Virus record (IMG/VR): IMGVR_UViG_3300042889_000900
Location: 1 to 31,476 of that record
DNA length: 31,476 nt
DNA from: a virus
Reading direction: 5' to 3' (one strand)
Positions within the stretch are counted from its first letter, which is position 1. Every line of letters begins with the position of its first letter. The notes under the pieces were generated by a model, which was not told the DNA's origin, ran no database searches, and saw nothing but the letters and a program-made list of their open reading frames with translations. Positions 1-31,476 of the stretch are shown here, in pieces. The position numbers were made by a program, and so were the translations under genes.

Positions 1-16
1 CGTACAAGGCAAAAAT

Positions 17-61
17 GAGATGGCATCGCTTACCATCTCGGAGTTGATATCATTACACTCC
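17..61 (-). other. two hairpins downstream of tRNA-Tyr
   Basis: Two adjacent perfect inverted repeats follow tRNA-Tyr on the minus strand: 40-61 (arms of 5 bp) and 17-39 (arms of 7 bp, gagatgg/ccatctc). There is no T-run, so they are not classical terminators. They could be a tRNA-processing or RNA-stability structure. The window edge prevents a fuller view. Confidence 0.35.
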
Positions 62-88
62 TTTGACATTTAAGTCAGCGATTTTTTG

Positions 89-170
89 TGGGGCCGATAG
101 GATTCGAACCTACTCAGCTTTCGCAACGGTGTTACAGACCGCCCCAACTCTCCAACTTTGGCGAGACCCC
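89..170 (-). tRNA. tRNA-Tyr(GTA)
   Basis: A class II cloverleaf of 82 nt. The T-arm carries TTCGAAT, the anticodon loop is CTGTAAC (anticodon GTA), and the variable arm is long as expected for bacterial tRNA-Tyr. The discriminator is A and CCA is not encoded. The last acceptor pair is mismatched. Confidence 0.9.
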
Positions 171-243
171 AAATACAGAATGGCATGTTACGATTCAAAG
201 TAAAAATTTGATGTTTGTTAACTTGCTGAAACCATTCTTTATC

Positions 244-891
244 TTATTTTCTTCCTTGAATCCAATCCTCGTTAAGGTAAGTTTCAAGGTCTTCTTTTTT
301 TATTTTTTTATTAATACCTTCTTTGGTAATCCAACATGTGCCATACTGTGAATTTGTTTCACCAGTTCCAGTACCTTTAGATGATTCAGACATCAATTGT
401 TTAGTTTCATCAGAATGTTTTTTATTTTTAAAACTACCAGGATTATCCTTAAAATATTTTAACCTACTAGCGACAATTTTATCGATATGTGTTTTTTCTA
501 GAGTAGAACCCCTTCTTAAATCAGATGCTTTTTTATTTCCTATTATAAGACCCCATATTCTTCCTTCTTTAAACTTATTAAAATGTTCTTCATTAATAAA
601 ACCACCTTGACCACCTTCTTTAAGATTAATACATTTACCATCTGATATCAATTCTTTATTAACGATTTCAATCTCTCTAATAACCAATGCTTCTCTGCTT
701 GGTAGATACTCAAGTATTTCTTTAGTATGATTATCTTTACCATATTTTCTTATTGAATACCTCAATATTGTCCCACTTCCCATATAACCATCTTCTATGT
801 TACTTGTACTATGCATTCCTACATACCATTTTCCTGTTACATTACATGTTGTTTTATATATGTAATGTATTGTTTTTTCTTTTCTTGCCAT
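244..891 (-). CDS. GIY-YIG homing endonuclease in the tRNA array
   Basis: A 215-aa GIY-YIG nuclease. The N-terminus reads HYIYKTTCNVTGKWYVGMHS (GIY..YVG core), followed by the conserved Arg and Glu region (RKYG, EIEIVNKE). Lysine- and Ser-rich repeats of the NUMOD3 type (KHSDETKQLMSESSKG) come next, and the C-terminal WITKEG..IKKEDLETYL segment resembles tails of T4-like free-standing endonucleases. It sits between tRNA-Gln and tRNA-Tyr on the same strand. I start it at the ATG at 891 rather than 924, because a promoter box at 911-918 would place transcription initiation near 904. It is probably a self-mobilising gene inserted in the array, not part of phage metabolism. The family call is firm; the cleavage target is unknown. 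Confidence 0.85.
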   Translation of the reverse strand: MARKEKTIHYIYKTTCNVTGKWYVGMHSTSNIEDGYMGSGTILRYSIRKYGKDNHTKEILEYLPSREALVIREIEIVNKELISDGKCINLKEGGQGGFINEEHFNKFKEGRIWGLIIGNKKASDLRRGSTLEKTHIDKIVASRLKYFKDNPGSFKNKKHSDETKQLMSESSKGTGTGETNSQYGTCWITKEGINKKIKKEDLETYLNEDWIQGRK

Positions 892-910
892 TGTCGTATA
901 TCTTTTATTA

Positions 911-940
911 TAAATATACAACAAAGTACAAAAAAGTCAA
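911..940 (-). promoter_or_regulatory. promoter of the GIY-YIG gene
   Basis: TTG-N19-TATATTTA on the minus strand (caa at 938-940, taaatata at 911-918). The sequence after TTG begins ACTTTTTT, as in the promoters of the other endonuclease genes here. Confidence 0.6.
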
Positions 941-1015
941 TGGTTGGAATACTAGGATTCGAACCTAGACGGACTGGCTCAAAACCAGTAATGCTAACCG
1001 TTACATTATATTCCA
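941..1015 (-). tRNA. tRNA-Gln(TTG), CCA encoded
   Basis: A complete class I cloverleaf with acceptor TGGAATA/TATTCCA. The anticodon arm is ACTGG/CCAGT with loop TTTTGAG (anticodon TTG). The T-loop is TTCGAAT, the discriminator A, and CCA is encoded at 943-941. Confidence 0.95.
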
Positions 1016-1018
1016 AAA

Positions 1019-1076
1019 TTTCTAATTCTACGCAGACGCTTAAACACCTGGGCCCCTATGAATTAGTAACAGTCTC
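1019..1076 (-). repeat. inter-tRNA structured repeat, copy 1
   Basis: This fills the gap between tRNA-Gly and tRNA-Gln. Its outer 15 nt (1019-1033) and 21 nt (1056-1076) are identical to a copy at 13182-13232, while the interior differs. The ends form a 7-bp stem (ctaattc 1022-1028 with gaattag 1060-1066), and the copy 1 interior has its own 6-bp hairpin with loop TTAA. Confidence 0.6.
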
Positions 1077-1082
1077 TTCACG

Positions 1083-1155
1083 AGCAGAAGACGAGGCTCG
1101 AACTCGCAACCCCCAGCTTGGAAGGCTAGTGCTCTACCAATTGAGCTACTTCTGC
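1083..1155 (-). tRNA. tRNA-Gly(TCC)
   Basis: A canonical class I cloverleaf: acceptor GCAGAAG/CTTCTGC, anticodon loop CTTCCAA (anticodon TCC), T-loop TTCGAGC, discriminator U. CCA is not encoded. Confidence 0.93.
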
Positions 1156-1222
1156 ATTATTTTTTGTTCATTATTTATGAGTGTTCATTGTACTTGAACA
1201 TGTACCTTTCACTGAACACTTG

Positions 1223-1297
1223 TGCATCCATTGGGGCTCGAACCCAAACAGCCCATATTAAAAGTATGGTGCCTTATTCCATTTTGGCTATAGATGC
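1223..1297 (-). tRNA. tRNA-Lys(TTT), first copy
   Basis: A cloverleaf with acceptor GCATCTA/TGGATGC, anticodon arm CCATA/TATGG with loop CTTTTAA (anticodon TTT), T-loop TTCGAGC and discriminator A. Confidence 0.92.
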
Positions 1298-1314
1298 AAT
1301 TAATTGTATTCTAG

Positions 1315-1386
1315 TAGCCCCAACGGGAATCGAACCCATTTTCCTCCGTTAAAAGCGGAGTACATCGCCAGCAATGTTTTGAAGCC
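1315..1386 (-). tRNA. tRNA-Lys(TTT), second, divergent copy
   Basis: The anticodon arm CTCCG/CGGAG has loop CTTTTAA (anticodon TTT) and the T-loop is TTCGATT. The acceptor GGCTTCA/TGGGGCT pairs fully only with three G-U wobbles, position 8 is A instead of U, and the D-stem is ACAT/ATGT. The sequence is unlike the other Lys tRNA, so it is not a recent duplicate. Confidence 0.8.
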
Positions 1387-1481
1387 ATAGTTATTACTAT
1401 CCCTTCAACGCATCGAAGGCGGTTAGTGTTTACTCTTTATGTTCTTTATCTTTTTCATAATTTTTATTTTATTCTATTTTG

Positions 1482-1572
1482 TCTAAATGACGAGACTCGA
1501 ACTCGCATTGAGCGTTTTAACACTACTTCTCCATTCCAAGTGGAGTCGGCTTCCAATTGCCTTCACATCTAG
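1482..1572 (-). tRNA. class II tRNA with UGG anticodon
   Basis: A 91-nt tRNA: acceptor CTAGATG/CATTTAG, perfect anticodon stem CTCCA/TGGAG, loop CTTGGAA (anticodon UGG, Pro codon CCA), T-loop TTCGAGT, discriminator A. The variable region is 22 nt with a 6-bp stem (AGTGTT/AACGCT), which belongs to Leu, Ser or Tyr tRNAs, not Pro. Shifting the loop by one base would read GGA (Ser). The amino acid is therefore left open. Confidence 0.8.
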
Positions 1573-1586
1573 TTTATTTTGTTGCA

Positions 1587-1621
1587 TAAAAAAACCCAGT
1601 TTAGATTTCTCTAACTGGGTT
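1587..1621 (-). terminator. intrinsic terminator after microprotein unit 1
   Basis: A 9-bp stem (aacccagtt 1593-1601 with aactgggtt 1613-1621) followed on the minus strand by a run of Ts. It lies between the 33-aa ORF and the first tRNA of array A. Confidence 0.85.
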
Positions 1622-1645
1622 AATAAATAATACTTGCGTATTGTT

Positions 1646-1747
1646 TTACTTTATCATGTTTGACTTCATGACATACCCAGTTGTGCCTTGAGGCGTTCCG
1701 CCTTTAGGTTGATACTGTTTCGTTTGATATGTTTTTGTTGTCATCAT
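1646..1747 (-). CDS. 33-aa microprotein (unit 1)
   Basis: A short ORF starting with tandem ATG codons and ending in TAA. The product is hydrophilic and rich in Lys, Thr, Gln and Gly (starts MMTTKTYQTKQYQ, ends KSNMIK), with no membrane segment. The case for it being real is its context: a near-consensus promoter at 1795-1824, a leader hairpin (cggggaaaaccc) and an intrinsic terminator directly after it. The same layout recurs at 13.7 kb and 18.4 kb with unrelated ORFs. No function is recognised. The alternative is a small regulatory RNA whose ORF is incidental. Confidence 0.6.
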   Translation of the reverse strand: MMTTKTYQTKQYQPKGGTPQGTTGYVMKSNMIK

Positions 1748-1794
1748 TGTTTCTAATTGTTGTGGGTTTTCCCCGTTTGTTTAATAAATATATG

Positions 1795-1824
1795 CAAATA
1801 TACGAATGTTTTTCATTTAATCAA
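1795..1824 (-). promoter_or_regulatory. promoter of microprotein unit 1 / tRNA array A
   Basis: TTG-N19-TATATTTG (caa 1822-1824, caaatata 1795-1802), a full match to the Bacteroidetes consensus. About 30 nt around the -7 box are identical to the promoter at 13823-13852. Confidence 0.85.
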
Positions 1825-1888
1825 GTTTTTTTTTAACTTTTTTTAATAAAAAATCATTTTATTATTTAAATCCTTGATATTAAAGGGT

Positions 1889-2332
1889 TTAACTGTTTAA
1901 TTTTTTTAGTCTTCTTTTTTCTTTTGCCGCAGCTTTTTTGATTTTATCTCTTAATTCAGCTGCTAACTCATAATTTTCAACTTGTACAGCGTTTTCTAAT
2001 TGTTCTTCTAAAGGTAGTTCTGCTTCAGGTGGTCCAAGCGGTTCATCACTAACTAATGTTTTAATTATTACACCTAATGGTTTATACCACATACGTTTTT
2101 CAAAATACATTTCACCATCACTTGAATATTCAATATCATCTGGTTCCCCTAATTGAGTATCAAGTTCTTCATCAAGTTTATTTAATTCATCACCTGTATA
2201 ATTACCATCAGGGTTAATGTGTTTAAAACTATCAATCATATCAATGATTTTTTTAGCTTCTTTATTAATAAAATCATCTTCTTTTTTCTTTTCACCAAAG
2301 AATTTATTAAAAAGGTCATCAAAGCTTGCCAT
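1889..2332 (-). CDS. small UVR-motif protein
   Basis: 147 aa, mostly charged and probably helical. The C-terminal stretch LEEQLENAVQVENYELAAEL plus RDKIKK matches the UVR motif of UvrB and UvrC, an approximately 35-residue antiparallel helical hairpin used for protein-protein contact. The N-terminus has a Lys/Glu-rich segment (FFGEKKKEDDF). It directly follows the duplicated membrane protein with a 1-nt gap, so the two are cotranscribed. There is no catalytic signature. It may be an adaptor protein, but this is inference from the motif alone. No T-rich hairpin follows it convincingly. Confidence 0.75.
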   Translation of the reverse strand: MASFDDLFNKFFGEKKKEDDFINKEAKKIIDMIDSFKHINPDGNYTGDELNKLDEELDTQLGEPDDIEYSSDGEMYFEKRMWYKPLGVIIKTLVSDEPLGPPEAELPLEEQLENAVQVENYELAAELRDKIKKAAAKEKRRLKKLNS

Positions 2333-2333
2333 A

Positions 2334-2780
2334 TTATTTTTGTTTTAATTTACGTTTTATGTGATTATGTGTTTTAACTGAATGATATTTAAATGCAAGT
2401 ATAGGATTTATATTGTAGAAATACATAAATAAAGCAAAGAAAAATCCTGCTAACATATACATAATACTAATTGTCATCCAATAATCTTTGGTTATAGAAT
2501 TAATCCAATATACTACTAAGTCATAACCCAAAGGATTTAAAAACAAAGCTATTGTTATTAAAATATTACCTAAAGTTTTTTTATTTAATTTAAATGAGAG
2601 AAACGATAATATAAACGATAGGAATGCAAATCCATAAAGTACGAACATTGTATGCCAATAATCTTTGGTTAATTCTGTCAGTTTGTAAACCAATATGTCG
2701 AAACCCATGGGGTTCAGGAATGTCGCTGTCATTAGGCAAACTGTCCCTAAGACTTTCCTGTTTATCGCTTTTACTATCAC
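2334..2780 (-). CDS. internally duplicated membrane protein
   Basis: 148 aa with four predicted membrane helices built from a tandem repeat. The first half has FLNPMGFDILVYKL..TKDYW and the second FLNPLGYDLVVYWI..TKDYW, each followed by a second hydrophobic helix. The C-terminus is basic (HNHIKRKLK). The start used is GTG at 2780. An ATG at 2808 opens a different frame, so a frameshift or misplaced start cannot be excluded. It is followed at once by the UVR-motif gene and preceded by a promoter and a leader hairpin. I do not know its function. The conserved NPxGxD motif in both repeats suggests a symmetric membrane unit. Confidence 0.7.
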   Translation of the reverse strand: MIVKAINRKVLGTVCLMTATFLNPMGFDILVYKLTELTKDYWHTMFVLYGFAFLSFILSFLSFKLNKKTLGNILITIALFLNPLGYDLVVYWINSITKDYWMTISIMYMLAGFFFALFMYFYNINPILAFKYHSVKTHNHIKRKLKQK

Positions 2781-2879
2781 TATCCATATGTTTGTGTTTA
2801 GTTTTCATTATTTAACTTATTAGTTAAATAAATCTTATTTTCTAGAATAACCGCTAAAAATAAATCTAGTGGTTATTAA

Positions 2880-2909
2880 TAAATATATACTTATTTTAAA
2901 ATAAATCAA
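2880..2909 (-). promoter_or_regulatory. promoter of the membrane protein / UVR operon
   Basis: TTG-N19-TATATTTA (caa 2907-2909, taaatata 2880-2887). The leader contains an inverted repeat (aataacc at 2845-2852 region with ggttatt at 2871-2877). Confidence 0.6.
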
Positions 2910-2916
2910 GTAATTC

Positions 2917-3738
2917 TTATGATTTAAGGAGTAATTCTTTTATATCAGAAACTAATCTTCTATGACCATCACCATAAAGTTGCCAAGCTAACCCCATTGC
3001 TTTTAAATCATAATGTTTCAATATTGTTGAATAATTAGTTTCTCCTTCTGGAAATCCAACTACATAAATACTATCAGCCAATTCAGCCGCTAAACGAATA
3101 TCGTGTGTGGAGAATATAATCGTATTTAATTCATTAGCAGCACTAATTTTATCAAATGATTGTTTTACTTTTTCAATATTCCCAACATCTAACCCAGAGA
3201 ATGGTTCATCTAATATCATAAAGTGTTTAGATGTAAGCATTTGCTCAATGATTGCTGTTCTTTGTCTTTGACCACCAGACAACTCACACGAGTATTTATC
3301 TTTGTGTTCCATCAACCCCCAATCAGTTAAATACTCATTAATTATAGTATCTTTTTCAGCTTTTGTAAGTGTTGATTTTCTCAAAGCATACTCACATATC
3401 TGCGTAATGGTTTTGTGTCTAAAAAGGGTGTATTTTTGGTCTACAAACCCCATATCACCTTTATCTAATGGTTTAGCATCATTCTCATCTTCTGTAGTTA
3501 AATCAGTAATAAGGACTTGACCTTGTGTTGGTTTAAGCAAACCAGTAAGTCCTTTGAAAAGAGTTGATTTCCCTCTACCAGAACGACCAATGAACGCAAT
3601 AACTTGTCCAGTTGATTGGTGGCCTTCTCTAACAATATCTTTAATATCAAAATTGATATTTTTAAGAATTGATTTCCCATCGTAACCTAAGCTAACATCA
3701 TTGATGTACAATAGGGTTTTTGTTTCTTTATAACTCAT
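2917..3738 (-). CDS. ABC transporter ATP-binding subunit
   Basis: A 273-aa nucleotide-binding subunit of the nitrate/sulfonate/taurine-type (SsuB/TauB-like) importer group. Motifs appear in order: Walker A GRSGRGKST (about residues 51-59), Q-loop DMGFVDQ (Gln101), signature LSGGQRQR (153-160), Walker B HFMILDEP with catalytic Glu178, and switch His212 in STHDIR. All catalytic residues are intact, so it should hydrolyse ATP. The partner is very likely the permease at 5043-5819. The two are separated by a small gene and by an inserted endonuclease cassette. It is cotranscribed with the 118-aa gene from the promoter at 4128-4158. The substrate cannot be read from the sequence. Confidence 0.9.
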   Translation of the reverse strand: MSYKETKTLLYINDVSLGYDGKSILKNINFDIKDIVREGHQSTGQVIAFIGRSGRGKSTLFKGLTGLLKPTQGQVLITDLTTEDENDAKPLDKGDMGFVDQKYTLFRHKTITQICEYALRKSTLTKAEKDTIINEYLTDWGLMEHKDKYSCELSGGQRQRTAIIEQMLTSKHFMILDEPFSGLDVGNIEKVKQSFDKISAANELNTIIFSTHDIRLAAELADSIYVVGFPEGETNYSTILKHYDLKAMGLAWQLYGDGHRRLVSDIKELLLKS

Positions 3739-3748
3739 AATTTTATAT

Positions 3749-4105
3749 TTAATAACTTATTGTTCCTAATCTGTCAAAACTCGTAGCACCTTTGGTTTTA
3801 TTACATATCATTAAGATTTTTTTGGTTTCGTAGTGTTTTATGTAATTTTCATCAAAATCAACGCCACTATATTCATCAATAAGTGACCAATTATCAAAAC
3901 CAATATCATGTAATTCATATAAGGGTTTTTCATCTCTCTGTTGTCTTAAATTTAAACTTTCTAACAATGCTGTTCTTTTCATTCGCATTAGTTGAGTTTC
4001 TATAATTTCAAAATCAACAAAATCAATAGCTGCTGGATGAAACATTTTAACCTCAGCATTATCTGGAAGTTTATCCAATAACTCTTTTAGTTTTTTAACT
4101 TTCAT
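3749..4105 (-). CDS. hypothetical protein, 118 aa
   Basis: Begins MKVKKLKELLDKLPDNAEVK, a start common in small phage proteins of unknown function where a short helix is followed by an acidic LPDNAEV turn. No catalytic motif, signal peptide or membrane helix. It lies 10 bp upstream of the ABC ATPase gene and has its own promoter, so it is the first gene of a two-gene operon. Whether it has anything to do with transport is unknown. Confidence 0.75.
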   Translation of the reverse strand: MKVKKLKELLDKLPDNAEVKMFHPAAIDFVDFEIIETQLMRMKRTALLESLNLRQQRDEKPLYELHDIGFDNWSLIDEYSGVDFDENYIKHYETKKILMICNKTKGATSFDRLGTISY

Positions 4106-4127
4106 AATTTTATTTTTTATTAGACCA

Positions 4128-4158
4128 CAAAGATACGTTTATTTTCTAAAACACCAAA
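4128..4158 (-). promoter_or_regulatory. promoter of the 118-aa / ATPase operon
   Basis: TTTG-N19-TATCTTTG (caaa 4155-4158, caaagata 4128-4135). The upstream box reads TTTGGTG. It is divergent from the cassette promoter that starts about 30 bp to its right. Confidence 0.8.
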
Positions 4159-4185
4159 TTAATTTATAGTTTTATTTTAAAATAC

Positions 4186-4215
4186 TTGACTTTTTATAAT
4201 ATTTCTATATATTTA
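4186..4215 (+). promoter_or_regulatory. promoter of RHH-HNH cassette 1, with candidate operator
   Basis: TTG (4186-4188)-N19-TATATTTA (4208-4215). The bases after TTG are ACTTTTTATA, nearly identical to the promoters of the two other plus-strand cassettes. A palindrome TGTATACA at 4218-4225 overlaps the expected transcription start and is a candidate site for the RHH protein encoded next. Confidence 0.7.
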
Positions 4216-4235
4216 TATGTATACACAACGTAAAG

Positions 4236-4400
4236 ATGAAAAAAGAAATTAAACACAACAAATTAATGAATGTTAGAATGTCAGAAAGTCTAATAAAAGA
4301 ATATAAAAATCATTGTGAAAATAATGGTTTAGTTATATCAACAAGAATAAGGTTCCTTATCCAAAAAGATATTGAAGGTAAAATTAAAATAGAAAAATAA
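4236..4400 (+). CDS. ribbon-helix-helix-like small protein (cassette 1)
   Basis: 54 aa with the layout of Arc/MetJ/CopG-type DNA-binding proteins: a basic start (MKKEIKHNK), a strand-like LMNVRMSES, helix LIKEYKNHCENNG, then helix VISTRIRFLIQKDIEGK. The stop codon overlaps the ATG of the HNH gene (TAATG), so translation is probably coupled. Homologous-looking 52-53-aa proteins precede the endonucleases at 21160 and 22632 in the same way. I infer an autorepressor that limits endonuclease expression. No binding site is proven. The alternative is a nickase or endonuclease accessory factor. Confidence 0.7.
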   Translation: MKKEIKHNKLMNVRMSESLIKEYKNHCENNGLVISTRIRFLIQKDIEGKIKIEK

Positions 4401-5032
4401 TGGAAAACAAGTGCTGTAGAGAATGTGGTTTATCTAAACCATTATGTGATTTTAGTTTATGTACCAAAAATAAAGATGGTTACAATAACTTTTGTAAATC
4501 ATGCCGTAACGCTAAAGATAAACTTTATCGAGACCAAAATAAAGAAAAAATATCTAATCGTTTAAAAGAATATAATGCTAAAGAAAATGTAAAGAAAATG
4601 CGTAGTGAATATGCAAGAAAGTTTAGACAAGAAAACCTTTTAGAAATGAGAAAAAAAGCATTAGAAAAACAAAAACTATTAAGAGAGACTGACCCATTTT
4701 TTAGATTCAAACAAAGCGTTAGAAATAGGATTAACAATTCACTAAAACATAATGGTATTAGAAAAAATTCAAAAACTGCTATAATACTTGGTTGTTCTTT
4801 CCAAGATTTTAGGGATTATTTAGAATCTAAATTTGAATCGTGGATGAATTGGGATAACAGAGGGTTATATAATGGAACACCAGAATATGGTTGGGATATT
4901 GACCATATGATACCTTCATGTTCAGCTAAAACGGAAGAAGAATTAATTCAACTTAATCATTATTCCAATCTTCAACCTTTATGTAGTTACATTAATCGTG
5001 ATATAAAAAGAAATAACCCTATAAAAATATAG
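4400..5032 (+). CDS. HNH homing endonuclease (cassette 1)
   Basis: 210 aa. The N-terminus has a zinc-binding CRECGLSKPLCDF..FCKSC module, the middle is a long basic helical region, and the C-terminal HNH/His-Me finger carries YGWDIDHMIP with the catalytic His and a downstream NHYSNLQPLC..NRDIK segment. It closely resembles the protein at 22632-23174, including WMNWDN and the DIDH core. It is encoded opposite to the surrounding operon, between the transporter permease and ATPase genes, which indicates insertion. Its 3' end lies inside a 13-bp hairpin that can terminate transcription on both strands. Confidence 0.85.
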   Translation: MENKCCRECGLSKPLCDFSLCTKNKDGYNNFCKSCRNAKDKLYRDQNKEKISNRLKEYNAKENVKKMRSEYARKFRQENLLEMRKKALEKQKLLRETDPFFRFKQSVRNRINNSLKHNGIRKNSKTAIILGCSFQDFRDYLESKFESWMNWDNRGLYNGTPEYGWDIDHMIPSCSAKTEEELIQLNHYSNLQPLCSYINRDIKRNNPIKI

Positions 5033-5045
5033 GGTTATTTTATTA
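5011..5045. terminator. bidirectional terminator, HNH gene / permease
   Basis: A 13-bp stem (5011-5023 with 5028-5040) with loop AAAA and a T-rich sequence on both sides. It ends the plus-strand cassette and, read on the minus strand, follows the permease stop codon at 5043. Confidence 0.75.
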
Positions 5046-5819
5046 AAAATTAGAAAATCTAAATACAAGTTTTCGCAATCTAGTAAGTAAGAAATCTAAA
5101 CAAACTCCAATTATAATTATAATTGCTTGTATAGCAATAACTCTTCCGTTACTTCCAAGTCTATCACCATTTTTAATTAGTACACCTAAACCACCAGCGG
5201 CAACTAATATAGACTCTATCGTCACCAACATAACCCATACAATTGCTAGATTTTGTCTAACCAATTCTATTACATAATCTAACCTACCTTTGATTACGAC
5301 TTCCCATAAGGTTTCCCAATGATTACACCCAAGTGTTTTAGCATGTTCAAATTCTTCATTTGGTATATCCTTAATCATTTGAATAAGACTGGTGATAAGA
5401 AATGTAGACATAAAGATAACAAGTACCCAAACTTGAATTTGTCTCGCATCTGAAATCATTATTGTAATGTAAAATGCTATTCCAGTTGGTGGTAAGTATC
5501 TTAATTTAGATAAGAATGTTCCTAATGATTTAGAGAAAGCAATTGTTGTTAAGTAAGCAAATATCATTGAGATAATCACTGAAAAGAATATTGCTTGGAA
5601 ACACAATGATAGTGAACTAGCTAACTGTGTAATAAGACCCTCTGACCATACATCACCTAAACCTTTAAATACTTGTGCAGGTGTTGGGAATAAATGTGTT
5701 GTTCCTATTGAACTGGACACAAACCAAAATGTAATCAATAAAGCTAACCATACTGTTACAATGATTGTTTTTGAAGAACTTTTAAGTTCTTGAAACGGAG
5801 TAAAAAACTTTTTTATCAT
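5043..5819 (-). CDS. ABC transporter permease (BPD_transp_1 type)
   Basis: 258 aa, about six membrane helices, of the binding-protein-dependent permease family (SsuC/TauC-like). The cytoplasmic coupling loop reads EEFEHAKTLGCNHWETLWEV, with the conserved A..LGC..W and a following Arg-rich helix. The PTPAQV segment near residue 45 is typical of nitrate/sulfonate-type permeases. It starts directly downstream of the terminator that follows the OmpA-fusion gene, so it is probably expressed at a lower level by read-through. The likely ATPase partner is at 2917-3738. The permease and ATPase genes are now split by the RHH-HNH cassette and a small gene. The substrate is unknown. Confidence 0.88.
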   Translation of the reverse strand: MIKKFFTPFQELKSSSKTIIVTVWLALLITFWFVSSSIGTTHLFPTPAQVFKGLGDVWSEGLITQLASSLSLCFQAIFFSVIISMIFAYLTTIAFSKSLGTFLSKLRYLPPTGIAFYITIMISDARQIQVWVLVIFMSTFLITSLIQMIKDIPNEEFEHAKTLGCNHWETLWEVVIKGRLDYVIELVRQNLAIVWVMLVTIESILVAAGGLGVLIKNGDRLGSNGRVIAIQAIIIIIGVCLDFLLTRLRKLVFRFSNF

Positions 5820-5835
5820 TTTATATAATTTAATT

Positions 5836-5868
5836 TATAAAAAAACCGTGACTATTTGCCACGGTTTT
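5836..5868 (-). terminator. terminator between OmpA fusion and permease genes
   Basis: An 8-bp stem aaaccgtg (5843-5850) / cacggttt (5860-5867) followed by a run of seven Ts on the minus strand. Position after a binding-protein gene and before the permease gene fits the common import-operon scheme of partial termination. Confidence 0.85.
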
Positions 5869-5888
5869 CTATATGTTTTATATGGCAA

Positions 5889-7703
5889 TTACTTTAATAA
5901 CGTAATTTCAACTCTACGGTTTTTAGCTTTACCACTTGCAGTTGAGTTATCAGCTACTGGATTAGCATCACCTTTACCATCAACCGTTTGGAAACGGTCA
6001 CCTGAGATACCTCTACCTTTCAAGTAACTTACAACTGATTGAGCACGACCATTAGATAATGTTACGTTACTAGCAGGATTACCTACGTTATCAGTATATC
6101 CAATCACTTTCAATTTAGTTTCCTCTGCTTGAGTTAACAAGTTATAGATGGTTTCTAAATCTTTGGTTGACCCAGAGATAGTTGCACTACCATTATCAAA
6201 GTTGATGTTCCATTGTCCGTTAGCTAATACTGAAGTTTTAGTTTCAGAATAACTAATTTTTTGAACACTACCTTTATCATTAACATTTGCAGATGTTAAG
6301 AAGTATAAGTTAACTGCATCATCGTAAGGTACAACACCATCTGGATTAGACTCATTAAAACCACATGGATTTAAGTCAGTCAAATAAGCTGAAACTTGTT
6401 CGTAAACTGCTTTATAACGATTTTTACCATCTGTGATACCGTAATACTGCATTGCATCAGCATAGTTAAATACACGTGAACCACCGATATTATAATCTAA
6501 ACCATCTTTGGTACCTTTTTGACCTTTAAACATATCATACCAGTATTTAGGTGTTTCAAAGTTATATGTTAAAGCTACAGCTTCTGAAGCTCTAACAGCC
6601 CATTCATCATATTGTTTAATTTGATTAGAAGCAACAAATGTTTGTTTCAATATAGCGATAACTTCTTTATCGTGTTGCAAAGCCCATTCTTTAACACCTA
6701 CAAGTGTTGTAGCCATTTGATTTACAAACTCTTTAGTTGATACGATATCTGTAAAACCACTCAACGCATCAAAAGCCATTTTATCCCCTGGTGTCCATGT
6801 AGTTGCACCATCAATTTTATGATTGATTGTTTTACCAGTTAATTTACCATTAACAACTTCTTTCAAAGGTACAGTATAACCAGTTTTTTGAGATTTAATC
6901 AATTCTTTTACAGAGTTAATATAATCATCATCTTGTGATGGTACGAAGTTAATCGCATTAGCATCCCAAGTTGTTGGGTCTGGATTGATAGCAATTTTAT
7001 TAGCAGCAGCATAGTTACATGCAACTACCCAGTCACCATCACCAATTACTGAAGATATAACACAACCTTTCATTGATTGAGGATTATCTTTCCAAATTCT
7101 TGGTCCAATTACTTTATCTTCACCATATGATAATCCATATGCTCCAAGAACTTGTACGTGATATTTACCTTTACCGAATTTTTCATCTAATGATTTTTGT
7201 GTAGTTGTAATATAGAATGGAACACCATCACCCATGATACTTACAGCAAATGCTGATTTATCTGATTTTGGATAAGCCACACCTGAAGCAAATTCTTCAA
7301 CAAATTTAATTTGCATATCACGTAGACCACCTACCATGTCTTGTCTTACGATTTCTAAGTTAACACCTGCGGCTTCAATAAGAGACCCTTCAGTTGTTCT
7401 TGGTCCACCATTTGCAACAATCATTCCAGCATTACCATTCCACGCATACTCCGCAATACGAATAAGTCCTTTCGAAGCTACTTCAGTAGATACCGTTTCT
7501 GATGGCAAAGGTAATTTAGCACCTTTAGTTACGTTGTTAAGGTCACCACCTTCAATTGTTAATCCAGTTAACTGTTTTGATACAGCCACTCTAAGTCCAG
7601 GTGCGAAAAAATACACACCAGTTAATAATACAGCAACACCTAGTGCTACGATAAAACCTTCTGCTAAGGTTGTTAATTTTTCTTGTTTAAGAATTCTTCC
7701 CAT
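5889..7703 (-). CDS. substrate-binding domain fused to OmpA C-terminal domain
   Basis: 604 aa. An N-terminal membrane helix (about residues 13-35) has no lipobox or clear cleavage site. A large periplasmic solute-binding-like region follows (about 60-450), resembling nitrate/sulfonate/phosphate-type binding proteins. The OmpA peptidoglycan-binding domain comes last (about 490-604), with NINFDNGSATIS, GYTDNVGN, LSNGRAQSV, DGKGDANPVADN and KNRRVEI. The Asp and Arg that hold diaminopimelate in this family are present. The protein should be anchored in the inner membrane and grip the cell wall. Similar fusions are annotated in bacteria as phosphate ABC transporter substrate-binding/OmpA proteins. 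It has its own promoter and a terminator, then the permease gene. Confidence 0.85.
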   Translation of the reverse strand: MGRILKQEKLTTLAEGFIVALGVAVLLTGVYFFAPGLRVAVSKQLTGLTIEGGDLNNVTKGAKLPLPSETVSTEVASKGLIRIAEYAWNGNAGMIVANGGPRTTEGSLIEAAGVNLEIVRQDMVGGLRDMQIKFVEEFASGVAYPKSDKSAFAVSIMGDGVPFYITTTQKSLDEKFGKGKYHVQVLGAYGLSYGEDKVIGPRIWKDNPQSMKGCVISSVIGDGDWVVACNYAAANKIAINPDPTTWDANAINFVPSQDDDYINSVKELIKSQKTGYTVPLKEVVNGKLTGKTINHKIDGATTWTPGDKMAFDALSGFTDIVSTKEFVNQMATTLVGVKEWALQHDKEVIAILKQTFVASNQIKQYDEWAVRASEAVALTYNFETPKYWYDMFKGQKGTKDGLDYNIGGSRVFNYADAMQYYGITDGKNRYKAVYEQVSAYLTDLNPCGFNESNPDGVVPYDDAVNLYFLTSANVNDKGSVQKISYSETKTSVLANGQWNINFDNGSATISGSTKDLETIYNLLTQAEETKLKVIGYTDNVGNPASNVTLSNGRAQSVVSYLKGRGISGDRFQTVDGKGDANPVADNSTASGKAKNRRVEITLLK

Positions 7704-7731
7704 TTGTTTTTATTTAATTGTTATTGTTTAA

Positions 7732-7920
7732 TTATTTAACGGTACAAAGATAATAATCTTTTTTAATGTACCAAACTTTTTTTACTTTTTTTTTATAAAA
7801 TCGCCAATTAGAGAAACTACCCATGCGATTTAAAACTCTGTTGACTTCCCATCTTACTCTATTGGCGTAGGCTTTCCTCTTTATATTTGTCCACCACTTT
7901 GCCTTGGGATACATAGTCAA
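7732..7920 (-). CDS. small basic Trp-rich protein, 62 aa (uncertain)
   Basis: The ORF starts MTMYPKAKWWTNIKRKAYAN, is very rich in Arg, Lys and Trp, and ends at 7732 within the promoter region of the OmpA-fusion gene. It follows the membrane coiled-coil gene by about 35 bp. The even composition of the first 45 residues (RVRWEVNRVLNRMGSF) looks protein-like, while the last 15 read through the promoter and may be an extension by chance. Function unknown. Confidence 0.45.
   Translation of the reverse strand: MTMYPKAKWWTNIKRKAYANRVRWEVNRVLNRMGSFSNWRFYKKKVKKVWYIKKDYYLCTVK
7745..7775 (-). promoter_or_regulatory. promoter of the OmpA-fusion gene
   Basis: TTTG-N19-TATCTTTG (caaa 7772-7775, caaagata 7745-7752), with the extended upstream box TTTGGTA shared by several phage promoters in this window. 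Confidence 0.82.
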
Positions 7921-7955
7921 CCAAGGCTACTCGAACAGTTTTTTTATTATCTTAC

Positions 7956-9089
7956 TTAGAACATATCACCAAAACCACCTGATTTTGATTTATCTTCTGT
8001 TGTTAATTTGTAATCAACATTGTTGTATTTTTTAACATCTACAACATTACCATCACCACTTTGAATTTTATCTGCGATTGCATCTAAGTTAGCAAACAAT
8101 TCATCAGAATTCAAATCGTAGTTTTGTGTCAAGCTTTCAATATCTTTAAAGTTACCAGAACTAATAGCAATATCAGCAGAAATTGTTGAAGTAATAACTT
8201 CCAACGCATAATCACGTTCCCAATCACTAGAGAAGCCCATTGCTGATTTAGCAGCACTAGTTGCAGCATTTAATTTCTGACCAGTTTCGTAATCTTTTTT
8301 CAACATATCAACAGTGGCATCAAAATCTGAGATTTTAATATCCATACCAGTTTCAACCATAACCAATTTTTGATTGATTTTTTTCAATACATTAAAACGA
8401 GTTCCGTATTTTACTGTGAAGTCTTTAGATTGACTTGCTTTATTAGCAACTTGCATAGATGTAGCAAGTGTTTTTTGTAGTTCAGCAGCCAAATCAACAT
8501 AGTCATCTTCGCTTTTAGCATCAACACCCATCTTAGCCACCATAGCTTCCATATCAGCTTTGATTTTCTCAGCTTTACCTCTTAGACGTAAAGTTTCTTT
8601 ATCACCTTTCTCAGCTTCTTCTTTTGCTCTCAACGATTCATTTTGCATATCTTGCTGTAATGACTTTAAATTACCCTTGGCAATTCTAAATGTAGCTTGA
8701 TTAGCAATCATTTTCTGTCTTGTTATTTCTAATTGACCGAATGGGTCAAATCTAATAACTGATTTGTGCATGTATCTTGTAAGAGCACGAATACCTTTAA
8801 GGATTACTGGTGCCATGATTACCAAAGCTACAACAGCAATCGCAGTAGCAACCATTGCTAAGAATTGACCTAACGCAACCATAACTGGAGGCAATACATA
8901 TACCCATAATAGGTATCCAAGCCCACCAAAGAATCCTAATTTTAAGAACCAATATAAGTTCTTTTCACCTTTTCTAAAGTTATCAACCTTAGTAACAATT
9001 TGACTCTCACTATAATTTTTCATCATAGGTAGATTCATTAAATTTGCATTTAATGTTGGAGCCGATTTAAACTGAGTTTCTGTTCCCAT
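7956..9089 (-). CDS. membrane-anchored coiled-coil protein, 377 aa
   Basis: The N-terminal 40 residues are hydrophilic. Two long hydrophobic helices follow (about 47-75 and 77-105: FLKLGFFGGLGYLLW, AMVATAIAVVALVIM). A long charged coiled coil then spans roughly residues 115-240 (ITRQKMIANQ, LRAKEEAEKGDKETL). The Gly/Phe-rich C-terminus ends KSGGFGDMF. It lies 6 bp after the 241-aa coiled-coil gene and upstream of the OmpA fusion. The layout recalls membrane-remodelling or stress proteins such as XpaC/TelA/PspA-like families, but no diagnostic motif lets me assign one. I infer a role in the same envelope system. Confidence 0.75.
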   Translation of the reverse strand: MGTETQFKSAPTLNANLMNLPMMKNYSESQIVTKVDNFRKGEKNLYWFLKLGFFGGLGYLLWVYVLPPVMVALGQFLAMVATAIAVVALVIMAPVILKGIRALTRYMHKSVIRFDPFGQLEITRQKMIANQATFRIAKGNLKSLQQDMQNESLRAKEEAEKGDKETLRLRGKAEKIKADMEAMVAKMGVDAKSEDDYVDLAAELQKTLATSMQVANKASQSKDFTVKYGTRFNVLKKINQKLVMVETGMDIKISDFDATVDMLKKDYETGQKLNAATSAAKSAMGFSSDWERDYALEVITSTISADIAISSGNFKDIESLTQNYDLNSDELFANLDAIADKIQSGDGNVVDVKKYNNVDYKLTTEDKSKSGGFGDMF

Positions 9090-9095
9090 TTTTAT

Positions 9096-9821
9096 TTATT
9101 TAACATTATTATTAATCCCTTGCTTTACTGTTTGAATAGAACCTGAAATTCTATCTTTAGCCATAGTGTTAGCAGCAAGTTTGCTATCAATTTCGCTAAG
9201 TTGTGGATTATATTTGCTATCAATTGCTGATAGTTTTCTTGTACGGTCCTCAATTTGTGTTTTCAACGCTTCTAATTGATTTCTCATATCATTTAACTCA
9301 TTGGTTAAAGATTGATTCTCATTTACTTTAAGCGATTCAACTTCTTGTCTTTTAGCTTGTCCTTTAGCTACGAAATCTTCGTATACTTTTTGAATCTCAC
9401 CTAAATAGAAATCAGCTTGTTGTATTAAACTAGTTTTAGAAATTGATTTATCCATAGCTGATACCATTTGAAATGCCATCGCATAAACAGTTGGATTATC
9501 AATACCACCACTGGCAACTGATTGATAAAACTCATAGAAATCAAAACCTGGTTGATTCAATGAATCAAAACCTTTTTGATAAAGTTCTAAAGCATTGTTT
9601 AAATACTCAGACGATGGTGCACTAGTAAAAACTGGTGTAGGTGCTGGTGTAAATGTTGGAGTTGCAGTTTCCGCAGTTGGAAAACTATAGGTAGAAGCAA
9701 CTGGTACTTCTGTTGTTGCTGCAGTCGGAAACTTTGTAGTTGAAGCCGATTGTTTTGCAGTCTCTGTAGGTTTATCTGTTGATGTTTCATCACTAACAAT
9801 AAACAAGTCTTTAAATCCCAT
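9096..9821 (-). CDS. cytoplasmic coiled-coil protein, 241 aa
   Basis: Begins MGFKDLFIVSDE, followed by a Pro/Thr/Ala-rich low-complexity linker (about residues 15-75) and a compact helical region. A coiled coil lies at about residues 155-215 (KRQEVESLKVNENQSLTNEL). There is no signal peptide or membrane helix. It is the first gene after a strong promoter and the likely partner of the following membrane coiled-coil protein. The low-complexity linker makes a tethering or scaffolding role plausible. I do not recognise a family. Confidence 0.72.
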   Translation of the reverse strand: MGFKDLFIVSDETSTDKPTETAKQSASTTKFPTAATTEVPVASTYSFPTAETATPTFTPAPTPVFTSAPSSEYLNNALELYQKGFDSLNQPGFDFYEFYQSVASGGIDNPTVYAMAFQMVSAMDKSISKTSLIQQADFYLGEIQKVYEDFVAKGQAKRQEVESLKVNENQSLTNELNDMRNQLEALKTQIEDRTRKLSAIDSKYNPQLSEIDSKLAANTMAKDRISGSIQTVKQGINNNVK

Positions 9822-9856
9822 TTGATTAAATTTTAAATTGTTATTTTTATTGAATG

Positions 9857-9888
9857 CAAATATATAATGAATATTTCACACTACCAAA
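9857..9888 (-). promoter_or_regulatory. promoter of the coiled-coil operon
   Basis: TTTG-N20-TATATTTG (caaa 9885-9888, caaatata 9857-9864) with the extended box TTTGGTA. Confidence 0.82.
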
Positions 9889-9924
9889 TAAAAATAACAA
9901 TTTTTTTATTAAATATTAAATTAG

Positions 9925-10046
9925 TTGATAAGGCAGGCTTCGAACCTGCATTAATATCCAACAGTTTGTCCTCGATTTGAGGATGAGGTTTAGGATAGTC
10001 CCTTCGTTTAACTCACCATTGCGTCTACCAGTTTCGCCACTTATCA
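9925..10046 (-). tRNA. tRNA-Leu-like gene with enlarged anticodon/variable region
   Basis: The acceptor TGATAAG/CTTATCA is perfect, the D-arm GGCGAAACTGGTAGACGC is classical for Leu, and the T-arm GCAGG/CCTGC has loop TTCGAAG with A73. The total is 122 nt, about 35 more than usual. The extra sequence lies between the D-arm and T-arm and folds into internal hairpins (GTGAG/CTCAT, TCCTC/GAGGA), with TAAAC repeated on both sides of a possible 18-nt insertion. No 7-nt anticodon loop can be fixed, so the anticodon is undetermined. Confidence 0.65.
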
Positions 10047-10263
10047 CATGGATATACATCCGTTATTGATTTTGATATCGTTAACACCACGTCCATTCGT
10101 GGATTTTGGGGCCGATGGTTAACCATCGACTTCCACCACCTTATTTTGTATAGAACAAGGAAACTTTATGTTAGAACAGCGGCTCAAGGGAATAGATACT
10201 ACCTAGGTTCTAGAAACCGTTCACCCATCAAATGGATTACATGAGCTTGTTCTGTATGTGATA
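10047..10263 (-). other. structured inter-tRNA spacer, no gene seen
   Basis: About 215 nt without a credible ORF. It contains several inverted repeats on the minus strand: cgatgg/ccatcg around 10112-10127, ccat/atgg and ggtt/aacc hairpins near 10205-10235, and a longer agaaca/tgttct closure spanning about 81 nt. I found no cloverleaf. It may be part of a structured precursor or remnant tRNA material. Confidence 0.4.
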
Positions 10264-10285
10264 ACAAGATTAACTTTTTTCTTTT

Positions 10286-10314
10286 TCGTGCTCTAACCAT
10301 TAAGCTAACCGCCC
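10286..10314 (-). tRNA. tRNA 5' half (acceptor + D-arm), possible permuted tRNA
   Basis: Acceptor strand GGGCGGT and a good D-arm (TAGCTTAATGGTTAGAGC with a GCTT/GAGC stem) are followed by CGA and then a purine run instead of an anticodon loop. No matching 3' half lies downstream. The 3' half at 10323-10354, located just upstream, carries ACTGTCC, which pairs with all seven acceptor positions. Confidence 0.55.
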
Positions 10315-10322
10315 AGTAATAT

Positions 10323-10354
10323 CGGACAGTATGGGACTCGAACCCATACCACGA
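10323..10354 (-). tRNA. tRNA 3' half (T-arm + acceptor), possible permuted tRNA
   Basis: T-arm ATGGG/CCCAT with loop TTCGAGT, then acceptor strand ACTGTCC and discriminator G. There is no D-arm upstream; the 57-aa ORF lies there instead. Eight nt separate it from the 5' half at 10286-10314, giving the order 3' half then 5' half on the minus strand. Confidence 0.55.
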
Positions 10355-10405
10355 GCTTAATAGGCTATAGATTTTTTGTTGCTGAAATAATCTTTTATAT
10401 CTTTT

Positions 10406-10579
10406 TTATACTCTTTTATTTAGAATTTCAAGTTCATTATTGATTCTTTTGATATCAGAATCTGTCAAAGGAACTTTAACATCCGTTGTTTTCTTTTTGG
10501 TTTTTACACCACTTTTTAATTGCTTTTCAAGCATTGTAATTACTCTAGACTGTCTAGAACGTTTTGCAGCTGTTGCCAT
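10406..10579 (-). CDS. small basic protein, 57 aa
   Basis: Starts MATAAKRSRQSRVITMLEKQ and continues with a Lys-rich linker (VKTKKKTTDVKV) and a C-terminal helix (DIKRINNELEILNKR). The ATG lies 22 bp after tRNA-Phe and the stop is about 30 bp before the tRNA 3' half. Codon use is normal for this phage and the composition is protein-like. It has no nuclease motif. A nucleic-acid-binding role is possible from its charge only. Confidence 0.7.
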   Translation of the reverse strand: MATAAKRSRQSRVITMLEKQLKSGVKTKKKTTDVKVPLTDSDIKRINNELEILNKRV

Positions 10580-10600
10580 AGTATTAAATTTAAATATTAG

Positions 10601-10674
10601 TGGTGCGAGATGGATTTAAACCACCGCCACCTAGCTTTTCAGGCTAGTGCTCTATCAGGCTGAGCTATCGCACC
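10601..10674 (-). tRNA. tRNA-Phe(GAA), first copy
   Basis: Acceptor GGTGCGA/TCGCACC, anticodon arm CTAGC/GCTAG with loop CTGAAAA (anticodon GAA), A73. The T-loop reads TTTAAAT rather than TTCRANY, and the other arms are canonical. Confidence 0.9.
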
Positions 10675-10899
10675 TTTAATGGATAAACATTTCCAAGTGT
10701 CTATCCTTAGCAGTTTTTATATCTAGCATTGGCTGAAAACTACAAAACCAGTTCAATTTTTACTCTTGGAAGAGGGATAGTTGAACTCCAACCCAGTTGA
10801 TATGGTACAACTATTAAACCCCGAACTTGAGTTGTCGGCAACTCTACGTAATCCTAACATTAAACTTCCTAGGTTTTAATGAAATTCTTACACACATTG
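10675..10899 (-). other. 225-nt structured inter-tRNA spacer
   Basis: No ORF. Hairpins on the minus strand: 10681-10689 with 10698-10706 (9 bp), 10750-10756 with 10781-10787 (7 bp, enclosing a second hairpin), 10829-10834 with 10839-10844 (6 bp), and 10858-10864 with 10875-10881 (7 bp). Density of helices suggests a structured RNA. No known RNA family is recognised. Confidence 0.5.
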
Positions 10900-10976
10900 T
10901 GGAGAAAGCAAGAATCGAACTTGCGACCTACGGACCCAATAAAGTGACCACATTCTGCCAACTGATATATTTCCCC
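10900..10976 (-). tRNA. tRNA with abnormal anticodon arm, identity undetermined
   Basis: Acceptor GGGGAAA/TTTCTCC with A73 and T-arm GCAAG/CTTGC with loop TTCGATT are clear. The anticodon region is about 4 nt too long. A 4-bp GGTC/GGTC stem leaves a 9-nt loop that would present UUA after U33. An alternative 5-bp TGTGG/CCGTA stem leaves a 14-nt loop. The D-stem is also weak. Confidence 0.65.
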
Positions 10977-10980
10977 ATTT

Positions 10981-11052
10981 GTTAGTTATGTCTGTAGGAC
11001 TTCTGACATAATTCCCTATGATTATCTTTTTACAACCCCTCATAGAACTAAC
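10981..11052 (-). promoter_or_regulatory. structured 5' leader of tRNA array B
   Basis: 72 nt folding into a closed three-helix unit: outer stem GTTAGTT/AACTAAC (7 bp), hairpin CTATGA/TCATAG and hairpin TTATGTC/GACATAA (the last two A-T pairs compete with the outer stem). It begins about 6 nt after the expected transcription start and ends 4 nt before the tRNA at 10976. Confidence 0.55.
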
Positions 11053-11065
11053 GTTTTTATTTATG

Positions 11066-11096
11066 CAAATATATACATAACATTTCAATTAAACAA
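11066..11096 (-). promoter_or_regulatory. promoter of tRNA array B
   Basis: TTG-N20-TATATTTG (caa 11094-11096, caaatata 11066-11073). The first product downstream is the structured leader and then the array. Confidence 0.8.
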
Positions 11097-11116
11097 GTTT
11101 TTATTAAACTTTTTTT

Positions 11117-12010
11117 TTAAATTAATTCTATTTTGCTTAAAGGTGCCCATGTATAACCATCCTCATAAAATCCCTTATCTTGTTTTTTCACTTCTTTTTT
11201 AAATGATAATATATGTGATGCTCTTTGATTAACTAATCTACCCTCAATTGAATGACTAAATTTACTTCTATCATTTAAATAATGTTTAACTGGAACTTTA
11301 TAAACTTTAGAAATACATTTTTTCAAAGTTTCAGCTAATTTCTCACTAACCGTAGCCATAGTTTGGTTACCTCTTTTATCAATGTAACCATCACCACTAA
11401 AATAACCTTCTAACATTTTTTCTAACATGTCAATTGGCATATTTATCACGTCATCAGGTATAAATTTACCATAAGAATAACGACCAAATTTATTCAAGAA
11501 CTCCCATAATTCAGTATTATGTATTGTAAATTTATATACTGTTCTTTCTTCAGATATTGTGGCAGTATATTGTAAATCACTAAGACGTTTTTTCACATAT
11601 TCAAATTCATGTTTACCACAACATAACACAACTTTATGTATATAACCGTTTCTCCTATTTTTCCTTTTATAAGAAATAACCCAACCATCAGCTATTACTC
11701 TACCTACAAACCACCAAAAATTTTCATCATTTAAATTTAAATCATTTTTTACTTTTGTGGTTAAATAATGTGGGTTTGCTACTTCAACACCATCCCACAT
11801 TATTGGTATTGATTTTTGGTTTATTTCAGTACCAATATAATCATTTTTAGTGATATCTTTTAATTCTTTTATTATTGGTGTTTTAAATAAACGTTGACGG
11901 ATTTGTTTACCATCAACATATGGGAATTTAAAATACTTTTCCCTAGTTAAAAACTTAGTTTCTATTGGTAAGATTTGTTCTATTATTCCGAACCCTTTAA
12001 TTTTTATCAT
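11117..12010 (-). CDS. LAGLIDADG homing endonuclease
   Basis: About 297 aa with two LAGLIDADG helices: FWWFVGRVIADGWV (near residue 105) and LEKMLEGYFSGDGYI (near residue 205). Each ends in the catalytic acidic residue (ADG, GDG), so it is a monomeric two-motif enzyme. I prefer the ATG at 12010 to that at 12028, because the -7 box at 12022-12029 overlaps the upstream ATG. The start at 12010 would then be nearly leaderless. It is embedded between tRNAs on the same strand, like the GIY-YIG and HNH genes of the other arrays. No intein splice motifs flank it. Confidence 0.85.
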   Translation of the reverse strand: MIKIKGFGIIEQILPIETKFLTREKYFKFPYVDGKQIRQRLFKTPIIKELKDITKNDYIGTEINQKSIPIMWDGVEVANPHYLTTKVKNDLNLNDENFWWFVGRVIADGWVISYKRKNRRNGYIHKVVLCCGKHEFEYVKKRLSDLQYTATISEERTVYKFTIHNTELWEFLNKFGRYSYGKFIPDDVINMPIDMLEKMLEGYFSGDGYIDKRGNQTMATVSEKLAETLKKCISKVYKVPVKHYLNDRSKFSHSIEGRLVNQRASHILSFKKEVKKQDKGFYEDGYTWAPLSKIELI

Positions 12011-12021
12011 ATTTTTTTTTA

Positions 12022-12052
12022 CAAACATACAATAAAAATATAATTAATACAA
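12022..12052 (-). promoter_or_regulatory. promoter of the LAGLIDADG gene
   Basis: TTG-N20-TATGTTTG (caa 12050-12052, caaacata 12022-12029). Confidence 0.5.
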
Positions 12053-12070
12053 TAAAAAATATAAAATTTG

Positions 12071-12143
12071 TTGAGGAAGAGGGTTTCGAACCCTACACTA
12101 CCACCCGTCTAGGTGGCCTTCTAACCAATTAAAGTATCTCCCA
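12071..12143 (-). tRNA. tRNA with 6-nt anticodon loop, identity undetermined
   Basis: D-arm CTTT/GAAG with GGTTA loop, T-loop TTCGAAA and A73. The acceptor TGGGAGA/TTCCTCA has one mismatch. The anticodon arm is 16 nt: CCACC/GGTGG with loop TAGACG, one base short. Read with U33 at the first T it would give AGA. By analogy to Val loops, GAC with a lost base and A at position 33 is possible. Confidence 0.7.
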
Positions 12144-12165
12144 AAATTACCAGATGTTACCAGAT
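12143..12165 (-). repeat. 23-nt direct repeat, copy A
   Basis: ATCTGGYAACMTCTGGTAAT plus TTT on the minus strand, directly before the tRNA at 12143. It is 21/23 identical to the copy at 12217-12239. Each copy itself contains two CTGG half-repeats. Confidence 0.6.
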
Positions 12166-12216
12166 AGAATTTAAAATATCTGTTTTTATCTGTGTTTTCA
12201 CGCTTTCTCTGTAAAT

Positions 12217-12239
12217 AAAATTACCAGAGGTTGCCAGAT
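12217..12239 (-). repeat. 23-nt direct repeat, copy B
   Basis: Second copy, touching the stop codon of the 85-aa gene. The two copies bracket a 51-nt gene-free stretch before the tRNA. Confidence 0.6.
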
Positions 12240-12496
12240 TATATTTCTTCTCGTAACTGATAATATAAATCATTTAACGCTTCTTTATCTGTACCCCAAA
12301 TAAATTCATCTAAATGACCTTCTTCACCAGCACCCATTTCACAAACAAAAGGATTGATTAAAAAATAAACAGTTTCACCTTTAGAAAGGTGTTTATTCAC
12401 CAATTTTAATTCTTCATCAGTTAAAGAATTAAACCCTTCTTTGTTCATAAGAGCCTCTAAACTCTTACCCCATTTTTTATCATTGTAATATATCAT
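12239..12496 (-). CDS. hypothetical protein, 85 aa
   Basis: Starts MIYYNDKKWGKSLEALMNKE, acidic, with a central SKGETVYFLINPFVCEMGAG strand-rich segment and an acidic C-terminus. No membrane helix or known motif. It follows the 175-aa gene by 12 bp and is its likely operon partner. Function unknown. Confidence 0.75.
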   Translation of the reverse strand: MIYYNDKKWGKSLEALMNKEGFNSLTDEELKLVNKHLSKGETVYFLINPFVCEMGAGEEGHLDEFIWGTDKEALNDLYYQLREEI

Positions 12497-12508
12497 AACT
12501 AATTTTTT

Positions 12509-13036
12509 TTATTCTGACACATACTTAAATGTCGTTAATTCAAATTTGTACCAAATTGTCCTAGACCAATCACTAGCTGCCCATGCTTTAAACTTAGGCC
12601 ATTTAGTTATTAAAGCTTGTTTGAATGGTTCTATTTCTTTTTTAACATTTTCATTAGCTTCATTTAGAAACGTAATATAAACTTCCCTATTTTCTTTGTT
12701 AACAGTTTTTCTTCTTTCTCTTTCAAGTGTAATTTCTGGAAAAGCTGTTTGAACATTTTTAAAACCCAACGGTGTTGTTGGTGGATATTTTGGCTCACGC
12801 TCATTCAACATTTCAACCCCAGTAACTTGTTCAAATGAAAGATTTGCTTTATATATTTGTTTAAATTCACGTAATTTTTCTTCAAATGATTCAACATCTT
12901 TGTTATATTCCTCAACACTATCATTCATACTTTTTACATATTCTTTACCATCGATTGATGGGTCTAAAACACATACAATGAATTCACCTTCTCCTGGTTC
13001 TGAATAACTAATCGCTTCAATTCTATTATTTTTCAT
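12509..13036 (-). CDS. hypothetical protein, 175 aa
   Basis: The start at the ATG 13036 (MKNNRIEAISYSEPGEGEF) is preferred to an in-frame TTG at 13045. A charged helical middle region (DSVEEYNKDVESFEEKLREF) looks like a coiled coil. The C-terminal half has a Trp-rich segment (WPKFKAWAASDWSRTIWY). No family is recognised. The promoter lies 24 bp upstream, immediately after the 3' end of tRNA-Ala. Confidence 0.75.
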   Translation of the reverse strand: MKNNRIEAISYSEPGEGEFIVCVLDPSIDGKEYVKSMNDSVEEYNKDVESFEEKLREFKQIYKANLSFEQVTGVEMLNEREPKYPPTTPLGFKNVQTAFPEITLERERRKTVNKENREVYITFLNEANENVKKEIEPFKQALITKWPKFKAWAASDWSRTIWYKFELTTFKYVSE

Positions 13037-13059
13037 ATCTAACAATTTTAATTAGGGTA

Positions 13060-13090
13060 CAAAGATAATCATTAATTTCAATTAAACAAA
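13060..13090 (-). promoter_or_regulatory. promoter of the 175-aa / 85-aa operon
   Basis: TTTG-N19-TATCTTTG (caaa 13087-13090, caaagata 13060-13067), starting 16 bp after tRNA-Ala. Confidence 0.8.
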
Positions 13091-13105
13091 TTTATTTTTT
13101 TTTTG

Positions 13106-13178
13106 TGGAGCTACTCGGACTCGAACCGAGTTCTGCTGGGTGCAAGCCAACTATTTTTGCCTGGTAAACTATGGCCCC
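13106..13178 (-). tRNA. tRNA-Ala(TGC)
   Basis: T-arm CTCGG/CCGAG with TTCGAGT, anticodon arm GTTGG/CCAGC with loop CTTGCAC (anticodon TGC), D-stem GTTT/AAAT. The acceptor GGGGCCA/TAGCTCC has one mismatch. It lacks the G3-U70 position typical of Ala in its usual neighbours but does have G3-U70 itself. A73. Confidence 0.85.
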
Positions 13179-13181
13179 AAT

Positions 13182-13232
13182 TTTCTAATTCTACGCTTAC
13201 AATATGTAGTTCTATGAATTAGTAACAGTCTC
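13182..13232 (-). repeat. inter-tRNA structured repeat, copy 2
   Basis: Ends identical to copy 1 at 1019-1076 (15 nt and 21 nt), interior shorter and different. The same 7-bp stem is present (13185-13191 with 13216-13222). Lies between tRNA-Asp and tRNA-Ala. Confidence 0.6.
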
Positions 13233-13239
13233 ATCTGTG

Positions 13240-13311
13240 CGGTCTATGACGGTAACGCTCCGTCTACTCAACAGTGACAGTGTTGGATGATAACTTTTTC
13301 ACCAATAGACC
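13240..13311 (-). tRNA. divergent tRNA-Asp(GTC) lacking T-loop and D-loop consensus
   Basis: A 72-nt perfect cloverleaf in canonical spacing: acceptor GGTCTAT/ATAGACC (7 bp), D-stem GTGA/TCAT (4 bp, one wobble), anticodon arm CAACA/TGTTG with loop CTGTCAC (anticodon GTC, identical to the E. coli Asp loop), 4-nt variable loop, T-stem GACGG/CCGTC with 7-nt loop. G73 matches Asp identity. The T-loop is AGCGTTA and the D-loop AAAAGTTA, so the usual G18-G19 to T-loop contacts are missing. Confidence 0.8.
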
Positions 13312-13319
13312 AATTTTTG

Positions 13320-13391
13320 TAGCCCCACGGAGAATCGAACTCCGATTTACTGGTCGAAAACCAGTCGTCCTAACCGTTAGACGATAGGGCC
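13320..13391 (-). tRNA. tRNA-Glu(TTC)
   Basis: Acceptor GGCCCTA/TGGGGCT (two wobbles), anticodon arm ACTGG/CCAGT with loop TTTTCGA (anticodon TTC), T-loop TTCGATT, A73. Eight bp upstream of tRNA-Asp. Confidence 0.92.
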
Positions 13392-13547
13392 AAATTTGGA
13401 AGGTACTGCCTTAGAGTGACACCTTCCAGGAGCGTTCTTGACAAGAACACACAAGACCATCGAATCTTACGATTTCCATTGGATTAATGCTTTCAGTTGT
13501 TCTCGTACAACTGATACCCTTCGATACTGGTAAGTAAAACGCTCTAG
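13392..13547 (-). ncRNA. candidate 155-nt structured RNA between tRNA-Phe and tRNA-Glu
   Basis: No ORF. Nested perfect helices: 13430-13436 with 13538-13544 (7 bp, outer), 13459-13464 with 13520-13525 (6 bp), 13493-13500 with 13507-13514 (8 bp). Beside them lies 13397-13404 with 13421-13428 (8 bp). An alternative 13434-13440 with 13442-13448 competes with the outer helix. It may be a separate RNA or a tRNA-like element with insertions. Confidence 0.5.
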
Positions 13548-13621
13548 TGGACCCCCTCGGACTCGAACCGAAACCTCTAGTTCTTCAGACTAACGTGACA
13601 CACCATTTACACCAGAGGTCC
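13548..13621 (-). tRNA. tRNA-Phe(GAA), second, divergent copy
   Basis: Acceptor GGACCTC/GGGGTCC, anticodon arm TTAGT/ACTAG with loop CTGAAGA (anticodon GAA), T-loop TTCGAGT, A73. The D-arm is unusual (GTGT/TCAC with a long loop). It is unlike the Phe tRNA at 10601. Confidence 0.85.
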
Positions 13622-13634
13622 AATTATTTATTGC

Positions 13635-13666
13635 ATAAAAAAAGCCTGACTTATTAGGTCAGGCTT
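13635..13666 (-). terminator. intrinsic terminator after microprotein unit 2
   Basis: A 9-bp stem aagcctgac (13642-13650) / gtcaggctt (13658-13666) with a following T7 run. The sequence after the T-run (TATGCAA) is shared with the terminator at 1587. Confidence 0.87.
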
Positions 13667-13691
13667 ATCATTTTTATTATTAACTTAAACG

Positions 13692-13778
13692 TTAACTTAT
13701 GACAGTGTTTGACCTTCCTTGTGAGTAATCCTCAAAGGCTGCAGTTTCAAATCTAAAATCGTTAGTTAATGTTCTCAT
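13692..13778 (-). CDS. 28-aa microprotein (unit 2)
   Basis: Starts MRTLTNDFRFETAAFEDYSQ and ends TVIS. Hydrophilic and acidic, no membrane segment, unrelated to the microproteins of units 1 and 3. The promoter (13823), leader hairpin (cggggaaaccc) and terminator match unit 1 almost base for base, which supports a conserved expression frame around a changeable ORF. The function is unknown and a regulatory RNA is an alternative. Confidence 0.6.
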   Translation of the reverse strand: MRTLTNDFRFETAAFEDYSQGRSNTVIS

Positions 13779-13822
13779 TGTTTTTATTTTAAGGGTTTCC
13801 CCGTTTGATTAATAAATATATG

Positions 13823-13852
13823 CAAATATACGAATGTTTTATTAATAATCAA
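13823..13852 (-). promoter_or_regulatory. promoter of microprotein unit 2 / tRNA array C
   Basis: TTG-N19-TATATTTG (caa 13850-13852, caaatata 13823-13830), nearly identical to 1795-1824. Confidence 0.85.
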
Positions 13853-13898
13853 GTTTTTTTTAAACTTTTTTTTAAATTATTTTTTAAAAGATTGATTA

Positions 13899-14240
13899 TT
13901 AGTCTTCTATAGGTTCTAAATTTATAATTTTAGCTTGTTTTACTGCTACTTCAGCTTCTTTATCGGTAAGATTTCCAAAGGTAATATCATTAATATCGAA
14001 CTCAAAAGTGATTAAAACTTCATTATCCGCTAATCCTGAGTAATAATTTAAGACATATTCTTTGTTTGGACTCATATAAATTCCGTTTCCTGGCATTGAT
14101 ATTGTTTTACCTAATTCGGGTTTAAATGTTAACTTTGAATTGGCACCAGCAATAAGAATACCATTTTCATATCTCATTACTTTATAACCAATTTCTTTTC
14201 CTAGCCCTTCTTTAAGAAGTTTTCTAATTAGGTCTTTCAT
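13899..14240 (-). CDS. 113-aa protein, possible ADP-ribosyltransferase-like fold
   Basis: Starts MKDLIRKLLKEGL, a short amphipathic helix like the capsid-targeting starts of phage internal proteins. The body has GNGIYMSPNKEYVLNYYSG followed by VLITFEFDINDITFG. The pattern GxGIYxSPxxxYAxxY occurs in ADP-ribosyltransferase-like folds, but the protein is too small and lacks a clear catalytic Glu context, so this is tentative. Its ATG overlaps the stop codon of the 775-aa gene (TAATG), so the two are translationally coupled. I infer a virion-associated role only from the N-terminus. Confidence 0.65.
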   Translation of the reverse strand: MKDLIRKLLKEGLGKEIGYKVMRYENGILIAGANSKLTFKPELGKTISMPGNGIYMSPNKEYVLNYYSGLADNEVLITFEFDINDITFGNLTDKEAEVAVKQAKIINLEPIED

Positions 14241-16567
14241 TATTTTCCGTAGTTGATTATCTTTTTAATTTTATTTATTTGCTCAAATAATTTATAATTG
14301 GTAAAATATGTTGGCAAATCTTTAATGAATACATAACCCTCATGGAATTTACCATTTTGTTTATCACTCAATTTAATATAAACTTGTCCATTAATTTTAA
14401 ATCTTCTTCTATCAATATCAATACGAACCATATCATTTTCAATCATATTAGCATATGGATTTTGTCCCATATTTTTAAGTGTATCTGTAAGATATGAAAT
14501 TACAATTTTTTGTTTTCTTTTAACATCATCTTCATCTTCATTATCATTTTCTTCATCTTCATCATTATATAAATTTTCTTCAATGTGTTCTTCAATTATT
14601 TCAAGAATGTTTGATTTAATATCTGCATCATCAACAACCATATTGTTATCATCAACCCATTCTCTCATAGCATCATCATTATCTGGTAAATCATAAATAT
14701 CCAATACACCTTCCATCATAGAATTAACGTTCCCTATGAAATCATCAGCTACTGTTGTGAAAAATTGGTTTCCTCTAATGAATAAGATAAAAGCATCTAA
14801 TTTAACTATAATCTCTTCATCACTTTCTCGATATTCAATTACATCTTTTATTTTATCACATGTGTCATCGGCTTCTTTCCATTTAGCATTATATGATTCT
14901 GTTGAATATTCTTTTTCTATTATACTTTCAATTTTCTTTAAAACGTCAGGTTGTTGATTTAAATATGATATTAATTCATCAACTGCTTCACTTGGTGTTG
15001 ATTTTGTAACAATACCAACAGATTTAACTTGATTGAATAAATCCTCATCTTCTTCTAGGATTAATTGTAAATATTTTTTTGTTTGTTCTTCTAGACCATC
15101 TTCCCAACCTTCAAAATAATTATCATCATCCCATACCCAATATCCTGGGTGAGTTGCTTGATTCATAAAATAAGTTATACTATTATCTAAATTATCTAAT
15201 CCATTTGGGTAGTCTCTGAAATCTAAGGTAACAAACCCTCTATATACAATGAAACCCATTCCTTCAGGTAATCTTTCTTGTATTTCTTCTACCGTTTCAT
15301 CTATCCATAATTCATTTATTCTAAGAAGCATTTCTTTATCACGTTTAAATTCTTCTGGCACCGCTTTATCACCCAAGTGTTTTTCAAGCAATTCAAATTT
15401 ATCCATACCATTAGTTGCAATAAATCTACTTACTTCTTTTCCAGTCAATGAATGTAGAAAAGCCTTGATGTCTTCATCAGATAAAACCATAAGTTCAGTG
15501 TATACTGGGTTTAATTGATATCTATTTCTTTGATTAGGTTTCATATACTCATCAAACTTTCTTTTGCTTATTTGAGCATATCTTTTAAGAATTGCTGGTT
15601 TATTTTTAATAAAGGCAAATCCTTCATCATCTAGTCCAATACCAAATGAAACATATAAATTTAATAAGTCATCTGGAAGTTGCATTAATTGATTATTTGT
15701 TATTGGTTTGGAAATAGTTGGATATATATCTAAATAATTTCTTTTTTCTTCATATGATAATCTTTTAAATTCCATATCAGAAATACCATTTTTAAATCTT
15801 ACATGTTCTTTTCTTTCTTCTTCTGTAAATGGTTTTGGTTGCAATACTTCATGTGCTGGTCCTAAGTTAGGGTTAATTGCCATAATTTCATCCCAACTCA
15901 TTTGAGTATCATTATCATTTTGAGCTGAGGTAACAATATATTGTTTTGTTGTTAAATCATTTAAATTGACATTTTTTGGAACTTGAATTACAAAGAAATG
16001 GTATTTATTTTGAAATTTACCACTAAATGTTGTTTTACCTAAATTCCAAAGTTTAAATTCTTCTTTTGTTGCTGGAATATCTTTAATAAAATAGAAAGCT
16101 GGTTCATAAGGTTTAAATCTATATGTATAAAACATATTTGATGAATCTGACCTGGCTACACACCAACTATAAGGAAAACTACCTTTATATTTAATACATG
16201 CTCTAGGATTGTCAGCGTAAAATACTTCAATATTTGTATCTTTATAAACAGCTTCAGCTGATACATCAATATCATTGGTAGGTTTAGAAATAGCACTATA
16301 TACTGGTCTTTTACCACCAACATAATCTACCAACACTTCTAAATCATGAAAATCCTTATATGAATCAACATCATTTCTTTTATCTATTGGAACATTAATG
16401 TTGACTTCTGCGTCAAACATCTCTTTAAATTTTTTATCTCTAATATATTTAAATTTATCGATATATGATTTAACAATATCGGGGTCAAACCCTTGAGATA
16501 TGAATTTTTTTGTTTGACTTTTAAAATCTTCATTAAGAAGTTCATTATATATATTGGTAAGCTTCAT
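14240..16567 (-). CDS. large phage protein, 775 aa, unknown function
   Basis: Starts MKLTNIYNELLNEDFKSQTK, a short helix plus LLNE resembling the start of the next gene. The N-terminal third has ACIKYKGSFPYSWCVARSDS then MFYTYRFKPYEPAFYFIKD, a segment I associate with large uncharacterised proteins of T4-like phages. An acidic low-complexity stretch lies near residue 680 (NDEDEENDNEDEDD), and the C-terminus is basic. There is no catalytic motif I can name, no membrane helix and no signal peptide. It is the second-largest coding commitment in the window after the transporter locus, follows tRNA-Val, and is coupled to the 113-aa gene. It could be an internal head or injected protein. Confidence 0.75.
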   Translation of the reverse strand: MKLTNIYNELLNEDFKSQTKKFISQGFDPDIVKSYIDKFKYIRDKKFKEMFDAEVNINVPIDKRNDVDSYKDFHDLEVLVDYVGGKRPVYSAISKPTNDIDVSAEAVYKDTNIEVFYADNPRACIKYKGSFPYSWCVARSDSSNMFYTYRFKPYEPAFYFIKDIPATKEEFKLWNLGKTTFSGKFQNKYHFFVIQVPKNVNLNDLTTKQYIVTSAQNDNDTQMSWDEIMAINPNLGPAHEVLQPKPFTEEERKEHVRFKNGISDMEFKRLSYEEKRNYLDIYPTISKPITNNQLMQLPDDLLNLYVSFGIGLDDEGFAFIKNKPAILKRYAQISKRKFDEYMKPNQRNRYQLNPVYTELMVLSDEDIKAFLHSLTGKEVSRFIATNGMDKFELLEKHLGDKAVPEEFKRDKEMLLRINELWIDETVEEIQERLPEGMGFIVYRGFVTLDFRDYPNGLDNLDNSITYFMNQATHPGYWVWDDDNYFEGWEDGLEEQTKKYLQLILEEDEDLFNQVKSVGIVTKSTPSEAVDELISYLNQQPDVLKKIESIIEKEYSTESYNAKWKEADDTCDKIKDVIEYRESDEEIIVKLDAFILFIRGNQFFTTVADDFIGNVNSMMEGVLDIYDLPDNDDAMREWVDDNNMVVDDADIKSNILEIIEEHIEENLYNDEDEENDNEDEDDVKRKQKIVISYLTDTLKNMGQNPYANMIENDMVRIDIDRRRFKINGQVYIKLSDKQNGKFHEGYVFIKDLPTYFTNYKLFEQINKIKKIINYGK

Positions 16568-16631
16568 GTTTGTGTTTTATAATAAATATCAACTATTTTT
16601 GAATATTCATTAATAACTTTTAAAATGTTAG

Positions 16632-16705
16632 TACATCCACTAGGATTCGAACCTAGGACCCCTTGCATGTAAAACAAGTGCTCTAACCAACTGAGCTATA
16701 GATGC
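16632..16705 (-). tRNA. tRNA-Val(TAC)
   Basis: Acceptor GCATCTA/TGGATGT, D-arm TAGCTCAGTTGGTTAGAGCA, anticodon arm CTTGT/GCAAG with loop TTTACAT (anticodon TAC), T-loop TTCGAAT, A73. Confidence 0.95.
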
Positions 16706-16711
16706 ATATTG

Positions 16712-16792
16712 TACTCATGGTCGGACTCGAACCGACACGCCTTGCGACACCAGATTCTAAATCTGACGGGTCTACCATTCCCCCACACGAGC
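16712..16792 (-). tRNA. tRNA-Leu(TAG)
   Basis: A class II tRNA: acceptor GCTCGTG/CATGAGT, anticodon arm TCAGA/TCTGG with loop TTTAGAA (anticodon TAG), long variable arm, T-loop TTCGAGT, A73. Confidence 0.93.
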
Positions 16793-16831
16793 TAGTTTTG
16801 CTTATCAAGGAAAGCATCGGTAAAACCTTTG

Positions 16832-16905
16832 TACCCCCGATGGGATTTGAACCCACACTGTACAGGGTTTAAGTCTGATGCCTCTTCCGATTGGGCTACA
16901 GGGGT
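16832..16905 (-). tRNA. tRNA with UAA anticodon, class I shape
   Basis: Acceptor ACCCCTG/CGGGGGT, T-loop TTCAAAT, A73, loop CTTAAAC (anticodon TAA, Leu codon UUA). The variable loop is only 5 nt, unlike bacterial Leu tRNAs, and the anticodon stem TCAGA/CCTGT has two mismatches. Its 5' end overlaps the HNH gene and supplies that gene's TAG stop. Confidence 0.75.
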
Positions 16906-17366
16906 CTTTTTTTGTTTCTAAATGTAGTTGTTTGGCTATGACAATTTGGACATAAAATTTTTAAATTTTCTAACCTATTATCCGTATTATCACCGTTGAT
17001 ATGTTCTAACTCTAAGGTTATTTCTTTACCATTCCATTCAACAATACCACATTCTTCACATTGTTTTGTTTTTATTCCTTCTTTGAATAATCTCTTTTTT
17101 AAACTATTACCGTTTTTATATGGTGAGTTTTCCACCAATGCATCGACTAATTCATAAGTTTTACCAAATGGGGTGAATTTTTCGCCTTGATTCCAAGCTG
17201 CACCAGTAAAATGACTAGTATCAATTTCCCATTCTTTAAACTTAGCATATAATGTTTTGTAATTACCACCACATGCTTTCATATTCAACTCACGACATAC
17301 ACCAGCTACCGCTAATGATTTTCTAACCGCTTCTTCTAATTCTTCTTTAGTATGTTTATATCTCAT
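16896..17366 (-). CDS. HNH endonuclease (array D, HNH-1)
   Basis: 156 aa. The N-terminal helical segment (MRYKHTKEELEEAVRKSLAV, then GVCREL) resembles a DNA-binding HTH of HNH homing enzymes. The C-terminal HNH core has CEECG, ELEHINGDNTDNRLENLKIL and CPNCHSQ, with catalytic His and the two zinc-binding CxxC pairs. It is preceded by a broken 5' half of a tRNA-Leu (17415-17446) and a promoter. It runs 10 nt into the following intact tRNA, using that tRNA's bases as its stop codon. The fit to the tRNA edge suggests insertion exactly at a tRNA gene. Confidence 0.87.
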   Translation of the reverse strand: MRYKHTKEELEEAVRKSLAVAGVCRELNMKACGGNYKTLYAKFKEWEIDTSHFTGAAWNQGEKFTPFGKTYELVDALVENSPYKNGNSLKKRLFKEGIKTKQCEECGIVEWNGKEITLELEHINGDNTDNRLENLKILCPNCHSQTTTFRNKKRPL

Positions 17367-17371
17367 ACTAA

Positions 17372-17401
17372 TAAATATATAGAATTCTATAAAAAAGTAA
17401 A
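17372..17401 (-). promoter_or_regulatory. promoter of HNH-1
   Basis: TTT-N19-TATATTTA (aaa 17399-17401, taaatata 17372-17379). The spacer begins ACTTTTTT as in the other endonuclease promoters. Confidence 0.55.
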
Positions 17402-17414
17402 CACTAAGTAAAAA

Positions 17415-17446
17415 AGTCCAGCGTGTCTACCATTCCACCACTCGGC
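17415..17446 (-). pseudogene. tRNA-Leu 5' half, truncated in the anticodon loop
   Basis: GCCGAGT acceptor strand, Leu-type D-arm (TGGAATGGTAGACACGC), anticodon stem strand TGGA and loop CTT, then a T-run instead of the rest. The break falls at about anticodon position 34-35. No 3' half with the complementary acceptor was found nearby. The HNH-1 promoter begins right after it. Confidence 0.65.
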
Positions 17447-17460
17447 CAAAATGGAAATAA

Positions 17461-17616
17461 TTACTCTTCGATTTCCATTGGTGTTTCTTCTAAGCCTTCT
17501 TCAGCTAATTTAGCTTCTTCATAAGCTTTTGCACATCTATGATGCAGGAATTTTCCATTATTTACCGCAGCAACCCCTAGGATTGATTCTCCGCAATGTT
17601 CGCATGTAAATGTCAT
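17461..17616 (-). CDS. small zinc-ribbon-like protein, 51 aa
   Basis: Starts MTFTCEHCGESILGVAAVNN and has one CxxC pair (CEHC) plus HHRC about 20 residues later, enough to bind one zinc ion. The C-terminus is acidic (EEAKLAEEGLEE). It lies between the tRNA 3' half at 17696 and the tRNA-Leu half at 17446. Ribosome- or nucleic-acid-associated small zinc proteins of this kind are common in phages, but its function is unknown. Confidence 0.75.
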   Translation of the reverse strand: MTFTCEHCGESILGVAAVNNGKFLHHRCAKAYEEAKLAEEGLEETPMEIEE

Positions 17617-17695
17617 ATCTTATTATTTTAATTCTTTTAAGCTCACGCTTATGTTATTTGTAGCTCATTTTATCACTAATTTGAGCTTTATCCAG

Positions 17696-17720
17696 AGGCG
17701 TGAACAGGATTCGAACCTGT
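17696..17720 (-). pseudogene. orphan tRNA 3' half
   Basis: T-arm ACAGG/CCTGT with TTCGAAT, then acceptor strand TCACGCC and U73. It begins 2-3 nt after the HNH-2 stop codon. No intact 5' partner lies upstream. The tRNA-Cys 5' half at 18349 pairs at 5 of 7 acceptor positions, and U73 is a Cys identity base, so it may be the other end of that broken gene. Confidence 0.65.
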
Positions 17721-17722
17721 TA

Positions 17723-18172
17723 TTATTTAATATTCTCATACCACCAACCAAATTGTTTAGATGTTCTGATTCTATGGCAATTAGCACATAAAACATTACA
17801 TTTTTCTATTTCTGCTAATATAGTGGCCCAATTATACGAATATATCATAGACGAGATACCATATTTTTTTTCTTTTTCATCTTTATGGTCAAAATCTAAA
17901 ACTATTGGATTAGATTCGTCACAAACAACACAATGGTGTGTTTTAAAATATTCTAATAAATTTACCCTATTTTCAGATGTTTTTATTTTTTTTCTTATGT
18001 TAATACGTTCTAAATATTCTTCTTTATATTTGGCGTAATGTTCTTTATTTTTTCTTTTTTCTTTATAACAACTTTTACATTGTGAATGTAATTTATTTGT
18101 TTTTTTATTTTTGAAAAAGAAATCACAAATTTCTTTTTCTTCACCACATTGTGTACATTTTTTTGTTTCCAT
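17723..18172 (-). CDS. HNH endonuclease (array D, HNH-2)
   Basis: 149 aa from the ATG at 18172; the longer reading start at 18208 lies in a hairpin and is less likely. The N-terminal zinc module is CTQCGEEKEICDFF..CKSC, followed by a basic middle region. The HNH core contains CVVCDESNPIVLDFDHKDEK and CNVLCANCHRIR. It is flanked by an intact tRNA-Cys upstream and an orphan tRNA 3' half downstream, with a second tRNA-Cys 5' half further upstream. That suggests a nuclease unit that landed in a tRNA-Cys gene while carrying a complete copy. Confidence 0.85.
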   Translation of the reverse strand: METKKCTQCGEEKEICDFFFKNKKTNKLHSQCKSCYKEKRKNKEHYAKYKEEYLERINIRKKIKTSENRVNLLEYFKTHHCVVCDESNPIVLDFDHKDEKEKKYGISSMIYSYNWATILAEIEKCNVLCANCHRIRTSKQFGWWYENIK

Positions 18173-18191
18173 ATTTGTTTTTATTATAAAT

Positions 18192-18232
18192 ATGGAATAA
18201 AACTGCAAAACACAAAATTTATTTGCAGTTTA
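18192..18232 (-). other. hairpin between tRNA-Cys and HNH-2
   Basis: Long inverted repeat aactgcaaa / tttgcagtt (about 18201-18209 with 18222-18230) just after tRNA-Cys and before the HNH-2 promoter region. May be a processing or termination structure; no strong T-run follows. Confidence 0.4.
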
Positions 18233-18233
18233 G

Positions 18234-18306
18234 AGCCGAAGGTTGGATTCGAACCAACGAATAGTGGTTTTGCAAACCACCCCCTTAACCACTTGGGTAC
18301 ATCGGC
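18234..18306 (-). tRNA. tRNA-Cys(GCA)
   Basis: Acceptor GCCGATG/CTTCGGC (one mismatch), anticodon arm GTGGT/ACCAC with loop TTGCAAA (anticodon GCA), T-loop TTCGAAT, discriminator U as expected for Cys. Confidence 0.93.
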
Positions 18307-18311
18307 ATTTA

Positions 18312-18349
18312 TTTTGCAGAGCCCTGTCTAACCACTCGGCCATCGTGCC
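18312..18349 (-). pseudogene. tRNA-Cys 5' half, truncated in the anticodon loop
   Basis: GGCACGA acceptor strand, D-arm TGGCCGAGTGGTTAGACA, anticodon stem strand GGGCT and loop CTGCAAA with the GCA anticodon. It then runs into A/T sequence and the intact tRNA-Cys 5 nt later. The rest of the tRNA is missing at this site. Confidence 0.7.
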
Positions 18350-18351
18350 AT

Positions 18352-18385
18352 AAAAAAAACCCATTTAATTTGACTTAAATGGGTT
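18352..18385 (-). terminator. intrinsic terminator after microprotein unit 3
   Basis: A 10-bp stem aacccattta (18358-18367) / taaatgggtt (18376-18385) followed by T8. The tRNA-Cys 5' half starts 2 nt after the T-run. Confidence 0.87.
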
Positions 18386-18410
18386 TCATATTTTGAATGA
18401 TTAAATTTAA

Positions 18411-18485
18411 TCAACAACCATAACCCATCGTGCCCACCACTAGTGAACATAATACAAGGACCAATAACATTGCTAAATTTTTCAT
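18411..18485 (-). CDS. 24-aa hydrophobic microprotein (unit 3)
   Basis: MKNLAMLLVLVLCSLVVGTM followed by GYGC: one hydrophobic helix with a Lys after Met, like a minimal membrane peptide or type I toxin-like peptide. A longer in-frame reading to 18602 would run through the promoter and is rejected. The promoter, leader hairpin (gtggtagaaaccac) and terminator match the layout of units 1 and 2. Function unknown. Confidence 0.65.
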   Translation of the reverse strand: MKNLAMLLVLVLCSLVVGTMGYGC

Positions 18486-18536
18486 TTTTATTTTAATTTT
18501 TATGTGGTTTCTACCACGTTGTTTAATAAATATAAG

Positions 18537-18566
18537 CAAATATACAAAAAGATTCCTAATAGTCAA
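18537..18566 (-). promoter_or_regulatory. promoter of microprotein unit 3 / tRNA array D
   Basis: TTG-N19-TATATTTG (caa 18564-18566, caaatata 18537-18544). Divergent from the plus-strand promoter at 18596. Confidence 0.85.
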
Positions 18567-18595
18567 GTATTTTATTGATTTATTTTTAAAATATA

Positions 18596-18626
18596 TTGAC
18601 AATTTTTAAAATATTCCTTATATTTA
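18596..18626 (+). promoter_or_regulatory. promoter of the T5orf172-type gene
   Basis: TTG (18596-18598)-N20-TATATTTA (18619-18626). The ATG at 18633 is 6 nt after the box, so the mRNA may be leaderless. Confidence 0.65.
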
Positions 18627-18632
18627 AGAATT

Positions 18633-18959
18633 ATGGGCTACGTTTACCTCTTATTACAAACCGACATTGATGGAAATTGTTCCCACAAAATAGGTATAAC
18701 TAAAAACGACCCAAACCTTCGTTTAAAGCAATTGCAAACAGGTAATCCTAATAAAATAAGTCTTCTTAAACAATACTATTCAAAAAACTATCTAAAAGTA
18801 GAACAATGGATGCACCGAAAACATTCTGGCTCCAAATCTGAAGCCAAGAATGAGTGGCGTATACTTACCGATGAGAATGTGTTCTCATTTATTGATGATT
18901 GTAAAGAAGCTGATGAAACCATCAAATTCCTACTTGAAAATAATTCTCTTTATAAATAA
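18633..18959 (+). CDS. GIY-YIG superfamily protein (T5orf172 type)
   Basis: 108 aa. The N-terminus GYVYLLLQTDIDGNCSHKIG then IT.NDPNLRLKQLQTGNP matches the T5orf172 (MUG113-like) branch of the GIY-YIG nuclease superfamily: YVYLL, HKIGIT, Arg in R..QLQTGNP and a later Glu (VEQWMHRKH). It is a single small domain, usually found alone in phages. It is encoded on the plus strand, tail to tail and overlapping by 10 nt with the nucleotidyltransferase gene. The opposite orientation and endonuclease-type promoter suggest a mobile or accessory gene. Confidence 0.8.
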   Translation: MGYVYLLLQTDIDGNCSHKIGITKNDPNLRLKQLQTGNPNKISLLKQYYSKNYLKVEQWMHRKHSGSKSEAKNEWRILTDENVFSFIDDCKEADETIKFLLENNSLYK

Positions 18960-20134
18960 AATTCTTTACGAATCCTTACCAATAAATCATTAACCAAATT
19001 CTTATCAACACTATTTGGTAAGTCTGAATCTTCAAATACTGAATCCATATTTGCAATCGCAGCATCTGCAGTTTCAATTAGAGTTTCCAAATCAACTTCA
19101 CCACGTCTAATTTTAAGAAGTTCTGCAGCATCTTGTCGTCTGACTTGTATACCTTCTCCACGACCAATTTCAGTAGCCATATTAATAAGTCTAATACAAT
19201 GCATCATATTCTTTCCATCGATACGTTGACCATGTTCTTGTGTTTCAACATAACGAGCTTCATTACGGTTCTCTAACCATTCTTGATACTCTCTATAATC
19301 TTTACAATGCTCTGAGTAACCATCTTTGTTATAGATTAGGTTACAGATAGCTTTCTCACCTTTAGGAATGCTAGAAAGTCTTAATTGATTTGAAATACCA
19401 TAATTAATCTTACCATCTTCATCTTCATGACCAGTATTAATAAGTCCCTTATATCCGAAGCCCATTGATTTACCAGCATCTTTTCGAATTTCTTTTGAAG
19501 CTGTTCGTTTAGCTTCAGTATGTCTATCTGAATGTAATAACTCACTTACTTTATCATAAAATAAAGCATATACATCTCTAGCATTTGATAAATTAACAGC
19601 ACCAATGTATTTTTCTTCAAACCTACCATCATTCCATTTTTTCCATGGAATGGTTTTTTCTCCATCAATAACATAACAGAAATCCAATAGGTCTTTACGA
19701 ACTACTTTATCTTTCTCCCAATTTTGTTTTTTATTAAGACCCTTAGCTTTTTTAATTTGTTGTCTAGCATAACCCCCAAAACTATCCTTACATACTTTGG
19801 TAATAAACTTTTCCTTTTGTTCAAGGATAAGGTCAAACAATGGATGTTTGCTAATTATACAATCTTCTGGACTATTAAGAAGTTCTAGTACTGTTGGGTT
19901 GTTAGAACCCATAAGTTCTAGGAAACGTCTAATCTCCCAACCAGTATAATCTTTATTTACATTGATTTGTTCTACATAACCAGTACCTAGAATATTATCT
20001 ATTGGCAATATATAAACAAATTTTTTGTCTACATCACTTTCAGGTGTCTGTGTTCCATATGCTTGAGAACCAATAATGGTTTCAAATAAGATAAGACCGT
20101 TATCTACAAGATACTCATGTGTTATCTGTTTCAT
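18950..20134 (-). CDS. predicted nucleotidyltransferase (YcgL/COG3541-like)
   Basis: 394 aa. The N-terminal DNA polymerase beta-type core has GSQAYGTQTPESDVDKKFVY (GS at 22-23, catalytic Asp34 and Asp36). The remainder has the helical, Lys/Arg-rich body of COG3541 proteins. Related domains are fused or linked to RNA ligases in bacterial RNA-repair systems (RlaP). In this window two RNA ligases and a 2H phosphoesterase lie in the same region, so a role in RNA end modification is a reasonable inference. The substrate and nucleotide are not readable. It follows the 90-aa gene by 12 bp in one operon. Confidence 0.8.
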   Translation of the reverse strand: MKQITHEYLVDNGLILFETIIGSQAYGTQTPESDVDKKFVYILPIDNILGTGYVEQINVNKDYTGWEIRRFLELMGSNNPTVLELLNSPEDCIISKHPLFDLILEQKEKFITKVCKDSFGGYARQQIKKAKGLNKKQNWEKDKVVRKDLLDFCYVIDGEKTIPWKKWNDGRFEEKYIGAVNLSNARDVYALFYDKVSELLHSDRHTEAKRTASKEIRKDAGKSMGFGYKGLINTGHEDEDGKINYGISNQLRLSSIPKGEKAICNLIYNKDGYSEHCKDYREYQEWLENRNEARYVETQEHGQRIDGKNMMHCIRLINMATEIGRGEGIQVRRQDAAELLKIRRGEVDLETLIETADAAIANMDSVFEDSDLPNSVDKNLVNDLLVRIRKEFYL

Positions 20135-20146
20135 ATTTTTATTAGT

Positions 20147-20419
20147 TTAAACATTATTTGCTTCTGAATAACTAGCTCTTACACCTTTGTTATACATTAC
20201 TTTGGTTATAACATTTATTAAATCATCAACTCTATTTATATGTAATTCACCATCAAGAACAAAGCCTTCTTTATCGTTACCAATCAATGTAAATTCTTCA
20301 TCAATATGATTTGAACAAAATAAATCTAAACCTTCACTATCAATAGTTAGACTATAGATATCATTACCAATTTTTTCGAATCCCATACTTAATAGTATTT
20401 CTTTGTTTAATTTTTTCAT
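20147..20419 (-). CDS. hypothetical protein, 90 aa
   Basis: Starts MKKLNKEILLSMGFEKIGND and reads as alternating strands with an acidic face (SLTIDSEGLDLF, EGFVLDGELHINRVDDL). The opening LLSMGFEKIG..YSL is common in small phage proteins of unknown function. First gene after the promoter at 20450, cotranscribed with the nucleotidyltransferase. Confidence 0.75.
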   Translation of the reverse strand: MKKLNKEILLSMGFEKIGNDIYSLTIDSEGLDLFCSNHIDEEFTLIGNDKEGFVLDGELHINRVDDLINVITKVMYNKGVRASYSEANNV

Positions 20420-20449
20420 AATTTTATTTTTTATTTATTATTATTTTGG

Positions 20450-20481
20450 CAAATATATAATTTAATTTTTATATTACCAAA
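20450..20481 (-). promoter_or_regulatory. promoter of the 90-aa / nucleotidyltransferase operon
   Basis: TTTG-N20-TATATTTG (caaa 20478-20481, caaatata 20450-20457), extended box TTTGGTA. Confidence 0.82.
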
Positions 20482-20513
20482 TGTTTTGATATTTATTATT
20501 AAATAATAATATT

Positions 20514-20792
20514 ATGAAAACATTTGCTATTAATCTTTTTAAAGACGAGAGAGGAAAAAACTCATCCAAAAGATTTCTTGGACTCATTGCTGGATTAACA
20601 TTATGTATAACATTATTTGTTAACAGTTTTTACGGGGCTAATTTTAAACCCTCTGATTCTTTAGTTAATGCTGTTGCTATGTTGTCTTTTGGTTGTTTAG
20701 GACTTGCCAGTGTAGATAAAATATGGGGAAAAACACCAGCCAAACCATCAGATGATGTAGTAAAAGATGATGTGGTAAAAGAAGATGAATAA
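20514..20792 (+). CDS. small two-helix membrane protein (holin-like)
   Basis: 92 aa. The N-terminus FKDERGKNSSKRFLGLIAGL precedes two membrane helices (about 22-40 and 53-70: GLTLCITLFVNSF, AVAMLSFGCLGLA), with a polar loop containing PSDSLV. The acidic C-terminal tail has repeated DDVVK units. Proteins of this type in Bacteroidetes phages are often listed as holin-like, which would be a lysis role, but that is by resemblance. Encoded on the plus strand and closed by its own terminator. Confidence 0.7.
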   Translation: MKTFAINLFKDERGKNSSKRFLGLIAGLTLCITLFVNSFYGANFKPSDSLVNAVAMLSFGCLGLASVDKIWGKTPAKPSDDVVKDDVVKEDE

Positions 20793-20795
20793 AAT

Positions 20796-20820
20796 AGGGC
20801 TGATATCAGCCCTTTATTTT
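20796..20820 (+). terminator. terminator after the holin-like gene
   Basis: A perfect 18-nt palindrome agggctgat/atcagccct (20796-20813) followed by TTATTTTAT. It can work on either strand. Confidence 0.75.
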
Positions 20821-20959
20821 ATATACCCTTGTTTTATTAATTCATGTATGTAAGTGCTCTGTTCAATGTTTTTCTCGTTTTTAAAACTTTTAAATTAGAG
20901 TACAAATATACAACTATTTTTTAACACACAAATTATTTTTACTTTTATTTTTAAAATAC
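20821..20959 (-). other. gene-free spacer with one minus-strand promoter-like site
   Basis: TTTG (20929-20932)-N18-TATATTTG (20903-20910) on the minus strand, but no convincing ORF follows. A 23-codon open stretch without a start codon ends at 20819 and may be a gene remnant. Confidence 0.4.
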
Positions 20960-20999
20960 TTGACTTTTTATTATATATGTGTATATTTATAGTATATAC
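20960..20999 (+). promoter_or_regulatory. promoter of RHH-GIY-YIG cassette 2, with candidate operator
   Basis: TTG (20960-20962)-N19-TATATTTA (20982-20989), spacer beginning ACTTTTTATT. The palindrome GTATATAC at 20992-20999 lies at the expected start site. Confidence 0.7.
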
Positions 21000-21008
21000 A
21001 ATTAAAAT

Positions 21009-21170
21009 ATGAAAAAACAAGAAAAAACACTTATTATGAGAATCGATGAAGATTTAAAAACCAGATTCAACCAAAAAGCTGAAGATAACTATATGTCATT
21101 ATCAGCAAGAATAAAATATCTAATGAAAATGGATATTGAAGACAAAATAACGATAAAAAATGGAAAATAA
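21009..21170 (+). CDS. ribbon-helix-helix-like small protein (cassette 2)
   Basis: 53 aa: MKKQEKTLIMRIDEDLKTRF reads as the RHH strand (TLIMRID) and first helix (EDLKTRFNQKAEDN). YMSLSARIKYLMKMDIEDK is the second helix. This is the most typical RHH of the three. Its last 11 nt overlap the start of the GIY-YIG gene. Likely DNA-binding repressor of the cassette, by analogy with small RHH regulators. Confidence 0.75.
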   Translation: MKKQEKTLIMRIDEDLKTRFNQKAEDNYMSLSARIKYLMKMDIEDKITIKNGK

Positions 21171-21885
21171 ACAAGGTATTTATAAAATACTAAATAATAA
21201 AACTAATAAAGTTTACATTGGTTCATCTATTAATATAAATAAAAGATTTAGAGAACATAAAAATTCTTTAGTTAAAAATAAACATAGGTCACCAAAATTA
21301 CAAAATTCATATAATATTCATGGGTTATCATTTTTTATTTTTGAAATAATTGAATTAGTGGACGATATAAATGAATTGTTAAAAAGAGAACAATTTTATA
21401 TAGATAGTTTTAATTCATACCATAATGGTTACAATTCTAGACCAAAAGCTGAATCAAATTACGGTAGAATAGTTTCTGATGAAACTAAGAAAAAAATTAG
21501 TGATAAATTAAAAGGTAATGTTGGTCCAAATAAAGGTTTAATTATGTCTGATGAGATAAAAGCTAAAATAAGTAAAACTAGAAAAGGTTGCGTATCTAAT
21601 AGAAAAGGTTCTAAACATACTGAAGAATCTAAAATAAAAATGAGTGAAATTAGGAAAGGTATTAAATGGAACCCAAATTATATTGGTCCCAGTGAAGAAA
21701 CAAAGAATAAAATTAGAGAAACTATGTTAAAAAATGGAACTGGTGGAAGAAATAAAAAATGTATCATTGAAGGAACTGAATATAAATCTGGTAAAGATGC
21801 GTCAATTAAATTAAATATAAATTATGGTAAAGTAATTGAACGTATTAAATCTAAAAATTTTAAAGAATGGTTTTTTATTGAATAA
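21160..21885 (+). CDS. GIY-YIG homing endonuclease (cassette 2)
   Basis: 241 aa. The core is QGIYKILNNKTNKVYIGSS (GIY-YIG) with Arg in RFREHKNSL, and the catalytic Glu region is REQFYIDSF. NYGR and repeated SDETKKKISDKLKG / SDEIKAKISKTRKG / TEESKIKMSEIRKG blocks are NUMOD3 DNA-binding repeats. The C-terminal EYKSGKDASIKLNIN..VIERIKSKN segment is a NUMOD1-like helix-turn-helix. Plus-strand insertion among minus-strand genes; its 3' end shares a 10-bp bidirectional hairpin with the opposing gene. Confidence 0.9.
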   Translation: MENKQGIYKILNNKTNKVYIGSSININKRFREHKNSLVKNKHRSPKLQNSYNIHGLSFFIFEIIELVDDINELLKREQFYIDSFNSYHNGYNSRPKAESNYGRIVSDETKKKISDKLKGNVGPNKGLIMSDEIKAKISKTRKGCVSNRKGSKHTEESKIKMSEIRKGIKWNPNYIGPSEETKNKIRETMLKNGTGGRNKKCIIEGTEYKSGKDASIKLNINYGKVIERIKSKNFKEWFFIE

Positions 21886-21898
21886 AACCATTCTTTAT
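21865..21898. terminator. bidirectional terminator between cassette 2 and the 2H gene
   Basis: A 10-bp stem gaatggtttt (21865-21874) / aaaaccattc (21884-21893), lying across the overlapping 3' ends of the two convergent genes. Confidence 0.65.
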
Positions 21899-22396
21899 AC
21901 ATTCATGAAGATATTTTGAATGCTCTTCCATAACACCATCACGAGCCCTTCCAATGCTCATGTGCATCCCAAAGTATGGTCTACCTAATCCTAATTCATT
22001 TCTAATGGCTTGAAGGCCTTCTCTTTCTTCGTTAGGAATATCCAACCACCAGATTCTATCATCAGTCTTAGGGTTTAAGTCTAATACAATATCAATTTTT
22101 TTTCCATCCCATTTAGTTTTAACATCTTCCCATAATTGAAGAATTTCTTCTTCTGACTTATCATTGTTCTGTGTTAAATCTCTCATAGAATCGTTTATGA
22201 ATGATACGTGAGCTCCTCTGATTGGTTTGTTAAGGGTAATGTTATATCTTTTTTTTAGAAACCATGCGTAGTATTCACAAACATCACCTTCAATAAAAAC
22301 CATAGCTATCTTCTTCCATGATGATTGGAATAAATGCTTGTTTGTTTTATCTTCTGGTTCAAAACCTATTTTTCCTATTAATTTGATTCTATCCAT
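21875..22396 (-). CDS. 2H phosphoesterase-like protein
   Basis: 173 aa with two HxS-type motifs: GAHVSF (His63) and FGMHMSIGRA (His145). Paired His-x-Ser/Thr motifs define the 2H phosphoesterase (LigT/2'-5' RNA ligase-like) superfamily, which opens or cleaves 2',3'-cyclic and 2'-5' phosphoesters. The spacing and flanking strands (IDIVLDLNPKTDD between them) fit. A role in trimming RNA ends next to the RNA ligases is an inference. A -7 box at 22401-22408 would make its mRNA nearly leaderless. Confidence 0.75.
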   Translation of the reverse strand: MDRIKLIGKIGFEPEDKTNKHLFQSSWKKIAMVFIEGDVCEYYAWFLKKRYNITLNKPIRGAHVSFINDSMRDLTQNNDKSEEEILQLWEDVKTKWDGKKIDIVLDLNPKTDDRIWWLDIPNEEREGLQAIRNELGLGRPYFGMHMSIGRARDGVMEEHSKYLHECIKNGFIQ

Positions 22397-22400
22397 AATG

Positions 22401-22408
22401 CAAATATA
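22401..22408 (-). promoter_or_regulatory. -7 box upstream of the 2H gene
   Basis: TATATTTG (caaatata) 5 bp before the ATG. The -33 region is only T-rich, so this is a weaker match than the others. Confidence 0.45.
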
Positions 22409-22436
22409 TAATTTTTTTTTAATATTATTAAATTAT

Positions 22437-22489
22437 TTTACTTTTTTTTCATATGTATTATATTTATATATATAATAAATGTTATACAT
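22437..22489 (+). promoter_or_regulatory. promoter of RHH-HNH cassette 3, with candidate operator
   Basis: TTT (22437-22439)-N19-TATATTTA (22459-22466), spacer beginning ACTTTTTTTT. The GTTATACAT sequence at 22481-22489 resembles the TATAC palindromes of cassettes 1 and 2. Confidence 0.6.
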
Positions 22490-22648
22490 ATGAAAAAAGA
22501 AAAACTAAAAGATGTTGTTTGGCCAATAAGAATGTCACAGGAACTAAAAGATGAATTTAAAACTTATTGTGATAATAAGGGTTACTCAATGAATAAATTA
22601 ATAAAAATACTAATTAAAAAAGAAATTAAAAATGGGTTGGAATCTTAA
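22490..22648 (+). CDS. ribbon-helix-helix-like small protein (cassette 3)
   Basis: 52 aa: MKKEKLKDVVWPIRMSQELK with a strand-like VVWPIRMS, then helix QELKDEFKTYCDNKG, then YSMNKLIKILIKKEIKNG. It resembles the cassette 1 protein closely (RMSxxL, YxxxCxNxG). It overlaps the HNH gene by 17 nt in another frame, so the two must be translationally linked. Inferred DNA-binding regulator. Confidence 0.72.
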   Translation: MKKEKLKDVVWPIRMSQELKDEFKTYCDNKGYSMNKLIKILIKKEIKNGLES

Positions 22649-23174
22649 TACTGAAGAAGGTCGTGAAGCTAAAAGAAAATATTATGCTGAATATAGACTT
22701 AAAAATAAAGATAAAATAAAAAAAATAGCTAAGAAATATAGAGATAATAATAAAACTACTATTAGTAATATCGATAAAATATATAGAGAAAAAAATAAAG
22801 ATAAGATAAACACATATAGAAGAGAACGAATTTTAAAAGACCCTTTATATAGAATAACATCAAACATTAGGAGTTTAATTAGACAATCTTTTAGATATAA
22901 AGGTTTAAAAAAGAATACATTATCTGAAAAAATACTTGGGTGTACTTTTGAAGAATTTAAAAACCATTTAGAATCACTTTGGGGGCCATGGATGAATTGG
23001 GATAACTATGGTTTATATGAACCTAATAAACTAAATTACGGGTGGGATATAGACCACATAATACCGTTAAAAACTGGTAAAACAGAAGAAGATATAATTA
23101 AATTAAATCATCATTTAAATCTTCAACCTTTATGTTCATATACTAACCGAAATATTAAGATGGACGATTTTTAA
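22632..23174 (+). CDS. HNH homing endonuclease (cassette 3)
   Basis: 180 aa, paralogous to the cassette 1 enzyme but without its N-terminal zinc module. A basic Lys/Asn-rich N-terminal half leads to KILGCTFEEFKNHLESLWGP, WMNWDN, YGWDIDHIIPLKTGKTEEDI and NLQPLCSYTNRNIK. The DIDH motif carries the catalytic His. The last 20 nt overlap the convergent 186-aa gene. Loss of the zinc module relative to cassette 1 may reflect a different target specificity. Confidence 0.85.
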   Translation: MGWNLNTEEGREAKRKYYAEYRLKNKDKIKKIAKKYRDNNKTTISNIDKIYREKNKDKINTYRRERILKDPLYRITSNIRSLIRQSFRYKGLKKNTLSEKILGCTFEEFKNHLESLWGPWMNWDNYGLYEPNKLNYGWDIDHIIPLKTGKTEEDIIKLNHHLNLQPLCSYTNRNIKMDDF

Positions 23175-23715
23175 TCCAATTCTGCCAGTGAGGGTTATTC
23201 TGTCGTTCATATTGTATTTGGTGTTTTTTCATTGAAGTAAAATAATTCTTTGGAGAGAATGTTGTTGGGTCATAGATTGTTGGGCCTTTTTCATAACCAA
23301 CACATTTAATTACATCAAGCAAGTCATTAGCATTAAGTTGTCCTCTTAAATCCAAAAGAATTTGTGCATCTATTTCAGCAGCTATTTGTTCACTTAAAAT
23401 TGCGGTTAATTCTGCTTCAGCATCAATATTCCTAAAGGCAGTTAAATCTTGAATCATTTCAGGTGACCAGTAACTTTTTAACTTATGTGAACCATAAGCA
23501 TCTGTATCTAGATATTCAACACCATGAGATTCAGCCCAATTCTTGAATATCTCTATACAATCTTCTCTATCAACACTAAATATCTTAGGTAATTCACGAA
23601 TAATATCGTTACCATATTCATGTTCATGATACCTATTAAAAAATATACCATCTTTAACATAGTAATACTTTTTAATATAGTTTAATATTTGACCAAACTT
23701 TCTAAATTCATCCAT
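23155..23715 (-). CDS. hypothetical protein, 186 aa
   Basis: I start it at ATG 23715 (MDEFRKFGQILNYIKKYYYV) rather than a TTG six bases upstream. A central segment AFRNIDAEAELTAILSEQIA then AEIDAQIL resembles a helix seen in T4-like major capsid proteins, but the rest does not. The C-terminal part (YDPTTFSPKNYFTSMKKHQI) looks globular. Function not assigned. Confidence 0.72.
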   Translation of the reverse strand: MDEFRKFGQILNYIKKYYYVKDGIFFNRYHEHEYGNDIIRELPKIFSVDREDCIEIFKNWAESHGVEYLDTDAYGSHKLKSYWSPEMIQDLTAFRNIDAEAELTAILSEQIAAEIDAQILLDLRGQLNANDLLDVIKCVGYEKGPTIYDPTTFSPKNYFTSMKKHQIQYERQNNPHWQNWIKNRPS

Positions 23716-23753
23716 ATACAAGTATAAAGATAAATTTAGAATAAGTCAAGTTT

Positions 23754-24467
23754 TTAAGCTAATCTAAGCGGTTTTAAAAATTCTCTTAAGAATGCATTGG
23801 TGGGCCCACCAATTTTATCAACCCATTTTTCGTAGTTGGCTTCGTTGCGTTCTTCTAATTCAGTTTCAACTTTCTTAGATGGTTTACGAACACCATAAGG
23901 TAATTTTTCTTCTTGAAAGTCTGGATAAAGAGTTCTATTAAAAACTCTTTCATCAACCAAGAAAACAAACGCTGTTAATTGGTCACCCAAATCTGGTTCA
24001 TAGAACTCTGATGTGATAATACCATTAAAATACAATGCAGCTAAGTGCTGATTAAGGCTTCCCATTTTTTCTGGGTTATTGTTGGTAGTTCCACCATTAA
24101 GGATAATGAATGTTTTATCATTTTTAGCCCATTTATTATAAATTGCTTCATGTGGTGGTAATCCTTTAACATTTTGTTGATATTCGACTACTGCATGACC
24201 AAATTGAATTCCAGCATGTATTGTACCAGATAATTGATAGGCAACTAATCCATACATACGATATTCTAAATACATAACTGTCTTACGAGGCATTGAGTTA
24301 GCTTTAACTTTGCATAACTCAATACGTCTTATAAATTCATCTGATGTTATTTTTTCTGTGTTATATGAATCTTCACATGACACCATGTCAGTATCCCATG
24401 ACGAAATGTCAAGGATTCTCATATTAGCTGATAGGCACCAATCGTACCCTGTTCTTAAATCATTCAT
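23754..24467 (-). CDS. protein with peptidyl-tRNA hydrolase 2-like core
   Basis: 237 aa. The middle region MYGLVAYQLSGTIHAGIQFG then HAVVEYQ resembles the Pth2 signature, in which a small helix (GKIAAQ-like) is followed by HA. WAKNDKTFIILNGGTTNN and the strand TAFVFLVDERVF fit its alternating alpha/beta layout. Pth2 releases peptides from peptidyl-tRNA, which would suit a phage heavily invested in tRNA. The N-terminal 60 residues are unique. The family assignment is tentative: the conserved Lys of Pth2 is not clearly visible. Confidence 0.6.
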   Translation of the reverse strand: MNDLRTGYDWCLSANMRILDISSWDTDMVSCEDSYNTEKITSDEFIRRIELCKVKANSMPRKTVMYLEYRMYGLVAYQLSGTIHAGIQFGHAVVEYQQNVKGLPPHEAIYNKWAKNDKTFIILNGGTTNNNPEKMGSLNQHLAALYFNGIITSEFYEPDLGDQLTAFVFLVDERVFNRTLYPDFQEEKLPYGVRKPSKKVETELEERNEANYEKWVDKIGGPTNAFLREFLKPLRLA

Positions 24468-24506
24468 TTTTCTTTTGGTTTTTTACTATTTACTATTGAT
24501 AGTAAA

Positions 24507-24710
24507 CTACCAACTATCGTAGTCGGTTATGTCTTTTTCTATTGTATTATCACCCCATTTTATTATAACTTTTACGTTACAACCAATACCTGTATGGGTG
24601 AAACAATATGTTATTTTTGCACTTAGATTATCACCATACACAATGTTAATCGCTTGTATCAATTTGTCTAATGTCTTTTGTTCTACTTCGTTTAATTCAA
24701 ATGATGCCAT
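24507..24710 (-). CDS. hypothetical protein, 67 aa
   Basis: Starts MASFELNEVEQKTLDKLIQA, a helix, then an Ile/Thr-rich sheet (SAKITYCFTHTGIGCNVKVI) and ends DYDSW. The ATG overlaps the PARP stop codon (TAATG), so it is translationally coupled to PARP. A small companion protein of PARP is possible but unproven. Confidence 0.72.
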   Translation of the reverse strand: MASFELNEVEQKTLDKLIQAINIVYGDNLSAKITYCFTHTGIGCNVKVIIKWGDNTIEKDITDYDSW

Positions 24711-26002
24711 TAGTTTCCAATTTCAATTAAATGCGATACAGTACATTGTGCTGCGTTATAAACGATGTATTCATTGTTTCTTAAATCAGCACCACCTTTG
24801 GCAAATACTGAATCGTAATCGTCTTTTTTCAATACTTTATCAGATAATGAATAACAACTAGATGTGTGGTTAAGGATTTCTTTTTGATTTCCTAAATGAA
24901 CATCAAACAACGCTAAATATGCTTTATCATCACCACCTTTGGTCCAATAAGAACCTCTCAACGATGAATAACCGATAGATTTCTGTGCTTTATCAGCAAA
25001 GTAGATACCATCACCAAACATACTACCAGTATGAACAGCACCAGAAGGTCTAATCAATAAACCAGTTTGTAAGATGTTAAACCAGTTCTCATTACGGGAA
25101 CCATGCCAGTAAAGTCTTCTTTTCTTAACCTTAGCTTGTTCAAAGTGAGTGTCAAATACTTTTTGTGTTTTGGTATTAACAACCTTAAAGACTTGTTTAA
25201 CTTGGTGAGCGTTAGGGCCCATAAGCTTAGTGACAAGAGCAAGTGTTTCAGTATCTTCTTCAACATCAACTCTAAGACCCATTTGGTCAAGGATTGTAAT
25301 TTGGTCAACTTGTTCTTCTTCTGGAGCGTCAGCAGCGGCTTTTTGTTGTTTAATCAATTGAACCTGACCTGCCATCGTATCTAATGTAGATTGTTCTTGT
25401 CCAATGAATTTTTGTGCTTTTTCTAAGGAATTAACATCGTTTACATCATTGATAAGATAATCACGTACATTATCCATTCTTCTAGGGATAATGGTATATA
25501 ATTTAAGTAACAAGTCATTGATGTCTTTCTTATCAACATTCAAGACCAATTTAAAACTAATAGTATCAATTAATTCCTGAGCAGCATTTACTTGTTGTTC
25601 AGATACAGCTTCTTGAGTAACCTTATAGTTTCTTTGGATTGCTTTGTTTGCAAAGCTCATTAATTGGTCGATAAGTCTTTTAACCACAGAGTTTTTAATC
25701 TCTTCAGTTTTAGCAGTAGCTGTTGAACCACTGGTAGCATCAATTACTGGTTCAGCTAAGAATTCAGTAACATCAGTATAACCTTTTGTTTTAGATAGTT
25801 TCTGTTTAAGAACACTATCCCATTTGCTTGAAGGTTTAATCTCAGTAGTTAAACTACGTCCAACTCTACCGTATTCACATTTGATAGTACCATCGGAAAG
25901 TTCTTCCATGATATAAACTTTGTTACTATTATCAGTCATTCCGTTATCAACAGAAACATGAATTAATTTGGCGTATCTTAAACCGTTTTCTTTAATTATC
26001 AT
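24710..26002 (-). CDS. WGR-domain poly(ADP-ribose) polymerase-like protein
   Basis: 430 aa with three PARP modules. A WGR domain lies at about 5-85 (YIMEELSDGTIKCEYGRVGR, with YGRVG in place of WGRVG). A helical regulatory domain lies at about 105-225 (VKRLIDQLMSFANKAI). The catalytic domain at about 285-430 has HGS (His300), GIYFADK (Tyr334) and NNEYIVY (Glu411), giving an intact H-Y-E triad. It should transfer ADP-ribose from NAD+ and, given Glu, could form chains. WGR and regulatory domains in animal PARP2/3 sense DNA ends, so a DNA-break-activated phage enzyme is plausible. Lies near the DNA and RNA ligases. Confidence 0.88.
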   Translation of the reverse strand: MIIKENGLRYAKLIHVSVDNGMTDNSNKVYIMEELSDGTIKCEYGRVGRSLTTEIKPSSKWDSVLKQKLSKTKGYTDVTEFLAEPVIDATSGSTATAKTEEIKNSVVKRLIDQLMSFANKAIQRNYKVTQEAVSEQQVNAAQELIDTISFKLVLNVDKKDINDLLLKLYTIIPRRMDNVRDYLINDVNDVNSLEKAQKFIGQEQSTLDTMAGQVQLIKQQKAAADAPEEEQVDQITILDQMGLRVDVEEDTETLALVTKLMGPNAHQVKQVFKVVNTKTQKVFDTHFEQAKVKKRRLYWHGSRNENWFNILQTGLLIRPSGAVHTGSMFGDGIYFADKAQKSIGYSSLRGSYWTKGGDDKAYLALFDVHLGNQKEILNHTSSCYSLSDKVLKKDDYDSVFAKGGADLRNNEYIVYNAAQCTVSHLIEIGN

Positions 26003-26025
26003 GATAAATTATATTAAATTCTTTG

Positions 26026-26033
26026 CAAAGATA
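26026..26033 (-). promoter_or_regulatory. -7 box upstream of the PARP gene
   Basis: TATCTTTG (caaagata) about 20 bp before the PARP ATG. The region 19-20 nt further upstream is T-rich without a clear TTG, so it is a partial match. Confidence 0.5.
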
Positions 26034-26061
26034 AATTAATTATTTCAAATAAAAAATTTAA

Positions 26062-26265
26062 TCACCAATTTTTTGTTACGTCATCAAATAATCCTTGGTT
26101 ATTAATAATCCAATTATAGAATAAAGATTGCATATCTGGTGGTACCATGTTTCCATTTACGTAAACCACATCAGTTACAATCTCTAATTCTTGGCCACCT
26201 TGTAGTGGCATTCCTGGTGCTACTTCTGCAGCGTGTTTTAATCTAAAAACTTTATTTGTTATCAT
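26062..26265 (-). CDS. hypothetical protein, 67 aa
   Basis: Starts MITNKVFRLKHAAEVAPGMP and continues as strands (ELEIVTDVVYVNGNMVPP) with a C-terminal helix ending KNW. Own promoter at 26281. No family recognised; comparable small proteins are frequent in phage accessory regions. Confidence 0.72.
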   Translation of the reverse strand: MITNKVFRLKHAAEVAPGMPLQGGQELEIVTDVVYVNGNMVPPDMQSLFYNWIINNQGLFDDVTKNW

Positions 26266-26280
26266 AATTTTATTTTTTTA

Positions 26281-26310
26281 TAAAGATAACAAACAAAGTT
26301 CAAAAGTCAA
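26281..26310 (-). promoter_or_regulatory. promoter of the 67-aa gene
   Basis: TTG-N19-TATCTTTA (caa 26308-26310, taaagata 26281-26288), placed just after the Rnl2-type ligase gene. Confidence 0.65.
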
Positions 26311-26313
26311 CTA

Positions 26314-27354
26314 TTAAACCATTTTAAAGAACATCTCCCTTACTTTGCTGGAAAGATATTTATTTATTTCTTTAGGTTCAATGTTATTGGTTACCATAGT
26401 ATCCATTTCTTCTTTTACTACATCATTTACAACCCATCTGATAACATCACCCATCTTTTTAACATCGATTGGTTCATCATTAATGAATGTATTTTCAAGT
26501 GCTTGATTGAAACGACTTTCAGTAACTGCATATTCTACAAATTTTTGAATACCCTCCAATTTTTCAACATCAACACTTGCAAGAGTTTTAACCTTAGAAC
26601 TAGAGTGTTTTTCACCTTTCACCTTAAAGCGATGAGTGATACCTTTTACTTCAGTTGACCAAACAATACCTTCACCGATTCCAGAGAAGCCAAAAGCTTT
26701 CGCTACAGGACATTCTTCTTCAACAGCGATAGTAAGTTCAGATAATTGATTTTGAACCAAAGCAGGCATGTTAAAATCAATATCAATTGAAAATGTTTCA
26801 TAGTCATCAATATTGTAGATTTTGTTTTCTGGTGATTTCAAATATGAATAATCAACCCAATAAGCTGGTTGGTTTTTTAATTCTTCTTCATCAGCAACGA
26901 TTGGACTAATCTTAACCCCAAAAATAAAGAAAGATTTAGGGAGATTGGTAATACCAACACCTTTTTGAATATTACCACCACACCACTCACCATAAATAGT
27001 GACTGTATTATGTTCGTAACTAACATTAGTTTTTTCTTGAATCTCACGGAATAACTTATTAAAAGCATCTTTGTTAGATTCAGCAAAGAAAGCGAAAGCT
27101 GCGTTATCTTTTTCTGGTGTAATGATATTCTCACGAGATTGTGCCCAAAACCCACCATCTTTGTTATAAGATACAGCAGCATTGGTTCCATGTAATTTTA
27201 CCGTACCTTTGAATGTAAGCACTGGTTTTGGTAAACTATGGTCATAAATAGCATCACCATTTTCATCTAACCCAACATAGTTGTAATGTCTGTTTATATT
27301 CGTCACGACACTTCTAAACTGCTCGATAGACGGAAATTTTATCATTTTTTTCAT
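26314..27354 (-). CDS. RNA ligase, Rnl2 family
   Basis: 346 aa, close to the 334 aa of T4 Rnl2. Nucleotidyltransferase motif I is FKGTVKLHGTNAAV with adenylated Lys53. The KxHGTN form separates Rnl2/RNA-editing ligases from DNA ligases. Motif Ia-like SRENIITP, motif III-like VTIYGEWCGG, motif IV EGIVW and motif V RFKVKGEKHS are in order. A helical C-terminal domain follows (about 250-346). It should seal 3'-OH/5'-P RNA nicks in a duplex. It lies downstream of the 220-aa outer-membrane-like gene with a 14-bp gap. Confidence 0.9.
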   Translation of the reverse strand: MKKMIKFPSIEQFRSVVTNINRHYNYVGLDENGDAIYDHSLPKPVLTFKGTVKLHGTNAAVSYNKDGGFWAQSRENIITPEKDNAAFAFFAESNKDAFNKLFREIQEKTNVSYEHNTVTIYGEWCGGNIQKGVGITNLPKSFFIFGVKISPIVADEEELKNQPAYWVDYSYLKSPENKIYNIDDYETFSIDIDFNMPALVQNQLSELTIAVEEECPVAKAFGFSGIGEGIVWSTEVKGITHRFKVKGEKHSSSKVKTLASVDVEKLEGIQKFVEYAVTESRFNQALENTFINDEPIDVKKMGDVIRWVVNDVVKEEMDTMVTNNIEPKEINKYLSSKVREMFFKMV

Positions 27355-27368
27355 TTTATCTATTTTTA

Positions 27369-28031
27369 TTATTTAACTTTATTATGGATTGGTCGTTTTG
27401 AACGTGTTACACGTGTCCTGTTTAATAATATACCACCATCATCTCTTATTAAACCATATCTTAAAAATAAACCAGTGAAAGATTTATTTAAATCATCATT
27501 ATCACCAGTAAAATTATAAGTACCAATTATAATTCCTAAACCCCAATTATCACCAACCTGTGCAAAGATTGTTGATGAAATCTCAAGCATGATTGGCATT
27601 GTTTTAGAAAATGTATAACCAGCACCAATTGAAATTTCATTACTGAAAATACCATATTGACATGCATCCATTGTTAATCTACCCTGAATGTATAATTTAT
27701 TTTCATTATGGTCTTGGTATTGTGTAATAATAGAATTATCTACCAAATAGCTATCAGAACTATAATTAATTAATTTAGCTTTACCAATAGCCAATCCAAC
27801 ATCTACCATACCTATCGACTTACCAAATTCAATATTTTGAGTAATGCGTTCTGATAACGTCTCACCAAGTTGACCAGCACTCATCAAAGAAACAAACATA
27901 CTTCTAACATACCATGAACTTTTAACCTTAGTATTGATTACGGAATCTTTACTAATAGATAATGAATCTAGTTTAATTTGACTATAACCACTTATTGTGA
28001 TTAACAACATGACTAAAATTAATTTTTTCAT
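27369..28031 (-). CDS. predicted secreted outer-membrane-type protein
   Basis: I start it at ATG 28031 because MKKLILVMLLITISGYSQ is a clean signal peptide; an upstream in-frame ATG would bury it. The mature part is rich in alternating aromatic and polar strands (NEISIGAGYTFSKTMPIMLE, WGLGIIIGTYNFTG) and ends with a basic tail, like a small beta-barrel. A phage gene for an outer-membrane protein could alter the infected cell surface, for example to block superinfection; this is inference. Overlaps the end of the 69-aa gene. Confidence 0.7.
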   Translation of the reverse strand: MKKLILVMLLITISGYSQIKLDSLSISKDSVINTKVKSSWYVRSMFVSLMSAGQLGETLSERITQNIEFGKSIGMVDVGLAIGKAKLINYSSDSYLVDNSIITQYQDHNENKLYIQGRLTMDACQYGIFSNEISIGAGYTFSKTMPIMLEISSTIFAQVGDNWGLGIIIGTYNFTGDNDDLNKSFTGLFLRYGLIRDDGGILLNRTRVTRSKRPIHNKVK

Positions 28032-28032
28032 G

Positions 28033-28242
28033 TTAATTATTATCAGATAAAAATTGTTCAATTATTTCCTCTTCCTCTTCATCAGTTCCTTCTGCATCAT
28101 TTAACCATTCAATTGAATCAACCCCATATTCATCCCAAGAATCCCAAGTCGCATGAATAATGAACTTTCTTCCATCTTCCATTTCCCCATTATAATCGTA
28201 AAATGCGGAGATTAATTCTTCGCTACCGTAATCTATTTTCAT
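28033..28242 (-). CDS. small acidic protein, 69 aa
   Basis: Starts MKIDYGSEELISAFYDYNGE, strongly acidic with a DEEEEEIIEQF C-terminal helix. The ATG overlaps the TGA of the small membrane protein upstream (ATGA). Negative charge could mimic DNA or bind a basic partner, but no function is recognised. Confidence 0.72.
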   Translation of the reverse strand: MKIDYGSEELISAFYDYNGEMEDGRKFIIHATWDSWDEYGVDSIEWLNDAEGTDEEEEEIIEQFLSDNN

Positions 28243-28412
28243 ATTATTTTATTTTTATTTTTTATTATTGTTTCACTCATTTTTTTATTAAAGAAAAAAT
28301 CTGATTTCTTTTTTACTTTATATCTTTGATAACCAAAAAATAAGATAAATAATATTACCAAAGGTAATAAGATACTAATTAAAATTCCGATTATTGTGAA
28401 TATTATTTCCAT
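28239..28412 (-). CDS. small membrane protein, 57 aa
   Basis: One long membrane helix (MEIIFTIIGILISILLPLVI, then LFILFFGY) and a basic tail (KVKKKSDFFFNKK). The ATG follows the DNA ligase stop codon within 2 nt and its TGA overlaps the next ATG, so it is fully embedded in the ligase operon. Function unknown. Confidence 0.65.
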   Translation of the reverse strand: MEIIFTIIGILISILLPLVILFILFFGYQRYKVKKKSDFFFNKKMSETIIKNKNKII

Positions 28413-28413
28413 A

Positions 28414-29820
28414 TTACGTTGTTATTAAAGATAATCCAATAGCTGAATTTTGAATTTCAATACATTCTTTTAAAGTATTTGCTTCTATTTTATCATCCCT
28501 AAAACCTTTAAATGCTGGGTGAAGAAGTGAATAATTACCATTACTGTCATGTGATAAACCAGAACACTTAACTTCAATTATAGTACCTAATAATTTGTCT
28601 TGATTTTCTGTAATTTCTTTCATTAAAGTTTCTTTTAATCCTTGTGGTCTTGTTTTTAGTTTACCACATAAACTTTCAACATTTAATGAACTAATAACAT
28701 TTTCATTTTTAGTACCTTTAGCCCCATAGTTAAATCCAGTAATTTTCAAATCTAAATCCAATTCCAATTTACATTTAATTTGCCATGTTGGTTTACCATC
28801 TTTCCACTCACCATCCCATGCTTTAAGGATTGTTCCTTCTTCACCTGCAGCCAATACTTCTTGGAAGTGTGTCATTGCTTGTGCATAGTTATGAACTATA
28901 GTGCTTTCAATCATTTTAACACTAGAAGAATTAGCATTTTCAATTAATCTTTCCAAATACGCTAAACGTTCAGCATACTTAAGTTTAGAAGCTTTGTTGA
29001 AATACTCATCAACAGTAAGTCTATCCCATACGGTGTATCTGATTTTCTCTAAAGCACCAGTGAAACTACCATGCTTATCTTCAAAGTTGGTTATTTTCTT
29101 ATCGTTTTCTTTATCAGTTCTGGAATCACGTTTAGAACAAATATCAATAAGCGATGCAATGATACCATTTGACTCATAACGAGATACACCATCCATAGTT
29201 AACTCACCATTAAGTACGCAATCTTCGAAAGAAGTTAATTCTTCCAAGAATTTAGCACCAGTAAGGATTGTTGGTTCACCTTGGCGGCTTTCCATTTCAA
29301 CTTCACCATTACGAACAATAGCGTTGCAATAACGACCATCCATTTTGATTTGTGATATTCCTTTGGCACCTTTTTCAAATACCTTACGAGCTTTCTTCTC
29401 ATCAAACGATACAGCACCCATATAAGGAGTATCTTCAATAAGACCTTTGAATACTTTATTCATGTAAGTGGTACCTAAACCAATTTTACAATCTTTGTCA
29501 ATGATACGCTCAAGAATATAAGCATCATCAGTAGATACACCACTTAAAAGAACTACAAGCCAATTTAATGCATCAGTACCAGTAATGCTTCTATCAGTAA
29601 TACGTTTCAACCCATCTAACGCCCATTCTAAAGTTTCACCACCATTGTTAATCCAACTGTATTCTGGAAGTTGTTTAATATAAAATTTAACCCTTTTAGA
29701 ATTAGCTAAATATAAAACACGTTTCAACAATTCATTGTCAACATATTTTGTAAGGATTGCAACCTTAGCATTTGTACCACCTTCAGCAGCAATTTCGTCA
29801 AAAATTTCTTTAATTTTCAT
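28414..29820 (-). CDS. ATP-dependent DNA ligase, T4 gp30-like
   Basis: 468 aa against 487 in T4. Motif I is ISQIKMDGRYCNA with catalytic Lys159, the same position as in T4 ligase. Motif Ia-like SRQGEP, motif III-like LNGELTMDG, motif IV EEGTILKAWDGEW and motif V WQIKCKLELD are in order. A C-terminal OB fold follows (about 360-468). It joins nicks in DNA during phage replication and recombination. It is the first gene after the promoter at 29841 and heads an operon with three small genes. Confidence 0.93.
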   Translation of the reverse strand: MKIKEIFDEIAAEGGTNAKVAILTKYVDNELLKRVLYLANSKRVKFYIKQLPEYSWINNGGETLEWALDGLKRITDRSITGTDALNWLVVLLSGVSTDDAYILERIIDKDCKIGLGTTYMNKVFKGLIEDTPYMGAVSFDEKKARKVFEKGAKGISQIKMDGRYCNAIVRNGEVEMESRQGEPTILTGAKFLEELTSFEDCVLNGELTMDGVSRYESNGIIASLIDICSKRDSRTDKENDKKITNFEDKHGSFTGALEKIRYTVWDRLTVDEYFNKASKLKYAERLAYLERLIENANSSSVKMIESTIVHNYAQAMTHFQEVLAAGEEGTILKAWDGEWKDGKPTWQIKCKLELDLDLKITGFNYGAKGTKNENVISSLNVESLCGKLKTRPQGLKETLMKEITENQDKLLGTIIEVKCSGLSHDSNGNYSLLHPAFKGFRDDKIEANTLKECIEIQNSAIGLSLITT

Positions 29821-29840
29821 AATGTTATTGTTTTAGAGTG

Positions 29841-29871
29841 CAAATATAATACTTATTTTTAAACTACCAAA
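29841..29871 (-). promoter_or_regulatory. promoter of the DNA ligase operon
   Basis: TTTG-N19-TATATTTG (caaa 29868-29871, caaatata 29841-29848), extended box TTTGGTA. Confidence 0.85.
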
Positions 29872-30249
29872 TTAATTTTCTTCTTTTTCTTTTGCGTGGT
29901 CATCACATAGTGTACATAACCAATTTTTAATTTTCCTATTGGTACCATCATTACCACATTTCTCACATGTTTTATATGATAGTCTTTCATATTTAGAAAT
30001 AACTTCTTGATACCCTTCAGAATATGTTTCAATATAGAATCTAAGCCCACCAAATTTTTCTTTAACCTGAGCAATTCGTTTATCCCAACCCAAAGCAATC
30101 AATTCATTTATAAGGTCTTTAATTAAAGGATACCAACCTTCATACACACTAAAATAATACGCATCAACGATTGGTCCTTTGTCTTCTCTATACGTTCTTT
30201 CTAATCCACCAATGGAAACTAGAAATTCATCCATTTCTTCTTTACTCAT
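29872..30249 (-). CDS. hypothetical zinc-finger protein, 125 aa
   Basis: Starts MSKEEMDEFLVSIGGLERTY. The middle VKEKFGGLRFYIETYSEGYQ is a recurring motif of an uncharacterised phage/bacterial family. It is followed by a C4 zinc site CEKCGNDGTNRKIKNWLCTL plus C (CxxC...CxxC). The start lies 3 bp after the Rnl1-type ligase stop, so it is cotranscribed with it. Function unknown; nucleic-acid binding is possible through the zinc site. Confidence 0.77.
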   Translation of the reverse strand: MSKEEMDEFLVSIGGLERTYREDKGPIVDAYYFSVYEGWYPLIKDLINELIALGWDKRIAQVKEKFGGLRFYIETYSEGYQEVISKYERLSYKTCEKCGNDGTNRKIKNWLCTLCDDHAKEKEEN

Positions 30250-30251
30250 AA

Positions 30252-31376
30252 TTAAAGCATTTTATATAATAATTTATCATCGTATTTAAATATAAAGTCT
30301 TCAACAGACTCTATTTTACCTTCTGCCAATCCAAAGTATAAACCTGTAAATGGTTTTAAGGTAGTGTTATCACATACCTCAAAAACTTTCATTGCATATC
30401 TCTTTTTTTCAGCTGGAGTTATTTCTTTAGGTTTAGCTAATCTCAATATTTCCCACGTAACATTTAACGTTTCAGTTAATTTATCGTAGTTTTCTTTTAA
30501 CTTATAAAGTTCATCTTTTCTTTCTGGGAAAGTTGATGCGAACTCTTCAATCTCATTAGTCTTAACTATTGTAAGGATATTATGTTCAGCTGTTTTACCT
30601 TTTAAGTGGTGAACAGCCAGGTACGCTGGATTTTTTATTTTAACACGATTAAAATTAGCATCCACAACAACATACCCTTCTTCTGACCATGGCATACCTT
30701 CAAATGTATGTAACAAAGCACCTATATCTTTCGCATTCAAGTCAAACTTTTTAACCAGTGGTAACCCAAGTGATATAGCAACCATTTCCAAGTCTTTTCC
30801 AGATAGTTCTACTAGAGTTTCTCTGTTTCTAACTGTAAGGATTGTAGCAGATGATTCACCATGTGGTTTAACCACTATATTATATGGTGTAGTTAATTCA
30901 AAAACGTATATGTGATTTTTATCTAACAAACAATTATTAAAATTATATTTGTTATTTACAGTATCCCAAAACAATTCATTGAATGTGGTACCCATTTTAT
31001 TGTTTACTTCACCTTCACCTTCGGCTGTACCAGTAGTAGCAGCAAACCATGTTTCTTTATTCCAGTCCCAATATACTTGAATCATGGTACCATCTAGTTT
31101 TTCTAACACACTAGCAGTACTCCAATCTATTTTAGCAGCATTACCTTCTTGTGAGTTAAAAAACTTTCTGAACGCTATCGACATAACTTTCCATGTATCC
31201 ATTTCAAGTATAAGCCCACGACAATCTTGCATTTCTGGAAAAGCCATAAGTGTTGGTGAAACAAGTTGGTCATATTTCAAAAGAATTTTAGAATCATATT
31301 CACGAGTTTTTAATTTAAAATCTGATATTGCTTTATCGATTCCATGTATCGCTATGTAATTTTGTATTGCTAACAT
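30252..31376 (-). CDS. RNA ligase, T4 Rnl1-like
   Basis: 374 aa, the same length as T4 RNA ligase 1. Upstream motif CRGLILEMDTWKVMSIAFRK (Rnl1-type N-terminal domain), motif I VLEKLDGTMIQVYW with adenylated Lys93, motif III-like HIYVFELTTPYN, motif IV EEGYVVVD, motif V VKIKNPAYLAVHHLKG, and the helical C-terminal domain typical of Rnl1. In T4 this enzyme with Pnkp repairs tRNA cut in the anticodon loop by host nucleases such as PrrC. No Pnkp is visible in the window. Confidence 0.92.
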   Translation of the reverse strand: MLAIQNYIAIHGIDKAISDFKLKTREYDSKILLKYDQLVSPTLMAFPEMQDCRGLILEMDTWKVMSIAFRKFFNSQEGNAAKIDWSTASVLEKLDGTMIQVYWDWNKETWFAATTGTAEGEGEVNNKMGTTFNELFWDTVNNKYNFNNCLLDKNHIYVFELTTPYNIVVKPHGESSATILTVRNRETLVELSGKDLEMVAISLGLPLVKKFDLNAKDIGALLHTFEGMPWSEEGYVVVDANFNRVKIKNPAYLAVHHLKGKTAEHNILTIVKTNEIEEFASTFPERKDELYKLKENYDKLTETLNVTWEILRLAKPKEITPAEKKRYAMKVFEVCDNTTLKPFTGLYFGLAEGKIESVEDFIFKYDDKLLYKML

Positions 31377-31395
31377 AATTTATTGTTTTAGTAGA

Positions 31396-31427
31396 CAAAG
31401 GTAATGATAAAAAACTATTTTACCAAA
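31396..31427 (-). promoter_or_regulatory. promoter of the Rnl1 / zinc-finger operon
   Basis: TTTG-N20-TACCTTTG (caaa 31424-31427, caaaggta 31396-31403), extended box TTTGGTA. Confidence 0.8.
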
Positions 31428-31476
31428 TTATTCACCATTTTCTTCACCTTCTTTATTGTCATTCCTTAATTTTTTT
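31428..31476 (-). CDS. 3' end of a gene cut by the window edge
   Basis: An open frame of 15 codons runs to a TAA at 31428-31430, reading ..KKLRNDNKEGEENGE, an acidic hydrophilic C-terminus. The promoter of the next gene begins right at its stop codon, as is usual for this phage. The product cannot be identified. Confidence 0.5.
   Translation of the reverse strand, partial: KKLRNDNKEGEENGE

Follow-up and report, generated by a model that had tools for sequence, protein, structure and literature searches.

Known systems close to the one reported here include the SsuA/TauA importers of Escherichia coli and the CmpA/NrtA importers of cyanobacteria, which have the same substrate-binding protein (SBP) fold and the same class of permease and ATPase. 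The SBPs of these importers are free or lipid-anchored and, unlike in the locus analysed here, neither an OmpA domain nor coiled-coil partners are present.

Among phages, Bacillus phage G encodes all five components of the set that concerns us: a permease (gp243), an ABC ATPase (gp245), two coiled-coil proteins (gp246 and gp247), and two SBP-OmpA proteins (gp249 and gp250), with 'ABC-like transporter permease' and 'OmpA/MotB domain' among the notes of its record. Contrary to our locus, the gene order of phage G is permease-ATPase-coiled coil-coiled coil-SBP, the SBP gene is duplicated, the host is Gram-positive, and the SBP-OmpA is only about 21% identical to ours. In Prevotella Lak phages and in LR756501, a phage of 735 kb, the order of all five genes agrees with that of our locus, but their SBP-OmpA proteins are shorter (about 530 aa) and their ATPases carry an N-terminal extension; in addition, the SBP-OmpA of LR756501 exhibits a recognisable NMT1_2 match that ours does not. 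SBP-OmpA fusions, under the annotation 'phosphate ABC transporter substrate-binding/OmpA family protein', are also encoded on the Vibrio plasmids pSEA2 and pIFO15640, where a membrane coiled-coil protein, a permease, and an ABC ATPase accompany them. These plasmid loci differ in having three SBP genes, plus VWA and TelA genes, whereas none of the proteins encoded in our stretch of DNA matches TelA (PF05816). The 595-kb phage LR756511 likewise combines SBP-OmpA fusions, a membrane coiled coil, a permease, and an ATPase, although its version counts eight genes, among them VWA and a stand-alone lipoprotein-like SBP, and resembles the Vibrio loci.

In the phage literature searched, we found no published description of the five-gene set, nor of a complete, ancient SBP-dependent ABC system shared by several giant-phage lineages. 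In the main text of the Lak paper from 2021, a magnesium transporter is the sole transporter named for the Lak-specific families that were annotated, and the main text of the one from 2019 contains no transporter term. Neither 'transporter' nor 'OmpA' appears in the main text of the paper on huge phages (PMC7162821).

Organization of the five-gene set

The stretch of DNA analysed (the window) comprises 31,476 nucleotides, positions 1-31,476 of the IMG/VR record IMGVR_UViG_3300042889_000900, and no near-identical phage was found in GenBank. The five-gene set spans positions 2917-9821 of the minus strand (Table 1), where a preliminary description of the sequence had placed five ORFs in a single direction, with intact catalytic and peptidoglycan-contacting residues. 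All five ORFs are present, encoding a soluble coiled-coil protein, a membrane coiled-coil protein, an SBP-OmpA fusion, an ABC permease, and an ABC ATPase, and Pfam matches and alignments bear out the intactness of those residues. With respect to the nearest relative, dN/dS is 0.05-0.17 for each gene, and all five are therefore under purifying selection.

Table 1. Position of the five genes, neighbouring genes, and terminators in the window.
Feature	Position	Strand	Basis
147-aa protein, N-terminal MASFDDLF, UVR motif; associated gene	1889..2332	-	PF02151
148-aa membrane protein, two similar halves; associated gene	2334..2780	-	ORF; 3' of ATPase in many relatives
ABC ATPase, 273 aa, catalytic motifs all intact	2917..3738	-	PF00005, alignment
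118-aa ORF between permease and ATPase, outside the set	3749..4105	-	ORF call
HNH-type endonuclease gene, 210 aa, inserted, outside the set	4400..5032	+	PHROG endonuclease VII, E 6e-16
Terminator-like hairpin 3' of permease	5011..5040	-	Terminator scan, folding
ABC permease, 258 aa, BPD_transp_1, nearest SaoP/TauC type	5043..5819	-	PF00528
Intrinsic terminator between SBP-OmpA and permease genes	5838..5868	-	Sequence reading and fold
SBP-OmpA fusion, 604 aa	5889..7703	-	ORF, Pfam, alignment, structure prediction
Membrane-anchored coiled-coil protein, 377 aa	7956..9089	-	ORF, alignment, helix prediction
Soluble coiled-coil protein, 241 aa	9096..9821	-	ORF; first gene of set, conserved

The permease and ATPase genes are not adjacent in the window because the HNH-type endonuclease gene and the 118-aa ORF intervene. 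HNH-like genes also appear near or inside the cassette in two related loci (L020 and L022), while the 118-aa ORF has no relative across the related loci and no family match in the family searches. The two genes downstream of the set (1889-2780) are often conserved together with it; that of the 147-aa protein, which scores 30.4 bits against PF02151 (cut-off 21.5), is found downstream of the set in about 20 relatives. No Rfam family was found in the 250-base gap between the genes for the 377-aa protein and the SBP.

A terminator between the binding-protein and permease genes, also proposed in the preliminary description, was missed by an automated terminator scan and revealed by sequence reading and folding (about 5868-5838, folding z = -3.97). 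This feature is recurrent, as a hairpin followed by a T-run occupies the same position in 12 of the 14 relatives tested, with differing stem sequences. The hairpin located 3' of the permease gene also lies at the end of the convergent HNH gene.

Proteins of the set

The SBP-OmpA fusion consists of a transmembrane (TM) anchor (residues 12-33) that lacks a lipobox, an SBP domain (~77-473), and an OmpA peptidoglycan-binding domain (~495-604). The SBP domain has no sequence relative in the PDB. It gives no Pfam match in any of 18 members, so we identified it by predicting its structure and comparing profiles. The model, of moderate confidence (pLDDT 69), aligns with SsuA (2x26, Z 15.1, 252 residues, 4.3 Å; 3uif, Z 14.0) and with CmpA (2i49, Z 13.7 over 294 residues), and a Foldseek search with the SBP model matched TauA (6ssy). 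Distant homologues of the fusion exceed the cut-offs of the Pfam models NMT1 and NMT1_2, and the family of the window protein matches these homologues with an hhalign E of 1.4e-6. According to the predicted structure, the SBP domain is a periplasmic-binding fold of the SsuA/TauA/CmpA type, in agreement with the preliminary description.

The OmpA domain scores 63.7 bits against PF00691 (cut-off 27.2) and aligns with the domains of TagL, Pal, and OmpA with Z values of 16-18. Residues D538 and R553, which we take to be the peptidoglycan contacts from established knowledge of the OmpA family, are invariant in the alignment of relatives. SBPs are not usually tethered twice, here to the membrane and to the wall, and this double tether might restrict delivery.

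The permease matches PF00528 with 40.8 bits (cut-off 26.4) and conserves an intact EAA-type loop. In the ATPase (PF00005, E 8.8e-26), the Walker A motif GRSGRGKST, Q101 of the Q-loop, the LSGGQ signature, the DE of Walker B, and H212 are invariant in 15 relatives. The ATPase motifs, the BPD_transp_1 permease, and the SBP fold are the features of type I importers of the SsuA/TauA/NrtA (NitT/TauT) class. Among the named NCBIfam transporter subfamilies (TauC, SsuC, NrtB, and others), none reaches its curated cut-off, the best matches being 42-44 bits for the permease (cut-offs 295-342) and 116 bits for the ATPase (cut-off 255).

The 241-aa protein holds an N-terminal motif, MGFKDLFIVSDE, followed by a P/T-rich linker and a helical C-terminal part. 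It is cytosolic, with signal and TM both absent, and is homologous to the product of the first gene in the Lak and 735-kb phages (hhalign E 2.8e-9). The 377-aa protein shows two TM helices, a DPF motif, a long cytosolic helical hairpin, and a conserved C-terminal KSGGFGDMF, with helices predicted at 28-72, 77-114, 118-193, and 195-284. No sequence relative of the coiled-coil protein was found in the PDB. The PspA/IM30 model (PF04012) does not match the 377-aa protein and gives only sub-threshold scores with its phage G-type homologues (13.9-21.5 bits, cut-off 33.9), while Vipp1 ties with unrelated helical proteins when structures are ranked against the predicted hairpin; for these reasons, membership in PspA/IM30 is not claimed. 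TelA identity was also dropped, since neither coiled-coil protein shows profile similarity to TelA, as was, after comparison, a kinship with the Vibrio membrane coiled-coil protein.

Distribution in phages and bacteria

All five genes were found in 41 of 50 related viral loci; eight of the nine incomplete ones are cut by contig ends, and the other is a contig with the genes split between two places. Separate searches with three starting genes, including those for the coiled-coil protein and the permease, revealed the same strict co-occurrence, and the five-gene set is one conserved unit. Co-occurrence elsewhere and the periplasmic-binding fold of the SBP region had been fixed beforehand as the two points on which the initial interpretation could fail; the fold is seen in the model, and the genes are found together in many phages and some bacteria. 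Diverged versions with all five genes, in two distinct gene orders, are present in Prevotella Lak phages, the 735-kb phage, Bacillus phage G, clostridial phages, and a high-GC phage. The window belongs with the SBP-OmpA fusions that form a family in giant phages and Bacillota, as it encodes a protein with TM, SBP, and OmpA parts and, nearby, two coiled-coil proteins, a permease, and an ATPase. The ATPase was undetected in L094 and L095, and both permease and ATPase in L120. The set is common in several unrelated giant-phage lineages, and the earlier statement that phages seldom carry whole ABC importers must be qualified in this respect.

Bacterial relatives also exist, among them the TelA- and VWA-containing loci of the Vibrio plasmids. 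In three bacterial loci (L145-L147), no permease or ATPase gene was found near the SBP-OmpA gene, indicating that the pump is not always needed; in L146 and L147 the gene next after SBP-OmpA encodes a membrane coiled-coil protein. Within the single bacterial order that was sampled, the full-length fusion is present in only 2 of 295 genomes, and one of the two copies sits in a predicted prophage.

Possible roles of the cassette

We give an even chance to the reading that the cassette is a phage-encoded, envelope-spanning putative type I ABC importer, whose SBP is fixed to both membrane and wall and whose coiled-coil partners lie in the cytosol. The permease and the ATPase would each act as a homodimer. 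In the periplasm, or on the outer side of the membrane when the host is Gram-positive, the tethered SBP would bind a small solute for delivery to the permease. The OmpA domain would meanwhile pin the complex to the wall, and the coiled-coil pair would scaffold or regulate the pump at its cytosolic face. The terminator 3' of the SBP gene may keep the SBP and the coiled-coil proteins in excess over the permease and the ATPase. Over a long infection, a very large phage could thereby secure its supply of solutes and keep the envelope in homeostasis. A complete, ancient SBP-dependent ABC system shared by several giant-phage lineages suggests long infections during which host envelope or nutrition is managed by the phage. 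This reading is supported by the intact ATPase motifs and EAA loop, the SBP fold, the OmpA score, the strict co-occurrence, the recurrent terminator, and purifying selection. It is weakened by the double tether and by the loci in which the ATPase (L094 and L095) or both the permease and the ATPase (L120 and, near the SBP-OmpA gene, L145-L147) were not detected. The importer class, the wall-binding fusion, and the larger envelope complex suggested in the preliminary description are supported by sequence and co-occurrence. The purposes put forward there, namely to feed the cell, stabilise the envelope, or block other phages, are candidate ones.

The main rival, which we consider possible but clearly less probable, is a ligand-gated envelope sensor or mechanical tether, because some bacteria keep the SBP-OmpA and membrane coiled-coil genes without an adjacent pump. 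The SBP-OmpA protein would read a periplasmic signal or the distance to the wall and relay it through the ABC core and the cytosolic coiled coils, which might shore up the inner membrane in a PspA-like manner. The fusions encoded beside VWA (Vibrio plasmids and the 595-kb phage) and beside TelA stress-type genes (Vibrio) are in line with such a role, and phage G-type membrane coiled coils give repeated full-length PspA/IM30 matches, all sub-threshold (E 1.9e-4 to 0.04). Against it, the coiled-coil protein of the window has no such match, nor does Vipp1 stand out in its structure ranking, and the full conservation of permease and ATPase in nearly all the phages speaks for genuine transport cycles. 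The envelope-wide location of the set would also suit a device for superinfection exclusion or anti-phage defence that works by changing the infected cell's envelope, a role that Al-Shayeb et al. (2020, PMC7162821) propose in general for the membrane and surface proteins encoded by huge phages. We regard this as improbable, as PADLOC gives only generic matches (ATPase, MotB/OmpA-domain). Devices of this kind are usually small and fast-evolving, whereas the five-gene set is widespread and under purifying selection. Equally hard to credit is an ordinary host nutrient transporter recently acquired as a moron gene set: the core domains are all of bacterial families and bacterial relatives exist, but the set is old in phages, with several deeply diverged lineages and its own coiled-coil partners, and the full-length fusion is rare in the bacterial order sampled.

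More tentatively, the set may represent a new envelope machine, in which an ABC core joins the wall, the inner membrane, and a cytosolic coiled-coil scaffold, and with which giant phages of different hosts would monitor or preserve the infected cell's envelope, a bacterial stress system based on TelA and VWA proteins being its parallel. With a putative wall-pinned uptake pump and its coiled-coil partners, the giant phages of these several lineages may remodel or monitor the host cell envelope. Because phage G is cultivable in the laboratory, its gp243-gp250 put this question within direct experimental reach.

Domain organization of the cassette proteins

The stretch, a virus record of 31,476 bases, carries genes for a DNA ligase, T4-like RNA ligases, and homing endonucleases, together with 16 tRNA-like genes. 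All five cassette genes lie on the minus strand. The first encodes a 241-aa coiled-coil protein and the second a 377-aa membrane-anchored coiled-coil protein; genes for a 604-aa fusion of a substrate-binding and an OmpA domain (SBP-OmpA), a permease, and an ATPase follow in that order. The permease–ATPase junction is broken up by an HNH-type endonuclease gene on the opposite strand and a 118-aa ORF, and related endonuclease genes are found near or inside the cassette in loci L020 and L022.

Coordinates of the cassette genes and of other features mentioned in the text
Feature	Location	Remarks
241-aa coiled-coil protein	window 9096-9821	minus strand
377-aa membrane coiled-coil protein	window 7956-9089	minus strand
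604-aa SBP-OmpA fusion	window 5889-7703	minus strand
HNH-type endonuclease gene	window 4400-5032	inserted in the cassette, opposite strand
147-aa protein	window 1889-2332	downstream of the cassette
Weak tRNA	window 10899-10976	32 bits, anticodon TTA
LAGLIDADG protein	window 11117-12028	
Extra gene of L002	L002 6265-7098	277 aa, Gly/Ser/Cys-rich tail
Eight-gene version	L093 (595-kb phage LR756511) 7887-16449	two SBP-OmpA fusions, VWA protein, two coiled-coil proteins, separate SBP, permease, ATPase

Among named relatives, the one closest to the SBP-OmpA protein (69.5% identity) comes from LR756500, an uncultured phage of 462 kb. The OmpA domain of the window's fusion is unambiguous, while the SBP region lacks a convincing Pfam match in all 18 members examined. 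A binding-protein fold is nevertheless supported by two lines of evidence. In an AlphaFold model of the whole protein, which like the other structure models is of moderate confidence (mean pLDDT 69), residues 77-473 match SsuA (Z 15.1, 252 residues, 4.3 Å) and CmpA (Z 13.7, 294 residues), with TauA and NrtA also among the Foldseek matches. Moreover, profile comparison aligns the family with distant SBP-OmpA proteins from phage G, Lak phages, a 735-kb phage, and clostridia (E 1.4e-6 by hhalign, 293 columns), some of which score above the cut-off for NMT1 or NMT1_2. Since the N-terminus shows a single transmembrane segment preceded by positive residues, and no lipobox, both domains should face outward, judging from the sequence. 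One signal-peptide-like N-terminus suggests, as a guess, that Bacteroidota are the hosts of this clade.

The 377-aa protein holds two transmembrane helices flanked by positive residues, so that the long predicted helical hairpin following them should be cytosolic, while the 241-aa protein has neither a transmembrane segment nor a signal. A short F-x-D-(L/M)-F motif, which could bind a common partner, occurs at the C-terminus of the former (KSGGFGDMF) and at the start of both the latter (MGFKDLFIVSDE) and the 147-aa protein (MASFDDLF).

Co-occurrence of the five genes in phages

The five genes are all present in 41 of the 50 window-type viral loci, and eight of the remaining nine reach a contig end; in L080 the SBP gene stands alone, the permease and ATPase being encoded elsewhere on the same contig (L226). 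Starting from the 377-aa protein or the permease, the complete set was recovered in 35/40 and 44/51 loci, respectively, and apart from L226 the incomplete ones correspond to contig or locus ends. Six of the seven Lak-type loci are complete, and the seventh is cut by a contig end. The phage G type, complete in 27 of 32 loci, places permease and ATPase before the small coiled-coil, membrane coiled-coil, and SBP-OmpA genes, whereas the Lak type has the order of the window. Among its other loci, L099 reaches a contig end; neither permease nor ATPase was found in L120; and in L124, a high-GC 257-kb contig, candidate coiled-coil genes missed by the profiles were found by reading. The last two of these five, L094 and L095, and also the phage G-type locus L085, hold permease, coiled-coil, and SBP-OmpA genes, with no ATPase detected, and may use a host or distant one. 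Most loci are metagenomic and known only as virus contigs, and since some phages, identical or nearly so, were counted from more than one sample, these counts do not represent independent events.

Profile comparisons show homology between the window and Lak versions of the small coiled-coil protein (E 2.8e-9), and only weak homology for the membrane one (E 7e-4). Comparison of both with the phage G versions was weak, and their homology rests on position and architecture.

A terminator separates the SBP and permease genes in the window and, with differing stem sequences, in 12 of 14 relatives, which fits two transcription modules with the SBP and coiled-coil proteins probably in excess. Between the window set and its nearest relative, L002, dN/dS is 0.05-0.17. 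In L002 an extra gene stands between the 377-aa and SBP genes, which in the window are separated by a gap of just 250 bases.

Bacterial relatives and possible function

Databases already label such fusions "phosphate ABC transporter substrate-binding/OmpA family protein", so that they are known as annotations; the five-gene phage system appears undescribed in the literature searched. The ATPase has a full complement of catalytic motifs, invariant among 15 relatives, and the permease scores well above the cut-off for BPD_transp_1, with no named subfamily matched. Because these catalytic parts are conserved in phages, an importer whose SBP is tethered to wall and membrane is favoured, at roughly even odds.

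A sensor or tether, a less probable alternative, is favoured by associations with TelA/VWA and PspA-like proteins and by the bacterial versions devoid of a pump. In the latter, an SBP-OmpA gene is followed by a membrane coiled-coil gene (L146 and L147; L141 has the same neighbour); no pump was found near L146 and L147, nor was an ABC permease or ATPase detected near L145, L146, or L147. Other bacterial relatives comprise phage G-type sets in Bacillota and Vibrio plasmid loci. The Bacillota sets include a complete one (L148), one without the small coiled-coil gene on a chromosomal MAG contig (L089), and two adjoining phage-like replication genes (L086 and L087, the latter also listed as the 134-kb predicted virus L101). 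Bacterial carriage is underestimated, as contigs were scanned by pattern and profiles covered two orders.

The Vibrio loci encode two SBP-OmpA fusions, VWA and TelA proteins, another SBP, a permease, and an ATPase. The eight-gene version of LR756511 mirrors this arrangement, but with another coiled-coil protein at the TelA position.

Outside the cassette, the LAGLIDADG protein resembles a portion of a PHROG labelled anaerobic ribonucleotide reductase large subunit, and the weak tRNA, which may be degenerate, would read the stop codon UAA.
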